From: Sialis fuliginosa
Taxonomy: Eukaryota; Arthropoda; Insecta; Megaloptera; Sialidae
DNA length: 64,000 nt
NCBI GenBank assembly: GCA_961205875.1
Contig: OY540809.1
Location: forward strand, 28,966,267 to 29,030,266
Direction: 5' to 3'
This document shows, one piece after another, positions 1-64,000 of this stretch. The notes under the pieces were generated by a model. It searched no databases. It saw nothing but the letters and a program-made list of their open reading frames with translations, and had not been told where the DNA came from. How positions within the stretch are numbered: the stretch's first letter is position 1; each line of letters opens with the position of its first letter. The position numbers were made by a program, and so were the translations under genes.

Positions 1-145
1 TACGTTTTTTTTTAGTATTTGCTATAAAAGGAAATGAATAAAATTTATATCATTCGAAATGTATTGTGGTAGAGCATGTAAAAACCCAATAACATTTTAA
101 AAAACACGGTTAACCGGTTTTTAGTCGAGTTTTTCAATTAAAATT

Positions 146-580
146 ATTTCATCGTCATAAGTACTTAATGTAGATATAATTTACCCTTTACAGCATCCAA
201 TTTGGTCGTATAGTTTAGAAAATATCGAAATATATATACGGGAACATATTATTCGCGCTATGGCGACCCGTTCGCGGTGTGCGGCAAGGAGGGAGCGTGC
301 CAACTAGACCCAGGGCAGAGGGAATGATCACAGACCGGTATTATTTTGATTGTCAATTGTTTATTTTGTTTTCAATAATTAACTTTTAAATTTAAACAGA
401 ACAAAAATTATTTTTACTTTTTGTTCTGATTCGTTTTTGTTAGGTAGGTAATTTAAGTGTTGTTTGGTTTTTATTACAATAATAACTAATCGTGTTTGTA
501 CTTAATTCAACAATTTTTTTTTCAATCCTAAACAATAATTTCGTAGTCCATGCGAGCGAAGCCGCCCGGATCCAGCTAGT
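146..580 (-). mobile_element. Family A element, 5' part only (CTAGCTGTG type)
   Basis: Read on the minus strand, it starts at CTAGCTGGATCCGGGCGGC and runs through a block shared almost base for base with 2256-2682, including the segment with GAACAAAAATTATTTTTAC and the CGACCAAATTGGATGCTG end. The CTAGC + G/C-rich + TTCGCTCG opening is the usual 5' end of insect RTE-related SINE-like elements, which is a family inference. The 3' part with the ACAGACAG tract is missing, so this copy is truncated. No coding capacity is visible. Confidence 0.75.
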
Positions 581-1818
581 TTTATTATAATTATTATCAT
601 ATGTTTAAAACCTGATTTTCTTATTTAAATTACTGTTTTTTTATTTCTTCAGATTCAACAAAAGTTATATTTCAGGTTAAATGATCAAACAAACAAAAAA
701 TTGAATGGGGGTTTACGAGCTGCCCACGTGGTCATTACTGTTATAAATGTCCACGTGGTTTCTGCCGGGTTAAACAGTGTATTCCGGAGTGGAAAAAAAC
801 CACATGTTTGTAGATATAGTACTCTAGAACTATCAATCACAGAAACTTCGGTTTAGTTTTAAAATATATGTTATATAACCTAGTTGTATGTATTAAAATT
901 TCAAATCACTACACTAGATCGTTTATTAGGTACATTCCTTTATTGTCCGAAATGGTAATACATCAAGGGGTATAAGACAAAGAGTGGATAATTGTATTTT
1001 CAGTTCCGTGTATGATTACACAAAATTTTACACATTTGTTATAAAATTCTATAAGGCTTCAGCGCAAATTGTTTGAATGAATATAGCCATGCTGCAGTTC
1101 TGAAAGTTTTAAAACAATTTAATTTCATGCATTTGCATAGTCATTATAGTTGCATATGCAGTATCAAATAACTCGTTTTAATTGCATGTACAAATAGTAT
1201 CAACATAAGTTTGTATCCATGTATATTATTACCTGTTAATAAAATCATTAACTAATTAATGTATAAATGAGCATAGTTTATTACTACCAGCTTGAAATAG
1301 GTATTGTTTCAACCCCTCAGGTTAAGTTTTATCCCATATTTACTTGTCTTTGAGTTCTCGAAAAAATAACTGAGATTCTCAATGGAACAGATTTAGAGGC
1401 AAATTATTTAAAAACTATAGCTTATTAGAAAAAAGTTATTCAATACTTCTTTGTTAGAAATTTAAATCTAAACACTTTATTCCAATAATATTTTCGCGTC
1501 AGATGTGTTTTTTACGAGATACTTACAAAAACCTATTGCTGAGTCAGTTTTAGGGGTGGTTTTACTTTCTTCATTGACATTCTACCAAAAAATTGATTAG
1601 TCTCCTTCTAATAGTCTTAGTTAAAAAAGTGTCTATACGAAAATTTTAAGTTGTACAACAAATTGCAGTATTTGGATGAAATCTTGCTCCTACCGCACGG
1701 TTTATAAATAAAGTGCATCAAAAACACCAGTACTCGAAGAGCAAGTGGGCTAATTTAATTTTAATTTTTGATAATTCGTTTGATAGGTACTTATAGCCTT
1801 TACATAATATAATCGTTA
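581..1818. other. Non-coding AT-rich stretch with a paired CCACGTGG site
   Basis: No gene, exon-like segment or repeat of other parts of the window is recognised here. Two perfect CCACGTGG palindromes lie at 724-731 and 751-758, 27 bp apart centre to centre. A POU-like ATTTGCAT occurs near 1131, inside an ATGCAT/TATGCA-rich stretch. The rest is low-complexity AT. Confidence 0.5.
724..758. promoter_or_regulatory. Tandem CACGTG E-box pair
   Basis: Two identical CCACGTGGT words in direct orientation are separated by a short AT spacer. CACGTG is the core of Myc/Max, MITF/TFEB and Clock/Cycle type bHLH sites in animals. Two exact 8-bp palindromes this close are unexpected in AT-rich DNA. A regulatory role is inferred only. 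Confidence 0.35.
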
Positions 1819-2682
1819 ATGTATATTATAAAGTTCAACGTCGGTCTATTTGTCTGTCCGTTAGAGCGCTTATCATTTGAGAACCACTTATCAGATGGTT
1901 TCTTTTTTAATTCATAGGTACATTCTCTGGCCATGTTATAGGCTATTTTTTGTTACGTTAGGTAACATAACAACTAAGCATGTGACGATAATAGTAAATC
2001 AAGTCAGAAAAAAATTAGTCGTCGGCGCGCTATTTTGCAATATGCTGCCTAAACCGTTCAATATTGAAGAAAATAATTTGTTAAAGAACTGTGTAGAATC
2101 AAAAGATCTACAATAAAGTCAGCGACACCATATGTCTAACTTTTATATTTAAGCCACAATGACTGCTTTTATGTTACAAAGAAAATTAAAAATATTTGGG
2201 TTTTGTTTATGTGAACTTATGACCTGCAAAACATTAATCCTTATCGAAATAAATGATTTCATCGTCATAAGTACTTAATGTAGATATATTTACAGCATCC
2301 AATTTGGTCGTATAGTTTAGAAAATATCGAAATATACATACGGGAACATATTATTCGCGCGATGGCGACCCGTGTCGGGGCGTGCGGTAAAGAGGGAGCG
2401 TGTCAAATAGACGCAGGGCAGAGGGAATGATCACAGGCCGGTATTCTTTTGATTGTCAATTGTTTATTTTGTTTTCAATAATCAACTTTTAAATTTAAAT
2501 AGAACAAAAATTATTTTTACTTTTGTTCTGATTCGTTTTTGTTAGGTAGGTAATTTAAGTGTTGTTTAGTTTTTATTACAATAATAACTAATCGTGTTTG
2601 TACTTAATTCAACTTTTTTTTTTTAAATCCTAAATAATAATTCCGTAGTCTACCCGAGCGAAGCCGCGCGGGCCAAGCTAGT
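1819..2682 (-). mobile_element. Family A element, nearly full length, interrupted
   Basis: On the minus strand the 5' end is CTAGCTTGGCCCGCGCGGC near 2680, and the 3' end lies near 1819 after the GACAGACAAATAGACCGACG tract and a TATATTA tail. The outer part (2256-2682) matches the copy at 146-580. The inner part (1819-2126) matches 4960-5225 in inverse orientation. Bases 2127-2255 match neither and may be internal sequence missing from the other copies, or a later insertion. A 79-residue open frame inside has no recognisable domain and is not called a gene. Confidence 0.75.
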
Positions 2683-3098
2683 ATATAATAAAAGATAATT
2701 TTATTTAACATTCTCTTAACAATTATTTTAATAGAGTTAGTTATTAATTAAATCTGTAAATAATAATAGATTCGTTTAATAATTCAATAACTGCAAATAT
2801 GTAAATGTTCATTTATTACTCTTACTTTAGTTTTCATGTACCTAGAAAAAATTAAAACCGAAGCGGTTTAAATACGCTATTTTAACAGTAGTATTGATGA
2901 GGTATGTTATACGACTTGTTTTTTTATATCAGTGGTTTTAATTCATATCAAACACAAAAGCAGAGTGACTTAAGGATTAAATGACTCAAAAGTTATTTTA
3001 TTGTAAAACAATTACAATATTAACATCGACTTTAATAAACCCATTTGCTTTTGGAGTACAACAGTATTTTTGATTTATTTTACTTGTATGGTCAAAAC
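2683..3098. other. AT-rich unannotated stretch
   Basis: Low-complexity AT sequence lies between family A and the hAT-like element. No reading frame, RNA gene or repeat was recognised. Confidence 0.5.
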
Positions 3099-3176
3099 AA
3101 GAGGTTCTCAAAGTGTGGGTCGCAAGAAAATTTTAAAAATATTATACACCAAGAAACACACAATCCCATGTAAGAA

Positions 3177-3488
3177 ATGCCAGCCTTGACGATGGGCCCA
3201 ATATTGGGTTGCCAGTGTTGCTTATTCAATATTGGTCCCAGTCTAGGCCAACTTTCATATAACGATCTTCGGTCAACTATTCTTTACCCAAGATTGGGCC
3301 ACCTTTCAGATACCGAGCTTTGGGTTATCTATTCTTTACTCAAGATTGGGCCAACACTGGGCCAGCATTGGTACGACAAGCTGTGGTCGACAAACCTTGA
3401 CCGTGTTTTGAACGAAGTTATCATTTATATCTTGGCCCAGTGTTGGCTAGCATTGATGCAAGCCTTGGAAATCGTGGCCCCTTTGTAG
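3177..3488 (+). repeat. Degenerate tandem repeat of TTGGGCCA words with an open frame
   Basis: Units of roughly 52-62 bp begin CAATATTGG or CAAGATTGGGCCA and end TATTCTTTACC/T (two clear boundaries near 3290 and 3350). TTGGGCC/GGCCCAA words recur throughout. A 103-residue frame stays open over the region and yields repeated I-G-P-x-L-G-Q motifs. Such frames are a usual by-product of a short repeat without stop words, so I do not call it a protein gene. It sits between the left hAT terminus and the transposase remnant and is either internal to that element or inserted in it. Confidence 0.5.
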
Positions 3489-3503
3489 TTTCCTACATGG
3501 GGT

Positions 3504-3835
3504 GGGCAATTTTCAAGCTGCGAAAATAAAATATGGATAGCGAATCCATTTCAGAGTGACTATATACTGGAATTCAGGCAAAGGCAGATGAGGAATTAAT
3601 TCTGAAGATATCTCTTCGAAAATAAATTTTTACAGAAAAAAATTAACACAATTTTAGTTATCAGTGCAAAATACATACCCAGCCCTAAAAGTAGTGTGCT
3701 CCTTGTTACAACCTCATACATATGTGAAGTTGCTTTTTTTTCCATGGCAATGATTAAAAATAAAAGAAAGTTATCAAATTCATTGTTTTTGAAATTGACT
3801 AATAGTCCAGTAAAGGAAGCATTTTGACAGGAAAT
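3504..3835 (+). pseudogene. hAT transposase C-terminal (dimerisation domain) remnant
   Basis: Translated on the plus strand, 3534-3596 reads W-I-A-N-P-F and onward, the usual W-x-x-NPF start of the segment ahead of the hAT dimerisation domain. After a +1 shift near 3585 comes A-D-E-E-L-I-L-K-I-S-L. In the first frame again, about 3660-3800 reads Y-I-P-S-P-K-S-S-V-L-L-V-T-T-S-Y-I-C-E-V-A-F, then K-N-K-R-K-L-S-N-S-L. This parallels the hATC core (a YP-L-S box, then LLPF-TTYLCE-GFS, then IKTK-RNRL) of ZBED/Charlie-like transposases. In-frame stops and the frame change show it is dead. No zinc finger or RNase-H-like core was found upstream. The matching hAT terminal repeats on both sides support the call. 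Confidence 0.65.
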
Positions 3836-4370
3836 TAAAATATACCATCGTCGCTTTAGATTTTGTGATAAATTGAAAAAACGGTTGGAAATGAGGTTTT
3901 CACCCTTAAACCCCATTTTTAAGGGTGTTGCACCACTTTTCGCTTGTCCGAGTTATTTTTTTCGAATTCTCCGGTTCAAAATCTATAAGAATCAATCATA
4001 AAATTGCTTGCCCCCTAAATTTCCCTTTTTTCCACTTTTCACTGCTTCCTTGACTGGGCTATAATATAGATGTGAACATTAAGGACGTAATTAATAAAAA
4101 TAGAAAACAAGCGCATACTTCACATATTCTTCATTATTTGTCTGAGAAATAAATTTTAAATTGGTAAGTTACCCATCCATCCAACTGCCGTCATGTCATT
4201 TGAAATTTATTTACTTATTTTATTAACATATCTTAATTAATTAAATGTATTAAACAAAACTGAAAAAACATAAATCGCCCTTTTTCCGTTTCTCTCACAA
4301 GTCGAATAGGTCGCGAAAAGTTTCCATTTTTAACAGTGGGTCCCGGTCCATATAATTTTGAGAACCTCTG

Positions 4371-4701
4371 ATCTAAGCAATCTATTGTAATGATATTAAT
4401 ATGAAGTATGTGTATATATGCATAATTTTAAACGAATTCGAAGTTTATAGTTCCTGAGTACTATGTTGCTAATTTTTATCTAGCCGATGTATCTTTATTC
4501 CAAAGCTAGGTAGAATAATATAATATTATGTTATATACTGCAGTTCTATAGATATATACATATACCTACCAAATTTATGACTCAGAAAAATTGAGTCAAC
4601 CATGCATGAAATATCTCTTTTAACAAGTTACTCATATAACTTCACCTATATGTTTGAATAATAAAAAGTGTGTTTGTATATGTAATATATTATGATTATA
4701 C
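4371..4701. other. AT-rich unannotated stretch
   Basis: Nothing is recognised beyond AT-rich, TATA-like low-complexity sequence. Confidence 0.5.
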
Positions 4702-5225
4702 TAGCTGTGACCTCACGGCTTCGTTCGCGTGGACTACGGAATTATTATTTAGGATTTTTGAAAAATATAGTTGAATTAAGTACAAATACGATTAGTTATT
4801 ATTGTAATACTAACTAATCAACACCTTTATTACCCAACAAAAACGAATCAGAACAAAAAGTGTAAATAATTTTTGTTCTGTTTTAATTTGACGATCAAAA
4901 GACAACAGCCGAGCCGAGGGTATCGTGGACTTTATTTTAGATCTTTTGATTACTCTTTACTATATTATTTTGTTCAATATTTAACGATTTAGGCAGCGTA
5001 TTGCAAAAGAGTGCGCTGGCGGCAAACTTTTTTCCCACTTGATTTACTATTATCGTCACTGCTTATTCCTAATGTTACCTGACGTAACAAAATATATCCT
5101 GGAACCTGGCCAGAGAACATATTTATGAATTAAAAAAAAAAACACGTAAATCATATAAGTGATTCTCGAGTTAAAAGCGCACTAACGGAGAGACAGACAG
5201 AGAGACGTCGAGCTTTATATATGTA
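4702..5225 (+). mobile_element. Family A element, complete ends with internal deletion
   Basis: It starts CTAGCTGTGACCTCACGGCT and ends after GGAGAGACAGACAGAGAGAC with a TTTATATATG tail. It shares its 5' 200 bp with 2480-2682 (inverse) and its 3' 270 bp with 1819-2126 (inverse). It lacks the CGACCAAATTGG block found in the longer copies. The CTAGC start, diagnostic ACAGACAG tract and TATA-rich tail are typical of RTE-related non-autonomous retroposons in insects. Confidence 0.8.
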
Positions 5226-5571
5226 TATTAAGGATATACCTACATATATAAAAGGCAACTTTATACTTTTTATCTAATTAATAAATATAAAATTTAAATT
5301 TTCACTCGAAGAAGCCTGTAATTACAATCGATTGAAAGTTATCACGTCGATATTTTTTTTGAGAGTACATAGTATTTAAAAGTCATTGTGATAAATAATC
5401 TATTTAGTGTACAGTCTTCATTCTTCAAATTACCATGCCTAAATTTTCATCAAAATTCAACTGAAAATCGTTACACAATAATACAAGATAATCTTCATCT
5501 TATATGCGAAAGTCTTGGGATCGGACACCAACAAACCTTTCTGTGTGTGTATGTGTGTGTTTTAGGCTCAC
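5226..5571. other. Non-coding stretch
   Basis: AT-rich sequence with a short TG microsatellite at 5541-5560. No gene is recognised. If the neighbouring minus-strand exon candidate is real, this would be the start of its downstream intron. Confidence 0.4.
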
Positions 5572-5696
5572 GAGGGAATCCTTGCTTACTGGCTTCTGAT
5601 CAATAGATTCATACAAGGAGGAGAGCATCTCCTTCGTCCTTGCGGTCAAAGGACCACCCCGCGCCCGTCGCCCGACCCTCTTCGCCACAGCTCTCC
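5572..5696 (-). CDS. Candidate internal exon (unknown gene)
   Basis: On the minus strand, three overlapping CTAAC branch-point-like words (5757-5769) are followed by a 42-bp TG tract and a GCAG acceptor (5700-5697). A 125-bp open segment comes next, then a GTGAGC donor (5571-5566). The segment holds 41 codons with mostly G or C in the third position, unlike the AT-rich surroundings. It begins with a basic stretch (R-A-V-A-K-R-V-G-R-R-A-R-G-G) and continues into L-T-A-R-T-K-E-M-L-S-S-L-Y-E-S-I. Intron phases would be 1 before and 0 after. I do not recognise the protein. The alternative is a GC-rich non-coding island beside a microsatellite. Confidence 0.35.
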
Positions 5697-5699
5697 CTG

Positions 5700-5700
<1 letters not shown>

Positions 5701-5747
<47 letters not shown>

Positions 5748-5749
5748 AC
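5701..5749. repeat. (CA)21 microsatellite
   Basis: Uninterrupted CA dinucleotides cover 5701-5742, followed by TACACAC. On the minus strand this TG tract lies directly before a possible splice acceptor. Confidence 0.97.
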
Positions 5750-5958
5750 TCGCACAGTTAGTTAGTTAGAGCCCGACCAGATCTACATAAGGTACTAATA
5801 ATATGCATATTGATAATATATACGCGGCAATGCCCTGTGTCACTTAAACAGTGGTCGCGTCTTACAATGTAATTGTCGAAGAAAGTGTTGGTAAGATGTT
5901 CTGTGTATGATTTTTTCAAGAAGTTTTGATTTTTAATGGAATTTTCAAATGTAGACAC

Positions 5959-6516
5959 TATACAGGGTGTTTGGTTCGGCGATACGAATATTTTGAAGGA
6001 AGATAGAATGAGTCATTTGGAAATGATTTAAGAAAATACACCTATATACAAAGTGCAACAATTTTTTTATATGGGACATTTTAGTACATTTTTGAAAAAC
6101 TCAGATTTATACATGTTAATAGCAAAATTTATAAAAGTTAAAGAGCCTATATTTTTTAAACATGATTTTTATATTACTTCAATATCTATGTTACACTATC
6201 AGATCAAAATAAAATTTATGAATTACAAAACCAAAAAATAGCTGCAGTTTAAGATTTAAAAACTTATAAAACTTTGATAAAATTATTTCTTTAAAAAATG
6301 ATTTTATAAAATCTAGTACAGATGTTCAGATGGTTTTAAAAACTATTTTATACCCTTTTGAAAAACCTACCATGATACCTACATGAATTAGCTATTTTTG
6401 TTAAAAAAAACTTACTTTTATCCCAGAATAAGTAAGATTTTTACATTTTTACAGTGAGCCGATCGTAATATGCTATTCTAAATAAGTCATTAAAAATGTG
6501 ATACTTTTCAAATATT
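5959..6516. other. TATACAGGGTGT-type element end followed by AT-rich sequence
   Basis: TATACAGGGTGTTTGG at 5959 matches a terminus also seen near 20620, 24127 and 62502. This word marks one end of a class of dispersed insect repeats. No matching inverse end was found, so the right boundary is unknown. The rest (to 6516) is AT-rich with no gene. Confidence 0.35.
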
Positions 6517-7043
6517 GCTTCCTCGCAATTTCGAAGATACAAGAAGCTTTGTGATCGTTTTAGATTGAGACAAAAAAAATGTTCTCTGATTTCAAAATTT
6601 TAAATTGATCTTTCCATTTCACGTCAAGACAAACACTTTTCGTTCCGTGTCTGTCTGTCTGTCCGTCTGTCGTGTGTCCGTCCGTCTGTCCCATGAATCC
6701 TTGTCACACGCATAACTCATGAACAATTGAACTGATATTATTGAAACTTAGTCACAGTCCCATTTCAAAATAATCAAAATCGTGTGTAAGGAGGAAATAA
6801 TAAAAATAATAAAAAAATATTTCTTTTTTCAAGATATCTCAAGAACGACACATGTTACGTGAAAATTTTATAGAATATTTTTTGTAGAGCTTTAAATTTC
6901 CTATTATATCGGTCTACAGCGTTTGTTGTAAAATATTCCCTTACAAAGATTTATCTCAATTTATTTTTAAAAATAGTGTTTTGTTTTTAACTGTCATTTT
7001 GACGTTTGCATAAAAGATTCAGATTGAAATTGTCAAAAGTAGT
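6517..7043 (+). mobile_element. Family C element, 3' truncated
   Basis: It starts GCTTCCTCGCAATTTCGAAG and continues through the shared CTTTTCGTTCCGTGTCTGTC microsatellite, the TTGTCACACGCATAACTCAT block and the TTACGTGAAAATTTTATAGA block. The 3' third present in the copies at 25430 and 43965 is absent. The family has no long open frame and is non-autonomous. Its class is not clear from the ends. Confidence 0.8.
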
Positions 7044-7197
7044 AGATGTTACACTGTCCAATGTGTATAAAAAATGTTTTAAAAGTATCGCATCGCGTTT
7101 TTAATGACTTATTTACAACATTTAATAACAGTGATGCTGGATTAATAAGCATTAATATCTCATCTGATATATTTACTCTTAATATTTTTATGCATTA

Positions 7198-7522
7198 CTA
7201 GATATTACCCGCGACTACGTTCGCGTGGAATTTAAGTTAGGTAGGAGCTGTCACTCATGAAGAAGAAGAAGTAGAAGAACGTTAGGTAATATAGATTTAT
7301 CTTATGATAGTCGCTAAAACAGGTCGCGCGTACAAATGTCACACACACATTTTTTTTATCTAATAAATTTTTCGGGATGCAAAGTAGTCTATGTCCTTTC
7401 TCAGGACGCAAACTATCTCCCTACCAAATTTCATCAAGATCGGTTTAGCGACTTAGCTAAAGATGATAAACAGACAGACAGACAGACAGATACACTTTCG
7501 CATTTTTTTAAATTATAAACCT
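7198..7522 (+). mobile_element. Family F SINE-like element
   Basis: It starts CTAGATATTACCCGCGACTA, a variant of the CTAGCGGTTACCCGCGACTT start at 47806. Both share AATAAATTTTTC(G/A)GGAT(G/A)C, CTATCTCCCTxCCAAATTTC and TCATC-AGATCGGTT, then a CAGACAGACAGAC tract. This copy has lost the clean ATAATATTAGTATGGAT tail. It is related to the RTE-type short retroposons abundant in Lepidoptera (family knowledge, not checked). Confidence 0.75.
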
Positions 7523-8608
7523 ACCTGACCTATGGATATGTAATAATAGAAAATTTTGGAGTAGTTGTATCAATATATTACAATGATCAAATCATTGAAT
7601 CAAAATGACTGATTTTTTCTAAATTTTCTATATTTTTATTGGAAATTACCAATTTTAAATTTTCTTTAATCCTTCGTGGGTAGTACTAATTATGTGGCTA
7701 ATTTCTGTTTTGAGGATTTGACGCGTGGCTCTTAAAACATTAACACTAATTTGACTCCCACAAATACCCCCAATTACCTTTTTTGGGGGGTATCAATGCC
7801 TGTTACAAAATTTTCAACTTTATGTTGCCATTGCCCTATTGTTTTACCCGTATAAAAGTTTATGCTTGTTTAGTTTTTTATGAAATTACTTGAGATGCGA
7901 TCTCAGTCGATCAAATTGATCGACGCCGCCTATTCTCTTCGTATACTGTGCAATGGTTAATGGACATTATACATGATTTTTTTTACGGATTTCTGGATTC
8001 TTTGTACATAATCTACCTTTGGATTAAATGTCGTTGTTAGAACTATATTGCTACAATTTCTGTATAAATAATGTATTATTAGTGATTTTTCAAAAATGTT
8101 TATATTAAATACATCGACTGTTCGATTTTCAAAAAATGATTATTTCAAATATATACATTTAAAAACATCGATGTTATCTATAAATTAATAACGAATTAAA
8201 TAAACACAGCAATTTGAATTTCTATAGTTTGATGAAAAAAAGTAATAAAAAATTAATAATCAAACAATTTAACATAAAAAATATTAGAAATCCAACAATC
8301 CAATATTTCGAAATCAAAAATTGTCATCGTAAAATATTAAATGCTCTCTGTCATGAATTAAAATGCCCAACTCTAATCGAGCATAGGCAACTATTTTGCC
8401 ACGGTGCTTAGGCAGTGGAAAAGTCAAATTTTTCGGATCATAATTGAATAATTAAAAAAAAATATGTGGCAATCGATATATATGTGAATCAATCACTATA
8501 ACAAAAATATATAGCTACTCAAATTTTTCATGGCAGATTTTCAGATTTTTTTGGATTTGTGTAAAAACACCTTCAAATTGACTGCCCATTTCAAAAGTAG
8601 GAAAAAAG
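7523..8608. other. Unannotated AT-rich stretch
   Basis: No convincing gene or shared repeat. A short GATCAAATTGATC palindrome-like word lies near 7909. Open frames of 60-65 residues here have no domain character. Confidence 0.45.
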
Positions 8609-9350
8609 TGTATATATATATATGAGCATTTCCAGTAGTTTTTTAAAAAACAGGGCGCACGTATGTCACCGATTTTGCTCCCAATTTTTTTTCTCAAAGT
8701 ACATATCAAAAAAACATGTTTCCCAAAATCTTTTCCCCCCGCCCCCTTTTTTGGCCGAATTACGATTTTTTAAACTTTTGAAATCGAGCGAAATTAGACT
8801 TTTTTCGATAGTACCTTATTTTTCAAAATGTCCCTTATTATGCATGTTATAGGGCTCATTTTCTTCGTTTTTTGTTGATCTTTCATTTGAAATCGGTTTC
8901 AGACCCGAATATACAATTTTGGCCGAATGCGGTACCAAAACATTAAGTTTGATTTTTTGTAAAAATAGTCGATTTTGAAATTGCCGCCAAATATTTTGGT
9001 TTCAACCAAAATACTTCCGGTATAGGTCATTTTATTCTATTTTTTATGTAGTTTCCAAATATTTATACATTTTTTAATTTGGTCAAAAACTTTTTAAGTT
9101 ACACGTGTTTTTAGATGTCTTATTTTCCAAAAAACGCTATATTCACACCATTAAAACTTTTTTCTCTATACTCTAAATTGCATCAAATTTTGACAAAAGT
9201 TTCCCTCTTTTATCCTTAAAACAACCCTTAAAAAACATTTTTTCATATTGACCTCCTAAGTGAGATATAATTTTTATAAAACACCTAATTACTCGTGTAT
9301 TAAAGTTAAGAATTTACAGGAATTTTCAGTGTTTCTGAAATATCGGGGCT
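8609..9350 (+). repeat. Repeat D (GCATTTCCAGTAG block)
   Basis: Bases 8622-8706 (GCATTTCCAGTAG ... CAGGGCGCACGTATGTCACC ... TTTTTTTTCTCAAAGTA) recur nearly unchanged at 58238-58316, so this is a dispersed element. The remainder to about 9350 (GGCCGAATTACG, CATGTTATAGGGCTC, GGTTTCAACCAAAATAC) looks like the same unit but has no second copy here. Both outer boundaries are uncertain. Confidence 0.5.
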
Positions 9351-9414
9351 CCTGATAATCGAATGAAAAATATACCACTTAATTCGTTATGAAATTCCCT
9401 ACAAATCTACATAA

Positions 9415-9624
9415 GTTTAATTTTTTTAGACTAATTACAAAACCTACAAATAAATAAAAACTTTGTACATCGATTTCGTATTTATTTAATAACAACTTTA
9501 AATGTAATGAATAGTGTCTCATAACTTCGTTGTTTAATATGTACTGATTTTTAAGACTGGCTGCTTGCGCTCGCTCGGTTTTTATTTTTTTATAGGTTTT
9601 TTAATTAATCTAAAAAAATTAAAC
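9415..9624. mobile_element. Small foldback element with about 47-bp terminal inverted repeats
   Basis: The left arm (9415-9461, GTTTAATTTTTTTAGACTAA onward) and the inverse of the right arm (9578-9624) agree at most positions, including AAAACCTA and AATAAAAAC. The 116-bp interior has no coding potential. It is a MITE-like structure of unknown superfamily. Confidence 0.6.
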
Positions 9625-9625
9625 T

Positions 9626-9668
9626 TTGCAATATTATCATCGATCTAATATCGATGATAATATTGCAA
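9626..9668. repeat. Perfect 19-bp hairpin, 5-nt loop
   Basis: TTGCAATATTATCATCGAT and its exact inverse complement flank CTAAT. It abuts the right arm of the preceding foldback element, so the two may be one nested structure. The RNA form would be a short perfect stem, but it lacks the mismatches and length of a typical microRNA precursor. Confidence 0.9.
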
Positions 9669-10757
9669 TTGTATTCACAGTTATTAAGGTCTTAATCCAC
9701 TCGATTATCATAATTGGGATGATTTAAAAACGTTACTATACAAAAAATGACATATCTACTTATATTTGATAAATATTAGTGTTAGAACAACAGTGAAATT
9801 ACAAAGTTTAGTTTTAGAACAAAAATTAATGCAATATAACTAGTATTTTTTGTTAAATTATAACTGTACAGATAAAATATTTATTAATTTATTGTTTTAG
9901 ATTTATAGTTTCAAAGTACTATGACAGAGTTGATTTTTTTATTTATTAATATATTTTAATAATCTTCAAAAATAAAATTAGTGCTTATAATTTATATTGA
10001 TCGTAATGAAGAATTGAATGAAAAATTTAAAAACTAAATATCGTTGTTTTTGAAGTAGGGACGGATTTATCAAAAAACTTATATTAATTTATCTATGTAT
10101 ATATTGCACACATATCATAAATGAAAAAGCAACCTTCTCTGAAATTAGGTCACTAGAACAAAAATAACAAAAAAAGGCATTTTAGGACCCAGTTAAAAAA
10201 AAATTTGTTTTATATCCCGAATTTTTTTTAAATAAAATTAATTTATGTAAATAAATTACTGCTTTAAATTCTCTATTATGCCCATAAAATAATACATTGT
10301 ATGATTAATATGTCCAAGAAGAAGGTTTATATCAAGTAACAACGATTTATAAATATATCGTTGAAATGATACTTAGGAAGATCGATATTGTAAAGTTGAT
10401 ATTTAATTATGAATTTGTTATCTTTTATAATAACCTAGTTTATTTATTAAATTGATTATTTCATTAACTGCGTTCACTTTTAGCGTTGTGTTGAAAGACA
10501 AATTGTTTTTTGTAATTTGACGATTTATATAAATTGGTATTTATAATAAAATAACCAGTTTAATGTTACTGATACTGAAATTGTTAAATCGTTGTTATTA
10601 ATTTTGTTCCAATTAATTGACTTTATTAATCACACATAAAATCTAGTGAGAAATTTGAATATTTTCAAACTTATAAATATTTTAAATATGAAATATAGAA
10701 TTTTGATTGTAGCTAGTACAAAATTAGTTATCTTTATAGAATTATATATTTTACATC
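9669..10757. other. Unannotated AT-rich stretch
   Basis: Very AT-rich (TTAATT, TTTATA words) with no gene, RNA or shared repeat recognised. Confidence 0.5.
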
Positions 10758-11318
10758 TAGGGTTGAGCGGGGTAAATATGAAACACCAAAAAAACGGAGT
10801 AAAAGTGAAACAAGCTTGCAACAAAAAAACTAAATTGTTTATAGGAGAATTATAAAAACTGACATCATCATTAAAGATTTGTTAAAGCGACCTGAAAATA
10901 TAAACCGCCTAATACAGATTTCCCTGTTAGTCGATGTCAAAACGTGTGAATTAAATTTTAATTCTTTACACATAACATTCTGTATAACTCAGATATTAAT
11001 TAAAGTTACAATTTCACATTGATATGCCACAAAGAAGATAAATCAAAGTTGCCTTTGTAGCTTTTCTTTTGATTTTTCGAGAAATATTTTCCATTAGAGG
11101 CCTGTTTCACTTTTTCCCAAATTAGAGGTTAAAAATGAAACACACTTTTTTCATTTTTAAAGTCCGTGTTGTATCGTACAGTTCAAATGACGTAAGTATT
11201 TAAAATGGTTATTCATAAGCACATCTAGTAGAAAAAATTAAAGTATGAATTTGTATCGTTAACTGTCAAAAACATGAAAGATTTGTATTTCGTTTCACTT
11301 TTACCCCAGTTGACCCTA
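10758..11318. mobile_element. MITE with TAGGGTTGAGCGGGGTAAA ends
   Basis: The left end TAGGGTTGAGCGGGGTAAAT and the inverse of the right end, TAGGGTCAACTGGGGTAAAA, align over about 27 bp (both continue to GTGAAAC or ATGAAAC). The word GTTTCACTTTT recurs internally. A TA stands at both outer edges, so a TA target duplication around GGGTT...ACCC is possible. No transposase is seen. It resembles the 22464-22954 element in its first 8 bp and in the nearby run of G/C. Confidence 0.65.
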
Positions 11319-11644
11319 TGTATAGTATTAAAAAAAGTCCTTCCCCGTGTCTGTCTGTCTGTGCACGATTTCCTCAGTAAATACTAAACGGATTTTCTTC
11401 CGGTTTTCTCTAATGGATAGTGTTTCACGAGGAAGTGGTATCGTAAATTTTACGATCCCAATGTAAAATTTTTTTTTGATATTTTTAGGTATCTACAAAA
11501 GATATGAACAAATTAACTTTAGGAAAGTTTTTAACAAAAATATTTTGTCTTTCTTATCTAATATGTATCTACTAATTAAACAAAAAAATATGTTTATATG
11601 CTTCTAATTGACAATTAAAAAAAAAAAAGTTAACTGGTATTGTG

Positions 11645-11660
11645 AGGGCCGGCCGGCCCT
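11645..11660. repeat. 16-bp perfect GC palindrome
   Basis: AGGGCCGGCCGGCCCT is its own inverse complement and consists almost only of GC in AT-rich surroundings. Its role is unknown. Confidence 0.9.
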
Positions 11661-11814
11661 TAACATGCACGTACACCTGAAGGTGTTAAAGCGTCGAACG
11701 TCCGGTACTCGTCGCGAGTCGCGACTTAATGAGATTACTTAAAATGGCGGGTGCGTACGATATTTAGATTTTTAGAAAAACATTAAAACATGATACCAGT
11801 TAAGGATTAAATGC

Positions 11815-12450
11815 ATGGATTTGAATCGGAATTTATTAATGATTCAGGTTTGGTTCGGGTACAAACATAAATTTCGGTTTGGGTTCATAAACCGTTATTT
11901 TTTTAGGGTTCAGGTTCGGGTTCGGGTTCAAGTTTGTAATTGAAAGAAAATTATTTTGTTCGAAAAAAAATTATAATTAACAAATAAAACATTTTCTGAA
12001 AAAAAAAACAACATTAATAGCGATTCAAATATTGCTAGAAAAAGGGTAAAAAATTAAAAAATACATTTTAAAGATTGAAATTTCTATTTTTCAGATTTTT
12101 TTTGCAAATTGAAATGTAATTCAGTTATAGAATTAAAAAAGAAAGTGAAAAATATATAAATTTCAGTAGTTGACTTGATAAGTCACATTATACCATAAAA
12201 TTCAAACAGATTTCCAGTATTAGTACATTTTATAATCTCTTTTAAAAATTATTGGAAGAAAATATTAAAATATTAAAAATAATTTATTGAACCTTTTAAA
12301 AATATATGGTTAACGGTTATCCATGAAAAGGTTCGGGTTCAGATTCAGGTTCGTTGACTTTGAGATATAGCGGTTCGGTTCGGGTTCAGGTTAATGAAAA
12401 ATATGGTTTTTTTCGGGTTTACGGTTCGAGTTCGGTTTCAGTCCCTGGAT
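11815..12450. repeat. GGTTCGGG-rich degenerate element
   Basis: Words such as GGTTCGGGTTC, GGTTTGGTTCGGG and TTCAGGTTCG cluster at both ends (11830-11935 and 12320-12445), all in the same orientation on the plus strand, around an AT-rich core. The right end is CAGTCCCTGG. Similar hexamer drifts occur at 25140-25290. Both resemble subterminal repeats of hAT-like MITEs, but no inverted pair was found. Confidence 0.4.
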
Positions 12451-12615
12451 AAATTGAATAAACAACAATCGTCGGAGAGGTACCTTTGCTTGTGCTGCTT
12501 AAATAGTTAGCGATATAAAGTGAAAACAAAAATAGTTAAGCGATATAAAATGAAAAGAATGTTTAATAGGTTCATCATCATAAATTTATATCCCCGGGTA
12601 GCATGTGCTAGTTTT

Positions 12616-12901
12616 TTAAATAATTTATAAGTCATTACAAGATTAAATTTTTACTATATTATTAATTATATTTATTTTATGCTCGGTATTATCAAGAAAT
12701 TACATCTAAGAATTTCTTTATGAGATTTCACTGATGCGTTTGTTAGTGGAGTTTAGGGCTTCACGTCGAAACGAGCTCTTCTTAATATTCAATGAGACGA
12801 GACTTAACTAAATTTGTCTCGTCTCTAATGAATTCCTATAGGGAGTTATTTTGTATGCATTTTAATAAGATAGTTTTAATACAATAGCAATCTTATAAAA
12901 G
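12616..12901. other. Short non-coding stretch with a 10-bp hairpin
   Basis: GAGACGAGAC (12794-12803) and GTCTCGTCTC (12816-12825) form a perfect stem with a 12-nt loop. Nothing else is recognised. Confidence 0.6.
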
Positions 12902-13245
12902 AACTAGCTGTGCCCGCGGCTTCGCTCGTGTCGACTACGGAATTATTGTTTAGGATTTTTGAAAAATATAGTTGAATTATTTTAGATCTTTTTATTCTAC
13001 ATAGTTCTCTACAACAATATATTGTTCAATATTTAACGGTTTAGGCAACGTATTGCAAAAAGCGCTATTATTGTCATTGCTTATTACTTATGTTACCTAA
13101 CTACAAAATATATACTATAACCTGGACAAAGGACATATTTATGATTAAAAAAAACACGTAAATCGGATAAGTGGTTCTCGAGTGATAAGTACACTAACAG
13201 ACAGACAGACAGAGAGACGTTGCGTTTTATAATATACATAGATAT
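12902..13245 (+). mobile_element. Family A element, short form
   Basis: It starts CTAGCTGTGCCCGCGGCTTC, the best-preserved 5' end of the family here, and ends with CAGACAGACAGACAGAGAGA and GTTTTATAATATACATAG. Compared with 4702-5225, about 180 bp are missing after GAAAAATATAGTTGAATTA. Confidence 0.8.
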
Positions 13246-13509
13246 AATAACTAATAAACTAAAACTGCATACATAAATAATAAAAAACATATTTTCTATT
13301 TTCCTGTTTATCGCTTGAAACTAAACACCAATAAAAACAATTAAAAATCAACTGTAATCTACAAACTCACAGCTTTCAAATGATTCAGTTTTGTGAATAT
13401 CTATTATAATAAAAAATAACGTCATTCGCCTGCACAAATATAACAAATTACAATATTGTAGGTATTTATCTAAACTACACTCGCTTGTTGGGTACCACTG
13501 GTGCTGTAG
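13246..13509. other. AT-rich non-coding stretch
   Basis: No feature is recognised between the family A copy and the exon-like segment. Confidence 0.4.
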
Positions 13510-13669
13510 ATCCAAGGGTAACTCGAGAGAAACTTGTACGTAAGAAGACGCAAGCGGTGCGTGCGGGTTTGACCGGAAGGAAGGGACGCTTTTTGCAAGC
13601 GCGGGACCGGTCTGTGAATACGAATGCGATATTGAGATCTTGGTTACTTTTTTATATCTCAATTACTCG
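13510..13669 (+). CDS. Candidate internal exon (weak)
   Basis: A segment open in one frame lies between GTGCTGTAG (possible acceptor, with a poor pyrimidine tract) and CTCG|GTAAGG (good donor at 13670). It would encode about 53 residues, very basic in the middle (R-E-K-L-V-R-K-K-T-Q-A-V-R-A-G-L-T-G-R-K). GC and CpG are well above the surroundings. The minus strand is also open for 104 codons, so the coding strand is undecided. It may instead be a non-coding conserved island. No protein family is recognised. Confidence 0.22.
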
Positions 13670-13850
13670 GTAAGGTACCGTTACTGTATGTGTGCATTGT
13701 GAGATGTGAGTTGATTAAATGCCAATGCGACTAACTTCACAAAACAGAAAAAAGATGTAGAATTTATTTGTAAATAAAGTGAAGTTTTCAAAAGACCGAA
13801 ACCCCAAAAATATAATTTTTAGAAATCATGTATTTTTGTGTACAAAATTT

Positions 13851-13880
13851 AACCTAACCTAACCTAACCTAACCTAACCT
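13851..13880. repeat. Interstitial telomere-type repeat (AACCT)6
   Basis: Six exact AACCT units form a TTAGG array on the other strand, the canonical insect telomere repeat. The array is short and lies inside ordinary sequence, so it is interstitial and not a chromosome end. Confidence 0.95.
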
Positions 13881-14060
13881 GCTTTTACAACAAACATTTC
13901 CAAATAAAAATATTGCAATTGAACGCGAATTGAAATCTCTATACGCATTCTCTACGTTTGACAGAAACTTAAAACTATTTATTTTTGCCACTTGGTGGCG
14001 CTAGGAGTATTGCTATGATGTTGAACGATGCGAGGGGAAATAAACAAACAGCCAGAGGGG

Positions 14061-14122
14061 AAATCATGTGTGTATGTTAACTTTATTTTACCTGCCTTAA
14101 CGGCAACATACACACATGATTT
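14061..14122. repeat. 18-bp perfect hairpin
   Basis: AAATCATGTGTGTATGTT (14061-14078) and its exact inverse complement (14105-14122) flank a 26-nt loop. G:T pairs could extend the base of the stem. The size is close to a short pre-miRNA, but perfect pairing, CA/TG content and no known mature sequence argue against that. Confidence 0.85.
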
Positions 14123-14247
14123 TTTTTGTACACATCTATGGCACAGTACCTTTCGAATGATATAAATTTCATTCATCTTATTTTATAATAAATACTAAAA
14201 AAAACGTACGACAATTTTTGATGTTCACGTATTAATATATATGTAGA

Positions 14248-14899
14248 TATACCAGGTGTTCCAGACCACCCATCCACTATGTTTTACGCCTAAACTATTG
14301 GATAGAGTTTTATGATAAAAAATTTACAATATATATCGACCCTAAATAATTAATAATAAATAATATTTTCAACTCCTTAAAACTCCCCCTTGAGGGGTAT
14401 TTTGAGGGGCACATGCCCGTTTCTCAGTAAAATCAAATGGAACGGTATATCCAAAAGTAGATAATTTCAAAGAACATAAAAAAGTAAGAAACTTTTGTAA
14501 AAACATTTTTTTCTTATATTCAATTGTTTAGAAAATTTTGCGACTTGTTCCCAAATTTTAGGGTTTTACTAAAATTGCTCTAGTTTCGTTAAATGTTAAT
14601 ACAATACTACTTTAAAATTTTTATTTGAAAGTAGAAATAACGAACTTTTTAATAATGTATGATTATTTGAGATTTGGATAATTTAAAGTGTCATACGCGA
14701 CATATCAAAAATGCAAAACTTCAATTGAGTATAATTCAAATATTTTAAATGGAATGATATATCAATTAGTACGTTATCTTATAAAATATAGGTATTTAAA
14801 TTAACAACTTTTGTTAAGAAAATTTAATTTTTATTTTAAATTTTTTTTTTTTTATAAAATTTAAAATTTAAAATTAAATTTTCTGGAACACCCGATATA
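14248..14899. mobile_element. MITE with TATACCAGGTGTTCCAGA ends
   Basis: The left end TATACCAGGTGTTCCAGA and the inverse of the right end TATATCGGGTGTTCCAGA differ at two of 18 positions. TA at both edges allows a TA target duplication. The interior (CTCCCCCTTGAGGGGTATTT hairpin-like block, long AT tracts) has no transposase. The GGTGTTCC core belongs to the same broad class as the TATACAGGGTGT ends elsewhere. Confidence 0.75.
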
Positions 14900-15229
14900 G
14901 CACTTCATATAAAAAATCCCCGAATTATCAAAATCAGTAACTGACCTTTATATAACTTATAAGTATAACAATCATATTTCTTGCAATGCAATATTAATTA
15001 AGTTTTAAAGGGTCTAAGAAATGATTTAACTAAAATTTCTACATTGTGATGTTAAAAACTTTGTACCTTTCATAATGTCCAGTACATAGACTTCGTAATG
15101 AAATGTGACATACCTACATTAAAATCAACAAATATATACGAATATGCATCATACATAGTATCTATAATAATTTAAATAGTTGTTTTAGATTCGATAATTA
15201 AATTTATCATTTCAAATGCACACCCCCAT
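14900..15229. other. AT-rich unannotated stretch
   Basis: Nothing is recognised. Confidence 0.5.
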
Positions 15230-15700
15230 CCATATCTACACACATATACATGCATACATGGCATACGTGCACATGTGTCCCGTTGTCTGTGTGTGACACA
15301 CACATACACGTAACGTTCTCCTCAAGACAGAACAACTGCGAACCCGCCCCGAACTTGTAGAAGCCGTTGTTCGAGTTGAAGATGTTTTCGTCCCATCAAT
15401 TGTCGGCAAATGGGGTGGCCGAGGAACAAGACTTCATTTGCATGTCCGTACACCCACCCACCCATCCACCCACCGCCGCCTCACCACCCACCCATTCGCT
15501 CGTCCGTTTGTTGTCTTAACATCGGACCTAAGAATGACCCTCGCTGCATCTATAGATAACGGGCGCTACGTAACGGAAGACACGCATCAGTGTTGGTTAT
15601 TTACGTCGCTAGTTTGTATTTGAATGTCTCCGGAGATAAGATGGCCGGCTGTAACTGTGTTATGATATTCCGAGACCGGGGATGATTGTTTAAATAAATA
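15230..15700. promoter_or_regulatory. CpG-rich single-copy island with POU and GATA motifs
   Basis: GC and CpG rise sharply. The island contains an exact POU octamer ATTTGCAT (15434-15441), a CCCACC repeat tract (15450-15495), GATA words (TATAGATAAC near 15550, GGAGATAAGATGG near 15632) and a TCCGGA palindrome. Short open frames exist on both strands, but none has splice or domain support. Regulatory function is an inference from composition and motif density. Confidence 0.35.
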
Positions 15701-15708
15701 TTGTTTGG

Positions 15709-15729
15709 TTTGTGTGTGTGTGTGTGTGT
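15709..15729. repeat. (TG)n microsatellite
   Basis: About ten TG units close the CpG-rich island. Confidence 0.95.
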
Positions 15730-16090
15730 CGGCCAGTAACTAAACTGTTTGGTAAATATATGTTTTTCGCTGAAGTGAATATTAATTAGTTATATTCTAA
15801 TTACTGGATAATAATGAAGACGTTGTGGGAAAATTAGAATACTTGAACATTCCCTGATGATCTTACATTATATAGATAATTTTTAGTTAGTTAAGATATC
15901 ATTTTCATTTGTATTCATTATAAAGCATACTTAGAAGTGTTAAATTAAGAAATGTTTATATTAACTTCATATAAATATTCTTTATACAAAGATTGTTATA
16001 CAATGTTTTATAAAAAAATAGACCTTTAAGCCATATATTTCTCGTATTACATAATTCTGAAAAATATTGTCTGTGTACCTTTCAATTGAA
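15730..16090. other. AT-rich unannotated stretch
   Basis: Nothing is recognised. Confidence 0.5.
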
Positions 16091-16538
16091 TAAGGTATTG
16101 GCACCAGTTATGGCCACTATAAGAGCAAGGTTTACTGTTTTTGTGATTGACGGGCTTCTTTTTTGTAATTTTTATGAACTCATGTTACTGATAAAACAAG
16201 TAACTCTTTATTTAATCAATTTAATAATGTAATGAGCACATAGTGATGGACACTTGCTAATGATTACAAAATGATAAGTACTACGACACAAAAGATATAA
16301 AAGAAAGAATCGTCAAATTTGAAACAATGTAAAGCAGTTGCTATGATAATAATATAATTAAATGTCCACCATTTTGATACTTATTGTTAACAAATCACGC
16401 TGCAAGACAGTTAAATGTATATAGATTAATATTCAGAAATGGTAGTAATCAAATATCAACAAATATTTATAATCCAGTACATTGAATTAAAAAATAGCCA
16501 TTACTGGGGTCATATCCAAGACTGGTGCCAGTACCTTA
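16091..16538. mobile_element. Family E MITE, complete (TA target duplication)
   Basis: TA|AGGTATTGGCACCAGT at the left and ACTGGTGCCAGTACCT|TA at the right are inverted ends with a TA duplication, as in Tc1/mariner-type insertions. The interior is shared with 29258-29763, 34231-34479, 39928-40507, 49151-49640 and 58077-58232 (for example AAGTACTACGACACAAAAGA and TTTACATTGTTTCAAATTTG in inverse). No transposase is encoded. Confidence 0.85.
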
Positions 16539-17149
16539 CCTACATTTTAAGATATTGGATAAATACTTATTCCTAGCCAACTCTACCATACTATTTGCGA
16601 ATCCTGCCCTGATAGGCACATAGGCAACCTCCATTCCGTAATTGTGTCCTTGTTTTATATGTTGTACATGTAGTTGTGCTTCGTACATCAGGAAGAAGAA
16701 ACAACAATTAAAGAAGATTATAGATGACTGCATTTGTAAATTCAATTAAAAAAAGATATTGGGTAAATTTAAGTATTTTTCGGAAAATATTGTTTTTGTG
16801 TTGGTGGAGGGAATATATTTTAAAACATCATTGGATTCCAGAGACAGGAGTTATTTTAATAATTTTAATAGTAAGAATATTGATTTAAAAAAATATTTAA
16901 TTTATTTTGTCCTAGCATACAAAACTGTTTTTTTTTCAGGAAAATATTTTAAGTAAAACAGTCAAATATTATGTCCAAAAATATATTTTATTTAATGTTT
17001 TGAGACATTTAGATCAGGAGTGTATGGTGTATTAGAGTAATAGTAATGAGTCTATATTTACCAACGAGAAATATCAATAGTATAACATAAAGTACTAAAT
17101 ATATAATTACACTGTGTGAGTGTATGATTATATACATATGTATGTGATT
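16539..17149. other. AT-rich unannotated stretch
   Basis: Open frames of 65-70 residues on both strands lack any recognisable feature. No repeat shared with the window was seen. Confidence 0.4.
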
Positions 17150-17360
17150 GTATATGTGTGTGCAGAGACGTGTGGCCATTAGTCACGTGACTTAGATGGT
17201 AGTTTGATGTCCCGGAGAAGTCCGGTCGCCTGGAACACGCAGCGGCGCCCACAAACCCAACTGGAGTCCGTCGACACTTATATTGTGTGTATGTGCATCT
17301 GCAGTTATGTTGGACGTTCTAAACGTGATTTAATTACAGTTCAAGGAATTATCTCTGGAC
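17150..17360. promoter_or_regulatory. CpG-rich island with AGTCACGTGACT palindrome
   Basis: It contains the 12-bp perfect palindrome AGTCACGTGACT (17181-17192), whose GTCACGTGAC core equals the CLEAR/MITF-TFEB-type site. A GC-rich tract (TCCCGGAGAAGTCCGGTCGC) and a GTCCGTCGACA segment follow. It is single-copy in the window and is probably a cis-regulatory element if conserved. Confidence 0.35.
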
Positions 17361-17899
17361 GCCTTTTATACAATTCACAGACATTCATATTATTATTAAT
17401 TATTATTATCACCTGAATTGCATGAATATGTTTGTAAGATATTTATAAATATAGAGTTGGTATTTTTGTACCTTTAACCTAGATATCGTTTAATTATGTG
17501 CAAGCTGGATAAATTAATATTTTTCTATATTACGTTTAATTAATTTAGTGTCAAAATCATCAAATCGGTAAAAAGTAGATGGAAAACGGGATTATTAATA
17601 TTGTTTAAGTATATTTACAATAAGTCTTAAATAAAATAAGGATTAATACGAATTATACGAACTTGAAATCTGAAACCAATTTATTATACTTTACGTTATT
17701 TAGGTGAAAAATGGTGAGGTGCTTATGTTATATTAAAAAAAGTACCAAGAATGATTCAAAGTATCTCGAAATGCTTGATTTTATAAAACCGTTATTACTG
17801 ACGGTTACGACCTATTAGAATCATGTCGGTATTATAAAGAAATTGCTCTAGAAAAAAAGTTAAGCTAACACTAAACTCAAATATCAACTAGATAATAGA
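17361..17899. other. AT-rich unannotated stretch
   Basis: Nothing is recognised. Confidence 0.45.
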
Positions 17900-18238
17900 T
17901 TTTACTTCCATATTTTGAAAGAAATGGATACCATCGAAAAATCGTGTCCGAGATAATGACAGATTCTGATTGTACTAACTTTAAAACGTAAAGAAAAGTT
18001 AATTTCCGCATGGCGGCTGTGCGTTTATCTACATATGTGTCTTTGTCCGGATATAGAATTTTCTTTCATTCACGATAACTACTGTAAAAATGCACTGATT
18101 ATTTTTGAAGAAAATGTTTGTCTCGATGAGTACTCCAGACCTAATGATTTTGGTACTAATCGGATTAGGGGTTTAGAAATATTCTAAACTTAGTATCGTC
18201 TAAAAAGTGAACGTTGCTAGTATCTCACTAATTTTAGT
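17900..18238 (-). repeat. Repeat N, inverse copy of 50030-50385
   Basis: It shares TTACTTCCAT, GAAAGAAATGGA, AAATCGTGTCCGAGATAA, CCGCATGGCGGCTGTGCG, GAGTACTCCA-ACCTA, AAAGTGAACGTTG and GTATCTCACTAATTTT with the inverse of 50030-50385. The GCGG-ATGGCGG block abuts a drifted ACAC/ACAGAC microsatellite, as in retroposon-like dispersed repeats. No coding frame. Confidence 0.8.
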
Positions 18239-18689
18239 AAGACTTGGTATATATATGCAGTTCAATTGAACCTAAGGGACAATTATTTTTTGTACGTGCC
18301 TAAACAGCCATTAAAGGGGTGAAATTATATTCAATACGAATGTGTATTATGTTTACGACATTTGAAAACTAATATTTATAATACAAAGGTGAGTTTTATT
18401 TCTGATAAATACTATTGAAATTTCTCTTATATTATAAATTATTTAAAAATATAAAAGGAACATGGAAGTCATGTATGGTTCTCCATACCAATATATTTTA
18501 TAATATTTGCAGTTTTAATAAAAAACTGCGTCAATCTCAAAAGTTCGTTTCATTACGTATCTCCCTTATACGTTATTTAAAAAAATGATTTATGTAAAAT
18601 TTACAAATTTTATAATATATATTAACAACGGGTTTATTTAGAATTACATCATCTATCTATATAAAAAGTTCAAATGTAATCCAACATAA
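18239..18689. other. AT-rich unannotated stretch
   Basis: Nothing is recognised. Confidence 0.45.
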
Positions 18690-19090
18690 ATAATTCCATT
18701 TAACAACATCGTACCAGAGAAACATTCAAATACATATAACATACTGGAAACTGACACGGGACATATACCTAAGCCTGTGGGTATGTGGGCGGCAATGTGT
18801 GTGTGTGCGCGGGGTTGCGGCCAGGAGGGTAAGTGGGGGTTAGATTGGTTAGCGCCGTCGGCTATCACAGAAGACGTCGTCTTTACCCCGTTGGCAACAT
18901 TAGTCAGTATGGAAATCAGTGGCTAGGGGTAAGTGTATGTGTGTGTGTGGGTGTGTGTGTGTGTGTGAGGACTGACATTACAAAGTTAAGACGGGCCCGC
19001 GTGTTATAGTAAGACATTGCCGAACGGACGCCGGTCGTCATAAGGGTAGTGTTTAGTTTGCAAATGTTGTTGTGTCATGCAGACTTGGAC
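18690..19090. promoter_or_regulatory. GC-rich island with TG microsatellite
   Basis: GC-rich sequence (CGGGGTTGCGGCCAGGAGGG, GCGCCGTCGGC, GACGGGCCCGCG, GACGCCGGTCG) surrounds a TG tract at 18933-18967. It is single-copy. The minus-strand open frame (71 codons) has no domain. A regulatory or unmethylated island is inferred from composition only. Confidence 0.25.
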
Positions 19091-19262
19091 GGGATTATAA
19101 ATATATGTACACGGTTATGGTCACATAAATTGAATATTAAGATAAATGTATAGGTTTATCTTGCTTGAATTTTAATAAGATTAAATGTTTAAGTGGAATA
19201 GAAATGTTAATTTTTAAGAATGATTTTTATGTTTATACAATCTAAAATATATTGTATATTAA

Positions 19263-19316
19263 CCCTCCACTGTGGCGCCCTATGTCATAAAATTAATGGT
19301 GGAACATTGTGGAGGG
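19263..19316. repeat. 54-bp hairpin, CCCTCCAC stem
   Basis: CCCTCCAC and GTGGAGGG face each other, with TTAA just outside the left side. It could be a decayed end of a TTAA-targeting (piggyBac-like) MITE or a simple hairpin. Confidence 0.4.
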
Positions 19317-19789
19317 GTAGTTAGAAATTTTAGACAGGTAAAAATAGTAATATTAGCTAATAAAAGTGCAAAGGGATTAATGTTATTTTTTTATATTACT
19401 GGTGGTAGCGTTGTCTGGTAGGATTTTTCAACAATATTTTCATAAATACTGAAAACAATAAAAGTAATCAAATCTTACAATGATACCAATTATAAAAATA
19501 AACAGCGTATACTAAATTACATTTAAAAATCTATTGTATTTATGACACGGTGCGACAAGCAAAAAGACGCGAAAACGTGGCCAAAACTTGCAATGTATAA
19601 TTCTGTCATAATGATATCAGGCGGAATTAAGTTAGAATATGCTTATTTTTAGGAAGATAGAAATGTAAGTTAGTGGATTCGATAATTTTTATCTGCTAAC
19701 AATTGTTACAATTTTAACATACAAGATACATATTTGTACATAATAGGCTTTGGCCATGTTTTAGAATATTTCAACTTATGTGGCGACCA
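19317..19789. other. AT-rich unannotated stretch
   Basis: Nothing is recognised. Confidence 0.45.
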
Positions 19790-19946
19790 ATGCTCACCAC
19801 ATCCTATCGCGGGCCCCCAGGCTAAAATTTTTGACAGGTACCTTCCCGCTAAAATATCTAAATTTTTTTTTGACAATGATAAAAAAGCTTGTTGACTCGC
19901 CGCGCTGGGCCCTCTCTTAGCCCCAAGCCCCCAGGCTACATCCCTG
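19790..19946 (-). mobile_element. hAT-type MITE fragment (CAGGGATGTAGCC end)
   Basis: On the minus strand it begins CAGGGATGTAGCCTGGGGGC and carries GGGGCTAAGAGAGGGCCC, the same design as the 42415-42679 element (CAGGGACGTAACTA with GGGGCCC blocks). The left boundary is not defined. CAGGG-GTA is a common hAT terminus. Confidence 0.5.
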
Positions 19947-20129
19947 TCAGCCACCCTTTTTGTGGGCTGTGTTTTAAGATATATTCATAAATCAATTGTA
20001 TTTGCTTTTGGATGTAATTTTTGTTAGAAGGAGAATTAAAAAAATAAAATAAAAAATATATATAAATTGCATCCTGGCCAATAATTACAACACAGTACAC
20101 GTTAAAATTCCAACTGCAAACTATCCGTG

Positions 20130-20350
20130 GTCCTAGTTGTACCATTAATCTTGACGCGTGTCCCCCACCCCTCTACCGCCATCCAGGGTCCACGTATTGC
20201 ATATTCCCGTCCACACATTGAGAACGCGGCGGTAACCCTCGTCGTTCTAGCCCGTGCGACAGATCCCCACACCCCCGTAGAGTAGCTACTACTGTCTCAC
20301 ACCACGTACAATACTCAACCCAGTGATGTGCCGATTATGATTAACTGCTG
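20130..20350. promoter_or_regulatory. CpG-rich single-copy island with homeodomain-like words
   Basis: GC-rich (CCCGTCCACACATTGAGAAC, GCGGCGGTAACCC, GCCCGTGCGACAG) with CCATTAATC and GATTATGATTAAC at its two edges. No coding or repeat explanation is visible. A cis-regulatory role is inferred. Confidence 0.25.
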
Positions 20351-20619
20351 GTGTGATGGAGAGACATGTTTTAATACGCTTAACCTTTTCAGAGTTTTTT
20401 AATTTGTTTATTGTTTAAAAAATAAATATTACAATTCTTCCATGACAATGCTACCATTGTTGTAAGAATTATTATCGTGTGATGTGTAGATATATATATG
20501 TTTGACCTTTAAGAGTTTGTAGATTTTAAGGATAGAAAAGTTAGTGTTTTTTATTTGTTCTCTAAATCAGTGTGTGGTACGCAAATTTCTTTAAAGGGTA
20601 CTCGTTCGAGTGTTTTTTC
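20351..20619. other. AT-rich unannotated stretch
   Basis: Nothing is recognised. Confidence 0.4.
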
Positions 20620-20740
20620 TATACAGGGTGAGTAAAACAAACTTGAAAAGATGATCGAGAAAAATATCAAAGCAAAAAATTTCTTCGTAAGAGAGCTACA
20701 GATTCCCAAAGATAATCGGTTTAGTATTAACACGTGTTAT
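20620..20740. mobile_element. TATACAGGGTG-type element fragment
   Basis: TATACAGGGTGAGTAAAAC is followed by TTCTTCGTAAGAGAGCTACA and AGATTC, the typical ordering of this dispersed class. No inverse end was found nearby. It ends by an AACACGTGTT palindrome (about 20731). Confidence 0.35.
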
Positions 20741-20928
20741 TGATTTTCCAGTATCAACCAATTATAATTTAGATCAGAGATGTATGGGGCCAGTTGGCCC
20801 CTTGATTTTGATCTAGTATTTTTTTGTTTGAAATCTATGAGATCTTGTTATCAAGTATGATTTTTGTTGGAAAAAAATAACCGAACCGAAAACAATATTG
20901 TTATATAAGTTTTATTTGACAAATGCTT

Positions 20929-21175
20929 TTTAGGGTTCCGTAGAAAACTAGGAACCCTTATAGTTTTGCTCTGTACCACATAAAAATTCGGCTGATACAT
21001 ATGTGTACCTCCCTCCTTCCCCACGTAGTAAAAAAAAATTCGAGGCTAGAAACTTATCATTTATAAGCAAATTAACAAAATCTTCACACTTTACTTATTC
21101 TTAGGTTAATATTTATATTCAGAAACGAAAGGGTTAAACTATTTGTTGACAAAAATTGACTTTCGATTACTCGAC
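20929..21175 (+). repeat. Q-type dispersed repeat (AGGGTTCCGTAG)
   Basis: CTTTTTAGGGTTCCGTAGAA and AGGAACCCTTATAG match the familiar lepidopteran dispersed repeat. Downstream, TTAAACTATTTGT-GACAAAAATTGACTTTCG (21131-21172) recurs at 28171-28212, showing the same family there. No coding sequence. Confidence 0.55.
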
Positions 21176-21741
21176 ACACGACAGTGCTGAATCAGCCTGT
21201 ATATACGTTAATACAGTTTTAATTTTGGAACGAATGGGCAGCTATAAAAAATATTTTAAATGTAGGTACTTTTTTATTATTATTAAAGTGATTTAAATGT
21301 AATCAGAACAAGATCAATTACTAAGTGCCTTTAAACTTAAAAGGTTTTATGTATAGTATCCGTAGTTATCAAAATATTTAGTTCTAAGTATAATATTAAC
21401 TGTACCTTCATAAGTAAGTAGGTGTAATAGTACGTCAAAGTTCGTGACCTCTATAACTTTCAGTTTCTAAACACACACACACATACACGTACACGTAGAT
21501 ACACATACGTTTAATACTCTGATCAACATACATACTTACGATGTTTTGCGTATGTGTGTGTGTGTGCTGACACACCCCCACCGTGCGTGGATTTATTTTT
21601 ATTAACATATAACACCTCTTCCAGATAAGCAATGCGTGTTTGGGCACTATTTACTGTCCTCGCTTAAAAAACTCGTAGGGTTAATTGATTTATACATAAG
21701 TCAGTTTTTATTGTTTATTTTTACGTACTTATTGTGGAAAT
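21176..21741. other. AT-rich stretch with facing CA and TG microsatellites
   Basis: CA-rich 21471-21496 and TG-rich 21551-21566 could pair in a transcript. No gene or larger repeat is recognised. Confidence 0.6.
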
Positions 21742-22280
21742 AGGCATGATGCTATTAACAAAGTATCACTGAAATTATGATTTTAAATAATGAAATAGGT
21801 TAAAAAGATTCTAAAAATGTATTTATTTTTATATTGAAAGCGAGATTAATATGATTTTTGTTAAAATAAAAACACAAAATACAGCAATCCGGCATGTTAG
21901 ATAAAACACCAGTCAGAGTAGATGACGTCACGGCTAAATAAGCATCATTTTTGTTTCATTAATATCTGCACTGTTTATAAATTATTTTGTGGTTTTAAAT
22001 TATCAATTTACTCAGTTTTGTGTTACAAAAACTAAAACCGAGAAATTTTAGCAATGGAACAAGGATTTATTATTGTTGACAAGGAGTTTTTACATAGGCG
22101 TGACGTCAAAAATGCGCCATGACACCTACAAGCGTTTTGGCGTCAAATTCAAAATTAGTTTTAAAAGAGTCAATTTTTGTTATTAAAACTTTATTTTCTG
22201 CAGAAATAAGTATTTTTTTTGGAAATAGGAGACACGTAAGATCATCATAAAATAGTTTTTAAAAATTAGGCATCATGCCT
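21742..22280 (-). mobile_element. Family B MITE (GGCATGATGCC ends)
   Basis: The left end is AGGCATGATGC and the right end GCATCATGCCT. The interior is the inverse of 42768-43304 and 48190-48727, with two TGACGTCA (CRE) palindromes, AACAAGGATTTATTAT and GCGCCATGACACCTACAAGC. TA precedes the left end. No transposase. Confidence 0.88.
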
Positions 22281-22463
22281 TTTCTATGTATCGTACCAGA
22301 AAGTAATTGAATTTTGAAAAATTTCATTTTTTATAATATTCAATAACTTGACACATCTGAGCATTAACAAATAATAAGGATTTTTGAAGTAATATTTATT
22401 TAGGCGTGTTCAGTGTGAAATTTTAGTAATGTAACGACAACGGCAACGAAATGCATTACATTG
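22281..22463. other. AT-rich unannotated stretch
   Basis: Nothing is recognised. Confidence 0.4.
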
Positions 22464-22954
22464 TAGGGTTAAACTATACAATATGCCCCAGTTGACAAAA
22501 CGCCCCACAGTTTTATTACATACCCAAACAAAGCTACATCTGTGCAAGCGATACGTGTGGCTTAGTAAAAGTTACTTTCGTGCATAATTGGAGTATAGTT
22601 GTGTTTCTATGCTTATTACTAAAATACATAAAAAAATAATTTTTTAAACTTTTGCGGTGAGTACCATTAAATTTCCTTTTTGTTACACATTTTATACTAT
22701 ACTCCAAATTGGCTAAAATATGTAGAAACTTCATAAAAAAGAAGTTATGAAAAATAAGTTATTAAACAAATTTTGTTTACATATTTATAATTTAGTTAGG
22801 AACGTTTTGTCAATTCGGTGAGGCATTTTACCTCAAGAACTGTTTACAAAACACCCCACCAAATTTATTATTAAAATAATTTTTGTCAGATCTGATATTT
22901 TATTTTTTATTGAATATTCCATAAAAGTGGGGCGTAATGTATAATTTTACCCTA
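22464..22954. mobile_element. MITE with TAGGGTTAAACTATACAATA ends
   Basis: Left TAGGGTTAAACTATACAATA-TGCCCCA and the inverse of the right TAGGGTAAAATTATACATTA-CGCCCCA align over 27 bp with about five differences. GCCCCA boxes recur internally (ACGCCCCACAG, ACACCCCACC). TA at both ends is compatible with TA target duplication. Non-coding. Confidence 0.75.
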
Positions 22955-22987
22955 AAGAAAACAACATTATTAAGTATGGTTATGGTG

Positions 22988-23024
22988 TAATCTTTGATAA
23001 ACACTGATCGTTTATCAAAGATTA
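22988..23024. repeat. 15-bp perfect hairpin, 7-nt loop
   Basis: TAATCTTTGATAAAC and GTTTATCAAAGATTA flank ACTGATC. TTTGAT is a TCF-like core, but the hairpin has no clear function. Confidence 0.85.
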
Positions 23025-23204
23025 AATCCCCATGTATACTCTTTTTGAAATTATTGAAAAAATGCATTACATTTTGCAATTTTAAAACTGTTTTTAAAAT
23101 CAAATACGCTCAAAACACAGAATTATTTAATAAAAAAATATTAAGAACGCCTTGTACCCCTTGAAATACCTTCGTACGCGTACCATATTTTGGTAAACAC
23201 TGGT

Positions 23205-23300
23205 GTAGAAGTAGATATTACAGATTTCTGTTATGATAGTCGGTAAAACAGGTTTTTAGTTTTGCACTAGTACGCTTATCACTACGCCAAAGAAGTAAAA
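23205..23300 (+). mobile_element. Family F fragment
   Basis: TTATGATAGTCGGTAAAACAG matches TTATGATAGTCGCTAAAACAG in the 7198 copy, and the preceding AGAAGTAGATATTACAG is similar. Both outer ends of the element are missing. Confidence 0.5.
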
Positions 23301-24126
23301 CTTCTGACGCGGGTATATAAGTACTCACACCCACTTTTTTAAATTAATTTTTTGGCGTTTTATTAATTCAGTTTAAAAAATATATATATTATCTAAAGAT
23401 TTAAAATATGGATACACCTTTTTATTAGTTCCATTAGAACCCCACTGTTTTATTAATTAAATTCGAAATATCTTCATAGATCATAAAATATTTTGAAATT
23501 TACTTAAACTCGAAGTAATAATTAAACTTTTATAATAATAACAAAGATGAGCAGTTTTATAGAAAATACACGCCTTTTATAATTTTATTACATTAGCAAT
23601 TACTTGATAGTATCGTCCATAACACTTTCAATATAGACTCAAGCATAAATAGATTGAAAAGCACCTAAGGAATAGATATTAAGGTGCGCAGCATACATTA
23701 TAAAAATTGAAATTGGCGCGCAAATTGGATTGGCGTGTTCGATGTACGATCTGCGCATGCTCACTTGAGTGATTCCAACGGTTGACTTTTGAACCCGCGT
23801 TGTGGTTTTATTAAAAACACCTAACAGCTCTAAATTACAATGAACATACTTGTTAGGTTTCTGCAAAGTTGAAAGCGTTCAGAAAATGTTGACTCTTTGA
23901 TGCCGGGCATGATAAAAATGTGTTGGTTTTTTCAGGGCCGGACTGTGGGTTTATTGATATTTATTTTGGATATTAAAATATAATTAACTGTTTATATATT
24001 ATTGTATATACAGAACAGAATATTTTGAAAACTATTATAACGAAAAAATAGATGGGAAATAAATTAAGGATAAATTAATTATCACCCCCCTCCTACAGGT
24101 GATACGTTAAGAAATAATATATGTAA
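23301..24126. other. Unannotated stretch
   Basis: Mostly AT-rich. A slightly CpG-richer, single-copy part (23680-23815, with ATTGGCGCGCAAATTGG and GATCTGCGCATGC) has no coding or repeat explanation. Confidence 0.4.
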
Positions 24127-24420
24127 TATACAGGATGGTCCGGTTTTGGACACAGATATTTTAAGAGCTGATTCGTTGGCCCATTGTGAGTAAAAAATTG
24201 TAGAGGGGGTCTAACTTCAACACAAACAAAAATTATCTCATAACTTCTAAAGTAACTTCTAGAGCAACCGCAATGAGTCAGTTTCATAGGTAATTAACTA
24301 ACGTATTTTTCAGTATTAGCGTTATTGCTACCGTGTTTCCAGTTCAGAGTTATTGCTCATCAAAGTCAAAAAATATGTCTATTTTTTTGAAAATTTTTAT
24401 GAAAATGACATCTTTTCCCA
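24127..24420. mobile_element. TATACAGGATGGTCC-type element fragment
   Basis: TATACAGGATGGTCCGGTTTT begins a segment with GTAGAGGGGGTCTAACTTC. The left end is clear, the right end was not found. It is the same broad class as the ends at 5959, 20620 and 62502. Confidence 0.35.
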
Positions 24421-24663
24421 AAAGTACTTATAATATGTGAAATTGTATATCATTATTTTGGTGCGTCATAATGTTACCTACAAAATCACTATACCAAGTT
24501 TAGACCTGGGTCTTACAGTTTTTTAGTTATAAATTTATTTAAATAATCCCCAAAGTGACTATTTAGTTACCTACCCTGTTAAATGAAACAGTCATATATT
24601 TTTTTAATTTATAATAATTACATAATTTGTTTTAAAATTATGTAAATTAACATTAACAATAAA

Positions 24664-24912
24664 TGTGTGAAATAACGCAAAAATATAAAATGAAAAATTT
24701 ATAGCAATTATAGTAACTTGTTTCTTCACTAAACTTATATATAATATATAATAAAAAATAAATGAGTAATTCCCCCTTTCACCACTCCGTGGCATATTAG
24801 GAAATAATATGTACAGATATTATATTATATATTTTTTTGTGAAATAAACCAAAAATATAAAATGAAAAATTTATAGCAATTTTAGTAACTTGTTCTCCAC
24901 TAAAATTATTTG
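24664..24912 (+). repeat. Direct duplication, two 75-80-bp units
   Basis: AAAATATAAAATGAAAAATT-TATAGCAATT(A/T)TAGTAACTTGTT occurs at 24681-24722 and 24851-24892, with similar flanks (GTGAAATAA upstream, CTAAA downstream). The spacing is about 170 bp. Confidence 0.85.
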
Positions 24913-24959
24913 AATAGCACATAATTATTTTAATTTTCAAAGTGTGACCAAATATATTT

Positions 24960-24997
24960 TTACCATAGCCCCCCTCCCCCTTTCCTAGTCGCTACTG
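24960..24997 (-). mobile_element. hAT-type MITE end
   Basis: On the minus strand, CAGTAGCGACTAGGAAAGGG and a G-rich run follow, like the CAGTAGCGTAGTA end at 63730. The opposite end was not identified. Confidence 0.35.
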
Positions 24998-25139
24998 CTA
25001 TTAAGAACCATTTAATAAATAATTAAACATATAAAATAAGTAATAATTGTCAACATCCATTTCCGATTTTCAGTATTTCAGTAATAATTCATTCATAGAA
25101 AAACATATTTTCAATTTTAATTTTAAGTAGGGTTGATAG

Positions 25140-25290
25140 GGGTATAAAATATCGGTTACGGATTTTTTTTTTGGGTATGGGTAGGTGTATTATTTTCTTG
25201 GTTTTGGTTTCGGAATCGGATTCGGATACGGATATGGTGTCAGTTTCGGAGGTCAGAATAGTTTAGGTTTTAGGTACGGAGCTCCCTAAT
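25140..25290. repeat. Degenerate TTCGGA/ATCGGA hexamer repeat
   Basis: A run of GGTTTCGGAATCGGATTCGG and related words, similar in style to 11815-12450. No inverted partner is seen. Confidence 0.5.
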
Positions 25291-25429
25291 TCTATAAGCA
25301 CAAATTTTCAATCAAGTGTGATGTATGTTATATAACATAATATATCGTTATGTTCTACGTTTTCATATAATGGACTAGGTGGTTTGTTCTGTATTCACAA
25401 ACTTACATTATCTTCATATTTCGTATATT

Positions 25430-26141
25430 GCTTGCTCGCAATATCGAAGATACGAGAAGCTTTGTGATCGTTTTAGAATGAGGCAAAAAAAATGTTCTCC
25501 GATTTCAAAATTTTAAATTGATCTTTCCATTTCAAGTCAAGACAAACACTTTTCGTTCCGTGTCTGTTTGTTTGTCCGTCCGTCCCTCCGTCTATCTGTC
25601 TGTCTGTCTGTCCCCTGAATCCTTGTCACACGCATAACTCTTGAACCACTGAACCGATATTAATGAAACATTAGTTGGATGGTTGGGTTTGACTTGAAGA
25701 CGGTCCCATTTCAAAATCATCAAAATCGTGTGTAAGGGGAAGGGGTGACATCCCAAAATATTTATTTTTTCAAATTATTTCAAGAACGACATATGTTACG
25801 TGATTTCAAAAAAAAATTTGTAGAGCATTAAATTTCCTATAATATAGGTCTACAACGTTTGTTGTAAAATATTCCTTTACAAAGATTTATCTCAATTTGC
25901 TTTAAAAAATCGTGTATTGTTTTTTTAAATTGATATTTACTTTGACATATTAAATGTCATTTTGACGTTTGCATTTTAAATTTAGATTGAAATTGTTAAA
26001 AAATTAAAAATATATGAAAAAATAATCAGGTGCGTCTTAAGAAAAATTTCGAAGTAATAGTTTTAAATTGTTCAATAATTAACTACCTTTGGTGTATTTA
26101 TCACGAGGAAGCACTGTGCAATTAGTTGGCGTATATTTTTA
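25430..26141 (+). mobile_element. Family C element, full length
   Basis: Starts GCTTGCTCGCAATATCGAAG and ends CACGAGGAAGCACTGTGCAA. It includes the GTCCGTCCGTCCCTCCGTC tract and the TTGTCACACGCATAACTCTT block. The near-terminal CTTCCTCG / CGAGGAAG words are inverted, but sequence beyond CGAGGAAGC (ACTGTGCATTTACTT) is also shared between copies, so they are not the true ends. Confidence 0.85.
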
Positions 26142-26592
26142 AAAAGGCAACCCTGTAAACAACAATGTAACAAATAGAAAATAAACACATCACAAGAGAA
26201 AATATTCGACGTTTACGTTACAACATGCCAGTGGATGTTGATAAAAGTAATTGTTTGATAATTGGCAGCGATGCACGCTAGACGCATAAACGTTTGTGTA
26301 AACTAGCGTTTTGTAGATGTTGCCAACATAACCTATAATAAAAATCTATACGCTGTTGTGGTGTCTCACCGCTGCTTGTGATCGTTATTGAACTGTGAGT
26401 GCTTTTCACTTATCTCACAATCATTAGGGCTTCATCGGAATTTTATACGGTATTAGGTACTGCGTTGTTTTTATTGTGAAACAATCATAACTGCATGAAA
26501 CATTATTGCTTGCTCTATCGTATGAGTACAAATTATGTTAATAATATAAGAAGTATTTTGGTTTTGAATCTATAATCCGTAAAGAAATCGAC
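26142..26592. promoter_or_regulatory. Single-copy moderately GC-rich segment
   Basis: Bases 26200-26480 are less AT-rich and contain GCTAGACGCATAAACG ... AACTAGCG inverted words, GTTGCCAACATAACC, and a GTGATCG/CACTTATCTCAC GATA-like stretch. No reading frame or repeat accounts for it. Function unknown. Confidence 0.2.
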
Positions 26593-27130
26593 TTAAGGGG
26601 TTACATACCTCCAGCGCTGCTGAAAATCAGTACTTTTTAGGTTGTATTTTAAGGAGTTTATTGTTAAAAATAAGACACAATATTAATTATGTATTATTTA
26701 TTGATAATTTATTTTGTAAGTAATAAAAAAAATGTAAACAAAAAATGTTTATCATAAATTATATATGTAAATTGGGATTTTTTAGACTGTTCGAAAAATG
26801 TAGCCTCGTGGTCTGCCCGATTTCTTCGGCGTAGGTCGATCGATCTGAAATATTAAAAAATATTATCATATAGTAATGATTTCGTTATAGTCTGTCGATC
26901 CAAATTTTTTAATTTCGAAAAAATAAGCATTTTATGACATTTTGAAGATATAATAATTATTTTCATTAAAAATTTTAAAACTTTTAGAAGAGCCCTGAAG
27001 ATGTCCACTGCAATGTGTGACGAAACGTTGGCCGATAACACGACCAAACTGACGCGGCTTACACCCAGAAGCCAAGATCTATATTTGTTCATTTATTGTT
27101 CATGAAAATGTATTAAATAAAATATTAATA
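26593..27130. other. TTAAGGGGTTACAT terminus and unannotated sequence
   Basis: TTAAGGGGTTACATACCTCC at 26593 mirrors ATGTAACCCCTTAA at 36763-36776. TTAA followed by a C/G-rich word resembles piggyBac-type MITE ends. No matching end lies nearby, so this may be one end of a broken copy. The remainder shows no gene. Confidence 0.35.
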
Positions 27131-27240
27131 AAACGACCAAGTGCGTGTTGGGCACGCACATGATAGGTTTCCGTAGTCATTACGATTTATAAACAAGAGC
27201 TATTTCAATTTTTTTTATAAACTATTCTAGCTGCAGTGTT
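27131..27240 (+). repeat. CCAAGTGCG-type dispersed repeat head
   Basis: ACGACCAAGTGCGTGTTGGG-CACGCACATGATAGGTTTCC-GTAG-CATTACG corresponds to a repeat head I associate with lepidopteran genomes. It leads directly into the duplicated block that follows. Confidence 0.5.
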
Positions 27241-27693
27241 CGTTATAATTTTCATTGAAAGTACTAACTAAAAGCTACATTCTGGATTTTTTTTAGATTT
27301 TTTGCACATTGAAAAGTAAATATATCGTGACTAAAGGGTTAAAATCAAAAGGTCATATAACATTTTTTGTTTCATTTTAGGAGACCTATCTAAAGATACC
27401 TCACTCAATGGGGTAAGTGAAAAAAAATGTGAGTTTACTTTTCAATCTATGGGAGGGGGGTCCAAGATTTTTTTGACAGTGTTATAATTTTCAGTGAAAG
27501 TACTAATTAAAAGCTACATTTATGATTTTTTTCAGATTTTTTTAATAGATAGTTTAGAAATTAGGGGGGAGGAGACGCTTTGATAATAACATAACTGAAG
27601 GATTAAAATCAAAAGGTAATTTAACAAACTTTGTTGCATTTCAGGAGACCTATTTAATGACACCCCAGTCAATGGGGTAAGTAAAAAAAATGT
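27241..27693 (+). repeat. Tandem duplication, two units of about 200 bp
   Basis: Unit 1 (27241-27432) and unit 2 (27480-27693) share GTTATAATTTTCA-TGAAAG, ACTAA-TAAAAGCTACATT, TAAAATCAAAAGGT, AGGAGACCTAT and CTCAATGGGGTAAGTGAAAA or its variant. They differ by small indels. They continue the repeat starting at 27131. Confidence 0.85.
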
Positions 27694-27912
27694 AACTAAT
27701 CTGACAGAATTTAATTGCGTTTGTTTCCAAGGCAACATGAATTTATAAACGTATTTATTAGTATTTAAAATTTAAATTTCATTCATGCTAAGTTTAAATT
27801 TTGAAAAATCCTTTCTTTCAGATCATATTCACGTCAAGATGCTTCGATTGGCATCCCAACGATGTCAATAGCATTTTTTATTTACGAGATTTTGTGCACG
27901 TAAAAAATGACA
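27694..27912 (+). repeat. Repeat M block shared with 45885-46245
   Basis: AACTAATCTGACA, AAGGCAACATGAATT and TTATTAGTATTTAAAATT, then GAAAAATCCTTTCTTTCAGATCAT and ATTTACGAGATTT-GTG, are shared. This copy lacks about 160 bp (GAGGGTGGTTTTCGCC block) present in the other. A CA microsatellite (27910-27950) follows. Confidence 0.8.
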
Positions 27913-27950
27913 CACATACGTACAAACACACACACACACACGCAGCCACA

Positions 27951-29106
27951 TATACATTTTTCTGAAAATAGTATAAATATACTATAGTTACCTTGAAACA
28001 TAAAAATATGTTGAAATTTTTGATTTTGATTTTCGGACCGATTACAATAACTTCCTAAGGGGATGTTAATATTAATTTGTACTAATTGAAGAAATTTGAC
28101 GAATGATCGGATTAAACATAATAATTTTCACCCCATGTACGCTGGAGCCCACAATCCCACGAAGGTGAAAGCCTTAAACTATTTGTAGACAAAAATTGAC
28201 TTTCGATTACTCTCATGACCAAAAAACTGCACCAATTCAATTTGGATTTTTAAGCTGTAAATTTTGGATATATACTTTCAATTAAAAAAAAGATCTTTAT
28301 GATAATATAACTTTTAAAGTTATAAAGGTAGATTGTGGTTTAGATTTCAAGTTATTTATAACAATTCTAGAATGTAACAACTACATATAAGCCAAGCATC
28401 TTGTTAAAATATTTGCTGAACACTACAATCTTGCTCGGAATTTGATATAACATAATAATAATGTTAATACGCGATGACATTATTCAAATACTTTAATGTA
28501 TATTCAAAAACAAAAACATGTTTTAAATTAAAAATACATAGATTATTTTTGAAGGGTTCACTTGTCAGAACATCTAAATCCACGTTTTTGAAGATTTAAC
28601 TAATTTTTGATGTAGATTAGTGAATATGTTTTCAGTCAACAAAATATCCTACCCTCTAAAACTAAATTAGTAGTTATTTCACTAATTGAATTAGTCACTT
28701 TAAATTTCAGTAAAAGAATAGTGATTTCGAATCGAAAGTGGCGCCATTACGGCATTTATTCTTACTTACGTATACGAATCAATTGATATGAGTGACAATT
28801 AATCAGGTAAAGTAAGTTTATTTATACAAAACTTGAAAAATCTATCCAAAAATAATTTTTAGTGTGTTTGCAATAAACTTTTTTCATTAATTTTGATTCT
28901 TTCATAAATTAGCCTATGACAATTCACATATTCATAACTGACATTAAAGTTAGGTTATGAATGATTAAGAAATTATTGTCATGCGTGAGGATTTTCTATT
29001 TATCTACATATACTTATTAAATAATGAATAAGTTTTTTAGATTGCTCCAGTTTTTGACATCAAAAATAAATAAAATAAAAACCTTAGATTCTGCCATAGT
29101 TTAAAA
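27951..29106. other. Mostly unannotated, contains a Q-type fragment
   Basis: Bases 28141-28215 (GCCCACAATCCCACGAAGGTG then TTAAACTATTTGTAGACAAA) match the tail of the 20929 repeat. The rest is AT-rich with repeated ACTAATT/GTCACT words (28600-28720). No gene. Confidence 0.45.
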
Positions 29107-29143
29107 AGTGACTGTTCACTAATTCAAGTAGTGAATAGTCACT
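29107..29143. repeat. 15-bp hairpin, 7-nt loop
   Basis: AGTGACTGTTCACTA and TAGTGAATAGTCACT pair with one mismatch. A (GTA)5 tract follows at 29149. Confidence 0.8.
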
Positions 29144-29257
29144 AATTCGTAGTAGTAGTAGTAGTGGTTTTAATTAGTGATTCATAATTCAGTTTTAGAC
29201 AGTATATATTCAGTTAAATTGGCTTGAGTTACAAAATTTTAAAAAGGTGAAAAATTA

Positions 29258-29763
29258 TAAGGTAAATGCACCAGTTATGGCCGCTATAAGAGAAAGTTTT
29301 TGTAATTATCATAAACCCATGTTACTAATAAAACAAGTAACTCTTGATTTAATCAAAAGTTCGCAAATATAGTTTGTTTTTTAAATTATAGTATTTTATT
29401 TTGTTTATGTTTTTTCTCCAGTAATGGATAAAGTAAAACCAGTAATGAGCACGCAGTAATGGACACTTGCTGAAGATTACAAAATGATAAGTACTACGAC
29501 ACAAAAGATATAAAAGAAAGAATCGCCAAATTTGAAACAATGTAAAGCAGTTGCTATGATAATATAATAATTAATAAATAAATTATACTAATAATTAGTT
29601 TAAATGTCCACCATTTTGACACCTATTGGCCGATTGTCATCAAATCACGCTGTAAGACAGTTAATGGTAATAATCAAATATCAACACATATTTCTAATTC
29701 AGTACATTTAATTAAAAATTTACCATTGCTGGGGCCCTTGCGAAGACTGGTGCCACTACCTTA
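29258..29763. mobile_element. Family E MITE, complete
   Basis: TA|AGGTAAATGCACCAGT and ACTGGTGCCACTACCT|TA are the ends. The interior matches 16091-16538 in the same orientation, with about 60 bp more (GTTTGTTTTTTAAATTATAG block). Confidence 0.85.
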
Positions 29764-29966
29764 CTTCAAATCATATACTTTTAATGAATAGCCGTTCAGA
29801 AGTGACATCGAATATAATATTCAAGTCAGTAAGAAAATTTTTGTCAACTGTTTCAACCTAATATACACTTTATCAATAAATATATACATATATAACACAC
29901 CTCCACCTTAACTCTACGACAATAAAAACAACAACAGATTGAGCGTTAAATCAAAACCAAATGTCT

Positions 29967-30182
29967 TACACATACACACACACACCCACCGCCACCTCAT
30001 AGTAAGGAGGGCACTAAACACACACACATACACACACGCACACATACATACACACACACATATACATACACACAACATCTACATATATCGAAACAACGCG
30101 AATCACATTAGTAATAACTGTTGGGTTGGGGTGGCGGTATGTATATGTATGTATGTGTGTGTGTGTGTGTGCGTGTGTGTGT
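29967..30182. repeat. Facing CA-rich and TG-rich microsatellites
   Basis: CA-rich 29967-30075 and TG-rich 30153-30182 are complementary across an 80-nt spacer and could fold in a transcript. They keep a 168-codon frame open, but its N-terminal half is microsatellite-coded. Confidence 0.85.
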
Positions 30183-30445
30183 ATGGGGTGGTGGAGGTTG
30201 TCCCCGGTTGGTTGGTATTGATTTTCATATCTTACATTAGCCGGTGGCCGCCAAGGAGAAGGGAGGTATTGTTGTATTTGCAGGACCGTTGTCTTAAACC
30301 CCTAATACACACGTATGTAAATTGCGTCGAGTTCTTTGAAGAGTACTATTGCGCCAGCGTGCTTACAACTGCGGACTACATAGGTATAGTGCGCTGTATT
30401 GGTCATCGAGTCAAATGTGAAAATCATTTGTGGTTCAACCAATAA
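30183..30445. promoter_or_regulatory. CpG-richer single-copy segment, exon-like features
   Basis: A pyrimidine-rich TTCATATCTTACATTAG precedes GCCGGTGGCCGCCAAGGAGA at 30241, and GAG|GTATTG lies 26 bp on. The plus frame stays open to 30445. GC is higher than the neighbours. It could be a short exon, a conserved non-coding island or chance. No protein family is recognised. Confidence 0.2.
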
Positions 30446-30468
30446 TTTTTTTTTAATTGGGTGTCTGC

Positions 30469-31013
30469 TTACAAGGGGAACCCTTGAACCTGTTCATTCC
30501 GATTTTTTTCATATTGAAAAATGTTGTAGAGGGGGGTTCCCTGATAACATCTATATCCGGTTTTGGGCGTAGACGGGTAATAGTTCAGAAGATATGATCC
30601 AAAATATTTTTTAATGCTGCATATTCATATATACCTATAATTGTTAAAACTGTAGACATAAGCGTCTCTTGGCCAAACGGTAATGATAATAGACCCACGC
30701 ATTCGATTCCCAGTGTGTTCTCTCAAATTTTTATTTTTAATTGCATACAGTGACGTTATTTAAATATATAATTCTTCTATAAAATAATTTATGAATTTAT
30801 TTTCAATGTTAATTTTTCAAAATGTTTGTTCAAACTGTAGACATAAGCATAGTATATATGCAACATTAAAAAATATTTTGGATCATATCTTCTAAACTAT
30901 TACCCGTCTACACCCACAACTGGGTATAGGTGTTATCAGGGAACCCCCCTCTACAACATATTTCAATATGAAAAAAAAACGGAATGAACAGGTTCAAGGG
31001 TTCCCCTTGTTAG
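30469..31013. mobile_element. Foldback (long inverted repeat) element with loop insertion
   Basis: The left arm (30469-30634) and right arm (30852-31013) are inverse complements at about nine in ten positions, starting ACAAGGGGAACCCTTGAACC and including GTAGAGGGGGGTTCCCTGAT and ACGGGTAATAGTT-AGAAGA. Removing the insertion at 30664-30827 leaves a loop of about 32 nt, so the ancestral element was a near-perfect 360-bp hairpin. Non-coding. Confidence 0.88.
30664..30827 (+). mobile_element. Short tRNA-box-bearing insertion (SINE-like) with 21-bp direct repeats
   Basis: The insert is flanked by GTTAAAACTGTAGACATAAG (30643-30662, plus C) and a copy with one difference (30828-30848), like a target duplication of an L1/RTE-type retroposon. 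Its head has an A-box match TGGCCAAACGG (30670-30680) and a B-box-like CATTCGATTCC (30700-30710), 30 nt apart instead of about 44, so part of the tRNA-like body is deleted. The rest is AT-rich tail. Classification as a truncated tRNA-derived SINE is an inference. Confidence 0.5.
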
Positions 31014-31074
31014 CAAAAATTTGAACTCATTTACAACATTTAATTTTTCCATAATTTCAGTTTTTTTACTAGTG

Positions 31075-31555
31075 AACCCGTTCCGGCTTCGCACGGCAGT
31101 TAATATTTCACCCCCTGTCATGTATGGAGGGTTGTAAGTTGTAATTGTTGTTTAAGCCGACCCGGTAAACGTTGTTCCGCCCAAAAATAATTTGTTTAAA
31201 AATCAGATCATACATACACATTTTCGTAAATATCTCCAGCGCAACATACCGGGTCCAAAAAAAAAATAGAACCTAACGGAGCACCAAACGAACATATGGT
31301 GTGAATATGGCTTCGATTCGTTTAATGATTTAGGCTTGATGAGATCACATAAAAAAAACGAACGTTTTGATGCATTTTTTATCATAATATGGAATAAATA
31401 CAATTTTTCGAAATATCTTGACCCCAGTGCCACCTACAGGGTCCAAAAAATCTATGAACTTATCAGAGTTCCAAACGAACATATGGTGTGAATATGGCTT
31501 CGATACGTCCAGTGGTTTAGGCCTGATGGGAACACATATATACGTTTTCCTATTA
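31075..31555 (+). mobile_element. CTAGTGAACCCG SINE-like element with internal duplication
   Basis: It starts CTAGTGAACCCGTTCCGGCT, another form of the G/C-rich retroposon start. Two units (about 31225-31350 and 31409-31538) share GGGTCCAAAAAA, CAAACGAACATATGGTGTGA-ATATGGCTTCGAT, TTTAGGC-TGATG and ACACATA. They are about 185 bp apart. Confidence 0.65.
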
Positions 31556-32484
31556 AGAAGATATGAGAAAAATCATGTACATTATTATTAATCAATATTT
31601 ATTTGTTATAAATATTATAGGTATTGTTTTTTATTCTACGCTTTGATTAGTTTGTGAAAACGAAAAAAAATTCCCTTTGCATTTATTAAAAATAATTCTT
31701 TTTTCTAATTAAAAGATATATATATACTCTATAATCTATAGAATTAGTTTTAATATAAACAAGAACAAGTTTTAAAAAACTTTTTGACTATTGAAACACA
31801 TATTTATAAGTTTTTACTTTTTACTCATATATACCTTGTGGTATTTTGAAACTCATTACGTAACTTATAATCTGTCATTTGCTATTTGTTACAAAAACAT
31901 TAGTTCAAGTAAATTCATACATAACTAACTTTGTACGATGAAAAAAAGTACTATTCATGTTTATGATAACATATATATCTATATAGTTTAAAAATTGTTT
32001 ATAAATTGATTGAAGTACAAGTACTAATAGTTTAAAAGCATTCTCGTCATGTTTATATGAACAAAGCAATTTTATAAAGCTTTTACAGAATTCACCTAAT
32101 TAACTTGAAAGAAGAATAATAATTAATAGGTACTTACATTTAATAAAGTAAATATTTAAAGCGATTAGTATAAATACGATTTTCTTAAACGGTATACCTA
32201 GTAAAGGGTGTAGAATTTAACAATGGAAAAATGTCATTTAAGATATTTGCAAATATTTGGTCTGTAGTTGATACTGTAGTAAATTTATAAATAATTGTCT
32301 CTTGTAAATTTGAAGCTTGATTCAAATTTTCTATTAGTTTTACTAAAAGTTTTATTTTGAGTTTGGCTATAAACACCAAAAAAACTTTAACTAATTTTAA
32401 TTGCAGAAAAAATATATTTTTATTAATTTTATTTTGACCTTTGATATATATATTTTTAAACTAGTTCTAACTTTTAAAGTGAGT
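31556..32484. other. AT-rich unannotated stretch
   Basis: Nothing is recognised. Confidence 0.5.
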
Positions 32485-32740
32485 TACAGTAAAGCTTCAT
32501 TATTGTCCGTATCGCTATTATCCAACACCTGGCAATATTATTGTCCGATTGCTTACCACCTTTACAAAATAAAAAAACTGCTGTCAAAGTACACGTGTCT
32601 CATACTTATATGTATTCTGCGCATATGCATTCTATGCGCGTCAGGGGAAAAACTCAGAGATAGTAATGACGTTCTACTGAATAATATTAAAACTACTTCC
32701 GTGGAGAGTTATAATTTTTTTGTTTTAAATTGTTAATTAA
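32485..32740 (+). mobile_element. pogo/Tigger-like MITE end
   Basis: TACAGTAAAGCTTCATTATTGTCC then TATCGCTATTATCCAACA and a second ATTATTGTCCGATTG are typical of pogo-type terminal sequence (TA plus CAGT-AA-CTTC-TTAT). The opposite end is not found. The overlapping 111-codon frame is not a recognised protein. Confidence 0.45.
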
Positions 32741-33179
32741 ATGTAAAAATGATTAATACAGTTGTAAAACTATACAAGGTATCCTATTATCAGAATTTTG
32801 TTAATAATTTGTAACAAATTTTGCTGTTTATGATAACTCAAGGAACAATAGTTTTGAATCACTTCCTTTACATTACCTACATTATGAGTTTGTCGTCGTT
32901 TACAGGAGAACCAATATAGTTCTCTATGTTCTGTAGTTCAATAATATAATGTTTTCACAGCTACAGTTTAGAAAAGAGGAAAGTTATAAAATATCTAATT
33001 TTATTTATTTTTTTCATTTATTTTACTTAAAAAAAACATAAACGTCAAATGAGGAACAAATTATAAACGATATTCAGCCGACGTTTCATAATACATTACA
33101 AATACATAAGTAAAAAAAAGTATATAGATAATTAATTATATTTCTTACCTACTAACAATACAACACGAATAATCGATTT
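32741..33179. other. AT-rich unannotated stretch
   Basis: Nothing is recognised. Confidence 0.45.
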
Positions 33180-33620
33180 TGCTACCCGTACGCGACAGTC
33201 CTCTTAACATAACCAAATAATATGACGCACTTTCGTGTATCGAAACATACATATTAATACATGCATACATACATAGTTAATACACACAACAGACACACAC
33301 ACACACAGAGACACATGCACGCACACGCGGCAGTTTGAGTCCGGGGCACCATGTGTGAGCGACCGAAGGTAATGGCCAGGGTTGCGACTCCGGGAAGCTA
33401 TGCCTCCAGGTCAAAGGTCTTACCCAACTTGAAACTATTCACCCGTACACGCAGCGCCACACCTGGAGGTCCTCCAGGATAACGCGTGTACGATAACTAA
33501 ACATACGTGATGTGTTTTACATTGCCCGTGTGTATGTACGTACGTACGTGGTTCTGTTATTGATGAGGCTTTCGTGGTGATTGGTCAGAAATTCAATTAT
33601 CACATAGTATAATTAGGTGT
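33180..33620. promoter_or_regulatory. CpG-rich island with DR1 nuclear-receptor site
   Basis: It contains AGGTCAAAGGTCT (33408-33420), an AGGTCA direct repeat with one-base spacer (DR1: HNF4, USP/RXR or Seven-up class). A 17-bp palindrome CCTGGAGGTCCTCCAGG lies at 33462-33478, a (GTAC)n run near 33535, and CCAAT on the minus strand (GTGATTGGTC). A CA tract (33281-33328) lies at its left. Single-copy, no coding support. A cis-regulatory module is the best guess. Confidence 0.4.
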
Positions 33621-34230
33621 TAGGGTCTTAGGCTTCCGAATACAGAAATCGGTTTTAGTGTGAAGTCGGAAAAATCAAAAACATATACAGATAATACATT
33701 TTGAATCTATCAAAAACAACGTATATATATGTAGATTAAAAAAAAGTTTAATTGTATGGACAAAGCATATAGATTTATGCTAAGTGGCCTTATTTTATTT
33801 TATTTGTGCTCAAACGTAAAAATTACTTTTAATTTAATTGATAACTTTTTTTTAAGATTTGGCGTCTTAATTTTTATTTATTTATTTTATATTTTTGTGA
33901 CAATTATTATAGAAAGAATTTCTTCCAAATTTTTTGTTTAGTTAATAATGGCTAAAACTGTTCTTCTGTTTTTAATTAATTGGTATAAATTGCTACTAAT
34001 TTGTATTCTTTAATTTCATAGATATCCAACCAAAAATAATTAGTGTTTTTAGTTTCTAAGTTATAGCTTTATTTCCAATAAAAATCAAATGATTTTGAAT
34101 TTGTTCATCATTTAAAAAAAACGTATAATAATTTTAACTGTAAATACCTATATGTGAATAGAATATAACTATTTCTTATTATTTGTAAAGTTAGATAAAT
34201 GCTGCATAAAGGAAAATTGAAAACAGTGAA
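33621..34230. other. AT-rich unannotated stretch
   Basis: A hydrophobic 61-codon frame (33756-33941) follows from T-rich composition. Nothing else is recognised. Confidence 0.45.
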
Positions 34231-34479
34231 GTGTGTCCATCACTGCGTGCTCATTACTAGTTTTACCTTTGCCATTACTGGAGAAAAAACACGAACAAAA
34301 TAAAAGGTTATAATTTAAAAAACAAACTATATTTGCGGGTTTTGGTAATTAAATTGATTAAATAGAGTTACTTGTTTTATTAGTAACATGAGTTCATGAG
34401 AATTACAAAAAACAAGCCCATTAATCCAAAAAAAATAAAACTTACTCTTATAGCGACCATAACTGGTGCCTTTACCTTA
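34231..34479 (-). mobile_element. Family E MITE, half copy
   Basis: It ends ATAACTGGTGCCTTTACCT|TA and matches the right half of 39928-40507 (CCATCACTGCGTGCTCATTA, AAACAAACTATATTTG). The other half and its terminus are missing. Confidence 0.8.
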
Positions 34480-36059
34480 CCTACTTACAAAATATATTTC
34501 ATACACATACTTACATACATGAATATAATGTAGTAAGTATGTACGTATATGCCCACGATAACATTTCTAGAATAATTAGAATACAATAACTTTATACATA
34601 CACACAACTATACAATATGCACATATAACTATGTGTATATGTATGCAAGTATTTATTAATGTATTTGTGCGTTTAAAAGAATCATTAAAAACAGCGTACA
34701 TACATTCCTAAAACGACGTCCGTAACATCGCGTGCTGTTAAATATTACCTATACACATACATATCCAAGCATGAGAATGTGTATATGTTTGTATGGTATT
34801 TCGAGAACGCATACCACCTGCTATATGTTGATTTTAACGTAAATGTTAATTCGCTATGTTGATTTTCACTATTGTTTTGGTACAATTACTAACGTATAAA
34901 CACTATTGTATCGATATTCTTCTCTACAGATTTATATGATATACATGTATAATATATCTATATATATATATTTCTTACTAAAAATTTCTTTTGGCTTCGC
35001 AATTCAATAATTTTTATTTTAATGCATTTTTATTAAGAAGTAGGTATCGATAATCAACTGTAAATTTTTGTTGCTTGATCTAATTTTTCAATATAAATTA
35101 ATAATTATTGATTATTCTTTTCTTTTTTTATATGCATATTTTTATTAGAAATATATTAATTAATTAATTATTATATATATGTATATAGCCTTAGAGTCTT
35201 CAGCTTTCGAACTATTAGTGAAAGTCCCTCCAATATCGGTTCAGTAATTTTCGTGTTGAGTTGGAAAACAAATAGAAATTATAAAAAATATATTTGATTC
35301 TATTATTGCTTATAAATTAATTTAGGTCTAAATATTTATATTTTATAGATCTATGTGTATTGTATTTAAAAATATATGTATAATAATTATTATGCAGCCT
35401 TTATTTATGAGAAATAATTTAGTTATTGATCTGATTGAAGTATATATTTGAGTGAACTGTCATAGCTTCGTAATTTTATTTATTTACTGGATTCCTGGAA
35501 TAAATTGTAGTTTTGATCGTGTACTTTTGTTTTCGTTTAGGTAGTAATAATAGTTATAGCACAATGAATAATATATAAAAAATAGATTATAGATCAATGC
35601 TGTGGCAACCTAAAACATAATTAAAAATATAAGGCATAGTAACCTACAAAATTGAAAATTCTTATATTTTTTTAAGATTTGTGTTCACAAACAAAAAACA
35701 AACTTTTCACATTTGTTATTTTAGATTTGTCATATTTAGTTGAACATCTTTAAAAAAATGAGTGAAAAAATGTCAATGCCAAACTTAATCGCTTTCAGCA
35801 TAATAATATGAATGTAATATGTAAATATGTGAAACAAAATATATTTAATATGGTTGACACTAAAATAATGCAAAATAATATAATGACTTAGTATGATAGA
35901 ACAGTATTGGAAAAACATTTTTTTTAAATAATTTACCTAGAATAAATACTGAATTATGGAGTTATGTATATCTAATATATTAATTAATTTTTAACGATTT
36001 TTTTATTGGCTTCAATGGTATATAAATGATATTCAAAAGGAATTATAAGCGAATTTTTT
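34480..36059. other. AT-rich unannotated stretch with TACATA-rich tracts
   Basis: Repeated ACATACATAC and TATATGTAT words (34500-34780) and TTAATTAATTAATTA (35158-35172). No gene, RNA or shared repeat. Confidence 0.5.
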
Positions 36060-36776
36060 TTTAATTTTTAGAGCTCATTTTTTAAAGTGTCTCTGAATGA
36101 ACGAAACAACCTAGATGGTGTAAGTGGTGAAAAATGAGTGATAATGAGTATGTGGAAATGTAAAGGGACAGCGTAATTCGGTCTTAAGCCGAAACAGAAG
36201 CAAAAAAAAGTTGAAACTAACGTCAACGTTTGCATGTAGTTATATAGTTTTCAAACTTTAAACTCATTTTTATCGAAACCACGTTTTTTTTATTTTGCGG
36301 AAAACGTGGCCATTTTCCATCCGTTCGACTTGAAATTTTAACTGTAACTTCTTAGTTAGATTATACATCGAAGTAGGTACACATGATTTTTACGATTGGT
36401 TAATTTTATAAATAATTTAAGGTCGTTTTTTTCGTCAAAAACGCAATATTTTCTTCAAAATGACACAAAATTTGCAAAAATCGATATTTTTTAATAATCG
36501 TGTGTACTTCGATGAGATAACGAGAAATATTTTTTTTGTTCTGGATGTTGATCCATGGAAGTTCAGTTTTCCGCAGTGAAGCACATAACAAAAAAGATGC
36601 ACTCAGTGTAGCAATGCTAAACTCACCATTTTGTTTTATATTTCAATAAAAATTTTTTTATGTTTTGAGACATGTACAATAAACCCTCCAAACATTTGAT
36701 TGCTTTTTTTATTATGCTAAAAAAATCCTAAAAAAGTATCATTTTCCGAAGTGACGATTAGATGTAACCCCTTAAG
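36060..36776 (-). mobile_element. Possible TTAA-type element ending ATGTAACCCCTTAA
   Basis: The right end ATGTAACCCCTTAA (36763-36776) mirrors the TTAAGGGGTTACAT terminus at 26593. The interior includes GTACTTCGATGAGATAACGA and AAACGTGGCCATTTTCCATC. No left terminus is clear, so the start is approximate. A 61-codon minus frame is not recognised. Confidence 0.3.
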
Positions 36777-36959
36777 ATTGTTTGCGATAGATAAACATTT
36801 AGAATTATTATGATCGATTTTCTTCAAATTTTCAATACATTTTGATACCAAATTGATATACTTATGACAGTTTATAAAATACCAGTAAAACTTAATTATA
36901 TAATTAAAAATAACTATAATAATGTATTAGTTACCATCGAAATCCCATTTCTCATAAAA
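36777..36959. other. AT-rich unannotated stretch
   Basis: Nothing is recognised. Confidence 0.4.
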
Positions 36960-37214
36960 CATCCTTGAAATTTACAAACCCACACCACGTAAGAACAGCT
37001 CTATCCAATTTCCATATTACTCCCTGATTCCATAGCAGGCCTGGTCACATCTTTGTTGTTTCTACATCACCAATGGCCGGTCGTCTTGAGTACTATGTAC
37101 TAGGTACTCCGATATAAGAGAAGGGTTGAACAACGCCAGCGTCGGTGGGAGGGGGTAACAGCCCATCTAACCCTTATCTTACGCAGAGGCGGGGGTGCTA
37201 AATCATGCCGACCA

Positions 37215-37245
<31 letters not shown>

Positions 37246-37250
37246 GTATA
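36960..37250. promoter_or_regulatory. GC-richer single-copy island plus CA microsatellite
   Basis: Contains ACATCTTTGTTGTTTC (Sox/TCF-like core CTTTGTT), CACCAATGGCC (CCAAT box), GATATAAGAG and CTTATCTTACG (GATA-like), and ends at a CA tract (37213-37245). No coding evidence. Confidence 0.3.
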
Positions 37251-37300
37251 TTCATTAGTTTATAGATATAACGCGGTGTTCTATTAAGTACACATGTAGG

Positions 37301-37779
37301 CAGTGGCGCCTGCTGGTAGTAAATATTGTTTGTTCTATACTTTATTTATTGGAGGTGGCGGGGAGGAGGGGAGGTCTAACATTACATACAATAATATATC
37401 ATCATTTTATAAGTATACGTCATTATAAACCTAATTGTAATGATTTTTTAGCGCATATTATTACTAACCCAAACTTTCCTTTGGGGGTGGGGGGGGGGGG
37501 GCAGGGGGTTCTAACATTACATACAAAAATAAATTATTATTTTATAAATTTATAAGCCATTATAGACCTAATTGTAATGATTTTTTAGCGCATATTATTA
37601 CTAACCCAAACTTTCCCTTGGGGGTTGGGGAAAGCAGGGGGGTTCTAACATTATATACAATAATATATTATCATTTTATAAGTTTATAAGCCTCTATAGG
37701 CCTATTTGTTATGATTTTTTAGTGCATTTTATTACTATCACAAACTTACCTTTTGAGGGAGTTGGGAGGGGAAACTGCA
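37301..37779. mobile_element. hAT-like MITE carrying a 3-unit 137-bp tandem repeat
   Basis: The left end is CAGTGGCGCCTGCTGG. The right end GGGAGGGGAAACTG reads CAGTTTCCCC inverted. The flanking 8-mers, catgtagg and catgaata, share CATG only, so target duplication is uncertain. The interior is a tandem array starting at G-rich boundaries: 37351-37482, 37483-37619, 37620-37755 and a partial fourth. Each unit holds TTCTAACATTA-ATACAA, ATTTTATAA, CTAATTGTAATGATTTTTTA and TTACTAACCCAAACTTTCC. Confidence 0.6.
37351..37778 (+). repeat. Tandem repeat, unit about 137 bp, 3.2 copies
   Basis: Adjacent units are highly similar. They differ mainly in the length of the G run at each junction (up to 14 G at 37488-37501) and a few substitutions in the third unit. 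Confidence 0.92.
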
Positions 37780-38352
37780 TGAATAAAAAAACTTCTACCA
37801 TGCATATATATCTATTTTATAGTCCATAACAAAGGTATACACCGCGCGGCAGAAATTTTCATTCGGTATTTTAGTTTTTACAGCATTTTCAAGATTTGGA
37901 CCCAATTCTGGTCATTTGTAGGCCTTAAAGCACCGAAGTCCCTACATAAAAAATTCTGCCATTATGTTTTTATGTAAGTGTACGTCCAAATAAACATTTT
38001 GCGCCAGGTCTGGTCCAGTTGCTCTCTGAAATTTTGGGGTCGAAATTTTGAGGGGCCTCTGTAATTAAACCCTAGGAAAAAATTTCTGCCGTATATCCAA
38101 AACATCTTTAATTGGGGTCTACTTTAAGTAACCGTCACATCCAAACGGTTGTTACGCGATTTTTTAGCGTATTTTTCGTGGGCCCTATCTATTAAACCCC
38201 TACAAGCTGGTTGACCGGACTCGTCCGAGCTTTGCCTGAGTGAGTACTTCAAAGTAACCACAACGGCAGATTGTTGTTAAACCTACACCGATTTTGCAGC
38301 TGGCTCCAATACTATAAGTATTAAATGAATTTTATATATTATCTTTACTATT
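37780..38352. other. Unannotated stretch
   Basis: GGCAGAAATTTT / AAAATTTCTGCC words recur in opposite orientation (37849 and 38082), suggesting a weak inverted structure around ACCCAATTCTGG...GCGCCAGGTCTGG. No gene. The last part (GGACTCGTCCGAGC) is a small GC hairpin. Confidence 0.35.
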
Positions 38353-38931
38353 GTTTCCTCGCCATATCGAAGATACGAGAAGCTTTGTGATCGTTTTAAA
38401 TTGAGAAAAAAGTTATTTCAAAATTTTAGCTTTCCGTTTCAAGTAGAGATAAACACTTTTCGTTCCGTGTCTGTCCCCTGAATCTTTATCACACGCATAA
38501 CTTATGAACCACCAAACCGATATTGATGAAACTTGGTTGGTTGGTTGGGTCTGGCTTAAGGACAGTTTAAAATTCATTAAAATCGTATTTAAAGAAAATC
38601 GGTGAAACCTCAAAATATTTATTTATTAAAGATATCTCAAGAAAGACACATGTTACGTGAAAATTTTATAGAATCTTTTTTGTAGAGCATTCAATTGTCT
38701 ATAATATAGGTCACGTTTGTTGTAAAATATTCCCTTACAAAGATTTTTCTCAATTTGCTTTAAAAAATCGTCATTTGTTTTTTTAATCGCTATTTACTTT
38801 GTCATTTGAATGTTTTAAATATCATTTTGGCGTTTATAATAAATAAAACTATTAAACTTATTTAAAATTAACTACCTTTGATGAATTTAGCACGAGGAAG
38901 CCCTGTGCATTTACTTGGTAGATGTTATTTT
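38353..38931 (+). mobile_element. Family C element, with short microsatellite
   Basis: Starts GTTTCCTCGCCATATCGAAG and ends GCACGAGGAAGCCCTGTGCA. The GTCC tract is shrunk to GTGTCTGTCCCC, and internal deletions relative to 43965 are visible. Confidence 0.82.
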
Positions 38932-39736
38932 ATGTTAGAGTCGAAATTGTGATGAACTAAAGTTTGATTATGTTTTATTGTTGAAATTGTAAACAAAAAG
39001 GTTCGTTAATCCATATTTTTTATTTAGAAAATAATGTGAAGATCCATTTTTGAACATTTCCGTGTGGAGATCTAACTATAAGTTTAAATTTTTTTTGTAA
39101 TTGCAGAGAAAATTGTTTTATATCCATAATAAATGATCAGTTGTTAAAATCTATATATGATTATTATATATTATATATCCATTTAATCAATTTATAATGC
39201 TCATATTTTGGAAAATTTTTCAATTTTTAAAATCATCTAAATAGGTATATGTTCATTATACCATACACTGATTCTAAAAAAACTCAATTAAAATTAAATA
39301 TAAAGGTTCGTTTAGGAGTAAATTTTCTTAGTACTGCGACTTGAAAATCCATGCATTTTTCTCTGTGATAGTTACAATTTCCTGAAAATATAAATATTAT
39401 TATTACGTAATAAATACATATATGTATTATACATCGATTCAAATGTATAATTATTATTTTCCGAAGCGCCACTGTACATATACATGTATCTATACCTACG
39501 CTTACATACCGACCACAACGTCTTTATCTGTGTATGTGTATATGTGTGTGTGTGTGTGTTGTGCGTGTGTTCACACATCTATGGACCGATCTATAGATTT
39601 ATCATATTGTACTGTGATATGAGTTTATAGGCGAAATAATACGTTAGGGAAAATAATAGCACTTGCATGCGAATATGTGGGAGATTAGCAACAGAATGGT
39701 ATTGTTGTAGTGGCTGTTACATGACGTTTGCTATAA
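38932..39736. other. AT-rich stretch with TG microsatellite
   Basis: TG-rich 39529-39570. A moderately mixed segment around 39640-39720 is not recognised. No gene. Confidence 0.5.
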
Positions 39737-39927
39737 TACAGTCGGATTTCGGTATTCGAATTATACTGAATTAATGGGATTTTGAAAAAAAAAAATTATT
39801 ATATAATTTTTTCGGATTAATTTGATTTAATAATTTTCTTGAGTTGTGAAAATATTTATGTTCAGTGAAACTTCACTTGTCAAAACTACCGCTTACGGAA
39901 ATGATATTTTTATTACTATTACTATTA
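39737..39927 (+). mobile_element. pogo-like terminal fragment
   Basis: TACAGTCGGATTTCGGTATTCG followed by TTATACTGAATTAATGGGAT resembles the 5' terminus of pogo/Tigger elements (CAGT-GGA-CTCGGTTATCCGA-TTAATTGGGA). A second CAGTGAAACTTCACTTGTC start occurs at 39873. Neither has a clear right end. Confidence 0.4.
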
Positions 39928-40507
39928 TAAGGTAGTGGCACCAGTCTTGGCAACGACCCCAGTAATGGCAAATTTTTAATTAAATGTGCTGAATTAGAAA
40001 TATGTGTTGATATTTGATGACTACCATTTCTGAATATTAATCTACATATATATGTACATTTAACTGTCTTACAGCGTGATTTGATGACAACCGGCCAATA
40101 GGTGTCAAAATGGTGGACATTTAAACTATAATTATTAGTATAATTTATGTATTAATTATTATATTATCATAGCAACTGCTTTACATTGTTTCAAATTTGA
40201 CTATTCTTTCTTTTATATCTTTTGTGTCGTATTATTAATCATTTTGTAATCATTAGCAAGTGCCCATCACTGCGTGCTCATTACTGGTTTTACCTTCGTC
40301 ATTACTGGAGAAAAAACATGAACAAAATAAAAAGCTATAATTTAAAAAACAAACTATATTTGTGGACCTTGGTAATTAGATTGATTAAATAAAGAGTTAC
40401 TTGTTTTATTAGTAACATGAGTTCATGAGAATTACAAAAAACAAGCCCATTAATAAAAAAACCGAAAACTAGCTCTTATAGCGGCCATAATTGGTGCCTT
40501 TAACTTA
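39928..40507 (-). mobile_element. Family E MITE, longest copy
   Basis: TA|AGGTAGTGGCACCAGTCT and TTGGTGCCTTTAACT|TA are the ends. It holds both halves of the family, inverse to 16091-16538, and is the best reference copy at 580 bp. No open frame. Confidence 0.87.
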
Positions 40508-41022
40508 TTAAAAAATAATCGGTTCGATATCGTTTGATGAAGGGGTCTTTACATGGTCACTATATTGTATATAAACACATTACAAATATGTGTTTTTAGT
40601 TGTCTTTTCTACTGTTTTTGTATGTATGTATCTTTTTACAAAAGTTTTATTTGCAATTTGCAATTATAATTTCTGTACCTACCTCAAAAACAGACGAACG
40701 TAAGTCACATCATGCCAATTTTTCAGGAGAGTATAAAAACTGTCTGGCTCAAACATAGGTCAGGAGTTAATATCTGAAAATTATAAAAGGAGTATTTTAA
40801 AGGACTTCCGTTATTATGGCTCGATGCAAAATCAAATTTTACATGCAAAATTTGTAATAACCTGAAATTCTTTATTTTTGGACTTCTAGTTCTGAGTACA
40901 GATTTAAGGTAACTATACAACATTTACAACATATTTTTTTTTAATAAAAATGCATATGACTCGTACATGCACATAAAAACTTGATTATTAGGTATAAAGT
41001 TTTTTCGAAAGACAGTTGGTAT
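40508..41022. other. AT-rich unannotated stretch
   Basis: Nothing is recognised. Confidence 0.45.
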
Positions 41023-41580
41023 AGTCCGAGAGGTGAGCGACAAAAAATGTAACTACTTTATAAAGGTTGATTTTTTTATATTACGTCACATTTGTGATGT
41101 AGAGATACAGCCTGCCATCAGTCAGCTAGTTTCGTTAGCGTTTGGCGCAGGGGCGGCTTTATTTTTGTAAAAATGTTGCAACTACTTCATAAAATCTGAA
41201 AATTTATTTGTAAACAGTATACTAATAGTAAGTAAGAACCTCTTTTATCATAATCAGCCTTCAAAATCTTGCAACCGGGCGCGTCAGCAGCACGTTTAAC
41301 TTAACGAGTTTAACGCGCTGCTGACGCGCCCGGTTGTTAGATTTTGAAGGCTGACTATGATAAAAGGGGTTCTTACTTAGTATACTGCTTACAAATAAAT
41401 TTTCAGATTTTATAAAGTATTTGCAACATTTTTACAAAAATAAAGCCGCCCCTGCGCTAAACGCAAACGAAACTAGCTGACTGACGGCAGGCTGTATCTC
41501 TACACCACAAATGGGACGTTATATAAAAAAATCAGCCTTTATAAAGTAGTTGCAATTTTTGTCGCTCACCTCCCCGACTA
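41023..41580. mobile_element. Long foldback MITE, about 265-bp arms
   Basis: The left arm (AGTCCGAGAGGTGAGCGACA onward) and the inverse of the right arm (AGTCGGGGAGGTGAGCGACA onward) match over almost the full length, including CAGGGGCGGCTTTATTTTTG and CAACCGGGCGCGTCAGCAG. The loop is only about 26 nt (41291-41316) and itself repeats GTTTAAC. There is no coding capacity. Transcription would give a very long double-stranded stem. Flanking GTAT occurs near both ends but out of register, so the target duplication is undecided. Confidence 0.92.
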
Positions 41581-41912
41581 GTATGTTTCCATACTAAATA
41601 AATCAATCATTTTCATACACACAATATTAACAAATCATTTTTTTTTTAAATTGTGACTACAATATATCATAATTATATTTTAGTGATTATTTACGTACCT
41701 ATCTCCAAAATCTTCCAGCATTGATAATAATTAATAAACAATTCTTAATTCCCTTAAATCATAAGAGATTTAATACATTGAGCAAAATCTGTCAAACCTA
41801 TAACTAATTTAATTCAGTTAAATAAGACATCTCACATTAATATTAATCATATATCTCTAGATATTAAGTTATTCGCACCCACACTGACCCACACGTCCAC
41901 GTCGCCTACACG

Positions 41913-41915
<3 letters not shown>
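41581..41915. other. AT-rich unannotated stretch
   Basis: Nothing is recognised. Confidence 0.45.

Positions 41916-41960
<45 letters not shown>
41916..41960. repeat. (CA)22 microsatellite
   Basis: Uninterrupted CA tract preceded by a small CpG-rich bit (CCACACGTCCACGTCGCC). Confidence 0.97.
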
Positions 41961-41965
<5 letters not shown>

Positions 41966-42414
41966 TACACACATACTAACGTACCCGAACTGGACATCGT
42001 CTTCTGCGTATATCTTCTAACAATCAATAACCCTTTGCGTCTATAATGTGTTATAGGTAAATTCTGCGTAAAGATACCCTCTCTAGAATATTGAAATACC
42101 AGTGGTATTTAATATGGGATACGTTAGATAATTGCAGATGGACAATTAAAGTTTACAAGAATATTTTGAATGTAGTTTCCGTATAGGGTTAAGTTCTTTG
42201 GGTACTTTTAACATTTATTAACGTTTTTTTGAAGAAGACAAATAACTACTAGAATGTATTTGAGATTGAATAATTTAACATAGGTAACTTATATACTCAG
42301 AATTAATTTGATAATTTTATTTATTTGTTTTTCAGAAACTGAAATGACTTATTATTCATCAACGAAGAACATTTTTACTTCGATATTTTTTTTCTTGGAG
42401 GGGGCTAACACTGA
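41961..42414. other. Unannotated stretch
   Basis: Nothing is recognised beyond AT-rich sequence. Confidence 0.4.
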
Positions 42415-42679
42415 CAGGGACGTAACTAGAGGCTCTGGGGCCCTGGGGCAGCATGTTATCGAGGGGCCCTCACTATATGCAAAAAAATTGAAGACTTTTA
42501 TTTTCGTTGCTATCACGGTCTACAATATTTGCTTGTTAGTAATTATAATGACCTTTCTTTTTGTTCCTCAATCTTGCCGATCCCAATTTTTACGCTGCTA
42601 CGGGCACCCCCCCCCCCCCCCCTAAGCTCGACAGGCCCGGGGCACTACCCCTGCTGCCAAGGTGGTAGTTACGGCTCTG
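42415..42679. mobile_element. hAT-type MITE (CAGGGACGTAACTA ends)
   Basis: Left CAGGGACGTAACTA and the inverse of the right CAGAGCCGTAACTA differ at two positions. GGGGCCC blocks sit inside both ends, with a poly-C run at 42609-42622. CAGGG-CGTAACTA with GGGGCCC is a broad hAT-MITE design. The flanking 8-mers do not match. A 105-codon frame running through it is accidental. Confidence 0.7.
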
Positions 42680-42767
42680 GGTAACAGGATTATTTAAATA
42701 CAAATTGTTACCTTATTTTACATAATGTTAAATACACATTTTTCTATTTAACGGTCTTCGTGAGAAT

Positions 42768-43304
42768 AGGCATGATGCATAATTTTTAAAAACTATTTTA
42801 TGATGATCTTACGTATCTCTTATTTCCAAAAAAATGATAATTTCTGCAGGAAATAATAGTTTAATCACAAAAATTGACCCTTTTAAAACTAATTTCGAAT
42901 TTGACGGCAAAACGCTCGCAGGTGTCATGGCGCATTTTTGACGTCACGCCTATGTAAACACTCCTTGTCAACTATAATAAATCCTTGTTCCATTGCTAAT
43001 GTTTCTCGGTTTTACTTTTGGTAACACAGAACTGAGCAAATTGATAATTTAAAACCTCAAAATAATTTATAAACAGTGCAGATATTAATGAAACAAAAAT
43101 GACATTTACGTAGCCGTGATGTCATCCACTCTGACTGATGTTTTATCAAATATGGCGGATTGCTGTATTTTGCGCTTTTATTTTAACAAAAATCATATTA
43201 ATCTCGCTTTCAATATAAAAATAAATACATTTTTTAGAATCTTTTTAACTTATTTCATTATTTAAAATCATAATTTCAGTGATACTTAGTTACTGGCATC
43301 AGGT
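42768..43304 (+). mobile_element. Family B MITE
   Basis: TA|GGCATGATGCATAATTTTTA at the left. The right end is degenerate (GGCATCAGGT). The interior matches 48190-48727 in the same orientation. One of the two CRE palindromes is mutated (TGATGTCA). Confidence 0.87.
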
Positions 43305-43964
43305 TTATTGGAAGGAAGGATGGGGAAGGGGGAAGGGGGGATACTATACGGAATACAGTTAGGAATTATTTTTTTAAATTTATTTACAGTAATAGTACTC
43401 TATTTTTCAAGAGTTGAACGTCTTTTATTTTTATTTTATATATTTGTAATGATGTCCTAAGTCTTAACCAAGGTTTATGTCGCCATAAAATGCTAAATAT
43501 CCAAGTTGACATTTGAAAATCAAAATATTGCGGAAGCTTCAATAACATATTTAATTAATAGTTACTTCGTAACTACCAATCACGATTTACTTACCTATTG
43601 TACTGCACAAATAGGATGAATTGCATTTTCTACTTCTCCCTTCTGAGTTTCTTTAGAAACATTTATTCATATTACATTTCATGCTTTGTTTTTACTATCC
43701 ACCTTACAACACTATTACAATAAACATTATAAGCATGATAAATTAAAATCTATTATTCTGTCAATTATAAAGTAGTTATATTTTAACACTACATAATTAT
43801 CTTTCTTAATATAAATTAACTCTCTATGAATATATATATTTTGAATTAACGATAATTTCGATATTAATTGTATAACGTTCTTATGATTAGTGATGTAAAG
43901 GTGAAAAGTTTACATTTGCCTGTGAAAATTTTCAAATTTTTGAAAAGATTTGCTTATGCATTTT
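43305..43964. other. AT-rich unannotated stretch
   Basis: A G-rich tract (GGGGAAGGGGGAAGGGGGGA) lies at 43321-43340. Nothing else is recognised. Confidence 0.45.
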
Positions 43965-44692
43965 GCTTCCTCGCAATATCGAAGATACGAGAAGCTTTGT
44001 GATCGTTTTAGATTCAGACAAAATAAATGTTCTCCGATCTCAAAATTTTTAATTGATCTATCCGTTTTACGTCAAGACAAACACTTTTCGTTCCGTGTCT
44101 GTCTGTCTGTCCGTTCGTCCGTTCGTGTATCCGTCCGTGTGTCCGTCTGTCCCCTGAATCTTTGTCACACGCATAACTCATGAACCACTGAACCGATATT
44201 GTCGGAAGATTGGGTCTGGCTTGAGGACGCCCCCATATCAAAATCATCAAAATCATGTTTAAAAAAGAGGGGTGAAATTCAAAAACGACACATGTTACGT
44301 GAAAATTTTATAGAATATTTTTTGTAGAGCATTAAAAGTAAAATATTCCATTATAAAGATTTATCTCAATTTATTTTAAAAAATCGTGTTTTGTTTTTCT
44401 AAATTGATATTTGCTTGGACATATTAAAAGTCATTTTGACGTTTGCATAAATTTAGATTTAGATTGAAATTGTCAAAAAATTAAAAATATACGAAAAAAT
44501 AATTAGGTGGGCTTTAAGAAAAATTTCGAACTAATATTTTTTACTAAAATTGTATAAAAATTAAATGGTTAACCAATTCCAGGCAATTTATCTAAACACT
44601 ATCGGTTTTTATTTAAATTGTTCAATAATTAACTACCTTTGGTGAATTTAGTACGAGGAAGCACTGTGCATTTACTTAACAGATGTTTTTTT
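43965..44692 (+). mobile_element. Family C element, full length
   Basis: Starts GCTTCCTCGCAATATCGAAG, carries a GTCTG/GTCCG tract at 44093-44150, and ends TACGAGGAAGCACTGTGCAT. It is the most complete copy and serves as reference. Two overlapping short frames on both strands are due to the microsatellite. Confidence 0.87.
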
Positions 44693-45129
44693 GGTTGGTA
44701 CCATTTACTTTAGCTAAAGTAATACAAAACAAAACGCAAATTTAAAAAAACAGCAATATATTAGTTAGTTTTGGAAATGATTGATTCTTATATTGTTATC
44801 GAGAACACATAAGTGACATCAGTACACCAAAATAAGTATACAATCAAACATCGGAAAGTGGGTGAAAAATTGGAAATTGTAAAAAAAATATATATTATAT
44901 TTATATTATATACAATTTAACTCGGCATTATAATCTGAACTTTTCACCGATTTGTAACTTTTAATGAATGTTTTAAAAATATATTTTTATGTTTTACATT
45001 ACTACTTATGATTCACAATTGACTTATTTGTGCTTGTGTAGTTTTAATTTCTTTCTCATCTATAGAGAATAAATTTAATAATAATCAATTAAATTTTGAT
45101 AATCACTGTTGCATATATTAAACAAAGAC
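44693..45129. other. AT-rich unannotated stretch
   Basis: Nothing is recognised. Confidence 0.45.
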
Positions 45130-45380
45130 GGATGGACACGTTGCAGAGAAAGAGACAAATATAAGGTGGTCACCACATTATAAATTCATCATTAGCAACC
45201 GCTATTGGTCAGCCATCTTCTTGTTCTTCTCCTTGGGTCGGATGTTTGGACAAACTGACCCTTACTAGCTCAGGGCCAACTCTTACAGCCCCCCACCCCC
45301 CGGCATATCTGAACTAGTTCGCCCTCCCCACGCAACCCACCGCAGAAAGGATGTGAGAACTTATTTAGATACTGGATATA
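45130..45380. promoter_or_regulatory. GC-richer single-copy island
   Basis: Contains TCATCATTAGCAACCGCTAT (homeodomain and RFX half-site words), ATTGGTCAGCCATC (CCAAT on the minus strand, GCCAT Pho/YY1-like) and CCCCCCACCCCCCGGC. No frame or repeat explains it. A cis-regulatory element is plausible. Confidence 0.3.
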
Positions 45381-45884
45381 ACTAGGGGTTCTACGTTATG
45401 TAATAATATTAGGTATATTGATGATTACTCAAATTTGGGGTATATACTTTGTGTATATTGAATTATCAGGGATGGTTGTAGGTTTGTTTATTGATATTTC
45501 TGTAAATAGAATGTGTTTACGTATCTAGTTGTGAATCTTTGAGCCGTTTAATCTTTTTTTGTATGTATATATATTTAATTGGAATTATTTTTATTTCTTA
45601 TCAGCTGGAAAACATATCTTTATGATGTTGATAGATTAATAAGTTGATGTATGTTGGGAGATTAACACAAATACAGTTTTTTATATTAATATATACCTAC
45701 TAGAATTTACTAAATTTTTTTAATATGTATATATGAAAATTTTAATGAAATTGGTCAGAAATAAAACTGACCTTTGTATTATGAATATTAGTTTTCTAAT
45801 ATGCTAGTGTCAATAATATAACACACATTTTTAGAGTAACTATTTGGACAATTTGAATTAAATTGCATTTGTTTTTATAATAAC
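45381..45884. other. AT-rich unannotated stretch
   Basis: Nothing is recognised. Confidence 0.45.
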
Positions 45885-46245
45885 TAATCTGACAATTTAA
45901 ATTTAATTGCATTTGTTTCTAAGGCAACATGAATTGTAGACTTATTTATTAGTATTTAAAATTAAAATTTTGAGGGTGGTTTTCGCCTTTCACCCCTTCA
46001 ATCGCTGTTTAAGCACGTATAACAAAAAAAATACTGAAATACATTTTTCATTATTTGTATTGTAGAATATTTATGCTAACATAAGTTTCAAATAAATCCG
46101 ACCAAAAAAAACTTTACACCCTTTTTACTCCCTTTGAAAAATCCTTTCTTTCAGATCATAATCACGTCAAGACGCTTCAATTAGTATCCCAACGAAGTCA
46201 ATAGAATCTTTTATTTACGAGATTTCGTGAACGTAAAAAAGTGTT
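45885..46245 (+). repeat. Repeat M, longer copy
   Basis: Matches 27694-27912 at both sides, with an extra middle (GAGGGTGGTTTTCGCCTTTC ... TTTTTACTCCC). Its left part (GTATTTAAAATTAAAATTTTGAGGGTGG) also matches 49980-50005. Confidence 0.8.
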
Positions 46246-47805
46246 CTGGCAGAAACGCTCAACATGAAGTGAACATAAAAGTTATTTGGTTAGCCTGGTC
46301 ACTATTTTCTATCTCTTTCGAGTTACTTCTTTCTCACTTCCTTATGCGCTCAGAAAATGACATTCTAGTACATTTCACCAGAAATTCCATGAATCAACCA
46401 ATCAAAGCTCGTTGTTCCGTTTTTTGGTCAGTCGTGAACGCTCCCAATATTGTCGGCCAAAAACAATAATATACTTGCATTAAGAAAATATACTTATATT
46501 AAGAAAATATTGTTTTCTGTATATATAAAACAAGATTTTCTTGGCCCAAGTCACTTTTCTATTTGTGTAGTTAATTAAGCTATCCCACTAATTATTTTTT
46601 TGTAATTTAATGTATGTATATAAATTCAAAGAAGTGAAAGAGAAATTAGGTAGGAATAGAGTTAATACTTATGTCAAAAAAATTTACAAAGATAACTTTA
46701 TATTTATTTAATATAATAATTATAATACGAATGTTTAAAATTACCTATACCTAATTTCGAAAATTAACGACTAAATTACCTACTTCTAAAATCTTCATGT
46801 ATGTTTATTATTGTTCATATTTTAATAAAAGAATCTAAAGGAAAAGATTAAAAATAATTTAAAATATATAATTTAAAGGGATACTGCAAACAAATGTGAC
46901 AAAAGAATATAAACAACAATATCCACAAAATCATAATGACCAAATATGTCCACCCAACATGCCCACATCAAATCTAAATACTCATAATTTTGTTCTAAAA
47001 CAAAACAAAAACTTTTTTACTATGTTCTATCTATACTCTATATTATATGTTATATTATGCATTTTATAATAATAGATATATGTATGCTAATTCTATAAAG
47101 TTTAATTGCAAATTCAGTAAATAAAAATGTTGTAAAATATGTAGAACTAAATATAAGAATGATATGCGCAATCAAATCTTCAAAAATATCATATATTAGA
47201 TATTTAGATGAACGTGCACATTCACAAACAGATTGGTCCATTTCTATATTTCTGCGCATTCTCTGTATTCCGGTCACGCCTAGCGCTACACACATAAAAA
47301 TAAAGGTTTGTGTTCTGTCCTTTCATTAAAATCACAAATATTTTTTTAACTTTATTTTTATTTTTCTTAAATAAAATAATTGCTTATGGTTGCATGTATT
47401 TGTTGATATTTTAAATATTTATTGGTATTATTTAATATAAATGAATGTTATTTTGAGTCACCGAGCTTAAGTGAAATTTAATTTTTTCTTAAATCTATAT
47501 AATAATTTAATTTTTGGTATACGGTGCTATATTAATATTAATAACATGCATTGTTTAAATTTAATATAAATGCTTACCTATTACTTTTAATCATTATAAA
47601 TAAAAAGAGGTAATTAAGAAAAAAAATTTAATTAAGTATGTTCTTCTTTTATTCTTTATTTTATTTTTAAACGCAGACTTTCGCTATTGTTTAGTCGAAC
47701 CATCAAGTGTAACAAAATTGCAATTTGTATCAAGAAATAAAAGTTAGAAACATTAAAAAAAAATGTGTTTATCTGTCTAATTTACTTATTTCATTTTTAT
47801 TTAAT
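46246..47805. other. Unannotated stretch
   Basis: Mostly AT-rich. Bases 46246-46470 are less AT-rich and hold an 80-codon frame (from 46227) with CCAATCAAAG but no domain. A minus frame at 47050-47295 (81 codons) is likewise unrecognised. No shared repeat. Confidence 0.4.
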
Positions 47806-48128
47806 ACTAGCGGTTACCCGCGACTTCGTTAACGTGGAATTTAGGTTAGAAAAAACAACAGCATGAAGTAAGGTTAGGTAAATAATATAGTTTTTTATAT
47901 GAGTGTCGATAAAATAAATTTTTAGTTTCGCATTTCCACGCTAGATGTCTATGCTAAAAAGTTTTTTAATCTAATAAATTTTTCAGGATACAAAGTAGTC
48001 TATGTCCTTCCTCAGGATGTAAGCTATCTCCCTGCCAAATTTCATCTAGATCGGTTCAGCGGTTTAGCCGTGAAAAGGTAACAAACAGATAGACAGACAC
48101 ACATTTGCATTTATAATATTAGTATGGA
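47806..48128 (+). mobile_element. Family F SINE-like element, complete
   Basis: CTAGCGGTTACCCGCGACTT start; CTATCTCCCTGCCAAATTTC and AGATCGGTTCAGCGGTTTAG body; AGATAGACAGACACACATTT tract; ATAATATTAGTATGGAT tail. This architecture is characteristic of RTE-related short retroposons of moths and butterflies (recollection). Confidence 0.82.
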
Positions 48129-48189
48129 TATTGTATAGATGCAGTCCTTTTAGTCGAGTTTTTAATTTAATTTTCATATAAAATTCAAT

Positions 48190-48727
48190 AGGCATGATGC
48201 CTAATTTTTAAAAACTATTTTATGATGATCTTACGTGTCTCCTATTTCCAAAAAAATACTTATTTCTGCAGAAAATAAAGGTTTAATCACAAAAATTAAC
48301 CCTTTTAAAATTAATTTTGAATTTGTCGCCAAAACGCATGCAGGTGTTATGGCGCATTTTTGACGTCACGCCTATGTAAAGACTCCTTGTCAACTATAAT
48401 AAATCCTTGTTCCATCACTAACGTTTCTCGGTTTTAGTTTTGGTAACACAGAACTGAGCAAATTGATAATTTAAAACCACAAAATAATTTATAAACAGTG
48501 CAGGTATTAATAAAAAAAAATTATGTTTACTTAGCATTGACGTCATCCACTCTGACTGGTGTTTTATCTAACATGGCGGATTGCTGTATTTTGTGTTTTT
48601 ATTTTAACAAAAATCATATTAATCTCGCTTTTTATATAAAAATAAATACATTTTTTAGAATCTTTTTAACCTATTTCATTATTTAAAATCATAATTTCAG
48701 TGATACTTTGTTACTGGCATCATGCCT
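48190..48727 (+). mobile_element. Family B MITE, best-preserved ends
   Basis: TA|GGCATGATGCC at the left and GGCATCATGCC|TA at the right give an 11-bp inverted repeat with a TA duplication. The terminus is itself nearly palindromic. Two TGACGTCA palindromes (48360 and 48538) lie inside. Tc1/mariner-type insertion is inferred from TA. Confidence 0.9.
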
Positions 48728-49150
48728 ATTATATTCATTAAAAATTACAGGTACTTAGGCAGATACTGTTAAATTTTATTAATTTTTTTTCTTATTTCGA
48801 TTAAGTATTTTTCCAACCCTGATGACATTCGTAATTTATTTTTCTTTTAAGTTGTACAAAGATGTCCAGTGAGGGGTATCGACGTGTAGAGATACAGCTG
48901 TTAAACGCTGTTTGGTTTTATATGGTATCACATAACAATAATCACTAATCTATGTTGTGTTATACTTCACTGATTTAACTTCACCTGCGTTCAACCAGAC
49001 TAGACAGTATGTGGTCCGTTAGCCTGCTGTACAAATCACAATGATTATTATCTTTATATCGATTTGTATTTGGGTACAAGTGCTAATCCAATACCCTTTA
49101 GGGCCTTTTCACACTATCGGTTTTCTATTGGGCCAATGAAAAATCAGATA
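48728..49150. other. Unannotated single-copy stretch
   Basis: Slightly GC-richer between 48870 and 49080 (ACCTGCGTTCAACCAGACTA). A TAGGGCCTTTTCACACTATC word near 49097 resembles the terminus of another MITE class, without a partner. Confidence 0.35.
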
Positions 49151-49640
49151 TAAATTACTGGCACCAGTTTTGGATTATACCCCAGTGTTGGACACTTGTT
49201 TAATTAAATGTACTAAATTAGAAATATTAGTTGATATTTATTCAGTAATGCCATTATTACTGAATCATAAACTACAGATACTTAACAGTAAAACTGCTTA
49301 ATTTGATGACAATCGATCAATGAGTGTTAAAATGGTCGATATTTACAATAATTAATGTAATATATATTTATTAATTATTATATTATAATTGCATCTGCTT
49401 TACATTGTTTTATAATTTATAATTCTTTATTTTATAACTTTTGTGTCGTAGTACTTATCATTTTGTAATTATTAGCAAGTGTCCATCACTGGGTGCCTAT
49501 TGCTGGTTTTACTTTTTCCATTACTGGAGAAAAAAACATGAACTAAATAAAAGGCTATACTTAATTTAAAAAAAACAAAAACAATATAAACAATATATTG
49601 TTCATTAAATTGATTTAATAATGTGGTACTTGTTAGTGTT
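49151..49640 (-). mobile_element. Family E MITE, diverged and 3' truncated
   Basis: TAAATTACTGGCACCAGTTT at the left. The interior parallels 39928-40450 with many substitutions. The right end is lost where a Q-type repeat begins (GTGTTCCGAAG). Confidence 0.78.
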
Positions 49641-49935
49641 CCGAAGAAATCCTATTAATCTCAATTTGTCGTCCGTCCGTCCGTCCGTCCTTTTCACTCA
49701 AAGCTAAATAGCTCGTAAACTATATAAGCTAGAAACTTGAAATTTTTACTGAATGACGCCCTCTACTAAATGATGTAAAATATATTGAAAAAAAAAAATT
49801 TCAAGGGAGGCACTAGGGAGCTAAAGCTAGGTAAAAAATTATTTATTTTTATACCAAGGCATGTGGTACGTTAAAATGTATAACCAAACAAGCGGAATTT
49901 AACCCTTATTCTATTTTTTTTCTAAATCAAAAATG
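49641..49935 (+). repeat. Q/J-type repeat with (GTCC)n
   Basis: GTGTTCCGAAGAAATCC, then CGTCCGTCCGTCCGTCCGTC, then AATAGCTCGTAAACTATATA-AGCTAGAAAC and GCATGTGGTACGTTAAAATG. The last parts recur at 51955-52200. Confidence 0.8.
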
Positions 49936-50390
49936 GTGGATTTAGTTAATGCGACATGAATTAATGACTTATTAATTAGTATTTAAAGTTTAAATTTTGA
50001 GGGTGGTTTTCACCCATTCTCTTTTCAAAATTAGTGAGATAATACTCGCAACGTTCACTTTTTAGACGATAAAAGTTACAAAATTTCGAATATTTCCAAA
50101 ACCCCAAATCCGATTAACACCAAAATCAATAGGTTTGGAGTACTCACTGAGACAAATATTTTCCTTAAAAATAATTTAAATCGGTGCATTTTTATAGTAA
50201 TTATCATGAACGAAAGAAAATTTTACATTCAGACATACACACAGACATACGCACAGCCGCCATGCGGAAATAAACTTTTCTTTAAGTTTTGTAGTTAGTA
50301 CAATCAGAATCTGCTTTTATCTCGGACACGATTTTTTTATGGTATTACAATACTTCCATTTCTTTCAGAACATGGAAGTAAAAATATAAA
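49936..50390 (+). repeat. Repeat N with M-type head
   Basis: The head (GTATTTAAAGTTTAAATTTTG-AGGGTGGTTTTCACC) is shared with 45885-46245. The body is the inverse of 17900-18238, with the ACATACACACAGACATACGC tract and GCCGCCATGCGG palindrome-like word. Confidence 0.8.
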
Positions 50391-51340
50391 TAAATAGCCT
50401 AATAATGATCATCAGTAATTCAAATTAATTATTGTCACTTCAGCTGGAATAAGTATTTCGGCAAATGGGAATCTAATTATATAATAGCAAGAAGAAACTT
50501 TGAGCGGCATTTGACTAGCTCTGTCGTGTTCATGAAATCAGATACGTACGTTGAAACTTTATGTTGTGCAAGCCTTCTTAGATCGCCGGCAATTATTTAT
50601 ATATGTATTTAATTGCTATTTACGGTCTACGCGATGTCATATTGATTCTTTAAATAGCTTTTTAAATTGCAATAATCAATGAAAGTGGATCAGTTCTTTT
50701 TATGTCTCGATTATTCTGAACATTTCTTTGTACAATACTATTGTTGCAGATATAAATAGATCATGACATTTTGTTGTCTGCGTCTTAATATTTCTACTCT
50801 ATATAATTTCTTTAGTTTGTTTTAAAGTGGATTTTATATTCACTACTGACATTTTCTAATTTGAAACAATCATTATTAGTGACAATTTTACGTGGACAAT
50901 AAATTTTGTGAAAAAATAATTACTTTTCTTTTTGTTTGTTATAGATAATAGAGGTTTACATTTCTAAAGAAAAACTGTAATTTTATTTTATTCTATAAAA
51001 GAATTGGCAGTAAACCTCTTCAAGAATGACGACAAAATAATTGCAACTCTCAAAATAGTGTTAAATCAATCAATCATTTTAATAGCGTAAATATCGTAAT
51101 TAATTAAATCATCCTGAAAACAAAGATTATTACAATTATTATCATGTCATTAACAATAAGCCACAAGTTGCTAATAGCATTAACATTCGAGAAAATTGTA
51201 ATAATGTATGCATTGATAAATGTGAAAACTTCATTTTATTCAAACTTAATTTTGTATAAGATAATATCAAAAATTAGTTTTTTCAATAATTGTAATATAA
51301 TAGTAAATCGCAACATACAATAATGTACATATGAGGAGGT
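50391..51340. other. AT-rich unannotated stretch
   Basis: Nothing is recognised. Confidence 0.5.
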
Positions 51341-52345
51341 GAGTTCCAAAACCTGTTCGTTCCATTTTAAAAAAAAAATTCGGGCAAGACGAGTGTATGC
51401 CATAAGGGTTCCGAAGTTCGTTCTACGGGGAATGTTTGGAGTTATGCATTTTTAAGTAAAAATATAAAAAATGTAAAGTTCTACTAAATGAGATCTATAT
51501 TTTGACACCCCACTTGCCTAAATATCAAAATAAAAAATTCTATGACGCCTCTCCCTATAATTCCAAAATTTAAAATTATATTGTTGACTTTAGTATTTGT
51601 CGTTGGTAGTCCCACCAAAGCCTCGTTACCAAATTTTTTTCAGATTTTTTGAGCCGGTAGTTACAGAGTTAGAGGGGAGGGGGCAAAATAAAATACTGAT
51701 TTAGCCCTCTACAGGCGCTATTTTTGAGTTAGAAAAAAAATATGGTCAAATTCTATTAATTGAGATGTACATTTTGACATGCCACACGTCTTGGCATACA
51801 ATTTTTTTTTGGATTTGTTTTAAAGCCCCCTACAGGCACCATTTTTTTTTTAGAAAAAAAAAATAGAAAAAGGGTCAAATTCCGCTTGTTTGGTTATACA
51901 TTTTAACGAGCCGCATGCCTTGGTATAAAAAATATTTTTTTAACCTAGCTTTAGCCAAATAGCTCGTAAACTATATAAGCTAGAAACGTGAAATTTGTAC
52001 TGAATATGTAAAATGACACCCTCTAGTAAAATATGTACAAATTTATTGAATAAATAATTTTTCAAGGGGGGCAATAAGGAGCTAAAGCTAGGTAAAAAAA
52101 ATTTTTTTTATACCAAGGCATGTGGCACGTTAAAATGTATAACCAAACAAGCGGAATTTGACTCTTTTTCTATTTTTTTTCTAAATCAAAAATGGTGACT
52201 ATAGGGGGCTTTAAAGCAAATCCAAAAAAAAAAAACAAAAAAAATGTATACCAAGACGTGTGGCATGTCAAAATGTACATCTCAATTAGTAGAATTTGAC
52301 CATGTTTTTTATTTTTTTTTAACTTAAAAACCTATAACAAGGCCG
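51341..52345. repeat. Repeat J, large imperfect inverted repeat
   Basis: The arms 51727-51955 and 52086-52335 are inverse complements at most positions (TCTATTAATTGAGATGTACA, TGGCATACATTTT versus AATGTATACCA, TTCCGCTTGTTTGGTTATAC). The centre (51956-52085) carries AGCTCGTAAACTATATAAGC. The centre plus right arm recurs at 49690-49930. The upstream part (51341-51726) has ATAAGGGTTCCGAAG, tying it to the Q group. A poly-G run follows at 52346-52357. Confidence 0.8.
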
Positions 52346-52559
52346 GGGGGGGGGGGGGAGACCATGAAATTTGTGTAACGTCATTTATGAATACGTATTA
52401 TAAACCTTTGAGCAACGCCGGATAGTTCAGTAAATATACTTTAGAATAACTCATATTTTTTTAGGTATTTCTTGGGAATTGTATTTAATGGGAGGTAAAA
52501 TACATTAAAAAACATTTCACATCTACCACATTTGAATAAGTATCAATAAAAAATTTGCA
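52346..52559. other. Unannotated stretch
   Basis: Poly-G then AT-rich sequence. Nothing is recognised. Confidence 0.4.
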
Positions 52560-52860
52560 AAGTTAACAACATTATTTCACGTGAAAGCAGGTGGATTGTT
52601 GCATGGAGATCAGAATGACAGGTAAACCGAATCGATTTGTCCACCGTGTGGTGATCTCTAACTGTCGGGCCTGGGAATCACTGCACTTCATTGTAACAGT
52701 TGTTCACGCGTCCGTGGATTACTGTTACAACGTCGTTGCCCATCCGCAATTGTTTGCTTATATTTGTTGTAGTGTTTGCAGTTTTAAACTTGTTAAGATT
52801 TTGGCAAAATATGCATTTGTATCATTATTTCACATCAAATATTGATTGTACGTTTTTACC
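52560..52860. promoter_or_regulatory. Single-copy island with CACGTG palindrome and Fox site
   Basis: TTTCACGTGAAA (52575-52586) is a 12-bp perfect palindrome around CACGTG. TGTTTGCTTA (52751-52760) is an exact Fox/Forkhead-type site. Further words include GATGTTACAACGTCG-like and TTGTAACAGTTG. Two overlapping plus frames (70 and 84 codons) have no domain. A CAG|GTAAAC donor-like word lies at 52619. Confidence 0.3.
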
Positions 52861-53339
52861 GTTGTCATTTATAATTTTCACAAATCGTCGGTGCACAAGA
52901 AAAGTGACATAACTTAAAAATCCTTCTTTTTGAGTTAAATAATATAAAATATTCATAAAAAGATCGACTTTTATCAAAAAAACGACAAAAAGATAATTAA
53001 TAAAATAAAATCGATTTTTATAAAATTTCGGGGAAAGATATTCCTTATGATTATAAATATGTAAGTGTGACAAGTTCCAAATTAAAACGGTTAAAAACAC
53101 ATTTAAAAATAAAAATTGACTCGTGATATCTTGTGAGCAACAAATGGTAGAGGGACATTCTTTTTTGCAATTTTTTTATGTACTATGCGATGGCACTAAA
53201 GATAATTCTATAAATGTATTAAATAATTTTTTTTTTTAGTTTTTGTTTTTGAAAAATTTTCTCCGTGTTGAATCAAAATGAGTAATGAGTTTAATTCAAA
53301 TTTTTTTAATCCGATTTCGTAAAAAAATACCTTTCTTTT
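52861..53339. other. AT-rich unannotated stretch
   Basis: Nothing is recognised. Confidence 0.45.
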
Positions 53340-53409
53340 TCGGGGCCCCCCTAAGTTCGGGGCCCCCGGGGCACAGCCCCGGCTGCCCCGGTAGTAGTTA
53401 CGGCCCTGA
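53340..53409. mobile_element. hAT-type MITE right end fragment
   Basis: GGGGCCCCCCTAAGTTCGGG then GGTAGTAGTTACGGCCCTG is the right end of the 42415-42679 type. The left end is absent. Confidence 0.65.
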
Positions 53410-55160
53410 CAAACAAAATACTGATTCTGCCCAGTTAGAGTGAAATAAGTTTATCCTGAAAATTATAACTACCAGAAATTAGTAAAACAACTCGGTAAAA
53501 AATTGTACAGCAAATAATAAAAAAGCTGAAACTTTACGCTTTCATCAAACAAATTTATCTTAAAATTTGTATACAAATAGTACCCCATTGGTTCTCAAAA
53601 TGGGTCTCATAATCATTATGATTCTTTATTAAAAAAAACTATTTTGTTTTGTTTGTTTGAGTTTGGTGTTCTGAATTTAAAGAAGCATAAATGTTAGAAC
53701 ATTAATAGATATAAACATTGAAAAACACAATGGTAGTGAAATCTTACGATTTGTTAAGCTTTATATTAGAACACCTTCACCTGAAATACTTTTGAGAATC
53801 ACTAACAAAGTTGAGAAGAACATATAATATTTTTAGTTTTTGACGACTTTTACTTATGAACATTGTCCTTTTTTCGTGAAGAAGCAATTTGTTCGTTATA
53901 TTTTTAGTTACACAAATATAAATAAATTTTGGAGGTTCTATAACCACGAGACCCTAAGCTCTATCCTTTTTAACCTAATGGTTATTCCGGTACTGGGTAT
54001 GAAACACATTGATAGTCGTGAGCGAATTTTTTGTCGTGTTGAATTGTATTGAACATTTTAATGGATTTCGATACTTTAAAATATACTGTTTATTTAATGT
54101 AGCGCTTTTTTGACAAAAGTTAAATTAATACACATCGGTGTCTTTATAATGGAAAATCAAGTATCATACCAATAAATATTTAAACTAGAAGCAAATGATT
54201 ATTTAGAAATTAATTAAAGTATAGATTTTATTTTTAATTTCCAAGATAATCCGAAAATTGTTGACATACATTTTTACTTTTTTATTATTTAATTGCAAAG
54301 ATTAGGCTAAAAAATAATAATAGCATTGAACAAATTGTTTTTTTTATTGCTCAATTTTAAATTGTTCAATATTAAAAGTCGTAAAAATTAGCTCGCATTT
54401 AAAATGCGACGTGATTGATTGAAGCGTTTGTGAGGTCATAATTCATGTTCTGTCCAGCTGTCAATGTTGTTTTATACAAATTTTCAACGCGTAAGTTATA
54501 AAAACTATATATAAGAATACTAAAAATGAGCCGAAATCCTCAAATTTCGGATTGTTGCCCTTAGAAAGCCGTAATTTCTCGAGTATATTATTATTGTACA
54601 TATTGCAACTATGTATATAGAATAACCTTACTTTTAATTTTTTCCTTAGTTTCCTCCTGACACAGTTGTAAATCTTTTTCCAGGAGTTTTGTGAGTTGAG
54701 TTATTACAACAAGGTACAAAACAATATTTATAACTTATTGTTTATCGTTAAGACTTGTATATTTAAGCATTGACTGACATTTTAATACTGAATTATGACG
54801 TCACGCAACATGGCGCACAATTGAAAGCGTTTGAAAAGTACCTTTTTTAAACTTGATATTTTGAGGTCGGGATAAACTTTTAGAGTATGAAAAAATTTTC
54901 AAGATGTTTTTTTTACTTCTAGGTTACATTAAACAGGTTTTTAGGGGTTTTCATTTTTGACCGGATTACACTATATACATAATAATATTATGTTTTCAGT
55001 TAACTTTATATACACTTGAGTAAGAAAAAATTCAATGAGAAAATTTGAAGAGTCACAATAAGTCCAAGTTGCGTAAATTAATTGTATAACATAAGATTGT
55101 CGCTCAAAGAATTGATGAGAAACTAAAAATTCACATATAAACGTTGAATCAATTTTAAAA
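53410..55160. other. Mostly AT-rich unannotated stretch
   Basis: Bases 54400-54500 hold GTGATTGATTGAAGC and CAGCTGTCAATG (Pbx/Exd- and Meis/Hth-like words within 60 bp). TGACGTCACGCAACATGGCG lies near 54795, similar in wording to part of family B. No gene. Confidence 0.4.
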
Positions 55161-55375
55161 TCAAAAGGGATAAAAGTACTTCACACCAGCATTCCTGGTA
55201 TAACAGTATCACAAAAACGGTAACAACAATCTGAACGTGGACAAAGGTCCGACGTGATGTACGAGGTCCCCGGTTCAAACCCAGCTCGCTACACAATTGC
55301 ACGTCCATCACCTGTCGAAAGGTGTGAGATGGGCTGCGATCCGTAACGAACACACAGTACGATGATATTCTTTTA
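55161..55375. repeat. GC-rich segment with tRNA B-box-like word
   Basis: CCCCGGTTCAAACCCAGCTC (55268-55287) contains GGTTCAAACCC, a match to the tRNA B box. No proper A box or cloverleaf was found upstream, so it is not an intact tRNA. Minus-strand translation gives the G-F-E-P-G-T word common in spurious frames through tRNA-derived repeats. It may be a SINE remnant or a single-copy island. Confidence 0.3.
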
Positions 55376-55462
55376 CTACATACAAATTACGTACAAAGTG
55401 TCTATCTAGGTTGGGCTTGCTGTACGTAAAACTAATCAATACTGCTTTATTTTACCAACTTA

Positions 55463-56767
55463 GGGGTTATCTATAATATACGTCACGCAAAATTCAAACA
55501 TTTTTACCCCCCCCCCCCCTCCCCTTTGTCACGCTGAATCACATTTTTTTCAACCCCCTACTTAATAATACGTCACAAAACTTGGAGCCACCTCAAATGA
55601 ATGATTATTTTCATGAACGAAGAAAATTATCATAACTGATAATTAATGAATTGCTCTGGTCAGCACAAGACTTTTTTATAGATCATGATACAGAAAAAAT
55701 TACATAAGTTAACACTTTCTTACATTACAATAATTGTTGTTTTTGTTAATGTTTGAGATGTATTTTATTTCTATTATGTGATTTTATTTCAAACGTTTTT
55801 ATTATAAATCGGTATTAGTAATTTTTCTGTTTAAATTTGTTTTATTTTGTCAAAGGCTTCTTATTTATTTAATATTTCAATAGTGTAACACGTTTTAGAT
55901 ATTATTATTTCTATACATCTATTTAATTGACAGTTGTAATAATAAATGCTTTATGCATATTAGTAAAATTATTTAAAAAAAAAATTATCATTTTTTAGGT
56001 CAATTCATAAAAGATCCAAAAAAAGAATAGGACATAAATAATAGAAAATAACGTTCTCTACAACTTTTATTATAAATATGTATTTTCTGTTATCAACCAT
56101 TTCAATTAAAATTAAAAAAAAAAAGAATATTTCCTTACACAATTTTTTTAATATGATTACAACAAAAATCACAGATAATAATATTCTCTATAACTTGTAT
56201 CTAAAATATTTTTATTTAATATGTACCATTTAGAAAAAAACAATTCGAAAAATTCAAAAAATGGCATCAGTAAACATCCGTTTCCGGTTTAGTGATTGTT
56301 TAAAAAAATCTGAGGTGCACATCTAGAGTATACAAGAACCTTAAGTTTAAAATTTCATCTCTGTAAGTCTCGCCGTTTTGGTTGTAGAGCGTTCATAGAC
56401 ACAGACACACACACACGCACACACACATACACAGACAGACAGAAACACACACAGACATCATTGAGATAATGGTCGTACGTGATTCAGAAACCCTCAATAC
56501 GTGTAATTCCGTTGAAATCTCGAGTTCAAATTTTTCATGAGCACTATTCTTTATTATATCTACAGTGCATTTTATGTCTAGGTATGTATAAAAAAGAAAA
56601 AACAACGTCCTTTATATCGCGAATGAATAATAAAATCTATAGGAATAAAATTGATGTAAGTATTTAAATGTCGCGCTACATCACGTTTGTCCCCCACCCC
56701 CCTCATCAACACATATCATTACGCTCCCCCCTCCTCCTTTTTTCGTACGTATTTTATGAATGACCCT
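55463..56767. mobile_element. MITE with GGGGTTATCTATAATATACGTCAC-type ends
   Basis: Left TA|GGGGTTATCTATAATATACG and right, inverted, TA|AGGGTCATTCATAAAATACG align well. C-rich runs (55507-55519; CCCCCACCCCCCTC at 56691) with ACGTCAC or ACATCACG follow inside each end. I recall this end (GGGTTATCCATAAATTACGTCAC...CCCCCC) from several insects. TA duplication suggests Tc1/mariner-type integration. The interior (CA-rich 56399-56457, AT-rich parts) has no transposase. Confidence 0.72.
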
Positions 56768-57150
56768 TATAGGAATACATATTTTTAGGAACGATCCATA
56801 CGAAATAATTCCTACATTGGCGTTTCTCGAGAATTTGTAGGATGTATAGGAGGTATCTCAAAATGGTACCGAATACATGAAAATTGGTAAGAATGTTCTC
56901 ATTAGCATTCTGATATAATAAACAAAGTATTAAATTGGTTGTCTACCTCATTTAGCAAATATATTGCTTTTTAGGTAAGACATGTTGATAAATAAAATGG
57001 TACCGATTTTCTATTATTTTTTTTTTTTTGGTGGGGCATATAGTATTTGATTAGTAGAACATTTATGCAAAATATCATTATTTATACTTTTTGTTTCTTT
57101 TGCTAAAAGTGAACATAAATAGATTTATTTATTTGTAAAATAGTAATTAC
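56768..57150. other. AT-rich unannotated stretch
   Basis: Nothing is recognised. Confidence 0.45.
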
Positions 57151-57890
57151 AAAAAAAATATCTGCCAAGTAAATGCACAGTGCTTCCTCGTGCTAAATTC
57201 ACCAAATGTAGTTAATTATTCAATTTAAATAAAAACCTTTAGTGTTTATAAAAATTGTCTGCAATTAGTTAACCATTTAATTTTTATACAATTTTACTAA
57301 AAAAATATTAGTTTTAAAACGCACCTGAATATTTTTTCGTATATTTTTAATTTTTTGACAATTTCAGTCTAAATCTAAAGTTATGCAAATGTCAAAATGA
57401 CATTTAATTAATATATCCAAGTAAATATCAATTTAGAAAAACAAAACACGAATTTTTAAAATTGAGATAAATCTTTGTAAGGGAATATTTTACAACAAAC
57501 GTTGTAGACCCATATTATAGGAAATTTAATGCTCTACAAAAAATATTCTATAAAATTTTCACGTAACATGTGTCGTTCTTGAGATATCTTGAAAAAATAA
57601 ATATTTTGGGGTGTCAGTCCTCCCCCTTACACACGATTTTGATGATTTTGAAATGGGACCGTCCTCAAGCCAGACCCAACCATCCGACCAAATTTCAAGA
57701 ATATCGATTCAGTGGTTCATGAGTTATGCGTGTGACAAGGATTCAGGGAACAGACGGACACACGGACGGACGGACAGACAAACACGAAACGAAAAGTGTT
57801 TGTCTTGACGTGAAACGGAAAGATAAATTTAAAATTTTAAAATCGGAGAACATTTTTTTTTGTCTCGTATCTTCGATATTGCGAGGAAGC
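57151..57890 (-). mobile_element. Family C element, minus orientation
   Basis: Inverse of 43965-44692. Near its 5' end (57862) 26 bp are missing between two GAGA words relative to the other copies, leaving ATACGAGACAAAA. This is consistent with a microhomology deletion. Otherwise full length. Confidence 0.87.
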
Positions 57891-58076
57891 AAAACATTTT
57901 GTTTTGCTTTCGAGACCTGAATGGTTTTTGGAATGTTGATCAATTAGCTCAGGTTATTGAGGTATCCTAACCTAAAAGTGCAAAAAATAACTATTTTGGA
58001 CCTATTTATGAATAATTTCCAATCGTTCTTAGCAACAAAAATTTCTTCATTAAAATGAAATTTTTATATTGTTAGC
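57891..58076. other. Unannotated stretch
   Basis: Nothing is recognised. Confidence 0.4.
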
Positions 58077-58232
58077 TAAGGTAGCTGGTACCAGTCTTGG
58101 TCCCTTTAAGAGCAAGGTATATTGTGTTTTGAGATTGATGGGCTTCTTATTTGTAATTCTGTCATTAACTCAAGTTACTAATAAAACAATTATACCTCTA
58201 TTAAATCAATTTAATTACCAAAGAACGCAAAT
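58077..58232 (+). mobile_element. Family E MITE, 5' fragment of a mosaic
   Basis: TAAGGTAGCTGGTACCAGTC, then TTAAGAGCAAGGTATATTGTG and ATTGATGGGCTTCTTATTTG, match the start of 16091-16538. It stops at CGCAAATATA, where repeat D begins. Confidence 0.75.
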
Positions 58233-58318
58233 ATATATGAGCATTTCCAGTAGTTTTTAAAAAAACAGGGCGCACGTATGTCACCGATTTTGCTCCCGAT
58301 TTTTTTTCTCAAAGTATT
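58233..58318 (+). repeat. Repeat D fragment in the mosaic
   Basis: GCATTTCCAGTAG ... CAGGGCGCACGTATGTCACC ... TTTTTTTTCTCAAAGTA matches 8622-8706 with very few differences and is cut at both sides. Confidence 0.85.
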
Positions 58319-58531
58319 ATTAGTTATGCGTGTGACAAGGATTCAGGGGACAGATGGACACACGGACGGACGGACGGACGGACATACAGACAGACAGACA
58401 CGAAACGAAAAGTGTTTGCCTTGACGTGAAACGGATAAATCAATTTAAAATTTTGAAATCGGAGAACATTTTTTTTGTCTCAATCTGAAACGATCACATA
58501 GCTTCTCGTATCTTCGATATTACGAGGAAGT
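58319..58531 (-). mobile_element. Family C fragment closing the mosaic
   Basis: TTATGCGTGTGACAAGGATT, then ACGGACGGACGGACGGACAT and the TTCGATATTACGAGGAAG end, are the 5' third of family C in minus orientation. Confidence 0.82.
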
Positions 58532-59224
58532 AAAATGAATCAAGAAAATTCTTACTAGCTTCTTTTATGTAAATCCGATTGTTCGCTGGTTTGAAAACGC
58601 TGGTTTATTTACATTTACATACACATATATTATACGCATATAACACATATAGATACACATTTTACGGAATCAAAGTTTAAAAGTCGCGAGAATAAGAAGA
58701 AGATATACGCGATGCTATCTGTATTCAAGAAGTTAATAAAACTTTGTTTTTGCTCTGGCAGCCTAATGCATAATTTAAAGAATATCAGGAGGGTCGTAAT
58801 TAACAGATGGCGCCACCGACAAGGGCAACACCTTCATATTTTATTTATATTGCTTTTTACTTACACAGCGACATAATTATTATTACAAGTAGGTGCTTGA
58901 AGCAAATTTTATATGAAATGTAAGTCATTCAGAAAACAAAGAGTAAAACAATAATGTTTACTGATTTTCTTTACAATTATAAGTGATATTAGAAAGTTAA
59001 TTGTTATTACATATATGATAATAATCTAGAATATAATTCAAAAACTCAAATAGTTTTTATAATTATTTATATTAGTCACCTGTGAATACATAGTTATGTA
59101 CATAACTACAAAATGATTTTTAAGAGTACCTACATACATAATAGAAACTGATCTACCTAAAACGTTACTTTGATACAGTAATTTTATCTGTACAGATTGA
59201 ACAAAAAGGAAAAAGATATTGATG
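58532..59224. other. Unannotated stretch
   Basis: A short GC-rich word group (AACAGATGGCGCCACCGACA, 58803) interrupts AT-rich sequence. No gene. Confidence 0.4.
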
Positions 59225-59443
59225 TCCGGTATTATAAAAGAGCTAGTAAAATTTGTTAGCTAGCAAGAACTTCAAAACGAGGTTCTTAACCTATCTGACA
59301 GTTCTCTTTAAGTTTCATGAAGTGTTTGACAATTTTCGCGCACGCGTGGTATGTAAAGACAAACGATATTAAAACAGTGGCGATATTATGAAAATTTAAT
59401 ACCTCATTTGAAAGTGCTTGCTAGCTCCTTTATAATACTGGGC
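59225..59443. mobile_element. Small MITE with CCGGTATTATAAAAGAGCTAG ends
   Basis: Left TCCGGTATTATAAAAGAGCT and the inverse of the right GCCCAGTATTATAAAGGAGC align. The AGCTAGCAAG-ACTT-CAAA-GAGG block is also inverted, with a short extra segment in the left arm. Non-coding. Confidence 0.65.
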
Positions 59444-59685
59444 ATGATTCTACAACTCTTTATAACATTACAAAAATTGGCACAATTTGACTATGATAAA
59501 TATACATAGAAAATTTGATTTTTAGGTTGTGATTTACGTATGATAGGTATTTCATTACTCATTATATAATTAATTGTCAAATTTAAAATCCACTTTTCAA
59601 TATGATTTTTCTCGCATTTTATTCTGTATAACTGTATGGTATAATAATTTCAAAAAAGTGACTCCCACAACAGAAGTTGATGATT
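59444..59685. other. AT-rich unannotated stretch
   Basis: Nothing is recognised. Confidence 0.4.
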
Positions 59686-60790
59686 TTTAGTGTTCCGTAT
59701 CGAAATCAGAAAAATTAACACTTCTGGAATCAACATTTTTTCCGTCTGTCTGACTGTCTGTCACAGCTAGGGTTTGCAATTCCGCAGACTTTTTTTTCTC
59801 GCGGGAAATCTGCCAATCCCGCGGGATCCTGCAGTTTTTCCAAAATTTGTATTATTCATGCTTAAAGTTACTATTATTTAGTTAACATGACAATTACCTA
59901 ATGAAAAATAGTTCCATAGCGGTAACATATGATACATAAACGTAACACGTACCGTATAGACCGATGTAAAATCCATAAAATACACCTGTAAATAGGAGGT
60001 TGTCTAATATGTTAGGTACAAGGACAAGATGCTTCTAACTTCTAATTACTTTTGTCTTTTTGTTCGATTATCCATTTCAATTTTTTTAACTCCTTGATTG
60101 CGTATAAATTAGCCCGTAGGTCGCCTTTTACGCCGCACCGGTATATACGGTATGTCACGTAAATCTAAACCACTAAATATCATTATTTACAGTTGTATTT
60201 TAGGGACAATACTGTTAAAAAATATCGTGTAGATCGTATAGAAAAAGATAGTTTTGAGAAAACACGAATTTTGTGTATTAAACTTTGTGGTTAGCTTTCA
60301 TTTAATCTGCCATTCTTCTTCTAAATTTTTGTATTTTGAATTTTTATGTTTTTTTTTTTTGTAATCTGCTTCTTTTGCCGCCTGAGTCGCGTGAATCCTG
60401 GCATGTTTTAATCGGTTGCGCAGTCACTTTTTCGAACTTTTTTATTTATTTTTTATTTTGGAGGTATGTAACCACTTAACTAATCGTGAACAAGAGATAT
60501 ATGTAAGTATATTTGCCTTTTATTCCACTAGATTTATATTCAATCATCTCAGCCTTCATTTTTTTTCAAAATTGTTACCTTTTTTATCCATATTTACACT
60601 TTACAAGTATTCAAAACGCACGCGACCTACAAATTTAATGTTAAAAAAATTCCGTGCGGATCCCGCACTTTCAGTTATTGCAAACCCTAGTCACAGCCTT
60701 CTAGCTGCTAAACCGTTTGATCTAGAAAACTGAGATTTGGCATACAGTAAATAGTGGACCTGAGTTATAAAAGTAAATATAGGTAGGTAC
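59686..60790 (+). repeat. Q-type repeat split by a hAT insertion
   Basis: Left part GATTTTTAGTGTTCCGTATC ... TTCCGTCTGTCTGACTGTCT (59686-59767). Right part GCCTTCTAGCTGCTAAACCG-TTTGATCTAGAAAACTGAGA (60690-60790). Joining the parts minus one 8-bp copy restores the usual order of such repeats: GTTCCGT, CTGTCTGTC, then CTAAACCGTTTGATCTAGAAA. Confidence 0.75.
59768..60689. mobile_element. Non-autonomous hAT element with perfect 8-bp target duplication
   Basis: The ends are TAGGGTTTGCAAT and its exact inverse ATTGCAAACCCTA. The flanks GTCACAGC (59760-59767) and GTCACAGC (60690-60697) are identical. An 8-bp duplication and TAGGG (YARNG-type) ends are hAT hallmarks. Subterminal GGATCC palindromes occur on both sides (GCGGGATCCTGC at 59821 and GTGCGGATCCCGCAC at 60654). 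No transposase-like translation is found in its 922 bp. Confidence 0.88.
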
Positions 60791-61042
60791 ATACATTTTC
60801 AACCGACGTTTATGGGAAATTGAATTTAACATTTCAGAAAAAGATCATCGTTTTGTTCAACAATTTCGTTTAACAGACTAGGCTTGTTATGTATCCATAT
60901 ACTTTCCTAATTTAAGATGTTATGTATAAAATGTAACGAAAAGGAAATAATTTCTATGACAATAATCAACATTTTCTTAAATAAGTACATTTTATTTCTG
61001 ATGAGACACTTTTTCAAATATCCCCACTCCGTCGAATCTCAG
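60791..61042. other. AT-rich unannotated stretch
   Basis: Nothing is recognised. Confidence 0.4.
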
Positions 61043-61380
61043 CTAACCCTTTGGACGCGACATCCAAACACATTTTTCAATAAAAAAAATTAGTCTATTT
61101 TATTTTACCTACATTTTCTTTTCATGATGTCAATTTTGCATGAAATTGTATTTGTATAAGGAAGTTGATATTTGTGTGTAATATAAAGGGTGGGGTGAAG
61201 GATTTTACTGAATATTTCACTGACATTTACATTTTTTTTCTAAAAACATTATTTTCTAAAATAAAAATCGATTTCCATGTGCAACGGTGTTTTTTTCGAG
61301 TCGTGGACTATAGTCGATTTTCACGGCGAAGGGAAAAAATACAATCGACTTTAGTCGATTTACGCATCCAAAGGGGTAAG
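61043..61380. mobile_element. MITE with CTAACCCTTTGGACGCG ends
   Basis: Left CTAACCCTTTGGACGCGACA and the inverse of the right CTTACCCCTTTGGATGCGTA align. Two ATCGACT-TAGTCGATT-type near-palindromes (61303-61320, 61343-61361) lie near the right end. No coding capacity. Confidence 0.55.
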
Positions 61381-62501
61381 TCTGTTAAGCACGTAATAAG
61401 TACATAGGTACTTAAAAAAATCAAATAAATCTTGTTTAAAACAAATATGTGTAGAATTGTGTACCTACAATTTAATTTTCCACAATCAATTAATTACAAT
61501 TGAATTTGTTTGGAATAAGGCACGGTTTGTTTTATTTGGACGTTAACTTTAACTGGTATTGTTTTCGTAGAGACATCTGTTATTAAATGCCTGCATAACT
61601 GTATTATATATTACGTCAGGCATGCAACCTCTAAACATGAAACTGCAGCATTAGTCTATATACAAACATTAAAAATAATATGTACCAACAACCATACAAT
61701 AATGATAAATTTATGACTAACTCGCTGTTTTCATATATACGTACGTACCAGGTATTTAAAACAGGGGCGTGTTTCGGATTAGAATATCATGTATTATTAA
61801 ATTTAACTTCTTAATAATATTTAATAATAATAAATGAAAGTTTTAGAATTTCCAACAACAAAAAACAATTATATGAATCTTATTTACTGGATATTTTCAA
61901 ATTAATAAAAATTAAGAAACCGTTGTAGGTATGTATATTATTGTATATATCCACGTATAATTTTTATTCAAATTATGACTATTTTATAAGAATCTCTTTA
62001 ATATTTGTAACAAAAAAAACACAATTATTCTTTTTTGAATTAATTGAGTTGGAATTTTGAACAATGGATGTATCTAATTATTGATAAATAACTAAAATAG
62101 ATCAGTAAAAGGGTTTTTCATAGGGAACATGTTTTCGTATAAATACTCATTTTGTAACGTCAAAGTTGTCTTAAATAAAATAGAAGTATATTTACTTTTT
62201 AAGACCTTCAAGATTATTAATGCACCTCTGTTCCTTTGACAAATTAAAACTTAATTTATTTACTTTTCATCGTCTTATTTACTAGAGCGTTTATTTCGTG
62301 TATTCATTGAATTGATTATACATATACGAACATAAATTAGTGTAAAAAAGAAGACATAATTAGAAATCAATACAAATTACAGATTACATATATAAATATG
62401 TAGTACACATAGGTAAAAAATTGACTTGGGCCATGAAATCCTTGTTTTATATAAAATAACGAAAACAATATTTACTTTATATAAGAATATAGTAACCCTA
62501 C
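61381..62501. other. AT-rich unannotated stretch
   Basis: Nothing is recognised beyond TACGTACGTACC (61739) and GTAGGTATGTATA words. Confidence 0.5.
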
Positions 62502-63140
62502 TATACAGGATGTCCAAGATAAGCGTGAAATGTATGGGGATTTCCTAAACGGTAAGAGATACAGATTCGGTTGAATAAGATGAATTATTTGTAAGAAAGG
62601 AGTGAGTATTACTACATCTAAAAATATTAATAATTCTATGTGGTTTAGGCAGTATGCTCAAAAATCTAAAATTTCGGAAATTATTTAAATGGTTATAACT
62701 TATTTGTCAAAATAGATAGGTACTTTTTGTTTGCGGTTTATTAAAGCCCTTTTTGTAGAATTTATTGGTTCATTTAGAATTTTTATATAACTTTTAGTTT
62801 CCGAGTTACAAGCCCTAACTTTAGTTTTTCTTATGGGTCACTAACAATAAATTGAGTATAGCTTATTTGAACGTGTTTTTTACTCTACTTTACAAAATCA
62901 TGAAAATTTTGTATTATAGATTATTTTAAATCTTCATTAGTTTCAAAATTTATTGGAAATATACGATTATTTTGCACATTATCAAAGGGGTATTTCATTT
63001 CCTCAAACCGTTTTTAAAATTATTTTTTTCTTACTACCCTTGACCCCCTCTAACTATATACAAAATTTGAACTCGATACGATTTTATCAGTTGAAAAGGT
63101 TTCCTTGTAAGTTTGTGATAAGCGAATTTGAATGAAAACT
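62502..63140. mobile_element. TATACAGGATGTCC-type element, right end unknown
   Basis: TATACAGGATGTCCAAGATAAGC, then AAACGGTAAGAGATACAGAT and CCCTTTTTGTAGAATTTATTG, is the arrangement typical of this dispersed insect class. The boundary to the right is not visible. Confidence 0.4.
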
Positions 63141-63479
63141 GGTCGACGACTTCTGCATGCGAGTCTACATTATATTATATTACCCCTCAAATAACTATTA
63201 ACAAATACAAATATACAAAATCACTAAATAAAAAAATTTAAACAAATAAAGTGCATAAAAACAAGAAGTACAATTTGAAGACAAGCAAAAGGAAGAAATA
63301 ACATCATCGCATATATAAAATAAAAACCACAATTTCAATAATACAAAAAGAAGCATCATTTCAACAAACCGATCATGTGAAGGTGTTAAGAAACGAATTT
63401 AAAAATAACAATTGCAGCTTTTTTGCCGCGACAAGCAATTTTCGCAAAAAAGTCTGATGTGAAATCATGTATGCACATC
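63141..63479. other. AT-rich unannotated stretch
   Basis: Nothing is recognised. Confidence 0.4.
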
Positions 63480-63720
63480 CGGTTTGTTGACGCTGTTTTC
63501 ATGGGGAGGGGGTGAGAGCGGCAGAGAGGGGGAGGGGGAAGACACACGATGTGGAACATACGGTACCACAACACGGTTGATCAATTTCGCGGTTTTTTTG
63601 TTGACGAATGTGGTAGAGAATGTTCTACACACGCTGACTTGGCCTGTGCGGTTATTTTTCCAGTGGCGATGTTTGTATGAGGATACATCTATGGGGGAAT
63701 CTCAGTTGACGAAATAAATA
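63480..63720. promoter_or_regulatory. GC-richer single-copy segment
   Basis: Includes GGGGAGGGGGTGAGAGCGGC and CACACGCTGACTTGGCCTGT, with a 77-codon open plus frame. Neither splice signals nor a protein family support coding. Confidence 0.2.
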
Positions 63721-63729
63721 TATCCACAT

Positions 63730-63888
63730 CAGTAGCGTAGTAAGAAAAAAAATCGGGGGGGGAGGGAATAAATACATATGAGTTAAATTTTTTGAAGGTA
63801 TTTTGAACTGATGTTTTCTCAAAACATACGTTTTTTAGAAATACTAAATATTTTAGAGGGGGGGGTCTTCTCCCCCCACCCGTCACTG
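63730..63888. mobile_element. hAT-type MITE with near 8-bp target duplication
   Basis: Left CAGTAGCGTAGTAAG and the inverse of the right CAGTGACGGGTGGGG, each followed by a G- or C-run. The flanks atccacat (63722-63729) and acctacat (63889-63896) agree at 6 of 8 positions. Non-coding, 159 bp. Confidence 0.6.
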
Positions 63889-64000
63889 ACCTACATTTGT
63901 TTAATTGTTAATTAAATAGTTTAATATCCCATTTATTTATCCGAATTCAATTTACTTTACTTTACTCAAGTACCTACCTACTCGGAAAAAACTTTACATT

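Follow-up and report, generated by a model that had tools for sequence, protein, structure and literature searches.

The window analysed here, a stretch of 64 000 nucleotides of the Sialis fuliginosa genome, contains a 922 bp insertion bounded by short inverted repeats and flanked by a direct duplication. It raises the questions of what kind of element this is, whether it belongs to a family, how old it is and by what transposase it was moved.

Structure of the element

The insertion occupies positions 59768–60689 (+ strand, the orientation being arbitrary) and was assigned as a non-autonomous hAT-type element from its termini, its duplication and its aligned relatives. The left terminal inverted repeat (TIR), TAGGGTTTGCAAT, spans 13 bp at 59768–59780 (+ strand), and the right TIR at 60677–60689 (− strand) is the reverse complement of TAGGGTTTGCAAT. 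The two copies of the target-site duplication GTCACAGC, at 59760–59767 on the left and 60690–60697 on the right, match exactly. The original prediction, made from the letters of the window, had described perfect 13 bp TIRs and an exact 8 bp duplication bounding 922 bp, and this description holds at 59760–60697.

The window was scanned for perfect 13 bp inverted repeats lying 100–5000 bp apart with exact 8 bp matches in their flanks. Two pairs were obtained, namely the element at 59768–60689 and a foldback at 51773–52272; in 60 simulated windows (first-order Markov) no such pair arose at 13 bp, and a repeat length of 11 bp yielded a single one. The flanks of the 500 bp foldback, ATGTACAT, are a palindrome and merely prolong the inverted repeat. 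The foldback region (51765–52280) has long inverted arms, the outer 21 bp of which, including ATGTACAT, are perfect.

Within the left end of the element, a remnant subterminal array of GCGGGA/TCCCGC hexamers (59800–59829, + strand; three hexamer matches) includes GGATCC at 59824–59829. The remnant right subterminal motif (60656–60667, + strand; one hexamer match) includes GGATCC at 60658–60663. Alignment to the consensus places the junction of a private 63 bp deletion at 60675–60676; 13 bp of the right TIR are left and most of the right GCGGGATCCCGC array is lost.

The family in the host genome

The host genome searched comprises 392 Mb in 20 contigs. Exact matches to TAGGGTTTGCAAT number 376 on each strand, compared with 4 and 2 for the reversed control, and the 18 bp family terminus TAGGGTTTGCAATCCCGC, with up to three mismatches allowed, was found 538 and 545 times, compared with 19 and 23 for the control. 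Among 100 listed termini, all on contig C1, 43 pairs face each other and 14 ends stand alone. The 53 copies that were read consist of 40 of the 43 pairs (window copy included), the 12 best other DNA matches and one by-catch; the sample is biased towards intact ends, as 40 copies were reached via the exact terminus and 12 as the best matches to the window copy. The typical family terminus is TAGGGTTTGCAATCCCGC, of 18–19 bp (the TIR of copy L011 is perfect over 19 bp). The 13 bp terminus, perfect in the window copy, is a remnant of this longer one. Both lengths (13 bp in the window copy and 19 bp in L011) lie within the 10–25 bp given for hAT TIRs in PMC3942097.

The original prediction was to be given up if no other copies existed or if their duplications differed in length. 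An exact 8 bp duplication flanks 51 of the 53 copies, with 50 distinct sequences; of the remaining two, L046 has no duplication and L102 matches at 7 of 8 positions. Among the 51 duplications, 40 have T as their second base and 38 have A as their seventh; the two occur together in 30, and at least one of them occurs in 48, so that the Ac-group target consensus nTnnnnAn appears as a bias and not as a rule. The target consensus of the Buster group of hAT elements, nnnTAnnn, occurs in none of the 51. The window duplication GTCACAGC fits RTYRYRAY at 7 of 8 positions; the mean of the copies is 6.5.

Hexamers were counted in 52 copies, with the nested 4.2 kb copy L009 excluded. GCGGGA/TCCCGC occurs 3–11 times per copy in the left 130 bp, 0–14 times at the right end and 0–2 times in the interior, and the counts are 4–11 on the left in 50 of the 52 copies and 4–14 on the right in 46. 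The paired GGATCC palindromes had been proposed as a possible family signature; both sites are present, but they are pieces of the GCGGGATCCCGC-type array that is typical of the family. The 16 other copies of ∼1 kb are 92–99% identical among themselves and 91–93% identical to the window copy outside gaps. In L011, the one ordinary copy examined for coding capacity, the longest stop-to-stop frame has 96 codons. With copies in the hundreds and conserved ends, the family is non-autonomous and MITE-like.

The hundreds of termini, the 8 bp duplications and the Ac-type target bias support the predicted hAT-type insertion from a multicopy family. The family is real, and it is an ordinary non-autonomous hAT-type family; since no transposase of the family was found among the loci read, the hAT assignment is based on the duplication length, the target bias and the form of the ends. 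TAGGGTTTGCAATCCCGC has no exact matches in viral contigs and three in prokaryote genome contigs, which is about the number estimated by chance in 257 billion bases. In the open-access literature, the letters of the terminus led to no transposon paper, and the 12-letter complement of the terminus matched only an unrelated aptamer paper.

The older repeat at the insertion site

The element interrupts an older GTTCCGT/GTCTGTC dispersed repeat, the halves of which lie at 59674–59767 on the left and 60698–60778 on the right (both + strand). Removal of the element and of one GTCACAGC yields an empty site of 205 bases, which was found at 38 other places among the best 40 of 767 candidates, with 72–89% identity over parts of the 205 bases. 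All ten alignments that were read run across the rejoined junction, and small indels occur in several; three of the ten preserve GTCACAGC exactly. These alignments confirm the prediction that removal of the insertion rejoins an older repeat. Words resembling GTCTGTCTGTC give 37 overlapping matches in the window with up to one mismatch, compared with 0.14 expected. This host repeat may be akin to the MITE-like (GTCY)n repeats of Lepidoptera (Coates et al., 2011, cited in PMC9659126), the likeness by description being a GTCTGTC-type array with a conserved flank.

Search for an autonomous member

A long copy with its own hAT transposase had been suggested as a check on the original prediction. 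No TAGGGTTTGCAAT-ended copy with its own transposase was found among the loci read, which were few, with 150 of 613 dimerization-domain candidates scored, and a parent may lie among the rest. The 4.2 kb candidate proved to be a nest. This copy, L009 (4203 bp), has exact TAGGGTTTGCAATCCCGC ends, the exact duplication CTCCCAAG and an intact frame of 646 amino acids, the product of which contains a hAT dimerization domain (E 1.2e-6); a Spin-doc-like finger was also matched, with a score under the curated threshold. L009 could on these features be the autonomous member and its protein the transposase of the family. The frame, however, sits inside a CAGTG-ended hAT of 3258 bp (L009 1232–4489; G000:C1:22563031-22566288) with ends CAGTGATGGCGAACCT and CAGTGGTGGCGAACCT and its own duplication GTCTATAC, the outer parts of L009 align to an ordinary ∼1 kb copy broken at this site, and relatives of the inner element are present elsewhere in the genome without TAGGG ends. 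L009 was rejected as the parent, a role that we regard as extremely improbable. At C14 5234240–5236177, a relative of the CAGTG element with 99% identity has an intact frame, and many 3′-end pieces also occur.

Further candidates were set aside. A BED-finger hAT in L115, 1.2 kb beyond a TAGGG copy, is a separate neighbour; the TAGGG copy is complete after 1198 bp and flanked by a duplication of its own, and no TAGGGTTTGCAAT ends belonging to the hAT were seen in the part that was read. It lies in two frames at L115 2909–5532 (G000:C2; zf-BED 3.5e-11, dimerization domain 9.7e-9), and at seven places its zf-BED match is found again, with an identical score and a frame of 328 codons. The candidate in L112 is a TAGAGATG-ended hAT instead; this element of 3606 bp (L112 738–4343; G000:C3) has TAGAGATG-type ends, the exact duplication CTGCTCAC and a 602-codon frame at the dimerization-domain match. 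Paired TAGGGTTTGCAAT ends were absent from the stretches read of L098, L099, L112, L113 and L114. For protein P0001, no relative was confirmed in viral contigs and no solved structure was matched at E values of up to 1. Contig C14 (16.8 Mb) contains 18 of the 150 listed dimerization-domain matches and 10 of the 30 zf-BED matches, which is above its share of the 392 Mb genome.

Age and mobility of the window copy

Of 893 sites aligned with the consensus of the 16 other ∼1 kb copies, 61 (6.8%) differ in the window copy. The 16 copies themselves lie 0.6–2.2% from their own consensus in 14 cases, with L046 at 4.6% and L047 at 6.2%. Thirty-nine of the 61 differences are private, and the other 22 are common to at least one of the 16 copies, chiefly L046 and L047. 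These common differences place the window copy in an older stratum of the family and indicate that part of its divergence predates its insertion. A second comparison used 30 copies of 850–1060 bp, the window copy included. Here, private changes are most numerous in the window copy, at 28 of 891 sites (3.1%, with 2.2% in the copy ranked second), and its terminal branch, on which the midpoint root lies, is the longest (0.060, followed by 0.047). The window copy leads the 30 copies solely in these two measures, as its distance from the 30-copy consensus (6.17%) is about that of L047 (6.18%). The private share depends on the sample: with 16 copies for comparison it is 39 of 61 differences, and with 29 copies it is 28 changes over 891 sites. 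At the Heliconius mutation rate reported in PMC4271535 (2.9e-9 per site and generation), a private divergence of 3–4% would correspond, as an order of magnitude, to ten million generations, a figure that gives the scale only as the rate may not be that of the host.

The window copy is an old, decayed member of the family. The original prediction had called the insertion 'fairly recent' on account of its intact duplication, a view contradicted by the 6.8% distance from the consensus and by the largest number of private changes among the 30 copies. These same values make it very unlikely that the window copy is a recent arrival from a family still active today. The exact duplication and the perfect 13 bp ends would fit such an event, as would several relatives less than 1% from the consensus, which indicate a more recent spread of part of the family. 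Exact duplications are, however, also retained by other diverged copies, L047 (6.2%) and L037 (5.4%), so that an exact duplication does little to show that an insertion is young.

A related question is whether the window copy had already lost its right subterminal array when it moved. Its termini and duplication are intact around the truncated end, and copy L043 (G000:C1:27830749-27832400) similarly has no right-hand GCGGGA/TCCCGC hexamers yet has exact termini and duplication; the window copy is therefore not alone in lacking the right array, the loss of which might leave an element mobile. Against this, the junction of the 63 bp deletion occurs once in the host genome with up to two mismatches allowed, so this form did not multiply detectably, and hAT elements investigated in other systems need 100–200 bp of each end (PMC10368747). 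Movement in the truncated form is unlikely. Also unlikely is a hAT lineage that moves with near-minimal ends on one side (a 13 bp TIR with the right array gone, in the window copy and perhaps in L043) and has amplified a second, nested hAT-like MITE, its transposase being borrowed from another hAT or gone from the genome.

Affiliation and proposed mechanism

Duplications of 8 bp do not by themselves decide the superfamily, as P and Merlin elements also produce them. With the family known without a transposase, it could on this count belong to one of these superfamilies and not to hAT. Its TAGGG start, however, is that of the short TIR of Ac. The T2/A7 bias of its 8 bp duplications also agrees with the nTnnnnAn target printed for Hermes in PMC10368747, and membership of P or Merlin appears quite improbable. 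Very probably, the whole is best explained as a non-autonomous hAT-type DNA transposon with an Ac-group target preference that was mobilized in trans and has aged in place.

Under this preferred explanation, a hAT transposase supplied in trans would most likely have recognized both TAGGGTTTGCAATCCCGC at the termini and the subterminal array of GCGGGATCCCGC motifs, and the element would have been excised and reinserted with an 8 bp stagger at RTYRYRAY-like sites. The window copy would have landed in the GTCACAGC stretch of the older GTCTGTC-bearing repeat, and repair would have duplicated GTCACAGC. Point changes would have gathered after the insertion, and the 63 bp deletion of the right array probably also belongs to this period, an order that we infer; with both, the window copy is probably immobile now. 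The GCGGGA/TCCCGC hexamers are likely to be transposase-binding sites, a putative role modelled on that of the Hermes subterminal repeats, to which the BED domain binds (PMC10368747).

The Ac group of hAT elements (Hermes, Ac and hobo) has arrays of short subterminal repeats, as does the family described here, but differs from it in that this family is known without a transposase. The Hermes repeats described in PMC10368747 are AAGT/AAGC, whereas those found here are GCGGGATCCCGC. The BuT2 MITEs of Drosophila willistoni (PMC3942097) are likewise non-coding hAT derivatives of 0.5–1 kb with conserved ends and 8 bp duplications. They number 24 copies, whereas each strand of the host genome has at least 376 exact termini, and unlike them the present family has no parent found and carries a second element nested in 21 of the 53 copies. 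The hAT MITEs of Helicoverpa (PMC9033116, compared by description) share the 8 bp duplications and inverted termini but are shorter, at 56–550 bp, and scarce, with 20 and 15 sequences.

The family is biologically ordinary. For annotation, its exact ends, target consensus and subterminal motif are provided and its size classes are explained. L009 also illustrates a trap, in that a hAT nested in a non-coding hAT mimics an autonomous parent as long as the inner ends go unnoticed, because outer ends, an outer duplication and an intact hAT transposase are all present in the nest.

Nested copies

An element of ∼620 bp with TAGGGTGTTTTTTT ends is nested at one shared place in 21 of the 53 TAGGG copies; in L011 it occupies element positions 386–1004 in the window orientation. 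Its right flank is exactly GTATATAC in 12 of the 21 copies, GTAAATAC in two and a one-off variant in two, and was not found by a simple search in five. The uninterrupted copy L029 has GTATATAC once at the place of the nested insert. The simplest reading is that one insertion was followed by joint amplification inside the TAGGG element. Copy L015, 1750 bp long, has an insert that differs from the ∼620 bp nested element.
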